Part shown: positions 1 to 64,000 of the stretch, piece after piece
How the letters are laid out: every line of letters starts with the position of its first letter
Position numbering within the stretch: the first letter of the stretch is position 1
NCBI GenBank assembly: GCA_964036665.1
Contig: OZ038531.1
Coordinates: 14,818,168-14,882,167, forward strand
DNA: 64,000 nucleotides
DNA from: Gordius sp. MW1
Lineage: Eukaryota > Nematomorpha > Gordioida > Gordea > Gordiidae
Reading direction: 5' to 3'
Notes under the pieces: model-generated
Told to the model about the DNA's origin: nothing
Databases searched by the model: none
Seen by the model: only the letters and a program-made list of their open reading frames with translations
Program-made: the position numbers and the translations under genes

Positions 1-737
1 AGAGGCGACTAGAAAAAAAGATTTTAATAGTGGGTGGCACTGTAGTTGAAATACATAAAACCATATATGCCAAATAAACTTTTTAAAACCTTATTAATTG
101 TTACAATATTTTTATTAAGGTTATTTGGCTTCTTTGCTTTTCCACTAATGAAAAGCAATAATATTTTATAAAGGAAACTTGAAGAAAGTATAACTTTTTA
201 AATATTTTTTATTTTTTTAATGACTATATTCATAAAAACTTAAATGATATTAAATTAATTTACTTTTAAAGTATGGACATCTGCTCCACATCCAAAATTT
301 CTTGATCTAAAAAACATTTTGCCCTATCTAAATCATTACTGCCCCCCTCAAATTTAAATCTTGCATATCATGGGATTACGTGACTTAAAATGCGCGTTGA
401 GATATTGATGAATGATTTAAGTAAGATGGAAATATATTTAACTTTCCATCTTAACTTAATAAACATCGGTTAATTATACTTTAGAACATTATAAAAATGA
501 ATCTTTGTTTATACTAAATCTAATTGATTTTGTAACGGGCTTTTAACGGGCCTTACATATATCTAGGCCCGGCCCGAGCCCGCTAGGTTATATTCCGGCC
601 CGTTTAGGCCCAGCCCGTTGTTTTTTTTTAAAACAGAAGCCCGTCCAAGCCCGGTCCGTCCAAGCCCGGTCCGTCCAAGCCCGGCCCGAGGGCCGGGCTT
701 TTAGGCTCGTCCGCGGGCCGGGCCGTGTAGGTCCCTA
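1..737 (-). mobile_element. GC-tipped hAT-like non-autonomous element, partial (tip at 737)
   Basis: Bases 480-737 and 61-180 match, in reverse complement, 62834-63070 and 63697-63830 near the window end, so both are copies of one element in opposite orientations. The tip at 737 reads (reverse complement) TAGGGACCTACACGG, close to the TAGAGATCTGCACGG tip of the hAT at 46401. Behind it lies a cluster of GGGCC/CGGGC subterminal motifs (540-730). No transposase coding is visible. The other end lies before base 1. Similarity to hAT ends is seen; non-autonomy is inferred. Confidence 0.7.
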
Positions 738-1123
738 GCTGTTACAACTTTAGAAATAAGATAAGTAGATATTTCAAACGTTTTTTTTTGTTTGAACCGT
801 TAAAAATATATATTATAAAGTTAAATTTTTAGCTTTAAATGATTAACCGAATAAATTATAACGAGTGATAACTTTTTTATTTTTAAACTTATCCTAGTTG
901 TAAATACGAGTAATAACAATCTAATGCATTTTATATAAAGATGGTGAAATAATTTTCAAAAATATATTTCTCAAAAATTTTATTTAAAAAATCGGGTCGG
1001 GCTTGGGTCGGGCCAAAAATTAAAAAAATTTTCGGGCTCGGGCCGGCCTCTGGCAAAATAAAAATTAAGAAGTCCGGCTTGGGCCGGGCTCGGGCAGAAA
1101 TAATTTTATTTTGCAGGACTCTA
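738..1123 (+). mobile_element. second GC-tipped hAT-like terminal fragment
   Basis: A second CGGGC/GGGCC cluster at 990-1105 ends in TTGCAGGACTCTA at 1123, the inverted form of the hAT tip seen elsewhere in the window. Both tips (737 and 1123) are followed by GCTGT. One element may have inserted into the end of the other, but the other end of this one was not found. Bases 738-985 are AT-rich with no coding. Confidence 0.5.
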
Positions 1124-1569
1124 GCTGTCTGTCATGCCCAGAAGTGTTGTTTCTATGTTCGACCTCCCTTTGTATCGTCAAAGAGTGTTTAAACATGATG
1201 ACTCCTTTTAATGTAAGGGGCTAGAAAACAGATAAAAATAATATATTTGATAAATTTAACCTGGTTTTACTTGATTAAAACCATTTTTGAAATAAATTTA
1301 TTTTGCTCACAAACCTTTAGAGAACACGGGTTACTTGATATAATATTAAACTTAATGACCATTCCTGAGGTGGCATGATTAAGCTAAATATATTTTGTTA
1401 TTAATTTTTATTTTGATTTATTTTAAATTACGCTGAACTATTGTTAAAATTTATATTGTAATGAATATACTAATAGGCCTTCTGGAACTGAGGATATAGT
1501 GAGAATTTATGCAGAAGCAGAAACCCAAGTATTCCTTTTATGTATATAATATATTAATAACATGAATAA
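1124..1569. other. AT-rich, nothing recognised
   Basis: No open frame with recognisable similarity and no clear repeat boundary was seen. Confidence 0.5.
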
Positions 1570-2693
1570 TCTATATATATAAAGTAAAGTGTATGTATGT
1601 ATGTGTGTATGTATGTCGGGCTAAATTCTGAAATTACCGGCCCGATTCGCGCGAAAATTTAGCCATAGATGCCCAGGGCGGCCAGGGGTAAAATAGCTTT
1701 TTCAGAATCCTAAAATTCTTTTTAGTTTTAAGATTATCGGACATTTCACGGCCAGTTTCATTTATAGCATCATATACAATAATATCGTCATACATACAAA
1801 GCTAAAGTATTCTTGAATGATTATTTTTAGTATTGTTTTAAGTGTATCCTTATTTGCACAACAACTCCTAGCTTTGGGGAACGTACCTTTCCATTTACCC
1901 CGTCTCCAAGGGAAAGTACCTTTCCAACAACCTTTTGTCACCTACTGCCATCGTCTGAGGCTGTTGAAACTATGTTGTTCCCCGACATTGCAACGCACTA
2001 CACCGATCACACATGGCTCCGGGAACGCGCAATATTAGCGCCAACAAATGCAGCTGTTACCCGTATGAATGATCGTATTCAAGTGCACATTCCAGGTGAT
2101 CCCTTTACTTACAGCTCTATTGATGCGGTTGTAGAAACCGATCAAACTGTAAATTATCCAGTTGAATTTTTGAATTCGTTAACACCTTCGGGTCTTCCAC
2201 CACATAAATTAACCTTGAAACTGGGTGCCCTATAATACTCCTGCGTAATTACATCCCCCTAGGTTGTGTAATGGCACCAGACTTGCCGTAAAACAACTGC
2301 GTCCAAACGTTATTGCAGCTACTATAATCAGCGGAACGTATAAAGGCGAGGACGTGATGATCCCACGCATCCCCATGATCCCCACCGATTCTATATATAT
2401 AAAGTAAAGTGTATGTATGTGTGTATGTATGTCTGGGCTAAATTCTGAAACTACCGGCCCGATTCGCGCGAAAATTTAGCCATAGATGCCCAGGGCGGCC
2501 AGGAGTAAAATAGTTTTTTAAGAATCCTAAAATTCCTTTTAGTTTTAAAAATATCTGACATTTCCCGGCCGGTTTCATTTATAGCATCATATACAATAAT
2601 GACGTCAAACATACAGGGCTGAAGTTTTCTTGAATTTTATTATATTAAAGAAAATTGTATTTTCAGCTAAACAACGTTTGCCGGGTCAGCTAG
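1570..2693 (+). mobile_element. Helitron remnant with two 5' modules
   Basis: It begins A|TCTATATATATAAAGT at 1570 and ends GCCGGGTCAGCTAG|T at 2693, matching Helitron rules (5'-TC, 3'-CTAG, insertion between A and T, no target duplication). The roughly 250-bp 5' module (1570-1815) is repeated at 2390-2640, with GTATGTAT microsatellite tracts at about 1592 and 2412. Between the modules lies a helicase fragment. The last bases match the 3' terminus of the large Helitron at 4757, so the two are related. Confidence 0.75.
1850..2389 (+). pseudogene. Helitron helicase fragment (Pif1-like, C-terminal part)
   Basis: The frame at 1972-2235 reads HTWLRERAILAPTNAAVTRM, then IPGD and YPVEFLNSLTPSGLPPHKL. 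This is the typical helicase segment of metazoan Helitrons, leading to the LRNL/LCNGTRL region. The upstream stretch at 1850-1965 (QLLALGN) is in another frame, and the downstream part (LCNGTR-like, then PRIPMIPTD) is shifted again. At least two frameshifts make it non-functional. It ends abruptly at 2389 against the second 5' module. Confidence 0.8.
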
Positions 2694-2884
2694 TAATATA
2701 TAAAAACACATAGATAATTTTTTACGAGTGGGTTTTAACTGACTTTAAAATTAACTACTTTTTTTTAAATCTAACATAAAACTTAATTATAGCTACCTAA
2801 ATGTTTTATAATGACCTTAGGAATTGGCAAATAATCTGGCATACAAAGTTAGCTTGATAGCGTACAAAACGCATGTGGTCACGA

Positions 2885-3757
2885 TCTTTCCCTACGTGGG
2901 CGTTGAAATCCGCCTCAATAATTAACTTTTCTTCCTGTCATATTCATTGTATCTACTTTCCCAATTAATCGAAGAATATGTCTATCTATGATTCCATACA
3001 CCCAATTTAAGAAGCATACGCGTACATAGCAGTTAGGAGGCCCCCTTGATCAGCACTCTTCATCCAAATTAACCTATCGGATTAACGCTTGACTTCCACC
3101 ACCCTGTTCCTGAACGATTTGCTAGAACGATACCGACACCGTTTAAAATTTGGTGAACCACTGTATAATATTATGTATCCTTCTCCTAACTCTAGAGTTT
3201 TTCTCCGTTCCACAGTAGTGTTGTAAATACGGCTGGGTTTTGATTGGTCGACATTTGGTTTTAGTCGATTAAACATAAACAAACCAAAAAATTTTTGGTT
3301 TGTTTTTTTAGTTGCATAAATAGATCAAAGGATCAAGCCTTTGGTTTGTTTATGTTTAATAAAACCAAAGGTCGACCAAACAAAGCCCAGCCGTTTTTAA
3401 AACACTATTTCACAGTGTCTCTTGTAGGCGGGCGATGTGTACCTTTCTTCATTTTAGCATTTGTACGACCTAGATGCTTTTTCCCGTCAACATTTCCACA
3501 TTCCACCACGTTATTCGCATTCTTTTCACAACTAAAATCTTTAACCACCTTCGTTGTAAGTCGGGCAGTGACCCTAGTGTATTTTTAATATTGCACGAGC
3601 GGGGTATGCACTGCGCGACGTTTGTGAAGGACGCCCATTTTTCGAAAGTTCTGTGTGAAACTACCATGATTTTGAGGTTGGTTTTTATACTTTTTGGCCG
3701 CCCTGACGCCAACCTCCAATTTTAGCACACGGACTTAGGACTGTCGTAGGTTATGTT
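2885..3757 (-). mobile_element. RTE-like LINE fragment (family 1), 5' part with endonuclease start
   Basis: On the minus strand this matches the 5' end of the RTE copy at 32580-35581. It has the 5' leader (GTCCTAAGTCCGTGTGC), an MRITWWNVEMLTGKSI-type endonuclease start, and downstream SGSPNFKR...NRVVEVKR. Only the 5' end is present, so this copy lost its 3' part, which differs from the usual LINE 5' truncation. A MITE (3216-3407) interrupts it. Stops and shifts are frequent. Confidence 0.7.
3216..3407. mobile_element. 192-bp hAT-type MITE (TAGTG tips)
   Basis: Terminal inverted repeats TAGTGTTGTAAATACGGCTG and the inverse of CAGCCGTTTTTAAAACACTA bound it. The flanks TTCCACAG (3208-3215) and TTTCACAG (3408-3415) are an 8-bp target duplication with one mismatch. 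Internal inverted GGTCGAC and TTGGTTTG motifs make it almost fully self-complementary. The host sequence is the RTE fragment, which reads on after removal. TAGTG tips resemble those of the hAT at 51065. Confidence 0.85.
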
Positions 3758-4756
3758 CATATTTCCCTATAATTACGTTTTTATGTTTAATTCCCAGTTT
3801 TTTGTTCAAATAAATATTAATTTTCATCATCAAGCTACTATGTCCATTCTTTTGTTTATATATTATTTATAATTTCAGTATAGAGCCAAATAAATTACAG
3901 TTATTTTAATCTAGGTGCGGGCCACGGACCGGCCTTGCACATGCAGATTTTTATAAGGGAATATAAACTCACCCGTGAACTATAAATAATTAGTACACAT
4001 TATTAAGTGGGGAGGAGAACGTGTAGATCTACACCCTTATTATATATGGTTTCCGAAGTACCCATTATGTATAATTGTTGTCTTCTAAAGTCTCAATAAC
4101 CGTATCTATGTTGTCTTTATTGTAGCAATATGTATTTTCCTTTGACAATTAAAACAATAAAGGCTGGACATGTCTTTTGATTTATTATATGTGTTTATCC
4201 ACACCTATTGCAATTCCTAATATTTGACCTTAATTGATTAAACCTTTATGCTGCAAAACATTTTTTTTAATCTCTTGTGTATTTCATGTTTTATAAATTC
4301 TTTGTAATCCAATTTCATAACTTCATCTATTTGTATTCATCTTAAATGTAATTGTCTTCCCTTCGGAGTCAGTCCGACATCATGTTCTTATCTTTATTTC
4401 AAATGCTGTTAAATCCCATCGAAAAATTAGCCTTAGATTTCTTGTGGTAGGTAAAGTTAAATTCTTTTGGTGCGGTTTCAAGTTTCGTTGTTTAATTGAC
4501 TCTTCTGTTTTAAGCACTGGATGATAGTTAGCCTACTTTGACAAATTGTTTTTTTTATTGTAAATATCTTATATAGTATTAAGTAAATTATTGATATTTA
4601 TACGTTAATTGTCTTCAGGATAGATCTAAGTTCTTACTTCTTTATATACTTTTGATCCAAAAATTAGGGTTGTTGCTTTTTCAGCAAGTTTTGTGTTGTC
4701 CATTTTATCTATCAGATTATAATTGAAAATGTTCATCGCAGAATTTTATTAAATAA
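3758..4756. other. AT-rich, nothing recognised
   Basis: No coding frame or bounded repeat recognised. The 4756/4757 junction is the Helitron 3' end. Confidence 0.5.
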
Positions 4757-4941
4757 CTAGCTGACCCGGCAAACGTTGTTTTGCTATATACATTATTTTT
4801 AGAAAATACTATAAGTGTATGGATATGTGGTTATGATTAAAATAAGAATGGGGCGTTGTGACAACGTTGGCCTATAAAATGACAATATACTAATCAACTA
4901 TTAATATCATTCTTTATACATTATTAAATAATTTGTGATAC

Positions 4942-5709
4942 CTATATATACATCGAATTATGACGATTAAAAAATAATTCATCATCAATTCTAAGTGCGA
5001 TGGAGTATACAATATTTTTGGTTAGTCCATCTTTAGCCAACACAAACAAACGGGATGGTTTACCCACGCAAGAACATGCCACGTATAGCTGTCTGAGGGA
5101 AAAGCATGATGTGCCCAAACCTAAGCCACAAATAGACATCGTTTGACTTTGAGTCTTATTAATTGTCAATGCGAATGCGAATCTAATTGGAAATTGAATA
5201 CTTTTGAATTATAGGGATTCGTGGCAGTAATACATTTTCATCTCGGAACTTGCCATTCAAAATGGTGACTTCGATAACAATTTTCATACATTTTTTAATG
5301 ACTAATCGTGTGCCATTACACAGCCGTGGTGGGTTTAAATTACGAAGCAAAATTACCGGAGATCCAAACTTCAATTGTAAAAGTGCGGGGGCATGGCTGA
5401 CAAATCCAATGAATTCAAAAACTAATTGGATAATTTACAGCTTCGTTAGCATCGCAAACTGTATCGACAGATTTGTGTGACACCAAGTCACCTGGCAACA
5501 ACTGTTGTATCTTGGAATTTAAATTAATGACATCCACATTTTTTGCAGCCAATATTGCTCTTTCGGACACCCAGGCAAGATTTTTGTACTGTGTATATCT
5601 GGAAATATGTGGTCGATGAAAGCATTTTGCGAGTCGACGATTGTGCAAAAATCCGACGGTAATTATAGGCATCCAGTAATTTCATGCAAAGCAACTTTTC
5701 CATCATCAA
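4942..5709 (-). pseudogene. Helitron helicase, C-terminal segment
   Basis: Minus-strand pieces read in order: WVSERAILAAKNVDVINL and LLPGD (5415-5672); FGSPVILLRNLNPPRLCNGT with the ENVLLPRIPI end (5183-5374); and QSQTMSICGLGLGTSCFS with RQLYVACSCVG (4942-5169). These correspond to late Pif1-like helicase motifs (V-VI region). Frames differ between pieces, so it is a pseudogene. A segment between the first two seems deleted. The upstream half of the helicase lies beyond the LTR insertion. Confidence 0.85.
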
Positions 5710-5733
5710 TATCTAACAGTTGTTTTAAGAATG

Positions 5734-6336
5734 TATCGTATCCGGAGATAGAGTACGATACGATGATAATATATCCCCCCCCCCATGTTCATTTATACAA
5801 AGGGACGCCGACGTTACACGTATCTCCCTTTCTAATTAATTTCAGGATGCGTGTTGATTCCCCCCCCCCCAACGCGCATATACGCACGTATATAATAATA
5901 CGCGAGAATGTAGTCTACGACACCATCTGCCTTTCCTGGCCATGCTATTTAATGTGTAGTTGTAGTACATAGAACTTTATTCCTTTACATTTAATTTTTA
6001 ATACGCGTATGTTATTCCCCCCCCCCCCGACGCGATTATACTTATTTATTTATTTCCCCCATATATGATTGTTGATCAACAAGAACACGCATTAGTGATT
6101 TTGATATACGCGTGTTATCGTATTGATAATATTGATATCATTAATTTATTCTCGGAGATAAATAAAATATAGTACTATGTGAAGGTGCAAATTCAACTTT
6201 ATTTAAAGGCTTTAAGCCCGGCCATCTCCCAATATCTTCCCTTAATTATTAAAATAGATTCCTAATTATTCCCCCTTCCTTTTCAAACTCTTTCTTAAAT
6301 ATATTTTTAAATCGTATTCCTTTTAGGAATACGATA
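5734..6336 (+). repeat. 5' LTR
   Basis: 603 bp, near-identical to 6941-7536. Long C runs occur near 5776, 5862 and 6017. Short inverted ends TATCGTAT/ATACGATA bound it. AATAAA-type motifs occur near 6160. Confidence 0.88.
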
Positions 6337-6940
6337 CTGGTATCAGAATGAAAAGTCCCACTCCCAAGTTGGTTAGAAATAATTTGGTACAAATCTCGTC
6401 CCCCCCCCCCCTTCTGCGGAATAGCATAAATCATATTCTAGAGATTAAATTCTTATAACTGGAGAAGAACAACAAGCAAATTATTACCTGATTGCGTCAA
6501 AACTAAGGGAAAACTAAATCGATGTTAGTGCTAATAAAGCTATAGATAAGGTCGGATCTGTGCCTATGACCATAATTGTTAAGGAAGCTGGTGTCTCCTT
6601 AATTTTCCGATTGAGGGCAAGAGTTCCTCATGTATGGAGGTAAAGGCGTATACAAATGCTGAGAATTCCTCATTTAAGATGGATCGTAGGACAAGAGTAT
6701 CCGATAACGAATGGCAAGAAGCACCGAATGAAGGATTATTCCCACATTATTTTATGAAAGGTTACACATGTCCTATATAATAATAAGCGAGATTCATTTT
6801 TATAATTAGTATAATATTGTTGATATATTATATTATGGCTATAATAATATGGTTTAATATTGTAAGTCAGTCGAATTTAGTAGATAGATTTTTGTCTAAA
6901 TATCCCTAACCCTGGCCCTAATTTTTGGAAAAAGGGAAGG
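6337..6940 (+). other. Interior of LTR element (possible PBS and PPT, no ORF)
   Basis: It starts C-TGGTATCAGAATG. The first ten bases equal the initiator-Met type primer-binding site known from plant Copia elements; the matching tRNA in this host was not checked. It ends in a 14-base purine tract (6927-6940). A C10 run lies near 6400. No gag or pol similarity was seen, so the element would need enzymes from elsewhere. Confidence 0.6.
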
Positions 6941-7536
6941 TATCGTATCCGGAGATACGAGTACGATAGGAGTATAATATATTCCCTCCATGTTCATTTA
7001 TACAAAGGGAGGCCGTCGTTACACGTATCTCCCTTTCTAATTAATTTCAGTACGCGTGTTGATTCCCCCCCCCCCAACGCGCATATACGACACGTATATG
7101 ATAATACGCGAGAATGTAGTCTACGACACCATCTGCCTTTCCTGGCCATGCTATTTAATGTGTAGTTGTAGTACATAGAACTTTATTCGTTTACATTTAA
7201 TTTCTAGTACGCGTATGTTATTCCCCCCCCCCTTCGACGCGCCTATACTTATTTATTTATTTCCCCATATATGATTGTTGATCAACATGAACACACATCA
7301 GTGATTTTGATATACGCGTGTTATCGTATTGATAATATTGATATCATTAATTTATTCTTGGAGATAAATAAAATATAGTACTATATGAAGCTGCAAATTC
7401 AACTTTGTTTAAAGGCTTTAAGCCCGGCCATCTCCCAATATCTTCCCTCAATTATTAAAATAGATTCCTGTTATTTCCCCTTCCTTTCAAACCCTTTTTG
7501 TATATTTTAAATCGTATTCCTTTTTGGAATACGATA
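6941..7536 (+). repeat. 3' LTR
   Basis: 596 bp, directly repeated from 5734-6336, with C runs at the second and third positions (near 7066 and 7223). Divergence between the LTRs is small and mostly in homopolymers, implying a fairly recent insertion. Confidence 0.88.
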
Positions 7537-7542
7537 GAATGT

Positions 7543-8600
7543 TTCAGCGGATGGATTTTTAAGCATATGAACGCGCATGTTTAATCTCAGTTCTAACTTT
7601 TCAACATTACGCCACAGTGACGATGATTTTAAGCAAGCGTTGATCCATCAGCGTACGTTGAACGTGGAATGACGGGAAGTGTTTGTCTGAAATCACCTGA
7701 AAGGAGTAACAGATGCGGCCAAATAGTTTGTCGTTGTTATTTATATCCTTCACTGTCCTGTCCAATGCCTCAAAGGAATGTTTGTGTGCCATAGTACATT
7801 CATCCCAGATGATCACTTTACACCGTTTGAGTACCGTGGCCATGGACGATTCTTTTTTTATGTTGCACTGCCTCTGGGTTACTTTAGATATTTAATGGCA
7901 GCTTAAATGCAGATTGAGCTGTTATGCCTCCATCTAATAAAGTTGCTGCAATGCCAGATAATGCAACGGTCAATGCGATGCCATTTTTTAGATCGTATCT
8001 CGGCAAGAATTATCGAAATGAGAGATGTTTTGCGTTCCACCTGGTGCATCCAAAAAAAAAGAAACCACCTTGTCCTGCCGAAACTGCCAGCATAATGCGG
8101 TCGTAAATATTTTTTTGTTCAGTTAGTAGTGGGACATTGCGAGTAACAATTGCTGCCATTTCTACAGTATTGTCCTGCAGTTCAAGACACATATTAGTGT
8201 TGAGTAAATCAGATGCACTTCGATTTGTAGAACTCATACCAAAATGACTAATTTTTAAATTGGCAATGACAATGCAAAGATCCTCACTATCAATGCTTCA
8301 TTGTACATTGCGTCGCTGAATAATATTAATAGCTCGTTTCACCTTAAACGATATCGATGTAATTCATCAGCCATTGAATCTTTGTGCTTATCCCACAACG
8401 TTTGTGCTCGGGCCGGGAAACATGTAGTCAACACTATAGCGAATAGTAGACGAATTTGTGTTGCTGTAGAGTTTAATGCTGCTTTAGTAAGCATACTGTC
8501 CCAATGGTTGTCATCATCTAGCAAGCCTAGTGCAAGGCATGCATCTTTATACGATGGATACTAATGTCCATTTACTTTACGTATATCGTGAAATGACAAT
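7543..8600 (-). pseudogene. Helitron helicase, N-terminal segment
   Basis: Minus strand. The frame at 7607-7843 reads KVIIWDECTMAHKHSFEALD, the Walker B-like motif II of Pif1-type Helitron helicases, then RTVKDINNN and LFGRICYSFQVISD. The frame at 8010-8237 carries LTEQKNIYDRIMLAVSAGQGGFFF, the motif I (Walker A) region with the GKT replaced by frameshifted sequence. The frame at 8339-8524 matches the linker before the helicase. Stops and shifts separate the pieces. Confidence 0.82.
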
Positions 8601-9479
8601 GGGCCGGTAAATTACTTAGTCTGCCTAAAATTTACTGTATATACACGACCCAAAATGTTTGATTTGAATAAACCAGGGCATGTATTAACTGGTTTGCCTT
8701 GCTTGCGGGGCATCCATTTTTTCAATTGAGTCCACGTAAACTAGGGGGGTATTTATAAATAGAGTGATGTTCGCACGAAGGCACCAAAAGCATCGGCACG
8801 ATTCCACAATTCAAAAAAATCGGTGAGTGTAGTTTTTAGTGGATTTATAGCACGATCAAGCGCGGTCTCGTTCGTGAAAAATACACGCTGGCCGTTTTCA
8901 ATATGGACAGCTAAATGGATAACTGCTGGATTCCGTTCATGAATTGGGAAACCAAAGATCCGCCAAACAGCTTCATTGAAGCTTATGTACCGGTTAATTT
9001 AAGTAGTTAGTTATTTCATCAATGTAATTCAATGGAAGAGCATTCCGATTGGTATTATCAGTTCTAAATACAGCCATGCGCTTCACCGGACTGCAGAACT
9101 CAACATTATTATGAGCATTGAATGTTTTGCAACAGAGGTGAATATAGTGCAACCCAACGATTGTCAATGTCAATGGTTGCGTTACTGATAGTTTTCGTAA
9201 ATTTGTCCGCCATTATCGGTACTTCTTCGACGATATATAGGATATCCGTCGACATGTGTGACCGTATCATTGATGAAATCTTTAGGAAAACACTTTGTAC
9301 ACTTTCCATCCAACATGCAAGGCGATGAACGATTCAAATATCCACATGGGCTATGAATCATGTTTGTAGTAACAATATCAAATAATAATTTCTCAGCAGA
9401 CGGATTTAGAATTTCTGCAGAAATTAAACTATCGATGTCTTCAGGACGTATTTTGTCGACGAACCAAATCAAAATGTGA
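8601..9479 (-). pseudogene. Helitron Rep domain, part after the HUH motif
   Basis: Minus-strand frame 9182-9472 reads IWFVDKIRPEDIDSLISAEI, then CGYLNRSSPCMLDGKCTKCF and VDGYPIYRRRSTDNGG. These are the conserved blocks immediately downstream of the HUH motif in Helitron Rep proteins. Bases 8601-9100 hold weaker matches in several frames. The segment begins right at the hAT MITE target duplication, so the HUH motif is split between here and 10534. Confidence 0.82.
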
Positions 9480-9487
9480 GCATGAGG

Positions 9488-10525
9488 CAGGGTTTCTTTC
9501 AGGGGGTAGCCCGGAGAAATTCCAAATCCCCCCCGGAAAGTTTTGATTGAAGCATGAACTCAAGTTCCATCATGAAGTCATAAATTATATTTATAATCTA
9601 AAATTGAAATTCAATAAATTATTTTAATTTGTCAATAAAAATATATGAAATTGGCGAAATTAAATTTTTTTTACAAATAAGGTTGAAATCATTCAAAGAC
9701 ATCATTTTTTAACATCTGTGAACCCTAATTTAAACGAGTTTTTAATAGGCGTTTTTTACAATCTTGAAAGTTACAAATTATCTTTAATTAAAAAATATCA
9801 ATAGGTAAATAAACATAAATAATTGCTTTTAGAATTATTAAATCATTATCTTACATGTAAACTTAAAAAGAATTATTAATAGATTCTATTGTTTGTTTTT
9901 TATTGATATAATATGCTTATTGCATGTCTGGTAAATATAATAGTACTCCTTTACACTACTTTAGTAAAAAGGAAAAGCCTAATAAAAAAGATGGTAAATA
10001 TGATTTAATTTGGACTAATTTTAATTATGCAACAGGTGAAGATGTGAATAATTGTTCTGTAGAAAAAACTTTGGTTTGTTCCATTCAATGTCATAATGAA
10101 AAGGATGGTATTTATATTTATATTACTAAGAAAAAATTGGTCATTTTAAATGTATATTAACTAATAATAATTTGCTTGCAAGCATATAAAAAGATCTTTT
10201 TTTGTCTAATCAATTATGTATAACGAAAAGGTGAGGATAATTCTGCGGAGAAACTGGTTTATTCCATAGATTGTCAAGTATGCCTTTAAAAAACAAAGAA
10301 GAATTCGGTTAGTTTTTAAAAGAACACTTGCCCCTTAAAATATTACATGTATTTATCTAATGATTATACGTGTATGTATCTATTTATATATCACTTATAT
10401 CACCAATAAAAATCAGTAAATATTATACAAAATGGTTTAGCAATTAAAAAAAATTTACCCCCCCCCCCCGAAAGTTGAAAATACCCCCCCCCCCCCCCGG
10501 AGCATTTTTTCTGAAAGAAACCCTG
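9488..10525. mobile_element. 1038-bp hAT non-autonomous element inside the Helitron HUH motif
   Basis: Inverted ends CAGGGTTTCTTTCAG and CTGAAAGAAACCCTG match perfectly. An exact 8-bp target duplication GCATGAGG flanks it (9480-9487 and 10526-10533). CAGGG tips plus 8-bp duplications are hAT hallmarks. Subterminal C/G runs near 9525, 10460 and 10485 are inverted copies of each other. The interior is AT-rich with one short frame at 9924-10160. Confidence 0.92.
9924..10160 (+). CDS. short ORF in hAT element, function unknown
   Basis: 78 codons starting MSGKYNSTPLHYFSKKEK, with a lysine-rich N-terminus and two possible Cys pairs. It could be the remnant of a transposase first exon, since hAT MITEs often keep it, but I recognise no domain. 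Whether it is expressed is unknown. Confidence 0.3.
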   Translation: MSGKYNSTPLHYFSKKEKPNKKDGKYDLIWTNFNYATGEDVNNCSVEKTLVCSIQCHNEKDGIYIYITKKKLVILNVY

Positions 10526-10533
10526 GCATGAGG

Positions 10534-10994
10534 TAATCCTTGCTTTTGCCACTCAACTGAATACATCCAGCAACGTGCAGGGCCAAATATATGTAATTTT
10601 GTAATGGAATTAATGAAAGACTTTAATTTTTGTTTAAACACCCGTGCCGTAATGTCACGACAATGTATTGCATTTTGTCCTGGTAATAGCAACGATGTAA
10701 TCTCCTGCCATTTTGGATTACATGTAAACGTGATTAAAAAACACAGTTGTCCGTATTCGCGTACGAAAGCCATAGCATCCTGTATGTATTCTTGCATGTG
10801 ACGTGGACTACCTACGTCCAATGATGGTAGAATATTAAAGTTATCAATTTCAGCAGTGGGGGCGTTGTTCGCAATAGCGTCTTTGAATGTATTCTTCCGC
10901 ACAATTTTCTGTTGATTATATCTTAAGTATCGTAGACGTTCGCTCTTTACCTTCACATACATGTCGACCATGAATTGTTGGCAAAGTTCACAGG
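10534..10994 (-). pseudogene. Helitron Rep domain, part before and including HUH
   Basis: The minus strand begins at the BEL junction with CQQFMVDMYVKVKSERLRYL, then DVGSPRHMQEYIQDAMAFVR, LCFLITFTCNPKWQEI and WQKQGLPHA. These are the standard Rep blocks of Helitrons: VDMY, FTCNPKW, and GLPHAH of the HUH nuclease. The last motif is cut by the hAT MITE after PHA; the missing H and following ILIWF-type residues lie at 9479. The stretch is open over about 150 codons. Confidence 0.88.
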
Positions 10995-11950
10995 ATTGAA
11001 GATAATTACTTTGAGGCAATATCAAAGGCATATAGTCTCATCAACCAATCTCACACACTAACAATCTTTCACACATCATCACATCATATTTCAAGGTCAA
11101 ACATCATAATTCCCACATCATCACATAATATTTTACAATTCAAACATCATATCATCAATCAATCTCACACACCAACAATCTCTCAACCATCATTAACATC
11201 TGGGATACTACAACTTCTACGAATAGAATTGCCTCACTTTGACGGGAATTGTGAGAATTCTGTAAAAGCTGCTGGATTAAATCAATTCCAATACATCCCA
11301 GGACTTTCCCCGCTACAAAACTCCTTTTCAATGTCCTACTCCAATAACAGCAGTTATACCATGAACCATTTAAATACGTTGAATTTTATGTCTTCCACCT
11401 CTTCAAACACCCTCAATTAATCTCCACTCCCACCCACACCCTCCTCTAACCTCAAAGACATTCCCCTACCAACACTGCCATCCATAGCTCAAGTTGATGC
11501 TGATTACAGGGCTTTGGACCACGAAGCTAGGCACCAGTCTAGAAAGTCCAACGATGTACCCACTTCAGGCTCTAAGGATTACCGTCATACTTCGGTTAGC
11601 AGGGATCGCAAGCATCGTGGTAAGAAGCGTGAAAGGGGTCAGGATGGCGATAGGAATCATAGCAAAGGTAACAGAGATTATGATTCGGACAAAAGGCCAC
11701 GACACAAAGATTCTTCCCCCGTCAACAACAGCAGAAGAGGGAGCGAAAAAGAGGATAGAGATCGGAGAGGGAGGGATGGGGGTAGTGATTTTTGGTCAAG
11801 GAAGTATTTAAATAAATTTCAGAATGTAAAGGTCGGTCAACTTGTAATAACTAAGAAGGATAATACGCCACCTCTCAAATAGCCTTTCCCCATATTCAAG
11901 AAATTTACCCAGGCTCCGATAATGCTGTCGTAATAATTCTGTGTGCTTCT
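10995..11950 (+). pseudogene. Left BEL/Pao copy: gag piece, SR-rich segment, integrase C-terminus
   Basis: Plus-strand reading: [11 protein letters not shown] and SLINQ (gag), [10 protein letters not shown] (gag DUF1759 start), then [20 protein letters not shown] and an SR/RS tract (11560-11790). After 11790 the sequence becomes KYLNKFQNVKVGQLVITKKD with NTPPLK, the C-terminus of BEL/Pao integrase. A stop at about 11418 breaks the frame where the right arm reads Tyr. It has no LTR on its outer side. Confidence 0.75.
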
Positions 11951-13361
11951 ATCGAGATAAGGTATTCAATTTTGCAGTTGTCCAATTAGGTTCAGAGATA
12001 GAAGTGAAAGAAGAGCCAATCTAAAAATGCGCGGGTGTTAAGCATGATAAGTCATTTGGATCTTCTGACAATTGTGTAAGAGGTCTTGAATTAATGATAG
12101 CTTCGATTTGAATCGACAGTGTGGTGATTTCTTCATAAGATAATAAGGCTTGACAGAATACTCTTCTCAAATGATGCTGAATGGATTTGACGGCTGCTTC
12201 CCATAAACCACCAAAATGAGATGCTCTTGGTGGAATAAAGTGCCAATTAAAGCCCTGTTCTGCTAGTGTCAACTTTATTCTTTTGTGGTTGGATACCCAA
12301 AAATGTTTCAAAATTGATACTGTCTTATTTTTAAGAGACAGACATCGGATGAAACCTTGTTTGTAAGAATCTCCCAATTTTTTAACCTGATCCTGTTGGG
12401 TCATTTTGCCTTTCCTTGCGATAAAACGTTTTAAAGCATTAAGAAATGCTTCAGTGGAATTCTTAGGCACTCTACCTATCCACAACGTTCTTGAAAAAAC
12501 GGTGATGCAATCGGCTTTGCCGGCTACAGGACCCTGGTAGGTGCTAGCGTTGCTTGAGGATTTATGCCGTTGCGAAATGCTTTCGCTCTTATCGGAGGTA
12601 GTCTCGCGTGACCTTTTTTTGTAAGAATCACTACCCCCATCCCTCCTTCTCCGATCTCTGTCCTCTTTTTCGCTCCCTCTTCTGCTGTTGTTGACGGGGG
12701 AAGAATCTTTATGTCGTGACCTTTTGTCCGAATCATAATCTCTGTTACCTTTGCTATGATACCTATGGTTATCCTGACCCCTTTCACGCTTTTTACCACG
12801 ATGCTTGCGATCCCTGCTAACCGAAGTATGACGATAATCCTTAGAGCCTGAAGTGGGTACATCGTTGGACTTTCTGTGCCTACCATCGGGGTCCAAAGCC
12901 CTGTAATCAGCATCAACTTGAGCTATGGATGGCAGTGTTGGTAGGGGAACGTCTTTGACGTTAGAGGAAGGTGTGGGTGGGAGTGGAGAATAGTTGAGGG
13001 TGTTTGAAGAGGTGGAAGACATAAAATTCAACGTTTTTAAATGGTTCATGGTATAACTGCTGTTATTGGAGTAGGACATTGAAAAGAAGTTTTGTAGCGG
13101 GGAAAGTCCTGGGATGTATTGGAATTGATTTGATGCAGCAGTTTTTACAGAATTCTCATAATTCCCGTCAAAGTGAGGCAATTCTATGCGTGGAAGTTGT
13201 AGTATCCCATATGTTGATGATGGTTGAGAGATTGTTGGTGTGTGAGATTGATTGATGATATGATGTTTGAATTGTAAAATATTATGTGATGATGGGGAAT
13301 TATGATGTTTGACCTTGAAATATGATGTGATGATGTGTGAAAGATTGTTGGTGTGTATCAT
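11951..13361 (-). pseudogene. Right BEL/Pao copy: gag/SR-RRM/integrase chimeric ORF
   Basis: One open frame of 446 codons (12021-13361). Order: HHN-rich leader; [10 protein letters not shown] (gag); proline/serine region and a long RS/RD-rich tract (about residues 165-265); [20 protein letters not shown], the start of an RRM of SCAF4/8 type; then [55 protein letters not shown] of BEL/Pao integrase. The Asp-Asn-Gly segment of integrase is absent, so it cannot be catalytic. The joint falls at the STEAF residues. The SCAF assignment is inference from the RRM start and RS content. Confidence 0.72.
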
Positions 13362-13639
13362 TGGTTGATGAGACTCTGTGCCTTTGATATTGCCTCAAAG
13401 TAATTATCTTCAATCTCCTTTTGCTCATGAGAGCTTTCATCATTTTCATCAACTTGTTCTTGAAAATCCACATACCGTGAATGTAACCATTTAATCTCTT
13501 CGAGTCTTAATTTTATATTGATTATGTCCTCAGATGATTCTACATAATCCATAAATCTAGCAAGGCTTTGTACAAATGCTGTCTTTTTCTTTTCAAATTT
13601 TGCAATTATGCTAATCTGGTATCCGGCTCGAAGGACCAA
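13358..13639 (-). pseudogene. BEL/Pao gag N-terminus
   Basis: About 93 codons ending SKAQSLINQ and a stop, with KLRLEEIKWLHSRYVDFQEQ and [20 protein letters not shown], a coiled-coil-prone pattern typical of the BEL/Pao gag start. It lies directly downstream of the primer site, as expected, and ends just before the chimeric frame. Confidence 0.75.
13621..13638 (-). promoter_or_regulatory. tRNA-Tyr primer-binding site
   Basis: The minus strand reads TGGTCCTTCGAGCCGGAT, complementary to the 3' 18 nt of eukaryotic tRNA-Tyr including CCA. It lies four bases downstream of the LTR end. Confidence 0.8.
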
Positions 13640-13644
13640 AAATG

Positions 13645-13961
13645 TTTTATGAAGTACTGAAAATATGTATAATGGAAATATAATAATAAAATATGTAAGA
13701 TATATGAAATATAAATAAAGTAATTGCTTAAGTGTAGGAGTGATGATGTTTGATATTGAATGAATGTGTATGTGATGATGTGTGAATTTGTATGTCCGTG
13801 TATATGTGTTGACGTGTATATGTGATGACGTGTTGTTTGAATGATGTATATGAATTGAAAAATAAGAATGTGTTCTAGAAAAATGATATAATCAATGAAT
13901 GTCTGTTGTTTATGTTATGGGTTAACATGTGTGTATATGTTGTTCATGTTATGTGTTAACA
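13645..13961 (-). repeat. BEL/Pao 5' LTR
   Basis: It starts TGTTAACACAT at 13961 on the minus strand and ends AAAACA next to the primer site. It is rich in GATGATGTG/CATCACATC repeats that resemble the outer part of both inverted arms. No partner LTR is left in the window, so the end was inferred from the TG...CA form and the PBS. Confidence 0.65.
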
Positions 13962-14251
13962 GTACCTGTTGGGGGATCTCGTTGTTTAATGTTTATGCAA
14001 TATCCATCTTGTCCTTTCCAAAAAATTATCAGATATTGGAGAGCGTCATATGAACGGTGGGTATCAGCAATGAACTGAAGATTGTTATCTCTTCTTCGAA
14101 TCACGATTTGGCACGAAGCCGTACGGTCCCCAACCATGATTCCGGCAACGTCATCAACTACAGGTGCATTAAATCTACGAATGTGCTCTCCAACTGGTGT
14201 TTTATCATAATCGATGACAATAGCGTAATTGTCATTTAGTAATTTGGGCAT
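13962..14251 (-). pseudogene. Helitron Rep domain, N-terminal block
   Basis: The minus strand reads MPKLLNDNYAIVID, GEHIRRFNAPVVDDVAGIM, THRSYDALQYLIIFWKGQDG and NIKQRDPPTG. These are well-known Helitron N-terminal blocks (GEH..RFNAP, HRSYDALQY). The frame is open for 100 codons and stops at the BEL LTR junction; the block normally following, before VDMY, is missing. Confidence 0.88.
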
Positions 14252-14470
14252 GTGTGATTTAAATAATTTTCATAATTCATTGTGCTCATTCAACAAAACG
14301 TCCAGTTCGCTGAGCGCCTGGCAAAAGGTGAATCGAGGTTGTTGTAGCTAAACGTGCATCCACGCGATTTGCGAGTGCGCGTTAGGAGTCGTCACCACCC
14401 ATAATGTAATTTGTAAATATTTATAAGATTCATTTGGCATCGGTAGCAATGAACCCACTTTGTGAAAAAC

Positions 14471-14767
14471 CTAGCCTTTTATTTTAAACGTTGAATTAAA
14501 TTGTTGACCGATTGCAGCATTATTTTGAACTATTTCTGTTGCTCCGAACGATGTCATTTGGAAGCATGAATTGAATGTCCGAATTGACTTCAGGAACAGG
14601 CTAGAATCAGGATCCGTACCGATAAGTAAACCGTGCAATGGTTCAGGTGGTGTTTCAATCTCCGTTAGTCGAACTTTTCCTGATGCGCAACACATCCCGG
14701 CTGACTCATTTTTATATTTAAGTGCAAGACAATGAGGACATACCTTGTCCATAGTACCAATGACCAC
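14471..14767 (-). pseudogene. Helitron N-terminal zinc-finger block
   Basis: The minus strand reads CPHCLALKYKNESAGMCCAS, GKVRLTEIETPPEPLHGLL and IRTFNSCFQMTSFGA. This CxxC...CC block precedes the Rep domain in most animal Helitrons. It is open for about 98 codons; bases 14252-14470 are a frameshifted join to the Rep block. Confidence 0.88.
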
Positions 14768-14896
14768 TTTGGAATTGGCGTAATATTTAACATCAGGCTC
14801 ATACTGGAATGCTAGTCAAAGGAATGAAGCCGATTTAAATGCTCGATGTACTTGTTGGCGTTGTTGGTCATTTTCTCTACGTGTGTTGATTACAAA

Positions 14897-15103
14897 TCAG
14901 CGGGGTTGTTTTTTTGATCTTTGTTGATTTTGTTCATCTCGTGCCTCTTGCGATTGTGATTTACGTATTTGGGCCATCCTCTCACGCATTTCTGCATTGT
15001 TTTGTAGGATTTGTTCGTCTATTATATGTGCTCCAATATTTGTCATGACTGCATTTTGTTTCGTTTGACGACCCAAATTGTTCCTTTTGCGTTTAGCTGG
15101 CAT
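14897..15103 (-). pseudogene. Helitron protein start
   Basis: The start codon at 15103 gives MPAKRKRNNLGRQTKQNAVM, the usual basic start of Helitron Rep-helicase proteins, followed by Arg/Gln-rich sequence (ERMAQIRKSQSQEARDEQNQ). The frame stops at 14897, before the zinc-finger block, so the ORF is broken early. Confidence 0.85.
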
Positions 15104-15540
15104 TGTTACCTATAAATATAACATATTTAATATATCAAATTGAATTACTTAAAGGTGAAAAACATTAAACTATCAAGTTCTCATGCAGGCTACGCCAATG
15201 CTATATGGTGTTTTTATAAGTATAATTCAGCATTTTTATATATTAGATTATTTACATCGTCGCATTTTACAGTATACATCTATGACGTAAATTGTTGCAT
15301 TTTATAGTATCCCTGTATGACGTCATATGACGTCATGAGGTTGCTTTTGATTAACGTTTTAAAACGTCAAAACGTATAAAACAAAATAACTTGACCGTCA
15401 TATCACTTAGAGATTTCGAATATAGTTTAAAACCTATTCTCAGACCTACCAAATATTCACAAAAATTTTCATAAAAATCGGTCCAGCCGTTTTGGAGGAG
15501 TTTAACAACAAACACCGTGACACGTGAATTTTATATTAGA
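15104..15540 (-). promoter_or_regulatory. Helitron 5' terminal region
   Basis: The conserved 5' leader includes CTCCTCCAAAACGGCTGGAC and ATGAAAATTTTTGTGAATAT, and ends at TCTAATATAAAATTCACG (15540). Two TGACGTCAT boxes at about 15317-15334 look like CRE-type sites. This region presumably holds the promoter; no experiment supports that here. Confidence 0.65.
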
Positions 15541-15978
15541 TATCCTGCCGGTCGCGCAATCAACTCCACAACTAATTGTTATAATCAGATCTTGAACTAA
15601 CCTATGAATGGAGGAAATTAGACGCATCTATAAATAATTATTTTATTTTGATTATTACTGGCAGGGTGTTTTGGTCTCAACTGTATATTTAATAAAGAGC
15701 TTTACCAGCAAGGATATTTTTCGTGATAGCTCGTTAATATTCATTCAAAATTATGCCTTAGATCTGATTTAAGCAAAATTTTTAAGATAAAGTCCATATA
15801 GATTTTTATCCAAATTTGTTTCAATTAAATATCCTTTAGCCTTCCCATCCTCGTTATCAAATTATCTATTATAAGTTATATGGCATTTATGCTATCCTTC
15901 TGATACCGTCAGAGGACGCATAAAGTTTTTTTACAAATACGGGAGTTATTTGAATGTAAAAAGCTCCACGATGGATCA
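15541..15978. other. AT-rich, nothing recognised
   Basis: Flank of the Helitron 5' end; no coding or bounded repeat recognised. Confidence 0.5.
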
Positions 15979-18720
15979 CTACCTACGTCGGTCCCAAGTG
16001 GATGTGCAAAATGTGGAAGGTTGGCGTAATGTTGGAAATCGGCTGTAAAACCAGGATAGTTTCAACCAAAACTTTACATCTAATAGCTATCACGTCCTCC
16101 AGAAACGTCGCGCACTTTGTCTCCCAGCCGTGCAGTGTGAAAAATACACTAGGGTTTATATGTGTTGGAATGTGGCTCGTTGACGTGTAAGAGCATAGAA
16201 GGAGCACAAAGGTTAAAAAGAAGAAAGGTACAGATCGCTTGCTTACAAGAGACGAGGTGAAACAGAAGCTCGGGAACTAGGAAAAATATATAAACAAATC
16301 TACAGTGGGTCATTAAATAGTAGAAACGGCGTCGGTATCGTTGAAAACGAATCGTTTGAGGACAAGGTGATGGAAGTCAAGCGTTGTTCTAAGAGGTTTA
16401 TGTGGGTGAAGATTGTAGACACGGAGGCTTCCTAACCCTTTTGTGCGCGTATGCTCCCAAAATGGGTGTATGGAATCAGAGAAAGACATATTTTTTGATT
16501 CATTGGAAAAGGAAATACAAAGAATAGGACAGAAAGAAAGGTTAATTATTGGGGCGGATTTTAACGCTCACATAGAGAAAGAACGCTTTGGGTATGAACG
16601 AAATCATGGAGGCCATGGGCATGGTCGGAAGAATAAGGAGGGGAAAAACTTCTCCAAGTATCCCAAGCATACGACATTGCGATGGTCAACACCTATTTTC
16701 AAAAATGCGGAGATCATAATGGGACCTATAGAAGTGGGAAGCATTTTAATCAAATTGACTATCGGCTCATAAGGCAAAAGTATTGACTGCTATGCTAGGC
16801 AACATCGTCCGCCTGTGATGGAATTTATTCCCCGAAAGAAAAAGGGCTCATGAACCTCGAATAAATATCATCAAAAAGCCTCCTAATTCTTGGATGCAAA
16901 GAGTTGCAAGGGGACGTAGACGACGATTGGCAGATACTAACTAAGGACATACAGGAAATAGCGATTCGGATTTACAGACCATAGGAGGTAAAACTATAAA
17001 TAGAGAACTGTGTAGGTAGGATCAATCAGTTAAGGGTTTCATCAAAAGAAAGAAAAATTAATAAAGATGGCACCAAATCGAAAAAGTCGGAGGATTGTCA
17101 AGAGTATAGGGAAGCAAAGAGAGCGGCAAAATTTGCAATAGCGACGAAGCCGCGTCACCGAGATGGCAAACAAACTTGACCATAAAGTGGGCGACAGGCT
17201 TATGTAGGGAGAAGAAAAGGGAGATGGAGTGCTTAAAATAGTCAAAAATCAAACCTTTTTAAGTCGAAGGAAGTGATGGATTTTTCAAGGAATGAATATT
17301 GCAAATGATCAAAATTCTCTTTCCAACATCAGGAGGATTAAGTTAGGTCACAAATGAACAAGATACAAAAAGAAAAAACTAATACCCCATATGGAATACC
17401 TATGGAAGCATTGGTCGGGGCCGTAAAAGGAGTTAGGACCATGACGAACTCTTTGACAAGATATTGATTGAAGAGCGAATTCCTAATCAATGTAGAGCAA
17501 GCACGATTATACCCTATTCAAAGGCAAAGGAGACACTCAGGGTGTGGCAATTATAGAGTATCAGGCTAACTTGCCACTTTTTATGGAAAGGATCTTAGTA
17601 AGAAAATTAAAAAACGATAAATATTTGCTAACCAATTTGAGCTTGTGGCCGGCAAATCCATCGACCCAATCTTCGCACTAAGACAAATGATGGATAAATA
17701 TGGTTAAAAGAGAAGAGACCTACAAATGGTATTTACTGACGTGGGAAAAGTTTATCACACTGTTTCTCGCGATATAATATCGTGGTGCTTATGAAAACAA
17801 AATAATACTTATGCATATAAAGGGCATATGGAAAATATTTATGAAGCCTCAAATTTGTGCGTTAGGACGACAGTTAAAGGCTCTATCTTTTCGGGTTGAA
17901 ATTGGATTACATAAAGGATCTGCTCTCAGTCCTTTTATATTTAATATAATTATGGACACAATAATGAGAGACATTTAAAACCCAAGCCATAGTGTATACT
18001 ATATGCCGATGATATCTTAATATGCGAAGAGACGATGGATAGATTATTTGAAGAAGCCGAAATGTGGTAAAAGCGTTTAGCTGGACATAAACGTTACAGG
18101 CACCCCATAGCTATCTAAAATACCCAATATTAGACAGGTTTACATACCTCGGCTCGATGTTACATAGAGAGAATGATGTGCAACAGAAGTCAATGCCCGA
18201 CTTAAAAAATATGGCCTAAATGGCAAAGAATATCCGGTTTAATGTGCGACAAGAATGCCAATGTGGTTGAAGAGCAAAGCTTACAAATATACGACCGGTG
18301 TTACTCTCTGGAAGTGAACATGGTCATTAAAGACCATGGAAGAAAAGATATTTCAAACCACGGAGATGAGAATGATACGGTGTAGCTTGGGGTATACTAA
18401 GCTCGACCATGTGACGAATGAAATTCTTATGACAAACGTGGGTATTTAGCTCATGTTGGATATTTAACAAAAATCGGATAAGGTGGTGTGGGCATATACT
18501 AAGTGGAGACGAATGATTAAATCGAAAAATACTGAACATGCAGGTAGCGAAGAAGAGCGTAATAGGACGACCTCGTGTCACTTAGAAAGGACAAGTAGAC
18601 AAAGTTATGAAAACTAAGAAGATTAATAAAGAAATTACACTTACCCAATCAAGATGGAAGAAGCTTATCAGAAATAACCCCACGATTGTGGGACTAAATA
18701 CTAGATAAAAAGAAAAACTA
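15979..18720 (+). mobile_element. RTE-like LINE (family 1), decayed near-complete copy
   Basis: The 5' leader (CGGTCCCAAGTGGATGTGC) matches those of the other family-1 copies. The endonuclease is best seen at 16443-16772 (GADFNAHIEKE, GYERNHGGHGHG). The RT follows at about 17580-18110 with FGLVAGKSIDPIFALRQMMD-like sequence, LHQGSALSPF and YADDI motifs spread over several frames. The 3' domain (about 18200-18700) ends in an RTE-type tail (NPTIVGLNTR). Dozens of stops and shifts make it inactive. It is the same family as 32580-35581. Confidence 0.78.
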
Positions 18721-19669
18721 AAACGGGGAGTAAATCGAGATAAAATAGCTCAAAAGCATCACAATATGATCCACAAGAAGCGGTGATTAGAATCCTAATT
18801 ACCAAAAGCATGTGCAATGTTTTGAAACCGGGTAGCGCCTGACACCTTATATAATGTTATTTCAAATTTTTGAAGAAATGTGAAATATCTAGACCATTCT
18901 TTTTTCTAATAAATAATCTCGCGAAAAAAATAGAGCTGGTGTATTTACCATCTATAAATTGCTCTGTGTTTCATTGTAGTGCTTGATTAATTAAACAAAT
19001 TTTCTTAACTAAAATTACAATAAAAAGCTTCAATTCGTCCTTCTATTTCTGAAACTATGAAATCTCCACCTATATGCTTGTGTATTGAAGTATTGCTAAT
19101 TTCAAATTTGTGCTCATGAACTTCAGGTTAACAAATACAATATAAATAAAGTTTAATTGTTATCTACTGCAGCCTTTTGTATTGTTTTACAATTAATCAA
19201 ATTATAAACCCATTCAACTGCAATTAATTCATTCAAAAACTCATATTATTTCAAAAGGATTTAATCAATTACCACCAGCAGCAACAATTATATATCATGA
19301 GGATGCATTAACCAATGCTAGTTATTCCAGATATACCTCACATTTGCACAATATATTTATTATCAAATTCTACTTTGAAATATATTTTAATATCTCTTAA
19401 CTACTATCAGAGGATGTTCACAAACATTTTATGATGCTTTCTATAAAAGGTAAATACCCTACAAGTTTTAATATGACCTTTGGTGAATCCTTTGAGCCAT
19501 TTTTTTTCAATATCATACAATTAATAATACATTTCCCAGATACTCTTTTGTATTATTAAACTTGCAAAATTCTTATAAATCATACAGCTTTAAAATTTAA
19601 AATAATCCCAACTTTAGTATCAATTGTTCAACTTATCCTCTTATAAATCAAGTTTTTTTATCCCACATG
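18721..19669. other. AT-rich, nothing recognised
   Basis: Possibly includes 5' untranslated sequence of the next element; its exact start was not found. Confidence 0.4.
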
Positions 19670-19715
19670 TTAATCTCTAAACCCCTATGCCCAACTTGTA
19701 AGCGACGAATATGCC

Positions 19716-21713
19716 TTGATAAACACAATTTTTTTTTGGATTCATGGCCCTGTGTCTTCAAGGTGCCCTTCTTCTGGCAAATTACCTCCAACCTGCTTAC
19801 CACTTCCACCCCTGGCTTCTAACTTTGAAGAGGCTCCCCTATTGCCAATCCCTAGCCCTGTCATCCCCCCACCCTTACAATGCTCCCCACAAATTAAACA
19901 ACCGCCTGACTTATCTTGGAGCAATTCTTTTTTAACAAATTCATTTCCTAATACTATCTCTAGAATCCCAAGAGGAGCCAGACCTTCCATTCAACAATCT
20001 CTGCTAAATTTATTCACTTCTATTATCAAAAACCCTTATAACTTAACTAATTGGGACAAACTTTTTAAATTTCCATATCATATCCTTTATGTTAGGGAAC
20101 CTAATGAACATAATTTATCAAGTCTCATCAAGGAATCCCTTCTGTGTTTTAATACTGATGTTCCTATTACATGCACAAGCAAAACAAAACCTTTTCCGCT
20201 GGAATTCTCAATTAACCAAACTGCCAAGCACATCTCAAATAAAATCCATAATTTTAACCCAAAAAGTGCCCTTAGAGCTTTTTATGATAACAACTCAATA
20301 GCCCCTTGTTGCCCTGACTCTTATAGGGAGCTTAATCAAAAACACCCACCAGCATCCTCAGCCAGTAAATACCCCACATCTCCATCATCAATAGTGCTTG
20401 AGTCTTCAGACATCCGTGAAGCCCTTAACTCCTTTCCTTTGGACTCCGCAGCTGGACTTGACGGATGGCGCCCAGTATATTTACAAGATTTACTCAATTT
20501 AAATAATTTAAATACTGAACCCCTTTCAAATTCTATTACTTCTTTTTGTAATATAATCGTTAATGGAAAAATTCCTCATGAAATCATCCCTATTTTATTC
20601 GGTGCAAAACTAATCGCCATCAAAAAACCGGATAACTCAGTTAGACCCATTGCTATTGGAAGCCTTTTTCGCCGTATTATATCTAAGATACTCTGCAAAC
20701 TCATAAAACCCTCCTTGTCCGCTAAGCTCTGCCCTCATCAACTCGGCTTCGGAATTAAAGGCGGCTGTGAGGCAGCCAGCCATGCTGGCCGGATCACAAT
20801 TCAAAATATTTCTACCGAGTCCTGCTTTGTTAAATTAGATTTCGCCAATGCTTTTAACAGTATTCGAAGAGAAACCCTTATTAACACTTTTTTAGCTGAA
20901 TTCCCACAATTTTTAAATTACATTTTATTAAGCTATGGTTCTACAACCAAGCTTCGATTCGGCGAATACGTCATTGATTCGTCCGAAGGCATCCAACAAG
21001 GAGATCCATTAGGCCCTCCCTTGTTTTGTTTGGCCATTCATAATTTAGTCGAGGCAATATCATCTCAGTGTACCCTCGATTTAAATGTTTGGTACCTCGA
21101 CGACGCCACCCTATGTGGCCGCCCGGAGGCGATTAGTAAAGCTATAGAAATTATCAACAATTTTGAACCCACTCTAAATCTTAAATTAAACACGAAAAAA
21201 TGTGAAATCTATCAGGCCCCTAACACTATTGACTTTCCCTTTTTTAAAACTTTTTCAGTTTTAGATAGAGAAAACATATCCCTTTTGGGATCACCTATTG
21301 GCGGTGAAAAATCTCTTTTAAATTTTCTTCATAAAAACCTCGAAATTTTAAAATCTAAAACGGAACTTTTAAAATGCTTGCCTGCACATCATTCTTTTTA
21401 CATAATCAAAAACTATTTTAACATTTCAAAGATTAATCATTGTTTTCGCTCATCTGGTGCATTTTTACACCCAGAAGTTTTAAAGTCGTACGAAGGCTTT
21501 TTAAAAACTTTATTAGAAAAAATTTTAAATTTAAAATTTAACACTAATAATTGGGTTCAGGCATCCCTTCCAACCAAATCTGGAGGATTGGGAATTCGTT
21601 CTCCCGGCAGCATATCGCTAGCTGCTTTTATTTCCTCTTTTAAGTCGGTCCAAAACTTAATTTTTAATCTCACAAAACATGATTCCGACCCTCTGCTAAC
21701 TCAAGCCTTTTAG
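19716..21713 (+). CDS. Reverse transcriptase domain of copy A
   Basis: 665 codons. Motifs by residue: SAAGLDGWRP and RPIAIGSLFRRIISK (fingers, about 245-325), KLDFANAFNS (motif A, about 372), EGIQQGDPLGPPLFCLAI (motif B, about 427), NVWYLDDATLCG (motif C, about 459), LLGSPIGG (motif E) and SLPTKSGGLGI near the end. The catalytic box is YLDD rather than the FADD usual in LINEs. The first codon is not ATG; the real start is probably in the zinc-finger stretch upstream, one frameshift away. It ends in UAG at 21711 with the frame continuing. Family: RLE-type non-LTR element, inferred. Confidence 0.8.
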   Translation: MINTIFFWIHGPVSSRCPSSGKLPPTCLPLPPLASNFEEAPLLPIPSPVIPPPLQCSPQIKQPPDLSWSNSFLTNSFPNTISRIPRGARPSIQQSLLNLFTSIIKNPYNLTNWDKLFKFPYHILYVREPNEHNLSSLIKESLLCFNTDVPITCTSKTKPFPLEFSINQTAKHISNKIHNFNPKSALRAFYDNNSIAPCCPDSYRELNQKHPPASSASKYPTSPSSIVLESSDIREALNSFPLDSAAGLDGWRPVYLQDLLNLNNLNTEPLSNSITSFCNIIVNGKIPHEIIPILFGAKLIAIKKPDNSVRPIAIGSLFRRIISKILCKLIKPSLSAKLCPHQLGFGIKGGCEAASHAGRITIQNISTESCFVKLDFANAFNSIRRETLINTFLAEFPQFLNYILLSYGSTTKLRFGEYVIDSSEGIQQGDPLGPPLFCLAIHNLVEAISSQCTLDLNVWYLDDATLCGRPEAISKAIEIINNFEPTLNLKLNTKKCEIYQAPNTIDFPFFKTFSVLDRENISLLGSPIGGEKSLLNFLHKNLEILKSKTELLKCLPAHHSFYIIKNYFNISKINHCFRSSGAFLHPEVLKSYEGFLKTLLEKILNLKFNTNNWVQASLPTKSGGLGIRSPGSISLAAFISSFKSVQNLIFNLTKHDSDPLLTQAF

Positions 21714-22547
21714 AGCTTGGGGAATTTGAATGTCACACCCGAGACCGTTCAACCTCAAAGTACGAGACAAAAGGATTGGGATTCTGGACTCGTATCGCGC
21801 TCCGTTGATTACCTTTTATCGAGCAGCGACGATAGCCAGCATTACAACCTTAGGTCCCTCGCTTTTGATGGTTCCGGTCACGAGTGGCTTGAAGCCTATC
21901 CCAGCAAACTTTTGGGAATGCTGCTTGAAGACTTTGAGCTATCATTTTTCATAGCTTTAAGGTTGGGGATCAGCTACAGCAGAGAATTCAATTGTCGAAA
22001 CTGTTTTTCCACTGTAGACGAATATGCTAGGCACCCTCTACACTGCCTAGCAAACAAATATAAATATGTTAGGCACACTGAAGCGAATTTATTAATTCAA
22101 GCTGCCCTCAAAAAGGCAAAAATCCCCTCAATTCTTGAGCCGTCAGATCCCTCTCTCGAGGGTAGGATGCGCCCTGACGGCTCTTCTCTAGTCCCTTGGC
22201 AAAATGGCCTATCCCTCAAATGGGATTTTACTTGTATTGACCTATTTGCCCCTTCCCATTTTAATTACGACCCTATCGCTACAGCAGAAGGGCGTAAAAC
22301 TACCAAGTACTCTGCCCTTTTGGCATCCAATATTTTTATCCCTGTCGTTGCTTCGTGCTCCGGTTCCTTCGGTAAACAGGCAATGGGGTTTTTTAAAGAA
22401 GTCGGAAAACGCTCACCGAAATCTAAAATTTCTGCATTCTTTTTACTCAGGCAACAACTAGGGATTCTTGTTGTACGATACAACTTTAAATCATTCGCCG
22501 ACTCATGGCCCGTTTTAGAAGATAATGATATAGATCTTTGTATTTAA
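21714..22547 (+). CDS. C-terminal zinc knuckle and restriction-like endonuclease of copy A
   Basis: 277 codons in frame with the RT after UAG. It contains GSGHEWLEAYPSKLLGMLL, CRNCFSTVDEYARHPLHC (CxxC...H...C), RHTEANLLIQAALKKAKI, then RPDGSSLVPWQNG and LKWDFTCIDLFAPSHF. The RPD followed 15 residues later by D fits the R2-type endonuclease pattern (R/K-P-D, X12-15, D/E). The copy at 55029-55930 has the same domains. It probably nicks the target DNA to prime reverse transcription. It is open to its own stop at 22547. Confidence 0.75.
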   Translation, partial: SLGNLNVTPETVQPQSTRQKDWDSGLVSRSVDYLLSSSDDSQHYNLRSLAFDGSGHEWLEAYPSKLLGMLLEDFELSFFIALRLGISYSREFNCRNCFSTVDEYARHPLHCLANKYKYVRHTEANLLIQAALKKAKIPSILEPSDPSLEGRMRPDGSSLVPWQNGLSLKWDFTCIDLFAPSHFNYDPIATAEGRKTTKYSALLASNIFIPVVASCSGSFGKQAMGFFKEVGKRSPKSKISAFFLLRQQLGILVVRYNFKSFADSWPVLEDNDIDLCI

Positions 22548-22605
22548 CCAATATGTCTTTCTTTATTTATATACTTCGCTTATTTATGTAACCTTGTTTC
22601 GTGAA

Positions 22606-22620
22606 AATAAACTTTTTAAC

Positions 22621-22683
<63 letters not shown>
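22606..22683 (+). terminator. Polyadenylation signal and poly(A) tail
   Basis: AATAAA at 22606, about 10 bases before a 62-base A tract (22622-22683). This is the 3' end of the retroelement transcript. The tract length may be affected by sequencing. Confidence 0.9.
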
Positions 22684-22685
<2 letters not shown>

Positions 22686-23879
22686 AGTTAATTGCACTGG
22701 GCCTGCGAGTTTTAGAGCATGGGCCGAAAAGCATAATAAAAATTTTAGGTTGGAAGAGGGCCTTTTATTTAGCTGTCTTGCATACATGCGCCGGTATAGT
22801 GAGAGAAGGAAACAAAATTGTTAGTGCAGGTTATATTCATCTAAGAGAAAGGCCTTTGTGCTAGGAGACATATTTAAGTTGTCAGGTATCATTCTTTCTG
22901 CTAAAAAAGGGTCTCCGAGCTCTAAAACCATCGGTACTTTAATTCCTCTAAGGGCGGCCTGGATGAGGAAATTTCTTTACGCCTTTTAATTTTTTATTCA
23001 AGAGGCAATTTGAGGGCTGCTCTGCGCACAGATTCGGCAATTAAGAACATATGCGATAGGGGAATTCTTTGGTATAAAGTATTCCGTCTCATGGCTACAG
23101 CCACACCATAGGTAAACCTGCGGCATCGCAGCTCTATGAAAGTTTATAACGGAGCTGGATACGATGTCAGCTTCCCAACCCTTCTATTTCAAGGCTATTG
23201 TAAATGGCGTTCTTGGATTGACATTATCGGACCCTCTGGATTGCTTTTTGCTTGGTGCTGTTAGCCTGTCGTAATTCATGTATATTTACAAGAAAATATA
23301 AAGGTGCCAATAAGATTGTGGCAACTTATGGGGCTTGCAATCAGCAACTGATAAATTCAAGGTTGCATTGAGTTTCTAAAGAGGATCATAAACTATCTTA
23401 ATTATAGATCAGGTAGCACGATTGTAGCTGAGGAACGATTACAGTGATGAGGAATCTCAAACTATTTTTATCATTATAAAAGGCATGATATTTAAGGTTT
23501 CAAGTGATTTAATTTTTGAATAAAGGACTATAGCCAAGGTATAAAACTTTTTTAAGTGATTTGGGCACCTGAAGCCGAGGCGCGTAAAATTTATTTTAGG
23601 TTTTAAGAAGGTTTTAAAATGTAATAATTGTGTCCGAGCTTAATTTAGCACTTGAAGAAGTTTGATCAAAGGTTTAAAGCAGTCCAAATTAACTGTATTG
23701 CTTTGAAAATTCTTGTGGATGGCCACATGAGGTGGCATTATCTCTATACCTAACATTTAGTGTTTGAAAGCATTTAGATGCTGATGGATTAGGTTTTTAT
23801 CCCTAGGCAAAACGTGAGTTGACCTTTGAGGCACATTGAAGTATAAAAAAGTACACAAATTCACATACCCTCAAATAGT
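22684..23879. other. Unrecognised segment, partly open
   Basis: Just after the A tract an open frame reads LGLRVLEHGPKSIIKILGW, HTCAGIVREGNKIVSAGYIH, LRERPLC; the next frame continues GDIFKLSGIILSAKKGSPSS. Base composition is more even than in the flanks. I do not recognise it; it may be an old coding fragment or a repeat. Beyond about 23000 there is nothing. Confidence 0.3.
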
Positions 23880-24245
23880 AAATTAAAGGGGAGAGTCAAT
23901 GCATGGACTCAAGAAGCTAAATGGCGAAATTTAATTGATGTAATATGTAACAATAAGTTGCAAATACGGTTGAACAGCAAACTTACAAATTATCGAATGA
24001 ACGATGCTCCTAGAGTGAAAAATAATATTAAACTTTGGAAGAACATGGAGATGAGAATAATACGCTGAATTTAAGTTACACCAAGCGCAACTGTATAACA
24101 AATTTTTGCCTAAAGACAAAAATGAATATTTGATATATGGGGGATATGATAAAAGAAAATCAGATCCATGGTATGTACACATACCAAAAAGAGGTGCGAA
24201 TGATGTAATCAAATAAATGGGCCGTCCTCGGGTTACGTGGTAAGG
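23880..24245 (+). mobile_element. RTE-like LINE fragment, 3' part
   Basis: GATGTAATATGTAACAATAA and GGTTGAACAGCAAACTTACA match the segment at about 18235-18400 of the family-1 copy, on the plus strand. It is short, decayed and abuts the minus-strand element at 24262. Confidence 0.55.
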
Positions 24246-24265
24246 GCATGTGGACATTTTTTCCC

Positions 24266-25140
24266 CTATAGCAGTTTGTCACATTTAGTGGTCAGCTCCT
24301 TCAAGTAGGTTGTCCATGTATTCCTGAACTTACACCAGCTTCGCTTTAGCTCGTACCTTCTCAAGTCCGTATCTATTTTACGTTTCCATATCAATTTAGG
24401 CCACCGTCTCTTTCGCTTACCTTCGACTTGCACTTTCTCGATACGATTTGCCAGGTGACTTTCCTCCCGTCTCTCCAAATGGCTATACCATCCCAATCTT
24501 CTTACCACCAACTTTCTCTGAATCGGAACTACATTTATATCCCTTCCCTTATATCTTACTTCCTCATATGGTCCTTTTTGCTTATTCCTAAGACCCATCT
24601 TAACATTCGCATATCCATTGTAGCCAAGCTTTGCTCTTCTTTTGCCTTAATTGCCCAGGTTTCCGCTTTATATACGTGGCTAGAATAACGGTGTTATATA
24701 ACCGTAGTTTCAATTTGAATGGTATATGTTTGTCACATAGGACACCACTCAACTCCCTGAATTGCCAGCCTGCGTTTATTCTTGCCTTAATTTCGTTTTC
24801 CACATCCTCATCACATTGTGCCCTAGAACCAAGATATTTGAATTCCTTCCTACTGCTTAGACACCAATCATCGATTTGCAGATGCGTTTCTTTGTATTCA
24901 TTCCCCAGCTCCAAGCATACATATTTAGTTTTATCTCGGTTGACCCTAAGGCCTTTCAAATTCGCTCCATCCACACTTTTGCCTGCTCTGCTAATTTTAC
25001 GTTTGAGCCTGCGCACAGCACTATATCATCCGCAAAGAGCATTGTCCAAGGTAATTCGTGTTTCAGGTCCTTCGTTATCAAGAGCAATGGACTTAGGGCC
25101 GATCCTTGATTCACACCGACATTTAGACTGAATCCCTTTG
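24266..25140 (-). pseudogene. RTE family 2 RT end and C-terminal domain
   Basis: Pieces: GVNQGSALSPLLLITKDLKH and LFADDIVLCAGS (motifs B and C) near 25020-25130; LKGLRVNRDKTKYVCLELGN and FKYLGSRAQCDEDVENEIK (24600-25016); then RRLGWYSHLERREESHLANR and KRKRRWPKLIW (24266-24598). The last block is the typical RTE C-terminus. The two main frames are open but separated by a shift. Confidence 0.8.
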
Positions 25141-25518
25141 ATGTACCACTGGATGTCCGAACTTTAGTTTTTACGTTTCTATACCTTTATTAACATTATA
25201 TAAGCGTCGGGTACACCATTGAAATTTTTGTTTTTCCTTATATAATTCCATAAGTCGCCTAAGACCATGCATTGCATCTGAAGTTGACTCAGGCATGAAC
25301 CCAAATTGCCGTTCATCTATTGAGATTATTTTTTGGAGTCTCTATAACCTTTTCCCACACCTTCATTACGTGACTTTTTAACTTTATCCCCCGATAGTTG
25401 TTGTTTTCTTGTACATCTCCCTTCATTTTATAGATGATTGGTATAATATAGCTCTCCCTCCACTCATTAGGTATCATATCACTTGCAAGATTTTGTTAAA
25501 TAGCTTTGCAAGTAAATG

Positions 25519-25689
25519 CATGGGCCTAGACAGAGGGGGGCAGCGGCCCCCCCTGCCCCCTAAATTACGAGAGAGAAAAAAATTCATGCAAAAACCCTTA
25601 AAAATTATAAAAAATTATGTTAGCCCCTCCCTAATTGAATTTTAAACGTTTTGCCCCCCCCCCTAATCGAAAACCTGGCAACGCCCATA
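25519..25689. mobile_element. 171-bp hAT MITE (CATGGGC tips), C-rich
   Basis: It begins CATGGGCCTAGACAG and ends GGCAACGCCCATA. The exact 8-bp target duplication AGTAAATG occurs at 25511-25518 and 25690-25697. It has C/G runs near both ends. Same family as 58204-58381 and 62161-62291. Confidence 0.88.
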
Positions 25690-25882
25690 AGTAAATGTAC
25701 ACCTAAGGGTCCTAGCATTTTGAAACCTTCCATAGGTATATTATCACGTCCCACCGCTCTACCCATGGTCATTTTTTAAGCACCTGGTCAACCTTTGGAT
25801 CATATTCATAGTTCTTGATTTCGCAGTGGTCCGAAAACCCATTTTCATTTATAAAGTTAGTTTCCAATAATGGTAGTTTAGG

Positions 25883-25991
25883 ATTGATAAAATGCGAGGG
25901 TGGAAATGGGTTTAGATATTTCGGTCGTCCAGCGACCATTATCAATTAAAAAAAAAAAAAAAAAAAAAAAAAAGGAGAAAAAAAAAAAAAA
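25883..25991 (-). repeat. Penelope 3' inverted terminal repeat with A tract
   Basis: 65 bp inverted relative to 28875-28939, with an A-rich tract containing one GGAG. Contains a GGTCG/CGACC stem next to GAAA on the element strand. Confidence 0.88.
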
Positions 25992-26343
25992 GGTAACTTA
26001 CAAGTGATGTGAATTACCAATGAACGAGAAGGTGTCGACAAGTTTTAATTTATAAACAAAAATAATGAAAACTAGTTGAAATAGGAGGGTGAATAATAGC
26101 GAACACCGGTTGGAACAAGAGAGTTAACACTTATTGAAATAGTGGGATAAACAAATTTAAGATAAAGATGGGGTAAACAACTTTAAGATAAAGGATAAGG
26201 TAAAATACAAAAGGGGATTATAAAAATGAAGCAATAGCAACTATAAGAATAGTGTAAAGGATGGCAATTACAAAATAAGGCGGTTACGAAACAATAGGGG
26301 AAAGACAAAAGGGTAATAGGGTGTGTATAGTGATAACAGGTAG

Positions 26344-28833
26344 TTATAGAGGAAGGTGTGGGTGTATGTGTTTGTAATTTCTGAATTGTCCTGGTTGATC
26401 ATTGATTTGGGGCTTGAGGCGGTCGATTAGAACGCTTTCGATGAATTTTCTTTCTTTGTTATACTGAGATCGGTAGAGGACAGTCGGGTTGTCCCAGTCG
26501 ATGATATGTTGGTTTTGTAGAGAGTGTTCTGCTACGGCGGAGTGGGTCGCGCATCGTGTCAGCGGGGCTTTGTGTTCTTTAATTCTTTCAGCTAAGGTTC
26601 TCTTTGTTTCTCCCACGTAAAATTGGTTGCAATCGGCGCAGGAGATTTTATATATTAAATTAGAGATATAATTTTTATCGGTTATGTTATTAATAGGTTT
26701 TATGAGTGCAAATAGGTTGGATGATGTTTTCTGAGAAAACTTAAAATTATCTATATTATGTTTGTGAAAAATTTTCTTTAATTCCTTGAGGAAATTATTA
26801 TTAAGACTTCGGTGGAAAGGTATGGATATATAATGGTTTATTTTAGATTTTATTATTGTGGGGGGATTCGCTCCTGATATTAATTTATTTTTAATGTTTG
26901 TCAGCAGGTCGAGTGGGTAGTTGAGGTCTAAAAATCTTTGTGTTATCTTGTCAACTTCAACAATCCTATCACACTCTCGAGAGCAATGAGATATTGCTCT
27001 TTTAATCATCATTCTAAATGTGTTTATTTTAAATGAAGAGGGGGAATGGCTGTGCCATGGTATATACTGATAGGAATCAGTAGGTTTATGGTAAACTGTT
27101 GTGATGATCTCTTTATTTAAATTATGAAGGGTTAAATCTAGAAATGGTAACTGATTATTTGATTCTATTTCAACTGTAAAAATAATGTTTTTATGGAATG
27201 AATTTAATGTTTTTAAAAAATCATCTAAGTCATTAGTTAGGTTATGAGGCCAAATACATAAAATGTCATCAACATATCTGGCATAAAAAGGAGGGAATAA
27301 TTTAGAGGATTGTATGTAGGATTCTAATTCGTTGAGAAAAATGTTGGCAATTAGGGGTGCGAGGGGGTTGCCCATAGCAGTGCCATCAATTTGGTCATAA
27401 TTTATATTATTAAACTGAAAGTTATTTGTTGTGCAAAAATTTAATAGCTCTTTAAATACTGATTTAGTGAAAGGAGGTTGTTCAAGTCTATCATAGATTT
27501 TTACACAATAATTTTTAGCAGAATCTAAAGGAATATTGGTAAATAATGACTGAATATCAAAGCTTACAAGTGAAAATGAAGTCGGTAAACTACAGTGTTT
27601 TAATCGATTAATTAGATCTAAAGAGTTTTTTAAAATTAATGGTGAAGATACATGTGGTTGCAATATTGATATAAGGTGCTGGCTTAGATTAAAATTGTAG
27701 GAGTTATAAGATGACACAATTGGTCTTAATGGAATTAAAGGTTTATGAATTTTGGGTAACCCATAAATTAGAGGAGTGCGAGATGTGGACGGTCTTAACT
27801 TCCAGTATAAGGAGGTGCTGATTTGATTATCTTTTGAAAGATTTAATAAGAAGGTTTGTAACTTTTTTTCACGGGCATTAGTAGGGTTTCTTTTCAATTC
27901 CTTAAATAAAGTATTGTCTTTTAAAATATCAAACATTTTTTTGTTATAATCATCTGTGTTCAGAACTACTAGTTGACCACCTTTGTCTGATTTACAAATT
28001 CTTATATTAACATTGGATTTCAATGACTTAACAACTGAAAAAACTTTCTTATCTTTAATTAATTTCGATTTGTTAACTTTCAAAGGGCAGTCATTATTTA
28101 AGGTGTTAGATAAAAAAGATTCTAATGAGTTTCTTAAATGTAAATTGTCTGGATGTTGTTTTTCTATAGTGGTTAGAATGTTATTAAAGCTGTTCAATGT
28201 AGGTAGTAATTTGAGTTTATTGTTGTCAAGACAGAATTTAGGTCCAAGATTAAGCAAATTGATTTGAGATAGATTAAAGTTAGTGCTTGACAAATTTAAA
28301 AATGCTGGTTTATTGTTGTTATATGCTTTAGGTTTATTTTCTATTGATACCGAGGGTTTCTTGATGGGAAGGGAAGAAAAAGTTTTCTGTTTAACTAAAT
28401 TATCTAACTTTTTTAAAATTGTTTGAGCTGGATAAAACATTTTATTGTAGGCTAAAATGTTTGCGTACTTTATAAAAACATTATAAAAGTCTTTTTTATT
28501 AGTAAATAGTAAATTTTGAAGATCAAAGAGTTTATAAGAAAGAGTGAGTTTGCTAAAATAAAGGTTAGTAATTTCGCATTTAATCAAATCATTCTTAAAA
28601 TTGAAAATTACTTTAGAGTTAAAAATGTTATTAGGCATTTTTATATTATCAATAAATGAAGGTATAATATTTAGATTAAGACAGGTTTTAAGAAAAATAA
28701 TTTTATTATGCAAAGTATAGAATTTTAGTAAAAATTTAATAAAGTCAAAGTATAATTTCTTACTTTTACCACAAGTATATTGAATGTATTTATGTACTAT
28801 CAATCCATTATAATTTATAAAGTTAGTTTCCAA
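26344..28833 (-). CDS. Penelope-like reverse transcriptase with GIY-YIG endonuclease
   Basis: 829 codons, open to the end. RT motifs: YGLPKIHKP (about 353), LVSFDIQSLFTNIPL (motif A), IDGTAMGNPLAPLIANIFL (motif B), FYARYVDDILCIW (motif C, about 521) and LPFLDLTL. The C-terminus has CADCNQFYVGETKRTLAERI then KEH (about 735-755), the CxxC plus GIY-YIG nuclease of Penelope elements. The frame opens at TTG; the first ATG is about 66 codons in, so the true start is unclear. Role: target cleavage and reverse transcription of its own RNA. Possibly still functional. Confidence 0.92.
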   Translation of the reverse strand: METNFINYNGLIVHKYIQYTCGKSKKLYFDFIKFLLKFYTLHNKIIFLKTCLNLNIIPSFIDNIKMPNNIFNSKVIFNFKNDLIKCEITNLYFSKLTLSYKLFDLQNLLFTNKKDFYNVFIKYANILAYNKMFYPAQTILKKLDNLVKQKTFSSLPIKKPSVSIENKPKAYNNNKPAFLNLSSTNFNLSQINLLNLGPKFCLDNNKLKLLPTLNSFNNILTTIEKQHPDNLHLRNSLESFLSNTLNNDCPLKVNKSKLIKDKKVFSVVKSLKSNVNIRICKSDKGGQLVVLNTDDYNKKMFDILKDNTLFKELKRNPTNAREKKLQTFLLNLSKDNQISTSLYWKLRPSTSRTPLIYGLPKIHKPLIPLRPIVSSYNSYNFNLSQHLISILQPHVSSPLILKNSLDLINRLKHCSLPTSFSLVSFDIQSLFTNIPLDSAKNYCVKIYDRLEQPPFTKSVFKELLNFCTTNNFQFNNINYDQIDGTAMGNPLAPLIANIFLNELESYIQSSKLFPPFYARYVDDILCIWPHNLTNDLDDFLKTLNSFHKNIIFTVEIESNNQLPFLDLTLHNLNKEIITTVYHKPTDSYQYIPWHSHSPSSFKINTFRMMIKRAISHCSRECDRIVEVDKITQRFLDLNYPLDLLTNIKNKLISGANPPTIIKSKINHYISIPFHRSLNNNFLKELKKIFHKHNIDNFKFSQKTSSNLFALIKPINNITDKNYISNLIYKISCADCNQFYVGETKRTLAERIKEHKAPLTRCATHSAVAEHSLQNQHIIDWDNPTVLYRSQYNKERKFIESVLIDRLKPQINDQPGQFRNYKHIHPHLPL

Positions 28834-28834
28834 T

Positions 28835-28939
28835 TTTTTTTTTTTTTCTCCTTTTTTTTTTTTTTTTTTTTTTTAATTGATAATGGTCGCTGGACGACCG
28901 AAATATCTAAACCCATTTCCACCCTCGCATTTTATCAAT
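28835..28939 (-). repeat. Penelope 5' inverted terminal repeat with T tract
   Basis: Mirror of the left terminus, including the CTCC interruption of the T tract (near 28850). The start of the element transcript is expected here. Confidence 0.88.
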
Positions 28940-28950
28940 CCATTTTCATT

Positions 28951-29662
28951 GTTTAATAATTCTTTATAAATTCTTCCCAACGATCTATGATTTGATGGTC
29001 CAGAGTTAGAGTGATGCCTCTTGCTCTTTATGATTTTACGTTTACCACATCCTTTAAGTTCCTTGCCCTGGTCTGTGCGATTTTGTAGATCATTCTTTCC
29101 CCTTCATTACTAGTTAACTTGGCATTCAAATTCTCGTATACCTCTGTTTTAGCCTTAGCTCACAACGATTTGCCTCATTTTTAGCTTTCACATATGCCAA
29201 TCCTATTTGTTCATTTCTGTTACCTGACCATAATTTGTAAAGCTTTCTTTTCAACTTGACTAGGCGTTGCACGTCTTCTTTCCACCACCATCTCCTTATC
29301 TTTTTGCATACCTGGTTTACCTTGTCCTAGAACACATCTCGCTGCTAATCGTACCGTATTAGCTATGTTATTCCACATATCGCTAACATTCTGCTGATCA
29401 TCTATATGCAGTCGTTAAATTACTTGATCATTGTAAATATCTTTCAATTTTGACAGCCGGAACCATTTAATTTTCCCATTTAATTTCTTCGGCTTTTGTG
29501 TTTTCGCTTTGGAGATGGTATCCCCTTGGAGATGGTATAGTCCATCACAACAAGTCTATGCTGGACTGCAATAACCTCACTTGGTATAACTTTACAATCG
29601 CGTACATTCTTTAGTTCTTTTCTTGATATTAAGAGGAAGTCTCTGCTAAGATCAATTCTCAC
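28951..29662 (-). pseudogene. RTE family 2, endonuclease end to RT start
   Basis: LSRDFLLISRKELKNVRDCK and VIPSEVIAVQHRLVVMDY (29480-29662) are the end of the RTE endonuclease. Bases 28951-29470 show linker sequence in mixed frames. It continues on the other side of the Penelope element. Confidence 0.7.
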
Positions 29663-29882
29663 TTTTGTACGTTATTAGGTGATTTACATTCTTTTTGAAG
29701 AAGGTATTTGTCATGGCCAAATCAAATGCCTCGGCCATTTTCAATATTTCGTCGCCTTAATCGTTTATTTCTTCGTATCCATTTTCACCATGGTATCGTT
29801 CAAATCTTTCTGTTTTGCCGACATGACCATTTATATCCGTTCCAATTGTAACTATCGGCTCCAGGTATCAGCAGCGTTTCGT

Positions 29883-30368
29883 CTAATTCTTCCCGAAAGT
29901 CCTCCTTTTCTTCATCTGTGAACCTGTTTGCGGAGCATATCCGGACACTACATTAATCATATGACCCTCTATGCATAATTTTAACATTATGAGTCGCCCA
30001 CTTTTTCTTCGTATCTTAATGACTTTATCTTGCAGATGATAGGCTAGTATGAATGCCACGCCATTTTTATTCGTTTCTTGGGCATTGAAGTAAAGTTTAT
30101 AGCCTTCACCTATCATTCTTGCTTTTGCGCCTTTCCATCTTGTTTCTTGTATACACGCTATATCAGCCCGTCGCTTGCTGAGGGTGTCAGCAACTTCTCG
30201 GCATTTCGCAGTCATCGTTCCAACATTGCTGCCGACACTCAATCTCGTCTTTAGCAAACTTGTTTCTTTAACTACATCCGTTTGCGGAAGATGTAGTGAT
30301 CCTTGTTGACTTTTCACATGCATAGTTATGATAAATTTGAGAATAGATGGACATGGACCTTCGACCAC
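29883..30368 (-). pseudogene. RTE family 2 endonuclease, N-terminal half
   Basis: The open frame includes GSNVGTMTAKCREVADTLSK, RRADIACIQETRWKGAKARM (ETRW motif), NKNGVAFILA and INVVSGYAPQTGSQ. These are APE-type LINE endonuclease motifs. The frame starts further upstream with unrelated residues and stops in the domain. Confidence 0.82.
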
Positions 30369-30370
30369 AA

Positions 30371-30963
30371 TAAAAGAAAATGTTTTCCAAAGCTGTGAAA
30401 CTCATGATAAACAAGAAGAAGATTGATTTTTAATTTGTTTGGACAAATTTTGTTGATGGGTCCTCAAACATATGTATTTCTTAACTTCTTCTGCATCTTT
30501 GATTTCAGCTAAAATTAAAATAGTGAAAGGGATTGTGGTGTTCACCCATATTCTAATTCTTCCCCCCCCCCCATGCATGCTACGATTTAAATTATATGCA
30601 TTTTTATTTTACCCTACGCTCGATCTTAATTGCGTCAGATTTACTTTACACGTAGTCATCAGTGTTACCACTGCGCTAAAAATAGATTGTTTATACCACT
30701 TCGCTTTTTATTTCCATCGCGATCGCATATAGATATTATTATCACCATGATTTAGCAAATATATTTTACATTACCTAACTACGTTGATTATTAATTAATT
30801 CATTATAATTTTGTTTTTCTCTCGTTGTAACCAAATAAATAAATTGAAAAAAGATGTAATATTAAAGGCGAAAGCAAATTCAAAAAAATCCTTTTGAGGA
30901 TTTTCGCGCGCGGATATATTTCTTAGAATTATAATACGTCCATATGGAATATATTAATTGGAA
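30371..30963. other. AT-rich, nothing recognised
   Basis: Includes a C9 run near 30563. No bounded feature recognised. Confidence 0.45.
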
Positions 30964-32138
30964 TTCTAAATAAATTAGTGGAGATGGAAATAAGAGTTGC
31001 GGCAGCAAACTCGATAATTAAATTATTCGAAAACTAGATTATTCAATAAACACAAGCAAAATTCTATACCAATACTTTCTTCGGTATAGAATAAATGGTG
31101 TCAGAAGTGATGTTCCTATACCCTCAGAACATACCCACCTAAAACCCTCAGGAATTTAAACAACATCGTATCAGTAATCCCGAACCCATATTTATGGAAT
31201 TCATTCGAACAATTGGTTAACAAATTTAAACCGCAACCAAGGCAGACATAATTCTTTAATTCATTGCAAGAAATATTCTTCAATTCTCGCACCGATTATT
31301 TTAGCAACAAAGTAAAAATAGAGCCATTCGAGAGAAAACCCAAACTGAATTACAACAGTAGGAAAATATATTCACACAAATGATTCGATGCTTAAAAATT
31401 GTTGTAAGACAAAATATACACATGTTTTTTTTTCTCTCTCACATATTATTATATAACGATGATATAGTTGATGTTAAACCCCCCCCCCGCGTTTTCTTTG
31501 ATTATTAATTGGCGGTCTGTAAAGTTTGCTTATATTAAATTAGAAAGGGGTGGCGATTATAATGTATAAAATGACGATTGACAGTGCAGGTATAAAAGTA
31601 AGGTAAAACGGTACAGCCTGTGGGTTAATTTAGATAAAATTTGTAGTTTTAAAGCTGAGTCCATAGTGGCATCGCGATTGCCCAGTGGTGTTTTAGAGAG
31701 CGGGGACGCTGAGTCTTGTAGCCGTGAAGCACCCCATTTTATAACTAATTCAGAGGGCAGGATTTCATTGAAATCAGTTGTCCATGAATCAGTTCCGAGG
31801 GCAAAGGCAAAACTTGTCACAACAGGGCCACCAGAAATTATATTAATTTTGGGCTAAATTTCAGAAAATGTTTGAAAATTATATTGTGTGTTATACCTAC
31901 GGTATTTGTATAAAATAGATAAGGTAAATCGCCATCTCGACCCTTAGCTAAATCCGCCTCGACCTCTAACCAAAAGAATTGTTACCCCTGTACCTTTATC
32001 GGAACGTTAGGAGTTCTAAATAAATTAGTGGAGATGGAAATAAGAGTTGCGGCAGCAAACTCGATAATTAAATTATTCGAAAACTAGATTATTCAATAAA
32101 CACAAGCAAAATTCTATACCAATACTTTCTTCGGTATA
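30964..32138 (+). mobile_element. Gypsy-like LTR element remnant
   Basis: A direct repeat of about 124 bp (30964-31087 and 32014-32138) marks the shared 3' parts of two LTRs. A primer-binding site TGGTGTCAGAAGTGAT at 31095 is complementary to tRNA-Leu. A purine tract AGAAAGGGGTGGCG at about 31542 precedes a 3' LTR starting near 31563 (TGTATAAAATG). The interior is short and gag-like only in patches (NPYLWNSFEQL). The 5' LTR has lost its left part. Non-functional. Confidence 0.62.
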
Positions 32139-32575
32139 TAATAGGGATATTAGATTTAATAAAACATATTATAGTTGTTAAGGTATTCGTTATATTTTAG
32201 GACATCGTCAGACAAAAATGATAAGTATTATTTACCCTGATATGGGTGGTTCAATTTTATAATTCATTGCTATTTTGGCCAATTACCGATTGTTCGTAAC
32301 GCTATGCGTTAACTATAAATATAGGCCTGGCCTATAGCTTTGTCAATAATATAATAGGCAGAGAAGGTGCAATGAAAACTTACAAAGTATTCTAATTACA
32401 ACTCGTAGTATACTGGTTTATTAAATATAAAAACTTAAAACTGTCAACAACTTTATCAATATTTAAACTAAGGATAAGAATTGATAATGATTAAATATTT
32501 TATTATACATATTATCTAAACTTCAGCAATTGGGAGAAAATCTTACTTTCAAAACAGTGTATATTTTCTTCTCTT
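32139..32575. other. AT-rich, nothing recognised
   Basis: No coding or bounded repeat seen. Confidence 0.45.
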
Positions 32576-32583
32576 CTTCTTTA

Positions 32584-33180
32584 TCAGTTATTTGGTCCCA
32601 TATTCGTGGGTTTTTTTTTGATAAGTTTCTTCCATCTTGACCAGGTGAGTGCCATGTTTTGAGTAATCTCTTTTTTCATAACTTTATCAACTTGCCCTTT
32701 CCACGTGACACGGGGTCGTCTTCTTTCTCTCTTTCCGGGTACCTCCATGTCCAGTACTTTTCGATTTAGGGATCCGTGTCCCTTCTTAGTATATGCCCAT
32801 TCCACCTTAGCCGATTTTCGTTAATCATGTCCGCCATAAATTAAATACCCATTTTTGTAATGAAAAAGTCATTCGTCATATGGTCGAGCTTAGTATACCC
32901 CATCCACCGTATCATTCTCATCTCTGTGGCTTATAATAGCTTTTTTTCCGTGGTTAATGCCCTTGTTTCACTTCCATAGAGTAACACCGGTCTTTCGATG
33001 GATTTGTAAGCTTTGCTCTCCAACCATATTGGCATTTTTTTGTCACACATTACACCGGATATACTTCGCCATTTAAGCCATCCTTTTTGGATCCGGGCAT
33101 TGCTTCTGTTGCGCAACCTCCCTCTTGGTGTAGCATCGAGCCGAGGTATGTAAACCTGTCTACTTTTAAGTACTTTAGAT
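32584..33180 (-). pseudogene. RTE family 1 C-terminal domain
   Basis: Contains WAYTKKGHGSLNRKVLDMEV, PGKRERRRPRVTWKGQVDKV and ALTWSRWKKLIKKKPTN, the RTE tail (R..RP..TW, D/W..W). It ends near 32580 at the element's 3' end. Confidence 0.78.
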
Positions 33181-33181
33181 T

Positions 33182-33760
33182 CTAGCGATGGTTCATTTCC
33201 ATGTATACCGTTTTGCGATCGTTGACCTTTAAACCATATCCAGCTAAGCGCTCTGACCACTTTCCGGTTTCTTCGAATACTCTCTCCCTTGTTTCCCCGC
33301 ATAGTACTATATCATCGGCATATAGCATACACCATGGCGATGGCTTTTGAATGTCCCTCGTTATCGTGTCTATAATTATATTAAATAAAAAGGGACTTAA
33401 AGCAGATCCTTGATGTAATCCAATTTTAACCCGAAAAGATTTAGAGTGTCCAACTTTCGTCCTAACGCAAGAGTTTGAAGCTTCATAAATTGTTTTCATA
33501 AGCCGTATATATGCGTCAGGGATATTTTGATTTCTCAGGCACCACCATATTAAATCGCGGGGGACCGTGTCATAAGCTTTCTTTAAGTCGATAAAGACCA
33601 TATATAGGTCTTTCCTCTTTTCACCATACTTATCCATCATTTGTCTTAGTGCGAAGATTGGGTCGATTGTGGATTTGCCGGCCACAAATCCAAATTGATT
33701 AGCCGATATTTCTACCTCGTTTTTTAGCCTTGTTACTAAGATCCTTTCCATAAGCTTCAA
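33182..33760 (-). pseudogene. RTE family 1 reverse transcriptase
   Basis: 192 open codons: KLMERILVTRLKNEV, ANQFGFVAGKSTIDPIFALR, MVFIDLKKAYDTVPRDLIWW (motif A), VKIGLHQGSALSPFLFNIII (motif B) and WCMLYADDIVLCGE (motif C). The core of the RT is intact in sequence, but neighbouring domains are in other frames. Confidence 0.88.
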
Positions 33761-34612
33761 GAAGTGGCAAGTTAGCTTGATACCTCTGTAATTGCCACAG
33801 TCTTGAGGATCTCCTGCCTTTAAATAAGGGTATAATCGTGCTTGCTCTCTATTGATTAGGAATTCGCTCTTCTACCAATATCTTGTTAAGGAGGTTCGTC
33901 ATGGTGGTGACTCCTTCTTCACGCCATCCGAGCAATGCTTCCATAGGTATTCCATCTGGGCCATTTGCTTTTCCTTTTTGCATCTTGTTCATTTGTGTCA
34001 TCCTTCAGAAAGAGAGCGACCATACTTATATTAGGCTCCATTTTGGGAAGGGAATCCTTGTCATTTGCAATATTCATAAGTTTATTAAAATATCCTTTCC
34101 ACCTTTCCATCACCTCTTTCGGCTCCAATAAGGCTTGATTCTTCTCGTTTTTGACTATTTTAAGAACTCTGACTCCGCGACTTTTCTTCTCCCTTATCTT
34201 GGCCAATTTGTAAATAAGCCTATCGTCCCCTTTATGTTCCAGTTTGTTTGCCATCTCGGTGTAGACGGCATTCTTCGCTTTTACAACGGCCTTTTTTGCG
34301 GCCCTCTTTGCGTCCCTATATTCTTGATAATTTTCCGACTTTTTTGATTATGCCAACGTCTATATTGATTTTTCTTTATTTCGATGAAATTCCTAACTGA
34401 TTGATCCGACCACCATAGTTCCCTATTCATAGTTTGCCTCCTTTGGTCTGTCCTAGGAACCGCTGTTTCTTTAATGTCCTTAGATCGCGTCTCCCAATCT
34501 TCGTCTACGAAGGAGCCTTTTTGATGGTATTCTTCGTTTGTCGACGTATCCTTTAACCTTGTATCGAAATCGAGGTTCATATACCTTTCTTCTTTCGGGA
34601 AATACTCTTCTG

Positions 34613-35581
34613 TCAAGATCCATAACAAGGGGACGATTGCCTGGCGATTTCTTCTCCCGGTATTGCTTTGCAATCCTTGATACTCCATAAGTCCTTTTGA
34701 CGTACAAGCAAATAGTCAATTTGACTGTGCTTTCCACTTCCATAGGTCACAATATGATCTTCGCGTTTTTGAAAATAGGTGTTAACGATCGCCATGTCAT
34801 ATGCTTGGGATACTTGGAGAAGTTTTTCCCCTTCTTTGTTATTCAGACCATGCCCATAGCCTCCATGATTGCGTTCATACCCGAGGCCTTTCCCTACGTG
34901 AGCGTTTGAAATCTGCCCCAATAATTAGCCTTTCTTTCTGTCCTATTCCTTGTATTTCCTTTTCCAATGAATCGAAGAATATGTCTTTCTCTGTTCCAAA
35001 CACTTAATTTGGGGAGCATATGCGCACATAACAGTTAGGAGGCCCCCTTGATCTGCAATCTTCACCCACATTAGCCTGTCGGAACAACGCTTGACTTTCA
35101 CCACCTTGTCCTTGAACGATTGGCTTAGAACGATACCGACCCCGTTTCTACGATTTGGTGACCCACTCTAGAAAAGCTTGTATCCTTCTCCTAATTCCCG
35201 AGCTTTCGTTCCATTCTACCTCGTCTCTTGTAGGCAGGCGATGTGTACCTTTCTCCTTTTTAGCATTTGTGCGACCTTGATGCTCTTCCCCGTCAACGTT
35301 CCCACATTCCAACACGTTATTCGCATTCTTTCAACAACTAATTTCCTTAACCGCCTTCGTTGTGAGTTGGGCAGTGATCCTAATGTATTTTTCGCATTGC
35401 ACGGGCGGGGTATCAGTGCGCGTCGCTTGTGGAGAACGCCCCAGCCTTTTCTTGTAAAATCTTGTTTAAAACTATCATAATTTTGGAGTTGGTTTTTATA
35501 GCCGGTTTCCGACCTGACGCCAAGCCTCCACTTTTTGCACACGGACTTGGGACCGTTGTAGGTAGTGTTAAAACAGTGCAT
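34613..35581 (-). pseudogene. RTE family 1 endonuclease
   Basis: Pieces: KLVVERMRITCWNVGTLTG and RRKVHIACLQETR (35216-35581); GYERNHGGYGHGLNNKEG, VNTYFQKREDHIVTYGSG and HSQIDYLLVRQKDLWSIKDC (34613-34921), including the QIDYLL catalytic region of APE-type nucleases. A segment at 34922-35215 matches in mixed frames. Confidence 0.82.
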
Positions 35582-35599
35582 ATTTTCGTGGCTTTAAAT

Positions 35600-38500
35600 C
35601 ATACTATCATAGAACAATGCATTAATTGGGGCTTGGAAACAAATGTTTCCCATAAGGTAAAAATTACATCAAGACTTTATATTAACAAAACCATTTTTGA
35701 AAGCTTTATCTAAAAATCTCCCTTCGCATCGGGTGAGTTATATTACCGAACCTCATACATAATATGCTCGAATTCTACTATTTCCTCTATTAACAAATAA
35801 GCCACGATAGTCAAAATTATTTTAATTTATGGTTTAATTTATAACTAATTCTCTCAAATAGAGGCAACCCCTAAATCGTATCTGCCGCAGAATTTAATAT
35901 CAAACTTAAGGGTGCGATCAATTTCATATTATATTCACAGCTTAAATAATAGTCTTTTTACAAAATGGAAAATAAAAATAATGCGATAGGGTACCAGCTA
36001 AAATTATGTAAGGTTATCGATTAAATCTACATAATTAAAACCTATCAATAAAATGATTAAGCAAAGACTAATATTGGCATACGACGCTTCTAATGACTAT
36101 GGCGCAAACTCCTTTGCCTATTACACGTTTAATAATTAATGCATAAACCTGCGAGAACATTAAAATAAGCAACTTCCTTATATTACTTGCCTAGGTAATT
36201 TGAGACCTAATAAAGGTTTTTATAAATTTATTTGTACTAATTTTAAAAACTACATCAAAGGTCATATAATAATTATTGATGATTTAAATATTCATATCAT
36301 TATTTGCCTAAACTGTATCTTTGTCTGTTAGTTAAAAATTCTCTAAATATCTACACACACATATTAAATAAATGACAATATTTTAAATACAAATTTTATA
36401 TTTGACCTATATTATCAATAGATCCTTTATGTATTTAAATTAATGTTCCCTTACGTTTTTTTAATGGCAATTTGATGATAAGCTCAGACCTATGTAACTA
36501 ATGGACTCCCTACACCTCGATGACTGACTATGTTTCAAACGTCGTTTAGGATTGAAAGATCGATATATACTTACACACATATAGAGAGGTGAATTTGATG
36601 ATATACAGAGATGGCGTAATTTCTAGTGGGCAGTCAAAAAGCAATGTAGATATTATAACAATTAAAATAGTCATTCGTTTTTTTGGATTTTTTTTGCTCA
36701 AATTATAAAATTCTAGTAGGCACTTAAATATTCCTTAAATATTTGAAAACCTGCAGCTGCTCCTATACATCTTTACAGGTAATACGGCATTTTTTATATT
36801 CATTTAAATGATGTATTTAAGATTGCGTATTTAACATGTGAAAGTAGTTAAAAACATAAATGTCTACTTATTAAAACTAAGAGTATTTTTAAACAACTTA
36901 ATCGCTAATATAATAAAAAAATTATAAGCTTATCCTATTTTTTTTGGTTATTTGCTTTATTGATATCACTAATTAGTTTTATATTTCAAATTAATATTTT
37001 AACAACAATTAATAATTGGTATTTAAAGGACAAGTCTATTAAAATTCTAATTTAAAAAATAGGTTAACAGTAAAATTATTTTACTAGGTTTATAATTTTT
37101 CTATAAAATGATAGAGTTTGTTTTTAGAATAACGTTAATATTTAAAAAATCTACAATATCACATCGGCCCTTATAGAGAATTTTTCATTCACTTCAACTA
37201 AATTTATATCTTAAATTTTCAGTACAAATTAACTTAGTTAATTGGTGAAATAAAAAGTTAAATTTTTAGTACCTACCTATTTAAATTGTTTTATTAAAGA
37301 CAGGGCAAAAAGGCCTAGACACCCCCCGCCCCCGGATTGTCTAAATTTTACCCCCTCATCCCAAAATATATAAATATTTGCAAATTTAAGGTTTTAATTT
37401 TTTTTAATTCTTAAGGCTTAACTAATTTCCTCAACTTTTGGCTTTAAAAAATTTGCAAATTTAATTTTTTATGATTTACAACAACTTTTTTAATTCTGGC
37501 TGCTCTCGTGTTAATTATCATTTATATTTTTCGATATGAAAAAGACTGACAGAATGAATCAATTATAATTTTATAATTAATTAGCTCAGAGTCTAAAAGT
37601 ATTTTATCTCAAATAGTTAGGGTTTTTTTACGATTTATAAACCTAAAAGTCACTCCAAATACAACTCTTACTAAATTTCAAATCTTTTCTAATTAAAAAA
37701 TTAAGTTGCTCAAAATATTTCGTTTAATCTATTCATATTGAAAATTGAATTTTGAAATGTGTAAAATTTTTAATTCTAAACAATATAAATTTCTAATTCA
37801 GAAATTGCTGTCAGACCGATTAAAAAAATTATCTAAATTACAAGTCATACTATTTTTTTAATAAATAATTTATAGCGAAGGGAATATTATGGAATAAGTT
37901 GCGAAATAATTCTTATAGTTTAATCAATTTCTTAACAATTCAGCACGGCATAACTACTATATGACAACTTGGCTTTGGTCCAATGGTACTGCGATTATAA
38001 AATACAAAAATGGAAACTACTTTTTAAATTATAATATTTACTAACAAAAACAAAAACTGAGGTGTGCCTTTTTCATTGTCGCGAATTTGTGACTCTTTGT
38101 TGACCTTATTGGGGGCTTTAACTTATTAATTAAAAGATTTATACGTGTTTATTCTAATTTTAATGGAACGATTAAACACACTCCGTTTATTCTATTTCGT
38201 TCATGTTTTGCCAATCAATTTTATATCTTTATGATCTACAAATAATATATATAGAACAATTTATAAAAATCCCACTTGTAAATAAATTGGAAGGCATCAT
38301 TTGGTGTTAAAGGCTTGTCGAGTTGCCTATTAAACATAAACCATATGTTTGCTCATATTTTGATGGTGGCAATTATTGTCTTTGCAGAAGAAGGTGTGAG
38401 CGGATTTTTTTGGTTGCGGGAAAGTGTCACCTGTTTAATTTAATATTTTTCAAGGGCATATATGGTACATTTATTGCATTATCCATTAAGGTCCTTTTAT

Positions 38501-40570
38501 GTCCTTGCCCTTGATTCTTAATAACTTGAAGAGTATCAGTATTCCGTAACTACGTTATTTTTTGGAAATATAAAAAAACTAAATATTTACAATTAAACTG
38601 GATTATATAGGATACTTAATTATTTTAAAAAATAAACGATCTTTTTAATAAGCTGTTAATTATTGTTTTCGAAATAGATGAAATTTAAAAGTCCTGCTTT
38701 TTGGCTAAAATTGGATTGTATGTATTGCCCTCTTTGCAAAAAATTCCAAGAGTAAATTTAAAGTATATTAAGTTAAATGCTCGGGTCTATTATATAAGTG
38801 GTTAGAGGGAAGATCGATTTGATATATGCTTTTAAATGATAAATATTAAATTAGAACAAGTATCGACATAGTTTCCATACAATATAGGAAAAAAATACCA
38901 GCATAACAATGGATAACAGAACTGAATTCATGGGTTAAATTTTAAACATTAATTTAAGGCTAAGAAATCAATAATTACTAAAACAATTTAAAAAAAGAGG
39001 TTAAATAGAAAGTGCTTAGAAAAGTTGCCTTGTTGGTAATATATAAGTCCATTTTTAATAGAATACTATGTTAACAATTAATGTAAATAATAAACACGCC
39101 CATAAAATCTATCTTATTGCGCTTGGATGAGATTTTGATTACAGAACATGTCATATATGTTTAAACTGGTGGGGAATGGGCAGTGCCTAGGGCGCCTAGG
39201 GGACAAGCCCCCTAAGAAATATATCTAAATAAAATAAAATTTTATTAATGAACAATACATATCATATAGTTAAATGACGACGAAATTTTGTAATTGAAAG
39301 AACTATATTAAGGCTATATAAAATTATATGGCATAAGTGACTTAACAAATCCAATTATAAAAGCTCAAAATGGAACTCGTATTAAAAAACTACATTTTTT
39401 GTAAAATTATATTTGCTATTTTTTATATTAAGTGTTAATAAATAAAAAATTGGAAATGAAGTATAAGAAAGTCGTTTATATTATTTAAAAGAATTACTTA
39501 TTTAGATCCGAAAAAAAATTATTTTTATTATAAGAATATAGATAATACAATTGCTGGGGGGGGGGCAAAGGGGTGAGAATTTATATTTGAATTTCTTTAA
39601 AGTTTTAGATTAATTTATAATTAGTTAAATATAATTAAAATAAATCACATCTCCCTCATTATTCATTAATTTATCCATATTTTAAGCGACATCACAAATT
39701 GATAGTTGTTAATTATAAGGTATAAATATAGACATGGTTTACCTAATAAACCATTTAAAAATGTTTAAACATCAGAGTAAGTTAATTAAATATTTAGATA
39801 AGAAACATGATTTATTTTAACTTTTGTAACATATATATATATTGTTTAAATATCCAATAAAAAATTTCCGAGCGAATATGAAATGTAATATAACGGGCCC
39901 AAGCCGTGCTTCAGCTTTGTGAAAATGTTAGGGATGGCGAGGCTATCATTTATTATTATAATGAACTTCGACCCCGGGCTTTTAGGCCCATTGTCGATCT
40001 CATTTCTCTTGCTATTGGTGTAAGTTGAAATAAAAGAGAAAATTGGGAACATAAATTAATATGGACTTAAGGTACAAGTTTAAGTGATTTTGAAAGATAA
40101 ATTACACAAAAAAATAGCTGACTCTTATGTTTGATGTGTGAAATTAAAGTTGGGGCCCGAAAAATGCTAGCTACCCTAGTAATAAAGGGGACTTAAATAA
40201 ATTAGACTAATGCAAATACAGTGGCTAACAATGAAATTTATATGCAATCATTTTAAAGTTTAATTTCCATTGAATATATAAATTTTATTAAAGTGTAAAA
40301 AAAAGACGTTATAAATGGTCCGGCTTTGTCTAATAAATTTTTAAGGCTTTGCACTCCTTAGCAGACATAAAAATTTTCTTCAGAGAATGTATGGTCGAAT
40401 AACATCCCTCATAATACCACCCCCCCCCCTTCCGATTTAAATAAATATAATTGACATCTAATGCGCATTTTTTTAAACTATGGATCCCCACCATCATAAT
40501 TTTAAAAGCCCTTTAAATTTAGTTTAAAAGAAGTCTTTTATAGCAGACACATATTTCTTTATTAAATAAA
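35600..40570. other. 5-kb AT-rich stretch, nothing recognised
   Basis: No coding frame of interest, no clear repeat ends. C- or G-rich patches occur near 37320, 39190, 39550 and 40420. Short frames at 38323 and 39846 look spurious. Confidence 0.5.
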
Positions 40571-40579
40571 GCTAGAGCT

Positions 40580-41630
40580 CTAATGGATTATCTGCGGCCC
40601 CAGCTTAACTCGGGCCCGAATTTGTGATTTGCCCGAATTTGACCCGAACCCGAAAGCCTTTTTGTTTTAGACCCGACCCGAGCCCTGGCCGATTGTTTTC
40701 AAATAAAACCTTTAGGTAAATATTGCATTTGATCTATCCAAGCACACATGAAGGGGGCGGGAGTGGAGGAGAAAGAGAGGAGAGTAGGTAAAGGGAGAGA
40801 TATATGTGTTAGTAAATAGCGCGTGTGTAGTATGAACTCTAATGAACTCCTTATTCCAGACATAGTGGGACTAATTTTGATAAGGAGAAGGGGTTTACGC
40901 AAACGCGTATAAATTTGAATTAAGGGTGATATAAAAAAGAAAAAAGAATGGACCTATAGATGTAACTTTAATCTACATGAATATATTACTATTTTTCACT
41001 TAATATTATAATACCATGGCTTAATAAGAGCATTTTTGGCACTTTTAAACTCCTATATCTTAAAAGCTAGTAATCGTAGAAAAAAACTAAAAACATATTA
41101 TTTTTTAGCGCAAAAATCTCTATCAGATTTATTGGTCAGATTGTGGGAATCCTATGAACTGATTTCTATTATCCGAAATTTCAAACAATGATAAGTTTGT
41201 AATAGAGGGTAAAATTTCAGTTGTTACAATTTATTCATGTCATTATTTCAACCTAATTATCTAACTTCATAAAAATAATTTTTATTTAACTTCAAAAATT
41301 AAGCTTTTGAAATATTTTATGTAGAGCTTTAATAGCTACTATAGGTATAAATGCTAAAATAAAATTGCACTTTTTATCAAAAAAATATATAGATGTTAGA
41401 GTTGAAAGCTATATTAAGCACGTTATACGAGGATATTTAACATCGAATTGGGTTTATTTAATATATTTTATACATGGCTAGTTGGCTCGAACTTAATTAG
41501 GGCGGGCTCCGGCCTCGGGTCGAGAGCTCGACTCCCGAAACCCAATTTTTATTAAATCTGCCCCTGCCCTGCCCGAAACTTTTAGGGCTGAGCCGAGCTC
41601 GGACTGGATCATGCTTCAGGCGGCTTGTGC
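40580..41630. mobile_element. Degenerate GC-tipped hAT-like element
   Basis: GCCCG/CGGGC clusters at 40585-40700 and 41480-41625 flank AT-rich sequence and a half copy of the palindromic element (40735-41165). The left tip (GATTATCTGCGGCCCC) vaguely resembles TAGATCTGCACGGGCC. No target duplication found; the pairing of the two clusters is inference. Confidence 0.45.
40735..41165 (+). repeat. Half copy of the palindromic repeat at 50523-52437
   Basis: AGCACACATGAAGGGGGCGG, GAGAGG patches, CCAGACATAGTGGGACTAAT, GATAAGGAGAAGGGGTTTAC and TTTGGCACTTTTAAACTCCT all recur in the arm at 50940-52440. Only one arm is present, so the ancestral element may be single-armed or this copy lost half. Confidence 0.75.
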
Positions 41631-43165
41631 TTGGCTCTACATAAATTTCCCAAATAGGAAGTTGCCTTATTTAAGTCATGTGTCAGAATAGTGGTGGATA
41701 TATTGTGTATATGATTTTATATTAAAGTTTACTTTAATTAGCTACAAAATTCAGGGTGCCCAGGTTTGACTTGTATGTATTGCAAGAATAGGCTTCTCAA
41801 ACAAAAGCTAAATATATGTTCTTCGACCTTGAGTCTGAAATAGAATTATTTTTACCAGAGTCCACAGAGCGCTCGAAGTTGTTATTACAAGCAGAAATAA
41901 TGACTTTTTATTATAAATATACAAGTTAATTAATTATCGCTATAGCATATTTTTATTAATAAAAGTCTAGTGATGATGCGCTAAGTGAAAAAAAGCGAAG
42001 TCAATTTTTGGGCTAATTTATTAAACTCTTCACTCTTTTTCTTAATATATTTATATTCATATCATATATCAATAGTATTGCATGAATATCATTGATAAGA
42101 TCGTTATTATTCCATAAACATATAAAATTATATAAAAAATACATACTTACCAAATTCGCACGAAAAGTACAAAATGGTTTGTATCTTATTTTCGTTCGCT
42201 TTTTGCCGCGAGCGAAAATAATCGTCTGTGGTTTCACTATGAACGCCTCCTATTTACAATTGTTATATGAATTTAGTATAATGTGAGTTAGTTCTAAAAA
42301 TTAAGCCATGGTCTCATATACTATAGATTGATAAATTTATTATTTTTAACCTAAACCTACACAGTATAATAATGAGCAATTGTGCTATCAAAAGCTAGAA
42401 ACGTTTTAGAAGATTACTATACGGTATTATTAGACTTCGAATTTACATGGAATTTCGCAAAAAATATTAATATCTTTGTATTATAATATAATACCTAAAT
42501 TAAAACCTATGTTTAACTCATATCCCAATAGGTGGTACATTCTTCGTATGGGATTACCTTTTTTAAATCTTCTACTAAATGGTTCCAAATAGTTTTAATT
42601 TAAACATAAAAAGTCCTGGATCACTAAAAACTACACCTATTTTTAATTACCAGGTATTTCATCGAATAATTGTGTAATTGGTATTTGGTATTTTGTTATC
42701 AGGCTCGCGCCCATATGGTCGTAACTATGATATACCCTCATTCTACCCATCCATATATTGGTAATCCCTTTCGTCGATTGGCTTTTTGTTTTACACTTAT
42801 ACATTTTAACCATAACTTCCTCGTCCCTAAAGGGTTTGACCACCTTACTAGGCAAGGTCTTTGTCATTTAGAACTTTTATGTGTTCCTCAGAGTATCCTT
42901 TCTTTACGTTTATCAGGTTTCAAGCATTTTCTAATATTTTGAAATTTTCAGACATCACACCTTTCCTGCTTATCGTGACCAATTTGTACATTATTAATAA
43001 TTTATTAGCCATTTGGGTGTCCCATATTCATTGATCCATCACGATACTTCCTCGTTTTTATCTTTACCTATTTTGGTTTCTCAAACCTATATTGCCGTTT
43101 CCTTTATATTTGCAGTCAGCTTATTTAACTCCTCGTTTAAGTTAGGCTCTTATGGTTGGGGGCTT
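41631..43165. other. Mostly unrecognised
   Basis: AT-rich to 42640. 42640-43165 is more even in composition and may be a far-diverged RTE piece on the minus strand, since it runs into the recognised fragment at 43170. I could not match it directly. Confidence 0.35.
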
Positions 43166-43169
43166 GTTG

Positions 43170-43445
43170 GTGGTATTTCACATGTCAACGTATCCCTTAG
43201 TATTTTGCATCTAATTTGAATTTCATTTACATTTCTTTATTCCAAAAATACCCTTCTTTTAAGGCCCATGGCAGGTGGATGGTGTTACCTGGCGATTTCT
43301 TCTCCCAATTATATTCTGCAATCATTAATCCTTCATAAATCCTATCCCCGTACATGGATAGTCGCTCTTTTGAGTAGTTTAATTATAGCCATGTCATATA
43401 CTTAAGATATTTATTAGTTTTTCCTTCCTTCTAGGTCAGGGGGAG
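43170..43445 (-). mobile_element. RTE-like LINE fragment (family 1)
   Basis: TACCTGGCGATTTCTTCTCC and the flanking region match 34540-34830 of the family-1 copy. It is decayed, with no usable frame. Confidence 0.6.
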
Positions 43446-43599
43446 ACTAAATGTCATCCACGATTTTGAATTATAAAATATAGTAAGTATGTGAATCTGT
43501 AATACAAATAAAAAAAATGATTCAATTTTCTCGACCTTATGCCAAAAAAGGCTTGAAAAAAATAGGCTTTTCAGCCCGGAAGTGACGAAAAAAAATCAT

Positions 43600-43826
43600 T
43601 AAACAATACAACCTTTTGTCTGGTCAAAAATCAGTTTTTTAAATTTAAGTCCGATCCGCAATTTTAAAATTAAAATTTTATAAACTCAATTTTTATTGAT
43701 GTTTAAGTTCCATTAATTTAAACTTATTAGTGTTTATTTATCGAAAATAAGATCCGACTAAAATGAAATGTTAATTCGATCCAATCGGACAAATCGATAT
43801 GATCAGTGCACACCTCTAATTTAATA
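43600..43826 (+). mobile_element. hAT-like right end (AGTGCACACCTCTA tip)
   Basis: It ends AGTGCACACCTCTA at about 43826, inverse of the TAGAGGTGTGCAC tip common in insect hAT elements. Subterminal CCGATCC/TCCGAC motifs recur. The left end and target duplication were not found. Confidence 0.4.
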
Positions 43827-44029
43827 TTTTTTGGCTAAAACTTGCAAAATTAATCCTCCTACGAAAATTTGTCAAAATAATAATAGTCTATTATAAAATT
43901 TAATTTAATAAACTGTTTTCATAACAAGCCTTTTTCAACAAAACTAAATCAGCTATATAATTTTTAAAAATAATTCCATGTGCCAAACTTTTATTTTTAT
44001 TTCAAATTATATAATATATAATGTAAAGT

Positions 44030-44150
44030 TCAAGTTCAGAATATTAAAGAAATAGTTCAAGTTCAAGCTCAACCTTAAAAAAAAGAACTAGTGCAAGTTC
44101 AGAAAAAAGTGAACTAGTTCAAAGTGCTAGTTCATAATAAACAAGTTCTT
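44030..44150. repeat. AGTTCAAG/GAACTAG motif cluster
   Basis: At least eight copies of AGTTCAAG, TAGTTC and GAACTAGT in 120 bp, in both orientations. Such clusters are typical of subterminal transposase-binding regions, but no tip was found next to it. Confidence 0.5.
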
Positions 44151-44339
44151 AACAGCTTTACTTGAGATACATTAGAAATGTATTTATGTTACAGATTTAA
44201 ATCGATAATTTTTTTTATAAATAATGGCAAAACTCTTTGAATCAAATATTATAAATATGCATAATACAAATAGAGATGGCACATTAGGGAAAGTCGGTTA
44301 GGAATCTTCGAATTTCCCGATAATTTCCCTTTTATGTTT

Positions 44340-45240
44340 ATTGCTATGCAATTTATGGGCTTTTGGTCTGTCCTGTCCTACTTGTAATTCTATAATTATT
44401 GCTATAGAAACTTATAAGGGTTTTGAATCGTTGTGGACTTATGCTTCTGGAAAAAACTTCTTTTATTTTGTTTTCTCATATAGACAAACTAATGACCGCG
44501 GGTTGGCTTCAGCTTTTTCAACCTCGCCAGAGCCCAAATTCCATTATTGTTTATGTGCCCGACTGATTAACCATTTATAAAAATATCTTTTGACAGTTTT
44601 TTAGGTTGTTGCTTTAAAACGGATAATTGCGAAACTGGCTATATAAAACTCAAATTAATGATGACCGTTGCTTACTTCTACTTTGTCTTACCCTGGCCCG
44701 AGGCCTAAATCCTTGTTAATTTCTATTTGCTTATTTACTTCTATAAATTTCTTTTTGCAACTTGTCTAGGTGTTTGCTTTATAACGGATAATTGCGAAAC
44801 TGGCAAAATAATTTCCGACAAACTAATGATGACCATGGCTTAATTCTGCTTTGTCTGGCCCCGGTCCGAGGCCAAAATCTTTGTTAATTGCTTATTCTTT
44901 TTTCGGCTTATTTTTGTTCAGAAATTTCTTTTGGCAAGTTGTCTAGGTTGTTGCTCTATAACGGATAATTTCCCTGCAAATTAATGATCGTTGCTTACTC
45001 TTTATTTTTCTGACCCCGTTTAGAGACCAAACGTTTTGCCTTAATATTTGCCGCAGACAAATAAATGACCGCAGTTTAAAATTAATTTGTCTGACCCCAG
45101 GCAAAAGCCAAAATCCATTTTTATATTTGTGCCCGGACCTTTGGTTGGTACATTTTCTTCAAAGTTAAATTTTCCCAGTAAAAAATCAATTTTTTCGCTG
45201 CAAATAAATGATTACCGTTCCACGGCCAAAGTTCAACCAT
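44340..45240 (+). repeat. Degenerate tandem array, about 165-180 bp units
   Basis: The phrase ACGGATAATTGCGAAACTGG or a variant recurs at about 44619, 44784 and 44961. AATGATGACCRTKGCTTA-type phrases recur at about 44492, 44659, 44826, 44986, 45062 and 45206. The same first unit reappears at 63225-63590 inside the hAT at 62834. No coding. The array may be internal sequence of a large repeat. Confidence 0.7.
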
Positions 45241-45495
45241 TTTGTCCCTTTTTGGACCTCACTTGATTCCTAATTTTTTGGGTCTCTTTTTGTGAATTTG
45301 TCTATTTTTCCTGTGTGGTGACTAACTTTTAGGCCATAACGTATGTTTTTCTGACCCCTGCAAAGAGTTTGACCATTGCCTATTATCCCCCCGCCGTATC
45401 TTTGGCCCCTATTACCCCTTTTCTTTGCCGCCTCTTTAACGCCTTTGCTTTCTTCTTTGCCCCGCCCCTGCCCTCTTTGCCTCACCCCCCCCCCC
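45241..45495. other. C/T-rich tract
   Basis: Pyrimidine-rich plus strand with CCCCC runs ending in a C13 run (about 45486). The minus-strand Arg/Gly/Lys frame here is a by-product of composition. Confidence 0.6.
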
Positions 45496-46392
45496 TTAAA
45501 TGGTAATTAATAGTCAAGAAAGTATAAAGATTTTGAAAATTGTTTTTTAATACCGACACAATATAATTTCTCCCTCTTCATAAGCATTCTCGACACTTCC
45601 CCCCTTTCTAGCCCATATTGCATAGCAACTGTTCGTTTGTAAAAAAGTATGGTGGAGTTTTGTAAACATTGCCCCAGAATTAGGTCCAAGTCCCAAGGAG
45701 AAAAAACGAAATCCAGATCAAAGGCAAGGATCTGGTCAAATTGGTGGCAATCGTTTGAGAATTTTCCGAGATCTTAGCAGAGAAAAAAGAAAATCACGTT
45801 ACATTTCTATATAGATAGATCATAAATTTTGTTTTTAAGTGGTAGTTCATATACCTCGAGGTTATTTAACTTTTCCTTTATATCGGCGTTTAAAACATCT
45901 GGTACCTACTAAATAATCCTAACTAAGTAATTAAATTATCACCTTGTTTTAATTAGGTTTATACCTACAAAACAAACATCTTGCTGAAAAAGTTTTAATG
46001 TGCTAAAAAGTGAAGATTCCTATGTGATTTAAAAAACATCATGTCCAAAATTTCTTTATAGATTCTAAGGTCTGCATTAGCAGATTAAACGTTTTTTGAA
46101 AGTTTATAGCTAGTTTTGACTACACAACGCCTTTAATTTGAAGAGAAGGGATCTGATTGCACTGGAAGTTAGGATGACTTCAAGTGCGGCTACCGATGTA
46201 TTTTAGTCTATATTTGGTAATATTCATAATTAACTAAGGAACAAACTTGCAAATGTAAAGATTTGCAAGTGGCAATAAGACACTATCTAAATCTAAAACG
46301 TCTGAATCTTTCAAATTTTATATAGGTCATCTTCCGGGTCTATAGATTAAGTGAAAATAAATAAGAGACTGATTAACATTCGTAAAATGTCT
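45496..46392. other. AT-rich, nothing recognised
   Basis: Left flank of the hAT element; no feature recognised. Confidence 0.5.
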
Positions 46393-47092
46393 ATCTAGAT
46401 TAGAGATCTGCACGGGCCGGCCCGGCCCGCGGACGGGCCTAAAAGCCCGGCCCGCGGACGGGTACGGACGGGCTTTGTATCATAAAAAATTTAACGGGCA
46501 GGGCCCGGACGGGCCTAAAAATTAATGGAACGGGCTCGGGCGGGCCTGAGATTTTTTTAACGGGCTTGAACGGGCCTGAAGTTTTATAAACGGGCTTAAA
46601 CGAACCAGAGATTATATAAAAGGTCTTGGAGTTACAAAGGTACTTAAACATCAAACAATTAGAAAAAACAAAAAGCGAGCCAATAAATTGCATAACAATT
46701 AATATATTATTTTTATTAAATATTTAGGATTAATTTTTTAACTTCTAAATTTTGTATATCCTGTAGCATTCATTCATTTTTCAAGCGCTAAATTTGACCT
46801 TTTTTTAATTTGCTATTGATTTTTAAGACTATAACTTCATTCTTTTATAAGTAAGTTTAATTACACTTTTGTGATTAATTTTATCACAAATTACTATTAT
46901 TATTAGTGCCATATAAATTCATAAATATTTTTGCTCTAATCTTTGAAATTAACTTTAATTACAAACTTAAATGTAACTTTTTGTTAGCTTTGTATTTTTT
47001 TGTTATTGATTAAGTTTAATTCCTTTGCCTTAAAATTCTAGTGCTTAAATATTTGACAAATTATTCTTGTTATATTATTTTAAATTTTTCTA

Positions 47093-47811
47093 CATTAATT
47101 TTACAATATTAACTAGATTTAGCTTGGTTAAGGTATTTTTTCTGGATATTTTTATTAAATATTTGGCTTTATATCGCTTTGCTTTACTAATCCCTTTAAT
47201 AATTGTATTTTTTGTTTTGAAACTAACAGTTTAATATTAAAAGGCTTAATCTATAATTAATATATGCAACATAATAAAAGTTATTGATTTGATACATCCT
47301 TACTTTTTTATTAAATTTTATTATAGTGTCAAATAATTTGTCCACAATCATATCTAATTATGAAAAAGGTGTATATAAAATAAATTTAAATCACAAGCTT
47401 AAAAGTAAAGTTTGGGAACAATTTGATCCTTTAATGGATGTTAATTGAATCATTAATTTTACAATATTAACTAGATTTAGCTTGGTTGAAAAAGGTATTT
47501 TTTCTGGATATTTTTATTAAATATTTGGCTTTATATCGCTTTGCTTTACTAATCCCTTTAATAATTGTATTTTTTGTTTTGAAACTAACAGTTTAATATT
47601 AAAAGGCTTAATCTATAATTAATATATGCAACATAATAAAAGTTATTGATTTGATACATCCTTACTTTTTTATTAAATTTTATTATAGTGTCAAATAATT
47701 TGTCCACAATCATATCTAATTATGAAAAAGGTGTATATAAAATAAATTTAAATCACAAGCTTAAAAGTAAAGTTTGGGAACAATTTGATCTTTTAATGGA
47801 TGTTAATGGTG
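47093..47811 (+). repeat. Internal tandem duplication, 358-bp unit
   Basis: 47093-47450 is repeated at 47451-47811 with a 4-bp insertion and very few changes. It covers the splice acceptor and the first about 40 codons. In the first copy the frame ends at a TGA right after GATGTTAAT, so only the second copy leads into the transposase. Confidence 0.92.
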
Positions 47812-49556
47812 AATCAGTTAGTGCCTGCATATGCAAAAATTGCAAAAAAATACTTTCATATAAATCAGCAGATGGTACATCACATTTAAAACGCCACAAA
47901 TGTACAACCCAAAGACAAAATAGCCTAACACTAGATCATTATATGAATAAAATAAACCCCTTAAAAGAAGAAAAAATTAAAAAATCAATCATAAATCAGG
48001 CTATAAAATTTTGCTCAAAAGATTTACGGCCATTCGAAACTTTAGCAGGAGAAGGTTTTCTTGGGTTTTGCCAGTTTTTGGTAGATAGTTTGTCAACTAA
48101 GGGGTTAATAAATGTGCGACAAATTATGCCTCATCCATCAACTATAAGCCGCCATGTGAAAGATGAGGCTGAAAGACTTCGACTTTCTATAATTCCAGAT
48201 ATAAAACATTACATTCAGAAAGGGCTTTGCGCGGCCACAACAGACATGTGGACATGTGATTATACAAAAATCAGTTTTCTCACATTAAGTATTCATTATA
48301 TAAATGTTAGCCTGAGAAAAAAAATATTATTTACAACTGCTTTTAAGCATGAAAAAAAATCAGGGGAGAATATTAGAAATGAATTATTAAACAAATTAAT
48401 GACTTTTGGCATTACCAATGAAGAAGCCCATAAATTAATATTTGTCACTGATCAGGGTGCTAACATTGTCAATGCATTAGCAAATTATAGTAGATTAAAT
48501 TGCGCAGCCCACCTTATAAATAATATGATAAAAATGGCCTTTAATGATTCTTTCTTAAATCAAGAAGCCACGGTTATTTATAAACTCATGAATGCCTCTA
48601 AAGAATTAGTCAGGCATTTCAAACAAAGTGGACTCAATAGCAAGCTGTCCCATACCTTGCATCAAGATGTAATTGTAAGATGGAACTCAAAATTGACCCT
48701 TTTGAATTCTATTTATAAGGTCTATGACGAAGTTGAAGCTATCTTGGAACAACGAAATGAACTTTCATATCTGGAATATATAGATAAAATGTTGTTGAAA
48801 TCTTTAATAGACGTCTTGCAGCCGTTTAAAGAGGCTTCTCTTCAGTTGGAGGCTGATCTAGAACCAACCCTACCATATGTCTTCTTATGGAAAATTAAAT
48901 TAATTAATGCGATGTCGGATTATGATTTATACGGCGGACAAGTCAACATAATAAAGAACCGTTTAAAAGAAGCTATTAAAGAAAAAATGGTAGTTCATCG
49001 GTATCACAAAATAGCTTCGGTCTTGCATCCGAAGTTTAGACAAATGAAGATGATACCTGAAGCAGAAAAACTAGACATATATCAAGATATAAGAAATATT
49101 ATAGAGCAAGAAGGGTTTGTCTATATAAGAAAATCTTCTGTTTTACTGGGCTCAAAGACATCTCTCGCAAGTACTTACAATTTTTTATTTATATATAATA
49201 TATAAAAATATATAAGGTAAGAGACCGAAAACAATTTTTTCTGAATGGGAAGATAATGATCATAATCCTGTGGCGGATGAGTTTAGTCAATATTTAGATG
49301 AAACTATTGAGGCTGATTTCGATCTGTTAAAATGGTGGAAAGCCAAAGAGGACAAGTATTATATTTAAAATTAATCTTATCCTTTAATAGATATCCTAAA
49401 TTAGCACATTTAGCACATATGATATTATGTATACCGGCTACGAGTGCCACCAGCGAGCGAAATTTTTCTACGGCAGGAAGGCTTGTAGAAGAAAGGCGAA
49501 CTCGCCTAAAACCAGACATTATTGATGATTTATTATTTTTACATGATAATTATTGA
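47688..49556 (+). CDS. hAT transposase, exons 47688-49170, 49217-49355, 49391-49556
   Basis: Domains: BED zinc finger (CICKNCKK with HLKRHKC, about residues 45-75), transposase core with ATTDMWTCDYTKISFLTL (about 184), VTDQGANIVNAL (about 253), CAAHLINN and VRWNSK, and the C-terminal dimerisation block IPATSATSERNFSTAGRLV then ERRTRLKP. The three reading frames join through a 46-bp (49171-49216) and a 35-bp (49356-49390) GT...AG intron. The first codon is not ATG; TTTTATTATAG just before 47688 looks like a splice acceptor, so a first coding exon should lie upstream. The catalytic D, D and E-region motifs are present. Probably functional or recently so. Confidence 0.85.
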
Positions 49557-49842
49557 TATCTTTCTATGAATATGTCATAAAATTTAATAAAATTTTGTGA
49601 AATTTTTGATGAATTAGGCCGGACGCGGAGTTCGCTTAAAAAATATTTTAACGGGCTTGGACGGGCCTGAAAAATTTACGGACGGGCTCGGACGGGCCTA
49701 AAAAATTTATGGACGGGCTCGGACGGGCCTGAAGTGCTGAAAAAAAATTACGGGCGGGCCCGGACGGGCCTTGAAATTTTGAAAACGGGTACGGGCGGGC
49801 CGATCTTCTAAAAACGGCCCGTTGCAGATCTCTAATCTAGAT

Positions 49843-50283
49843 AGAAAATTACATACATAGACTAAAATTCTCGATGCGTGTATTAAATTATTTGACCGTT
49901 TATTAAAAAAATTTCAATAGCCCGATATAAATTAGTGTTAAGGGTTTTTGGTTAATATTATTTATTTATGTTGTTAAGTCATCATACATTAAGTTCTAAA
50001 TAATTCCCATATTTTTCCATATTTTTCTCATTATTTCTCCAATTTTCTCATTTATCGTATTTTCATTAAGAAAATATCATATCTCTATGTACACTGGACT
50101 GTACACGTAATAAGTTTCTTTGCTCTTAATGCTTGAATATTTGTTTTTAGATTATATAAAGTACACTTGACTATATTTTACAATCTTCAGAAAATGAAAT
50201 TTAATTATACCCTGCTGTATTAAATTTTTTTTATTTTATGTCATAATATATTTGCTATGTAATCAAGAATTTTCAATCCGTTA
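49843..50283. other. AT-rich, nothing recognised
   Basis: Short pyrimidine-rich patch near 50010-50050; nothing else. Confidence 0.5.
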
Positions 50284-50288
50284 ATATA

Positions 50289-50444
50289 AATGTCATTGTT
50301 TAAAGTCGGTGGATTTGGATTGATAGCGTAGGTAGAGGGAAATGGAACGCGATATTTCTGGCTATCAAAGCCCATCGTCAGAGGAAAAAATAAAATAAAA
50401 CCTACGCTATCAATCAAAATCCACCGACTTTAAACAATGACATT
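50289..50444. mobile_element. 156-bp MITE with about 45-bp inverted repeats
   Basis: AATGTCATTGTTTAAAGTCG and onwards is mirrored with one mismatch at the right end. Flanks ATATA at 50284-50288 and 50445-50449 may be the target duplication (TA or 5 bp). No coding; superfamily unclear. Confidence 0.8.
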
Positions 50445-51064
50445 ATATAATTGTTACTTCATATATAAGTAAAGGTGGAATTTGAATAAATTACACAGCT
50501 CTACAAATATTGACTATGTGACTGTATTCCGCAATCTGACCAATAATTCTGATAGAGAATTTTGCGCTGAAAAATAACATGTTTTTAGTTTTTTCTGCGA
50601 TTACCAGCTTTTAAGATATATGAGTTTAAAAGTGCCAAAAATGCCCTTTTTAAGCCTTTTTAAGGCTAAATTGCCATGGTATTTTTAATATTTAGTGAAA
50701 AATAGTAATATATTCATGTAGATTAAAGTTTCATCTATAGGTCCATTTTTTTTTTTATATCAATATCACCCTTATACTCAAATTTATACGCGTTTGCGTA
50801 AACCCCTTCTCCTTATCAAAATTCGTCCCACTATGTCTGGAAAAAGGAGTTCATTGTAGTTCATACTACACACGCGCTGTTTACTACTCTCCTCTCTTTC
50901 TCCTCCTCCCGTCCCCTTCATGTGTGCTTGGCAAGATATGGGAGCGGGAGGGGAAAGATAGAGAAAGGGAGAGAGAGATGTGTTAGTAAACAGCGCGTGT
51001 GTAGTTTGAACTCAAATGAACTCCTTTTTCCAGACATAGTGGGACAAATTTTGATAAGGAGAAG

Positions 51065-52167
51065 TAGTGCTGTAAATGAACGCGTTCAAATTTTACGAAC
51101 GCGTTCATGAACGGCGTTCTTTTATTTTTTGGTGAACTTTGAACGTGACCGCGTTCCTTTTTGATGAACGCGTTCGAATTTAACGCTCGTTCAATTTTTA
51201 AAACCCTTTTTTATTTTTATTTATTTGAAAATTAATGTTAATCCGAATTTTTAACAAAAAAGTCTTATATTTTTTAATCAGATGTTTTTCCTGTTTCCTA
51301 TTACCAATTCCAAAATACTTTTAACATACTATAACGTGCAAAAGAAGATAAGGTTTAAGTTAATTAATTTGATATTATTAATTATAATTTAATTTATAGG
51401 TTAATATGGACAATCATAATATTATATCATATCTTCAGATTCTGAATATTCAAAATCAGCAGATGAATTGAAATTGCCATGGCCAAAATATGAAAAATAT
51501 TTTTCACTCGTTTCATATAAAGGATCGAATTCAATAATTACCAAATGTAAAATGTGTCCAAAAAGTATTATCTCTTTAAAGAATAAACTTTTAGTGTTAT
51601 TAAAAAAGGGATTGAAACCCCTAGAATTGATAATGAAAGAGCTGTCAATTCCGAGATATCATTTTTTGACGAGGAAGTAGAGGGCGGATTGGAGGATGAT
51701 AGCTTGTCGCAATTTTTTAAAGCGTGGAACAAAACATTAAATGTTTTAAATTTCCTCCTTTAAAAAATTTGTTTATTAAGTATGATACTCCAATCCCCTC
51801 ATCTGCCCTTGTGAAGCGGGTTTTTAGTATAGCTAATGCTGTATTAACTGCCAAGCGTTTCTGGCTTATCAGACGACAATTTTGAAAAACAATTATTATT
51901 AATAATCAATAGGAAAATAGATTATTTTGATCTATAATTATATTGTCGAAATAAGACTATTATTTTTATCATGGCTATTTATTGTATTAAGAAATATACG
52001 AAATTTATTTATATTTAATTAAATTTTAAAAAAATTTATCATAAAATTTTGAACGAACGTGAACGCGTTCCTTTTTTTTAACGAACGTGAACGTTAACGC
52101 GTTCGATTTTTGCAATGAACGTTGAACGCGAACGCGTTCGATTTTTTTACAAATGTTTACAGCACTA
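51065..52167 (+). mobile_element. hAT deletion derivative with GAACGCGTTC subterminal repeats
   Basis: Tips TAGTGCTGTAAATGAACGCG and the inverse of GTTTACAGCACTA. The exact 8-bp target duplication AGGAGAAG flanks it (51057-51064 and 52168-52175). Palindromic GAACGCGTTC occurs several times near both ends. It keeps the first and last parts of a transposase only, so it depends on a full element. It sits in the right arm of the palindrome. Confidence 0.93.
51440..51905 (+). pseudogene. hAT transposase remnant (BED finger and C-terminal block joined)
   Basis: WPKYEKYFSLVSYKGSNSII with TKCKMCP (51468-51680) is a BED-finger start. Frames near 51740-51900 read FPPLKNLFIKYDTPIPSSAL and VKRVFSIANAVLTAKR, the hAT dimerisation block with SER changed to VKR. 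The transposase core between them is missing. Confidence 0.75.
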
Positions 52168-52554
52168 AGGAGAAGGGGTTTATGCAAACGCATATAAATT
52201 TGAGTATAAGGGTGATATAAAAAAAAATGGACCTATAGATGAAACTTTAATCTACATGAAGACATTACTATTTTTCACTAAATATTAAAAATACCATGGC
52301 AATTTAGCCTTAAAAAGGCATAAAAAGGGCATTTTTGGCACTTTCAATATATCTTAAAAGCTGGTAATCGTAGAAAAAAACTAAAAACATATTTTTTCAG
52401 CGCAAAATTCTCTATCAGAATTATTGGTTGCGGGATATTGTAGACCTGTGTTATTAACAGGATTTACAACAAAACGGTTTAGAGCTTTGAAAAACACTAA
52501 GAATTACAAGTAATTAATTAAGATATTTTAAACTAAGTCTGTTAGAAAATTATA

Positions 52555-54060
52555 CCAAGTGTCATGTATTTTTTCCTACAGTCGTTTGTCAAACTTATTG
52601 GTCAGCTCCTTCTTGTCGTTTATTATACCTGGATTTACACCTGCTTAGCTATAGTTTATATCTTTAATGTTTATAGCGATTTTTTTCCATGACAGCGTAG
52701 GTTTTCTTCTACTTGGCTTACCTTCAACTTGAACTTTATGCGATGTGTCAAGTAACTTTCCTTCTGTCTTTTCAGAGAGCCATAAGATGATATTCTTAAC
52801 AATCAGCTTTATCTATAGGAGCCACGTCTATTAAATACCTTCTTTTTGTCGTTCTTGCTTATTCCCAAGATCCACCTTAACAAATGCATTTTGGTTAAAC
52901 CTTAATCTTCTTTTTCCTTATTTGCCCATGTTCCAGTCCATACATAAAGGTGAAATTTTGAATTTATATGTTCGTCACTAAAACGGCACTAAATTCCCTT
53001 TTAACCACCCGTGTATTTTGGCAACTTTACTGTCCAAACCATATTAAACTGCACTCTATAGCCCATATATTTTATGCTATCTATTCCAGTAATCACTTTT
53101 CTTATATAATTGTTTGTCTTTAGTTCCCTGCTCCAAGCATAGATATTCAGTATTATTTAGGTTGACTTAAACCATTGCGTGTAATCCTAATCCGCTTATA
53201 TATGTGTGGCCGATTTAACCTTTGATCCTGTGCATAGCTCTAGGACTATGTCACCCACAAAGTGCATAGCCCATGATAATTTGGCGGTCCTTAACATGAG
53301 GAGTAATGGACTTAATCCAAACCTTAATGCACACTTAAATTTAGGCTAAATTTTTTATAACCATATCGCTAGATGTGCATACTTTAGATTTAACCATATA
53401 ATGCATGTCATTTAGTTACAGCAATATATCTTAGGCCATAGCAGCTACTTAGGAACATTCACGAAAGACATCTCGAGATTAAAAAATACATGTGAAAATC
53501 CATCTTTTTCCTTATAAAATTTAATAAGTTCACTGTGTTATGCATCCCTAGTAGACTTTCCAGGGGTAAATACAAATTGTTGTCATCTTTCGATGTTATC
53601 TTTTTATGTCTAGCCTATGACCTTTCCCCAAACCTTCATTGCCAAGCCCGTTAACTGTATCCCCCTGTAATTATTATTGAACTTGTGTACATCTCCTTTC
53701 ATTTTATAAATTGATATGACAGCTCGCCCACCACACATAAGACATCCTTCTACTATCAAGATTTTTGTTAAATGGTTTTCCAAGTAAATGGGTACCTATT
53801 ACAAGCATTGCTCTACCGTCTTAATACCACTAGCTCTAAATCAAATTTGTAGTCTTGGCAATGGTCCGAAACACTCTATTTCTTATATATAAGACTTTGT
53901 AGTAATCTTCCCAGCAACTTATGATTCAATGTCTAGAGTTAATGTTTTGCCTTCCTTAAGTTTTGCCACATCTTAAATTCCTTGTCCTAGTGTTTGTAAT
54001 TTGATAGATGACTCTTCCCCTTCTTTATTATTAAATTTGGGGTTCAGATTTCATAGAAAT
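52555..54060 (-). mobile_element. RTE-like LINE (family 2), decayed copy
   Basis: It matches 24262-25850 and on to 29130 of the other family-2 copy without the later insertions: 3' tail (GTCAGCTCCTTCTTG), C-terminal region and RT (53240-53700). All frames are broken. It confirms the family-2 structure without the Penelope element. Confidence 0.72.
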
Positions 54061-54787
54061 TGGTTTTGGCCTTTGCCCCATTTCTTAGAATTTAAAAAAG
54101 GAATCGAATTAGATATTTTTAAGACAGAGAAGCAACCAAAGTATATAGTGCCTTTTTTTCACAACAATTTGTTGAAAAATCAAAAAGTTTTACACATTTA
54201 CATATTTGAAACACCAAGAGCCATTAAAACAAGCATTACTAACAAACGCAATAATTGATATTCTAAAATAAATTATATCTTTTTAACATTGTTAGTATTA
54301 GGGGTAAATATGACATAATTTAGATTTAAATATATCATAATGAAGTACTAGCTGAGTTCTGAATTATGATTAGCAGCAAAAAATATTGTAATCTTTGTAC
54401 AAAATTTGTGCCTTTCGGACCTACAGTCCACGAAATATTATGCTATGATGGCCTGGTCAATTTAACGCCTTATCTTGTCAAGAATTTCTTTATTATAAAT
54501 GTTAGAAATGGCTTTCTTTAAGTGATTGGCAATAAAAATATTTTAATTATAGTTTCAAAATTATTGGAGTTTACACATTGTTGAAATTTGAGCATGATAA
54601 CATTTCTTCATATCTTTTCCAAGCATTTATTAGATCTTATGTCTCTAAATAGGAGTGTGACATAGTTTGATTGTATAAATTATAATGATTTTGGTTATTA
54701 AATTAATGTATTTTATCAATTCCCATTGTATTATTTGTTGATTATTTTTTAACTATTTTTTTCACTATTTAAATAATGGTAAGATTG
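54061..54787. other. AT-rich, nothing recognised
   Basis: No coding or bounded repeat recognised; the frame at 54001-54258 runs out of the RTE copy and looks spurious. Confidence 0.45.
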
Positions 54788-54900
54788 TAGAACTGCAAGG
54801 GCCGCCGAATTCCGACCCGGCTCGAGCCCTCAGGCAAAATTAAAAAAAATAATCGGGCCTCGAGATTGACTTGATGGGGTAGCTCGACCCCAGCCAGGTG
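54788..54900 (+). mobile_element. GC-tipped hAT-like left end
   Basis: It starts TAGAACTGCAAGGGCCGCCG and continues with CCCGG/CGGGCC motifs, similar to the 46401 tip. No right end was paired with it. Confidence 0.5.
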
Positions 54901-55028
54901 TAAGGGAACAATTCTGAGCTATAAATATATTTTCAATCATGTTTAAATAACATTTTTTATAAGTTAACTGTTTATTTATTGGAGTAAATCGCTCTTATTG
55001 GTAAAGAGAATTACATATTTTGTGAAGG

Positions 55029-55930
55029 TTAGATAAATAAATTAAAAAGTTGAGAATCGTAAATATTAGGAAAACATTCGGTTACGGCTAATGAATTATA
55101 TTTACAGATGGTTATGCCGATTTTCTGTCGAATGAAAAACGATTCGCGATTATCTTGGGATAGCAATGAAATTTGTTTCCCTATTTTTTTAAAAAAAGTT
55201 GTAAGGCTAGGGGGCCAAAGGTTGTTAGGGTAGTTGTCGCAATGGGACAAAATATTATAGTAGTAAATATCCGAGTATTTTGAAATTTTTAGAGCCTCGG
55301 CTGAGGACAAGGAATCTTTGTTATGATTAGATGGGGCAAATACGTTAGTACATGTATAGTCCCATGCTAAACTGAGTCCTTTTTCCCAGGCACCTAAAGT
55401 TTGACCATCGGGTCGTTTGTTGTCATCACAGAGGCCTGTGGGTTCAAGAATTGAGGGGAAACCAGCTTTGGTGAAATAGATATGTATAAGTTTGTTAACC
55501 GCGGTATGTCGAAAGTACCCGGCTTTGTTGCGATTACAGTGAAGGCCATGATGGCCATTCGATTTTACGAAATTATTGCAAAGTGAACAAGTGTGTTCAG
55601 CCACATATTGCATCCTAATCTTAAGCCTACTGCGAAGCGGAATTCGGTGTTGGATAAGAGAAGACCGAGGTTACGGCTTGGGAAAGCTTCGAGCCATTCG
55701 TGACCTGAGCGTGAAGCCAAGCTCCCAAGCGCTGGAAGTTCCTCTGCCGAAGCGCCATTAATAAGAGACTTTAAGAGGCCCTCGGACAGGGGGCCAATCC
55801 AACACTTTTGGGAGTTTACTTCAGGGAATTTAGTAGGGACGTTAAAGAATTCCTTCCATTGTTGGAAGGCGACGTCGAGTAAGTTGTCATGTTGTGGGGT
55901 TAATGTTGAAATTAAGCTTTCATTTGACAT
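55029..55930 (-). pseudogene. Copy B endonuclease domain
   Basis: SGHEWLEAFPSRNLGLLLSN, CSLCNNFVKSNGHHGLHC (zinc knuckle), RHTAVNKLIHIYFTKAGF, KRPDGQTLGAWEKGLSLAWD then YTCTNVFAPS. The RPD...D catalytic pattern is kept. Two overlapping frames cover the domain with one shift near 55600. At the site of copy A's UAG this copy has Gln (AFQQW), supporting a C-to-T stop in copy A. Confidence 0.78.
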
Positions 55931-56203
55931 GCGGCTTGATATAAATGAAGAAAGAGTACGGAGGCTATTGAGCCTAAGCCTAGCCCCCCCCCCCCAGTTT
56001 AGTTGGAAGGCAAGCTTGTTGCCAGTGTGTAGAACCTAGGGTTAGATTGGTTATTTCTTCGGGTTAAAGACTAAAGTTCTGTATCAAACTTGGACAAGGC
56101 ATCGTGATGTGAGAACACTGCAGAGGACCGGAAGCTGTGCATTAATTTAGGGATTGAGTAGCAGTTTTTTACTAGAAAAAATTCTTGATGGGCAGGTAGG
56201 TGT

Positions 56204-57292
56204 TTAAATAGGCTTTTCATGTCTGCTATTTGCGACTGGTTTCTTTATTAAAATGGGACTAGAGCCTGCAATTGGGGATCCGAGTAGGGTCAAAGAGGAA
56301 GGATCTATTAATGTGTAAGATAATTGGTCTTGATTGCCAATAAGAGGTGTATTAAGGAAACAAATATCAATTTTAGATTGATTTAGAGTTAGTCCGTTTT
56401 TTGTTGATTCGATTTCCAGGTATCTCAAAGCGGCAAAAACATCATTGGGGGCGCCTTGGATGGTACCATCGTTAATGTACCAAATGTTTAAAGTCAAATT
56501 AAACTTTGTTGCAAGGCTATTAACTAAAGTTTCGATGCCAAGGGAAAACAGAAGCGGCCCTAAAGGGTCTGTTGAATACCGTCACTAGAATCGATGGTAT
56601 GTTTGTGAAATTGTAATATTGAAACTGGTGAATAGCATGCATTAAGAAATGCGGAGTATTCAGGGAAATGTTTGCATGTTTCATTAAGGAAGTAAGAACG
56701 ATAAATGGAGTTGAAAGCATTCTTGAAATAGCGATCACTGAGGGGATTGGGGTGGTAAGAGAAATTCTTACCGCGTGTGAAGCAATTTCGCATCCTCCTT
56801 TTACGCCAAACCGAGTTGAGTAGGTACCAGGATTTCCTCAGCTTTACTTTTCAGTTTTATGATCAGTTTGGAACAGAGTCTGTGTAGAACAGACCCCATT
56901 GCTATAGGTCGGATTCCGCCATCAGATTTTGAAAATGATACTAGAGTAGCGCCGAAGAAATGTGGGGCAACAATTTCGGGGATTTGGCCTTTCATAATGA
57001 TGTTAATGAGGGTGGTGAGAGAGCTCAAGAAAACTCCTGAGCGGTCTATTAAGGGATTTGATAGTTCTAGAAGGTGGGCTGGACGCAAGCCATTGAACCC
57101 TGCGCCTGTCGAAGAGCGCTTAAAAGTATTGATAGTGGCAAGGACTTTTGAAGTCAAGAAATTCTGATGGGCCTGCTGAATTGGATTGGGTAAAGGCAGG
57201 TTTGGCCTTATAGGATGCTTAGCTATTAGAGATTCTAAGGTGTCTTTGTGGTCTGGGGATATTTTATTATCAGAGGAAAATGCGGATTGCAC
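56204..57292 (-). pseudogene. Copy B reverse transcriptase
   Basis: GAGFNGLRPAHLLELSNPLI, IRPIAMGSVLHRLCSKLIIK (fingers); ILQFHKHTIDSSDGIQQ then a shift into GPLLFS (motif B); LNIWYINDGTIQGAPN (motif C). The catalytic YLDD of copy A is YIND here and motif A is scrambled, so it could not polymerise. Confidence 0.75.
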
Positions 57293-57815
57293 CTAGAATG
57301 TTGCAATTATTGATTTTTGCGGAGACTATTTTTGCTCTATGTTTAAGGGACGAAAGAGTTTCCTGGGTATCATAAGTTATTGGTTCACTGAATTCTTGCC
57401 ACTATTTAAGATTTATTTTTACCCAACTTGTAAGAGATCCAGTATATGATTTGGGTGGCACCGAAAGAACACGAGATGCAAAGTAAAAGAAATTTTGCCA
57501 ATCTTCATAGTTGTTTACATTTTTGGTGAGTTTTAAAATGGCCTTAGAAAGTGTCTGAGATACTAGGTATCTTGCACCTTTAGGAATACTTTTTATTATT
57601 TTATTAAAGGGAAGACTTGGAAAATTTGTTAATTTGATGTCTGAGGGGGTGTCTGATTTGAAGAAGGCTATCGGGTCCAAAATTTTAGGTTTAGAGGTTT
57701 CCCCTGGTTTTCCTGACAATTCGCATCGAGCTTTATAAGATCCATGAATGTGAATATGTCATGATTGTGTAAGAGACGTTTCTAAGGCATACATGACAGG
57801 TTGTTATAAAGTTTG

Positions 57816-58195
57816 GTTTAGTAAGTTCAGTCATGATCAAAAAAACAGGGAAACAAACAAATATCATTACTATCCAATGATAATAGGCTATTTATCAAAA
57901 TTGTATTTTTTTTTAAATATTTTTATAAACGAGCAGGCATACTATCATCTTATAAATGTTTTGTAACGAGCTTTAAATCATATTTAAGCATGCTAATTAA
58001 GCTAAAAACCTAAAGATATTATAAATTTAGGTCAGAGAAATTAAACCGAATTAGTAGCACACTTCACCTTTTGAGCGGGTTTAAGCTCGACTAATATCAG
58101 AGATAGCAATATGAGGAGTGCATTTCAATGTTAAGAGGCAATAACAAGCTCATGAGATAAAATGGGAAAACAATGGCGATAGCGTTATGCTAAGT
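57816..58195. other. AT-rich, nothing recognised
   Basis: No feature recognised. Confidence 0.5.
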
Positions 58196-58203
58196 GGTTT
58201 TCG

Positions 58204-58381
58204 CATGGGCGTAGCCACGTTTTCGATTAGGGGGAGGGGTGGGGCAAAACGTTTAAAAGTTTAATTAGGAGGGGGGCAAAAACGTAAATTTTTTTAATTT
58301 TTAAGGGTTCTTGCATTGAAAATTTTTTTTTTAGTCATTTAAGGGGGGGGGGGGGGGACCGCCCCCTTGGCCACGCCCATG
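58204..58381. mobile_element. 178-bp hAT MITE (CATGGGC tips), G-rich
   Basis: Tips CATGGGCGTAGCCAC and GTGGCCACGCCCATG. The exact 8-bp target duplication GGTTTTCG lies at 58196-58203 and 58382-58389. A G15 run lies near 58345. Second member of the family at 25519. Confidence 0.92.
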
Positions 58382-58879
58382 GGTTTTCGTATATGATGAG
58401 ACAATAATGAGGATCTATATGATACAAGATAACAATGGTGTTTATGGTGTGCAATCATAGACTAGATTGACTGCTCACAACGCACAAAATGTGTACCTTT
58501 TATCCACCATTTTGATGTGAATATGATAAAGTGGTGATCATAGAGAAATTATTGATTCTCGCAAATTAAATAATCTTAAAAAGGTAAATAAAAAAATATT
58601 GAATTCCGTAGATATCAAAAACAGCTTTTTGAAATAAATATCATTTAAACAATATATAAAAATTAAAAATGTAAAAACTGCGATTAAAGATTGTTTAATA
58701 ATAAAGCGTCATCAATGGTTTGTATAATATTAATTTATTGACGTTCGTTTTAATTTATAAACTAGTGAGAAGGTAAATTGACTGTTATAGGGCAAAATTA
58801 CATGGTTAAAACACACCAGTTGCACTCTTATGGAGGAAAATTTGACACATAATTAACTATATGCAACTTATGGCAAGCA

Positions 58880-59420
58880 GTCTATCTAGTCTATGGGTGA
58901 GGCAGATATGCATATCTCCATTTGGGAGGATGATAAAACGACATTAAAAATTGGTATCTATCTTAAATTGAATTTAAAACCTGAATATGCTCAGCTGGAT
59001 GTAATTTTATGGTGGAAAGAACACCAATTTATGCTACCAAACTTAACAAAATTAGCTATTCAGTTTTTGTCCATTCCAGCCACGTGCTACGAGTGAACGC
59101 AAACTCAGTAAGGCAAGTTGCCTTATAAAACAGGGAAGAACAAAATTATTGCCCGATAGAATAGATAGTTTTTTATTTTTAAATGACAATATTAAATTAT
59201 AATTTGATTAAAACTGATTTTATATACTATAGCTAAGTTATTTTTTGAAATGGTTTTTATACAATAAATAATTTTGAAACAACATAGACTTGTTTTTACT
59301 CGTGTGGGCCTGATGCGGCGCCATTTTTGTTTTTTGCGGGCCGGGTGCTGGTCAAAAAATACTATTTTTGCCGGTTTGGGTCAGGCCTGGCCTTAAAATT
59401 TTGGCCCATGCAGACCTCTA
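58880..59420 (+). pseudogene. hAT remnant: transposase C-terminus and right end
   Basis: The frame at 58893 reads LDVILWWKEHQFMLPNLTKL, AIQFLSIPAT. A shifted frame continues SERKLSK, then LPDRIDSFLFLNDN, together the hAT dimerisation block. A GC-rich right end follows and stops at GGCCCATGCAGACCTCTA (59420), the same tip type as 46401. The left end was not found. Confidence 0.75.
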
Positions 59421-59428
59421 GCTTGTAC

Positions 59429-59925
59429 TTTTCTAATTGTATACTATACTATATAGGGAGGCAAATGAGAATGTTTTTCAGGCCACTTAAAACTATAAAC
59501 TTACATTGATAATCATTATGTGGGAATTATCTTCCAGTTTAACTTTTTACACTCTTAAGAAAAAACATGACGATATGTATTAATGTTTTGTAATCTTTTG
59601 CATCAACTTGTATTTTTCTAATAATATGTAAAAGCGTTATATATTTTTCTAATTTTGCAACCCCCCCCCTAGAAAGTTAAGACTAAAAAATACCCAGATC
59701 CTTTGCAAAAATGCTCAGTAAGTTAAATTCATAATTTTCGAAATTTACCTATTTTGCGCTTATATTTCATAAATAATATTTTCTTGCTATATGCAATTTT
59801 TAATTTTCTAAATATATTAATAAATAAAAGCTTTTTAATTTGATATTTTGATGTTTTGATCAACATTATTATTTAAACTGATTGGATTATCATTTTTGAT
59901 AATTGGTTGTAAATTAGAATTTTAC
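59429..59925. other. AT-rich, nothing recognised
   Basis: Includes a C9 run near 59663. Confidence 0.5.
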
Positions 59926-59929
59926 ATTT

Positions 59930-62461
59930 AATTTAAATGTGTCAAATGATTGGTGACTATTGTCATAATTGTTATTTATAGGGTTAAATAAATTTTTTTA
60001 ACAAAAATTGATAGGTTAAGGTGCCATAAAAATATTAAAAATATAAAATTTGAATACAACTTATTTTGGTGACAATTGTAAGAATAGTCATAATAAAAAT
60101 TGGTGTTGTTACAAATATAAAATTAAATTTTTTAAACTGACTTGATGACAATTGTAATAATTGTCATTTTTAGAGCTAAATTAACGACTGGTGGTGACTT
60201 AGGGCGTCAAAAATTATTACATCATATTAAAATTGTCAACTTATCATGGTGACATTAGTCCTAATTGTCATCTTTATAGCTAAATAGATTTTTCAATGAA
60301 AGTTGATTGGTTCAGGTGTCATAAGATTGTTGCAAATATGAAAAGTATCGTCAACTTATCTTGGTGCTTATTGTCATAATTGTCGATTAAAGAGCTTAAT
60401 AAATTCTTTGACGCAAATTGCTGAGTTAGTGCGCCATTATAAATATGATAACGCAATTTAACCTAACTTGTTGACAATTTTTGTAATTGTCATTTTTGAG
60501 CCAAATAAATTCTTTTAACTACAATTTATAAGTTAGGATGTCAAAATATTGTTACAAATATAAAAAGTAAATTTGTCAACTTATCTTGGTGACAATCGTC
60601 ATAATTTTCATTTAAAAAGCTAAATAGATTTTTTTTAAACTAAAATTTATGGGCTAGGGTCTCATAAAGCTTTTACAATATTAAAGCTAAAAACTAGAGT
60701 TGTTACAATTATTAAAGCTAAATGTGTCAACCTATATTTGTGACAATAAATTCATTTTAGTGGTGGAAGGGGATGGGGTGTTATAAAATATAACACAACT
60801 CAAATTATTTAAAAATGTTGGGCTTGTTTGTGAAAAATTATTCTATTATAGAAATTGTTAAAATAAGTTAATAATTTAACATTTTATATATATCTAGATG
60901 TAATAAACGAAGTCCTTTCATAATTACCTAGATCAATTTTATTAATAAGTTTTTTAAATTCGTAACTATCCCGTAATTTTTTTTAGGAGTGCCGCAAGTA
61001 AATTAATTGTACCCTCTAAGTAGTGCCATCAATGGGCAATTTTAGAGATTAATTTGACTATATTTATCCCTATCTTTTTTTAACATGTGAGTCGAAAATG
61101 ATATCATACATATAACGTTTTCATTTTTTTTTATCTCATCAGTATGCCATAGTTAAGATCTAGTCTCTTTCTAAGGGAGATAGGTATATATAAGGCTCAA
61201 ATTAGATTTAACCCATTCTTATGGTGGTTAAGGAATAACCCTCATAATTATGGTAGTGGTAGATAAGGAATAACCCTCATAATTATGGTAGATAATAATT
61301 ATTTAGTTTCTATTTGAAATTAATTAATAAATTTCGGGTTTATCATTATTTTAAAGAAGATAATAATAACCCCTTTTGTGCCGCAATTAAATTAAATATA
61401 GTCAAATTAGTCTCTAGGCACTCCTAAAAGGGGTTATTATTATCTTTTTAGAAATACGCAATTTATTAATTAATTTCAAATATAATATACCGTAATTCTT
61501 TCATAAATTTATAGAAAATAATAATTAAAATAAATAGCCAAAGGGTTGCAATAATTTATTAAACTCTATAAACGACAATTATGACAATGGTTACCAGGAA
61601 ATTTGACAAATAAAATTTTTTCATAAAGCTTTATGACACCTTGACCCACCGATTTATGGTAAAAAATTTATTTACCTTTATAAACGACAAGTCACCAAAT
61701 AAGGTTGACAAATATAATTTTTATGATCTGTGAGACCTTTGTGACACTGACTGAACAATTTTCGTTAAAAGTATCTATCTAGCTCCATAAACGGCAAGTG
61801 TGACAATTGTCACAAAAATCAGTTGCCAAATAAAATTTATATTTGAAATAATTTTATGACACCTTGACCCACAAATTTTTGTTGAATGTATTATTTAATT
61901 GCCACCAATTAAAAGTATTTATTTAGCTGTATAGACAATTATATGGTCACCAAAATAAGATGATAAATTTAATTTATATATTTATGCTAATGTTATGACA
62001 CCTTAACATATCGGTTTCCGTAATAGAATCTATTTAGCTCTATAAAAAACAATCATAACAATTGTTAATAAGGTAGGTTGATAAACTTAAGTTTTATGTT
62101 TATATTAATTATATGACGCATTAACACATCAATGTTCATTAAAAGAGTTTATTTAGCTCTCATGGCGTAGCCAGGATTGGAGCTATGGGGACAACAATGC
62201 TTTAGGGAAGGGCAAAATAATCATTTTTAAAATTGTAGACATAATTTTAATAAATTTTAGCGTATTTCCCCCCCCCCTGGCTACGCTTATGTTAGCTCTA
62301 TAAACGACAATTATGATAATTGTCATAAAAATTGGCTCGATTTTCTATTTGTCCCAACTTTGTGGCACCCTAACCAACCAATTTTCGTGAAAAACACATA
62401 TTAAGCTCTATAAACGACAATTACGATAATTGTTACCACAGACCAAAAGACCTTAGTTCTT
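59930..62461. repeat. Long inverted repeat whose arms are tandem arrays (about 110-bp unit)
   Basis: Left arm, 59930-60790: GGTGACAATTGTCATAATTG-type starts recur near 59952, 60068, 60144, 60248, 60362, 60469 and 60588. Right arm, 61550-62461: the reverse complement, CTCTATAAACGACAATTATG, recurs near 61564, 61678, 61782, 62038, 62296 and 62404. The centre (60790-61550) has further nested hairpins, e.g. AATAATAACCCCTTTT with its inverse near 61440. A MITE sits in the right arm. No coding: a fold-back element or the hairpin core of one. Confidence 0.82.
62161..62291. mobile_element. 131-bp hAT MITE (CATGGCG tips)
   Basis: Tips CATGGCGTAGCCAGG and CCTGGCTACGCTTATG. The exact 8-bp target duplication TTAGCTCT lies at 62153-62160 and 62292-62299. 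Third member of the CATGGGC family; inserted in a unit of the tandem arm. Confidence 0.9.
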
Positions 62462-62833
62462 TTTTTCTTAGTCGAGCACCTAATGAAAACAAAACCCACG
62501 TCTTTTGCACATAGGTAACACTTAAGAGTTATAAGATTGACATTACAAGTTCAATTATTGAGGAAAAAATTACTGAACAACATTGGAATAAAAAACTGAG
62601 CAAATGAATGAAACACTGAACAAATATGAACATTAACCTATTTGCTACGCATTTGATTATCGAACTTAGCATTTTATTATTTTACTGGGCATTTGAATAT
62701 TCTACTGAGCGAATATTGGTTAAATACTGAGCACACTAATTTGTTCTTTTTCAAAAACAATAATGTGTTACCAAGCGGCCTTATATATAACCAAATATTA
62801 TTCTCATATTTTAATTGCAAATCTAATCCTATT
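62462..62833. other. AT-rich, nothing recognised
   Basis: No feature recognised. Confidence 0.5.
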
Positions 62834-64000
62834 CAGAGACCTGCAAGGCCCGGCCCGCGGAAGGGCCTAAAAGCCCAGCCCGCGGACCGAAATGGACGGG
62901 CTTCTGCTTATAAATAAAACAACGAGCCGGGCCTGGACGGGCCGTTATATAACTTAATGGGCTCGGGCCGGGCCTAGTTATACTCAAGGCCCAAAAAGCC
63001 CGTTATAAAGTCAATTAGATTTAGTATAAAAGAGGTTTTTTATAATGTTATAATTTTTAATAATTTTATGTATATTAAATTAACAAAGAAAGTTGAATTT
63101 TATTTCCATACTAGTTCATTAATTCATCAATATCTCAACCCGCATTAATGTTAAAGATAATGTATACAAGTGATCCAATGAGCGGAGCCAATTTAAATTA
63201 AATGTGGGTAGTTCCGATAGGGCAGAAATATTTTTTACATCAGAAATTTTTGTCCGTTCTGTCCTGTCCTACTTGTAATTTTTCAATAAATGCCGTGGAA
63301 ACTTATACGGGTTTTAATGGCTATGGACTTATGCTTCTGTAAAATACTTTTATTTTGCTTTCGCAAATAGACTAGTTAATGACCGCTGATTGGCTTTACT
63401 TTTTTCGACCTCGCTTGACCTCAAATTACATTATTGTTTTTGTGACCGAATGAATTTCTTTAGGCCACTGGTCTAGGTTTTTGCTATATATCAGATAATT
63501 GCGAAACTGGCTATGATTCCCTGCAAATTAATGCTGACCGTTGCTTTCACCTACTTTATCTGACCCCGTCCAAATGCCAAAATTTATATATTCATTATGA
63601 TTAACAAGTTTAAAAACAAATTCTAAAATTTATTTCTTCAAGTTGCTTTTGTAAAATATCACTGTTTTTAATTTATATCAATAACCTACTTATATGAAAT
63701 GGTGGAAAAGCAAAGAAGCCAATTAACTTTATTAAAAACATTATAACCTTCAATAAGGGTTTTGAAAGTTTATTTGGCTTATATGGTTTTGTGTATCCCA
63801 AAGTGCCACTTGTAAAATAAATTTCCGTGTAGGTCGTTTCTTAAATGATAGAAGAACTCGACTGACCGGGAATTACCTATTTATTATTGCTACAATATTT
63901 TTATTAACATTTTTAACACATACATATTGGTTACCATATCGGTAAAAAAATTGAACAAAAAAAATAAAAATAAAATTACGAGCCCGGGCCGGGCTCGGGC
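62834..64000 (+). mobile_element. GC-tipped hAT-like non-autonomous element, partial
   Basis: It starts CAGAGACCTGCAAGGCCCGG, one base from the usual tip, with GGGCC motifs to 62990. Bases 62834-63070 and 63697-63830 match 480-737 and 61-180 in reverse. An interior unit of the 44340 array lies at 63225-63590. GC-rich motifs resume at the last 25 bases, so the right end is probably just beyond the window. Confidence 0.75.

Follow-up and report, generated by a model that had tools for sequence, protein, structure and literature searches.

Probable capture of a SCAF4/8-like mRNA by a BEL/Pao-derived LTR element that spread in a Gordius genome and gave rise to two fold-back copies

The window analyzed here, a stretch of 64,000 nucleotides from Gordius sp. 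MW1, contains between positions 10995 and 13961 an inverted repeat whose two arms both run from BEL/Pao-type gag into RS-rich sequence, which raises the question of how part of a host gene came to lie within a retroelement, and why it lies there twice in opposite orientations. The arms (10994-11793 on the plus strand and 12623-13415 on the minus strand) align as a single gapped match of 800 columns with 94.75% identity or, without gaps, as three blocks of 422, 253, and 121 nt that are 95–96% complementary; their complementarity is far beyond chance. The initial annotation, which had described an inverted repeat of about 790 bp leading from gag into RS-rich sequence and then a switch to integrase, is borne out on both points, the second by a single minus-strand frame of 457 aa (13394-12021) that holds the gag tail, the RS-rich part, a peptide that by eye resembles the start of an RRM, and integrase. 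The gag start of this copy lies in a different frame. The names gag and integrase are based on motifs in the 457-aa frame that we take to be those of the two proteins and on how the hits are arranged in relatives having an A17 domain; in Pfam the fused frame gave no gag or integrase-core match, and DUF5641 alone appeared, below the cut-off (E = 0.0084).

Read on the minus strand from 13961, the insert consists of an LTR, the 5' part of gag, the RS-rich sequence, the first RRM codons (read by eye), and integrase with a small piece of another part of pol; after this right copy come an inverted integrase piece, inverted RS-rich sequence, inverted gag, and then a Helitron. The features, with the evidence for each, are the following:

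10995..13961, minus strand: whole insert, a one-LTR fold-back copy of a non-autonomous BEL/Pao-derived chimera within a Helitron (arms, flanks, family matches)
10444..10993, minus strand: downstream part of the Helitron, with Helitron_like_N (Pfam and genome copies)
10994..11253, plus strand: gag piece of the left arm, truncated at the Helitron junction, with no LTR on that side (arm and family matches)
11254..11793, plus strand: captured SCAF4/8 cDNA of the left arm, stopping within the RS-rich part (family matches)
11793..11920, plus strand: integrase 3' piece, weakly DUF5641-like, inverted relative to the right copy (Pfam and family matches)
11912..12305, minus strand: C-terminal half of integrase in the right copy, ending in GACAGCA (family matches)
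12323..12394, minus strand: 72-bp piece, here inside integrase (position comparison with autonomous copies)
12405..12457, minus strand: integrase piece, with about 9 shared nt overlapping the 3' junction of the host part (autonomous relatives)
12448..13156, minus strand: captured SCAF4/8 cDNA of the right arm and beyond, RS-rich linker and first RRM codons read by eye (parent exons)
13157..13643, minus strand: leader and BEL/Pao gag 5' part of the right arm, ending in GGGAATTATGAG (same gag in the autonomous copies L048 and L050)
13644..13961, minus strand: 5' LTR, starting with TGTTAACA, inner end approximate (matches LTR pairs of other copies)
13962..14269, minus strand: upstream part of the Helitron (genome copies)

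The inner end of the LTR may extend into the leader and gag stretch 13157..13643, and at the position of this LTR other copies of the chimera have 34-bp tandem repeats. Integrase sequence lies between the arms, including the inverted piece 11793..11920, which begins where the right copy breaks off. Because the left arm ends in RS-rich sequence and jumps to integrase 3' sequence, the right arm alone reaches the RRM start. The counterpart of the 72-bp piece in autonomous copies is found upstream of the A17 domain, at about 0.8–0.9 kb in most of those compared by position and at 0.25 kb in one, and the piece (12394-12323) appears to be the product of a further switch within the element's pol.

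The insert lies inside a Helitron, whose Helitron_like_N domain (PF14214) is recognized in the left flank with an E-value of 9.8e-43; the remains of this Helitron, with helicase pieces identified by eye, occupy 4942-15100 on the minus strand and are one of many similar copies in the genome. Searches with the two flanks, in which the best 40 of 112 and the best 40 of 162 candidates were scored, yielded at least 20 Helitron copies matched by both, and alignments with copies in other parts of the genome extend as far as 13962 on the right side of the insert and 10991 on its left, which confirms its ends. The flanks are 136–155 bp apart in 14 of the 20 paired copies and 72, 277, 288, 557, 688, and 1005 bp apart in the other six. 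From this spacing, about 150 bp of the Helitron target were probably lost at the LTR-less end.

To which gene the RS-rich sequence belongs could be answered within the window's own genome (212 Mb in 12 contigs). The query 13180-12460 gave 29 matches (all 20 candidates scored), five of which form one intron-bearing gene, in five blocks, at C4:8800386-8804229 (C4:8.80 Mb). Three introns of this gene carry splice signals (AATCTAGAAA/GTGAG...AAG/GTCCAACG for the first, AGAAGAGG/GTAAA...AAG/GAGCGAG for the second, and ATCACCG/GTATA...TAG/TCCTCTCG for the third), and the window copy has lost these introns precisely, with exact joins. The upstream exons encode a CID that matches SCAF8/SCAF4 structures (E about 7e-17) and the Pfam CID family (1.8e-9), and the CID exon has one match genome-wide; we therefore take the parent to be the single SCAF4/SCAF8-like gene of this genome. 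Like SCAF4 and SCAF8, which act as anti-terminators (PMC6579486, as far as that source was covered), the parent has a CID exon, RS-rich exons, and the start of an RRM (read by eye), in this order, whereas in the captured piece the CID is absent and very little of the RRM is left, so that it is not a working SCAF copy. The initial annotation had guessed an RRM of the SCAF4/8 type and proposed capture from a host gene; the CID of the parent shows a SCAF4/8-type gene to have been the right guess, the RRM itself being read by eye, and a processed copy from which three introns are exactly absent supports the proposal. On this evidence, the capture of host cDNA can be considered as good as shown.

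Besides the three introns, the captured part 12448..13156 lacks 108 bp that separate two parent blocks (window 12930/12931). We considered an intron retained in half of the copies at this place and rejected it, because the stretch is open in the parent frame and bounded by CC/CTG...TAA/ATC rather than by GT-AG; it is a deletion of exonic sequence. The piece is missing at seven loci, the window included, and present at seven.

Host-bearing segments number 17 at 15 loci, namely 12 single copies, one remnant, and two inverted repeats with two segments each (the window and C7:18.27 Mb). The remnant (C1:16463850-16465115), which is followed about 3.5 kb downstream by a more complete copy of like orientation, has lost most of its host part and was excluded from the tree and from the counts of the 108-bp piece, LTRs, and selection (as C1:16.464 Mb). 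Of the single copies, 10 of 12 are flanked by LTR pairs, whose divergence is about 2.6–11%, some of these values being rough owing to tandem repeats in the LTRs. The LTRs start with TG and end with CA, except that one LTR of the copy at C2:17.53 Mb ends with CG; the window copy has one LTR. BEL/Pao elements generate target site duplications (TSDs) of 5 bp, and among the single copies we found three exact 5-bp TSDs (ATATC, GGTGG, ATCTT) and three with one mismatch; no TSD could be called in the other six, and both hairpin loci lack one. An exact candidate at the C8:37.15 Mb copy was dropped as it lies well inside the element. We regard the spread of the chimera as an LTR family as demonstrated by the structure of its copies.

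Autonomous relatives of the chimera were found at no fewer than 12 loci, which carry gag, A17 protease, and integrase in order, with 4.05–4.48 kb between the gag and integrase matches; their gag is 79–86% and their integrase 92–94% identical to the window. The counts are lower bounds, given that the best 40 of 141 gag candidates and the best 40 of 124 integrase candidates were scored. Conversely, in the genome search with all 20 candidates scored, none of the matches to the host part coincides with one of these 12 autonomous loci, and none of 107 A17 matches falls at a host-bearing copy. With no protease of their own and little room for a reverse transcriptase in 2.7–3.2 kb, the chimeric elements are a derivative rather than an autonomous member, and the chimera forms a non-autonomous LTR family derived from BEL/Pao. 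Nine A17-bearing units spaced 5.42–5.44 kb apart, with two more beyond, were also noticed at C8:12282174-12353493, apparently a tandem array of BEL/Pao elements.

Our preferred explanation, to which we give a probability of roughly 0.85, combines capture of a spliced SCAF4/8 mRNA, spread as an LTR family, and the formation of fold-back copies. A BEL/Pao LTR retrotransposon would have packaged or copied the spliced mRNA of the single SCAF4/8-like gene; template switching would have linked gag to the cDNA and afterward led back into integrase, yielding a short non-autonomous element made of an LTR, the gag 5' part, the RS-rich part and RRM start of SCAF4/8, the integrase 3' part, and an LTR. Copies of this chimera then came to occupy 15 or more places, autonomous relatives presumably having mobilized them in trans. 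At the fold-back loci, a strand would have extended from the LTR in the forward direction, changed over to the complementary strand close to the 3' end, probably during reverse transcription, and continued back into gag, leaving inverted arms around a single-copy loop.

The hairpin arrangement pointed out in the initial annotation is real in the window and recurs in a second inverted dimer of the chimera at C7:18269627-18274036, which has longer arms and turns inside the 3' LTR; found at two of 15 loci, it is an exception within the family and not its design. At both loci, one arm has the LTR, the other is cut within gag, and the loop is present once. In a tree of 16 segments and the parent, the window arms are sisters (98/96; 4.6% apart) and so are the C7 arms (99/97; 2.4% apart, or about 4.4% over the longest arm match), while the deeper tree is little resolved, with 8 of 14 inner branches open. 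Because the arms are sisters within each inverted repeat, two independent fold-backs are well supported, with the caveat that gene conversion could make arms look like sisters. The C7 turn is reached a few tens of bp into the 3' LTR, and a G-rich tract before it is missing. The window turn lies at the end of the inverted 128-bp integrase piece, which starts where the forward copy stops (GACAGCA/ATTTTGG), a configuration that may reflect the use of a gap in one strand.

Such structures may have arisen in two ways, through a strand switch in the course of reverse transcription or through repair. The second route, in which a normally inserted copy folded back at the DNA level through replication template switching or end-joining of inverted sister strands, is a serious possibility, although we would put it short of an even chance. 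It would account for the window arm that ends in Helitron DNA, with some 150 bp of target missing and no TSD, and for the lack of a TSD at the cut end of the C7 locus as well. It is less easily reconciled with the occurrence of fold-backs at two of 15 loci within this one small family, a frequency that refers to this family alone, and with the location of both turns close to the element's 3' end, the region in which reverse transcription begins and switches.

The manner in which gag and host sequence were joined bears on the template switching that we favor for the capture itself. Host and integrase share about 9 nt (CCACCGAAG) at the 3' join, which is unbroken in every segment looked at except the left window arm, where it is absent; the 5' join is unbroken in the alignments of all 16 segments looked at. 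Two autonomous copies read at the latter junction continue in ordinary gag (GAATTATGAG/GAGTGG) where the chimera has GAATTATGAG/AATTCTG, so that the RS-rich segment does not appear to be the normal gag of a BEL/Pao lineage, which would have spoken against a host origin. The 5' join shares 2 nt (AG) and falls exactly on a parent exon boundary (window 13156/13157), a coincidence that random template switching would seldom give. That the captured part begins at the first base of an exon hints instead at a spliced gag–SCAF transcript, produced by read-through from a BEL/Pao copy upstream of a SCAF exon, with template switching needed for the 3' join only; splicing of a read-through transcript followed by template switching is the course taken in retroviral oncogene transduction. 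The in-frame join agrees with this origin as well. However, searches with two exact patterns gave no gag copy with GT at the break (diverged copies would be missed by such patterns), and both autonomous copies read have GA there. We hold this origin of the 5' join to be tentative and rather unlikely.

Whether the inverted repeat has acquired a function is a separate matter. The initial annotation had pictured dsRNA directed at the host gene and at BEL/Pao gag. The LTR lies upstream on the minus strand, and the window locus could yield an LTR-driven hairpin RNA, a putative dsRNA of about 800 bp that would be diced and would repress SCAF4/8, the BEL/Pao family, or both. Folded with an artificial 4-nt loop, the two arms form 764 pairs; perfect matches to parent exons account for 86 of 689 host 21-mers in the right copy and for 50 of 520 in the left copy, the longest run being 50 nt, and the genome has at least four clusters of Piwi-domain exons, so that an Argonaute system is present. 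Silencing of SCAF4/8 would therefore be possible in principle. Against it, arm divergence at both loci (4.6% in the window; 2.4% or about 4.4% at C7) is about that of the LTR pairs (2.6–11%) and gives no sign of selection for pairing, the overlap in 21-mers between the gag arms and the single autonomous copy tested is small (11 of 239 and 5 of 240), and hairpins exist at just two of 15 loci. We consider a functional hairpin in the window improbable. The broader proposition that LTR chimeras with fold-backs are a birth route of hairpin-RNA loci, the window or C7:18.27 Mb making siRNAs against SCAF4/8 and their own family, is similarly doubtful; if true, a retroelement would have provided three ingredients at once: a copy of the mRNA, its inversion, and a promoter.

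The remaining alternatives concern the arms themselves. Two independent insertions of the chimera in opposite orientations, nested or neighboring, could mimic a hairpin, given how many copies the family has and that an internal deletion is peculiar to the left copy; we rejected this origin, which is very unlikely, because the arms are each other's closest relatives at both hairpin loci with good support, the left side has neither a second LTR nor a TSD, and the same odd topology occurs twice. Inverted duplications are a known type of artefact, but a palindromic chimera of assembly or sequencing is hardly credible, since the arms differ by about 5%, a divergence that speaks against a simple read artefact, one of them has an internal deletion, and the second locus has different break points.

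As to the family as a whole, its substitutions tell how the copies have evolved. Over the host segment, private substitutions in 16 segments are distributed 67:64:65 among codon positions and comprise 54 synonymous and 142 nonsynonymous changes, against 25.5% expected to be synonymous; counted by locus, private (57 synonymous, 165 nonsynonymous) and shared changes (11 and 37) both behave as neutral. The chimera copies, including that of the window, now mutate without visible constraint. The shared counts also led us to reject purifying selection on the captured protein sequence while the element was active. Where the parent differs from every copy, or from every copy but one, the changes are predominantly synonymous (27, vs. 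10 that are not), as expected if most of them fell on the parent, a working gene; these 37 fixed differences may exceed what the age of the copies themselves suggests.

Insertions and deletions show another pattern: all five shared ones are multiples of three, compared with 7 of 26 private ones (Fisher p = 0.0047), a count that rests on five shared events and on alignment variants merged by hand in two cases (C3_4.0i and C7). One shared gap, of 3 bp, is common to each of the seven copies in which the stretch is retained and may be parental; without it the shared count is four of four (p = 0.012). Frames crossing from gag into the host part reach 338 aa in the C2:16.03 Mb copy and 367 aa in one C7 arm, and none of the copies whose frames were tabulated has one frame across the whole chimera. 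Taken with the 457-aa window frame through gag tail, host part, and integrase, the in-frame shared indels suggest that the frame may have been kept open, and hint that frame, not content, mattered while the copies were active. In a weaker form of the siRNA-locus reading, an in-frame gag–SCAF–integrase product may have been useful to the element at that time.

The capture has parallels in published work, which we compare in the parts of each source that were covered. LTR-mediated retroposition through template switching is known in animals and plants (PMC5408686, PMC8232201), both papers citing Tan et al. 2016 (Genome Res 26:1663) for metazoans; the switches take place at short stretches of similarity. 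The chimera resembles those cases in that an intronless piece of host mRNA sits in an LTR element, between LTRs that permit additional rounds of copying; its own joins share about 9 nt on the 3' side and 2 nt on the 5' side. Unlike them, as they are described in the citing papers, it occupies 15 loci, has a single frame through gag tail, host part, and integrase, and shows a further switch within pol and two fold-back copies. Maize Bs1 is a plant LTR element with captured pieces of cellular genes (PMC5408686), and LTR elements carrying captured genes were surveyed in rice and sorghum (PMC3726574). These likewise hold pieces of cellular genes, but fold-back is not recorded for them in the parts covered, and the host here is an animal. 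In the covered part of a BEL/Pao overview, the sole mention of capture concerns env (PMC3118150); among the literature matches listed, which left most subscription journals outside coverage, no title or abstract start describes host-gene capture by BEL/Pao or a fold-back LTR copy. The family is an animal case, present in multiple copies, in which an LTR element acquired a host mRNA and kept spreading, possibly with its frame open.

Hairpin RNA (hpRNA) loci of Drosophila are another point of comparison, being inverted repeats derived from part of a protein-coding gene located elsewhere (PMC10317233). In its covered part, the same source calls the origin of hpRNA genes far from their targets a conundrum, for which retrogene insertion is possible and promoter acquisition a possible problem. 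The window locus shares with them a long inverted repeat similar to a distant gene; it differs in that its arms carry LTR-element sequence with one LTR, and any hpRNA role here is putative. What this genome offers is a traceable chain within one small family, from capture by an LTR element through spread to fold-back, which occurred twice. Elsewhere in the window, a plus-strand open frame of 679 aa (19674-21713) reads by eye as a non-LTR reverse transcriptase (FVKLDFANAFNS, GIQQGDPLGP, WYLDDATL).
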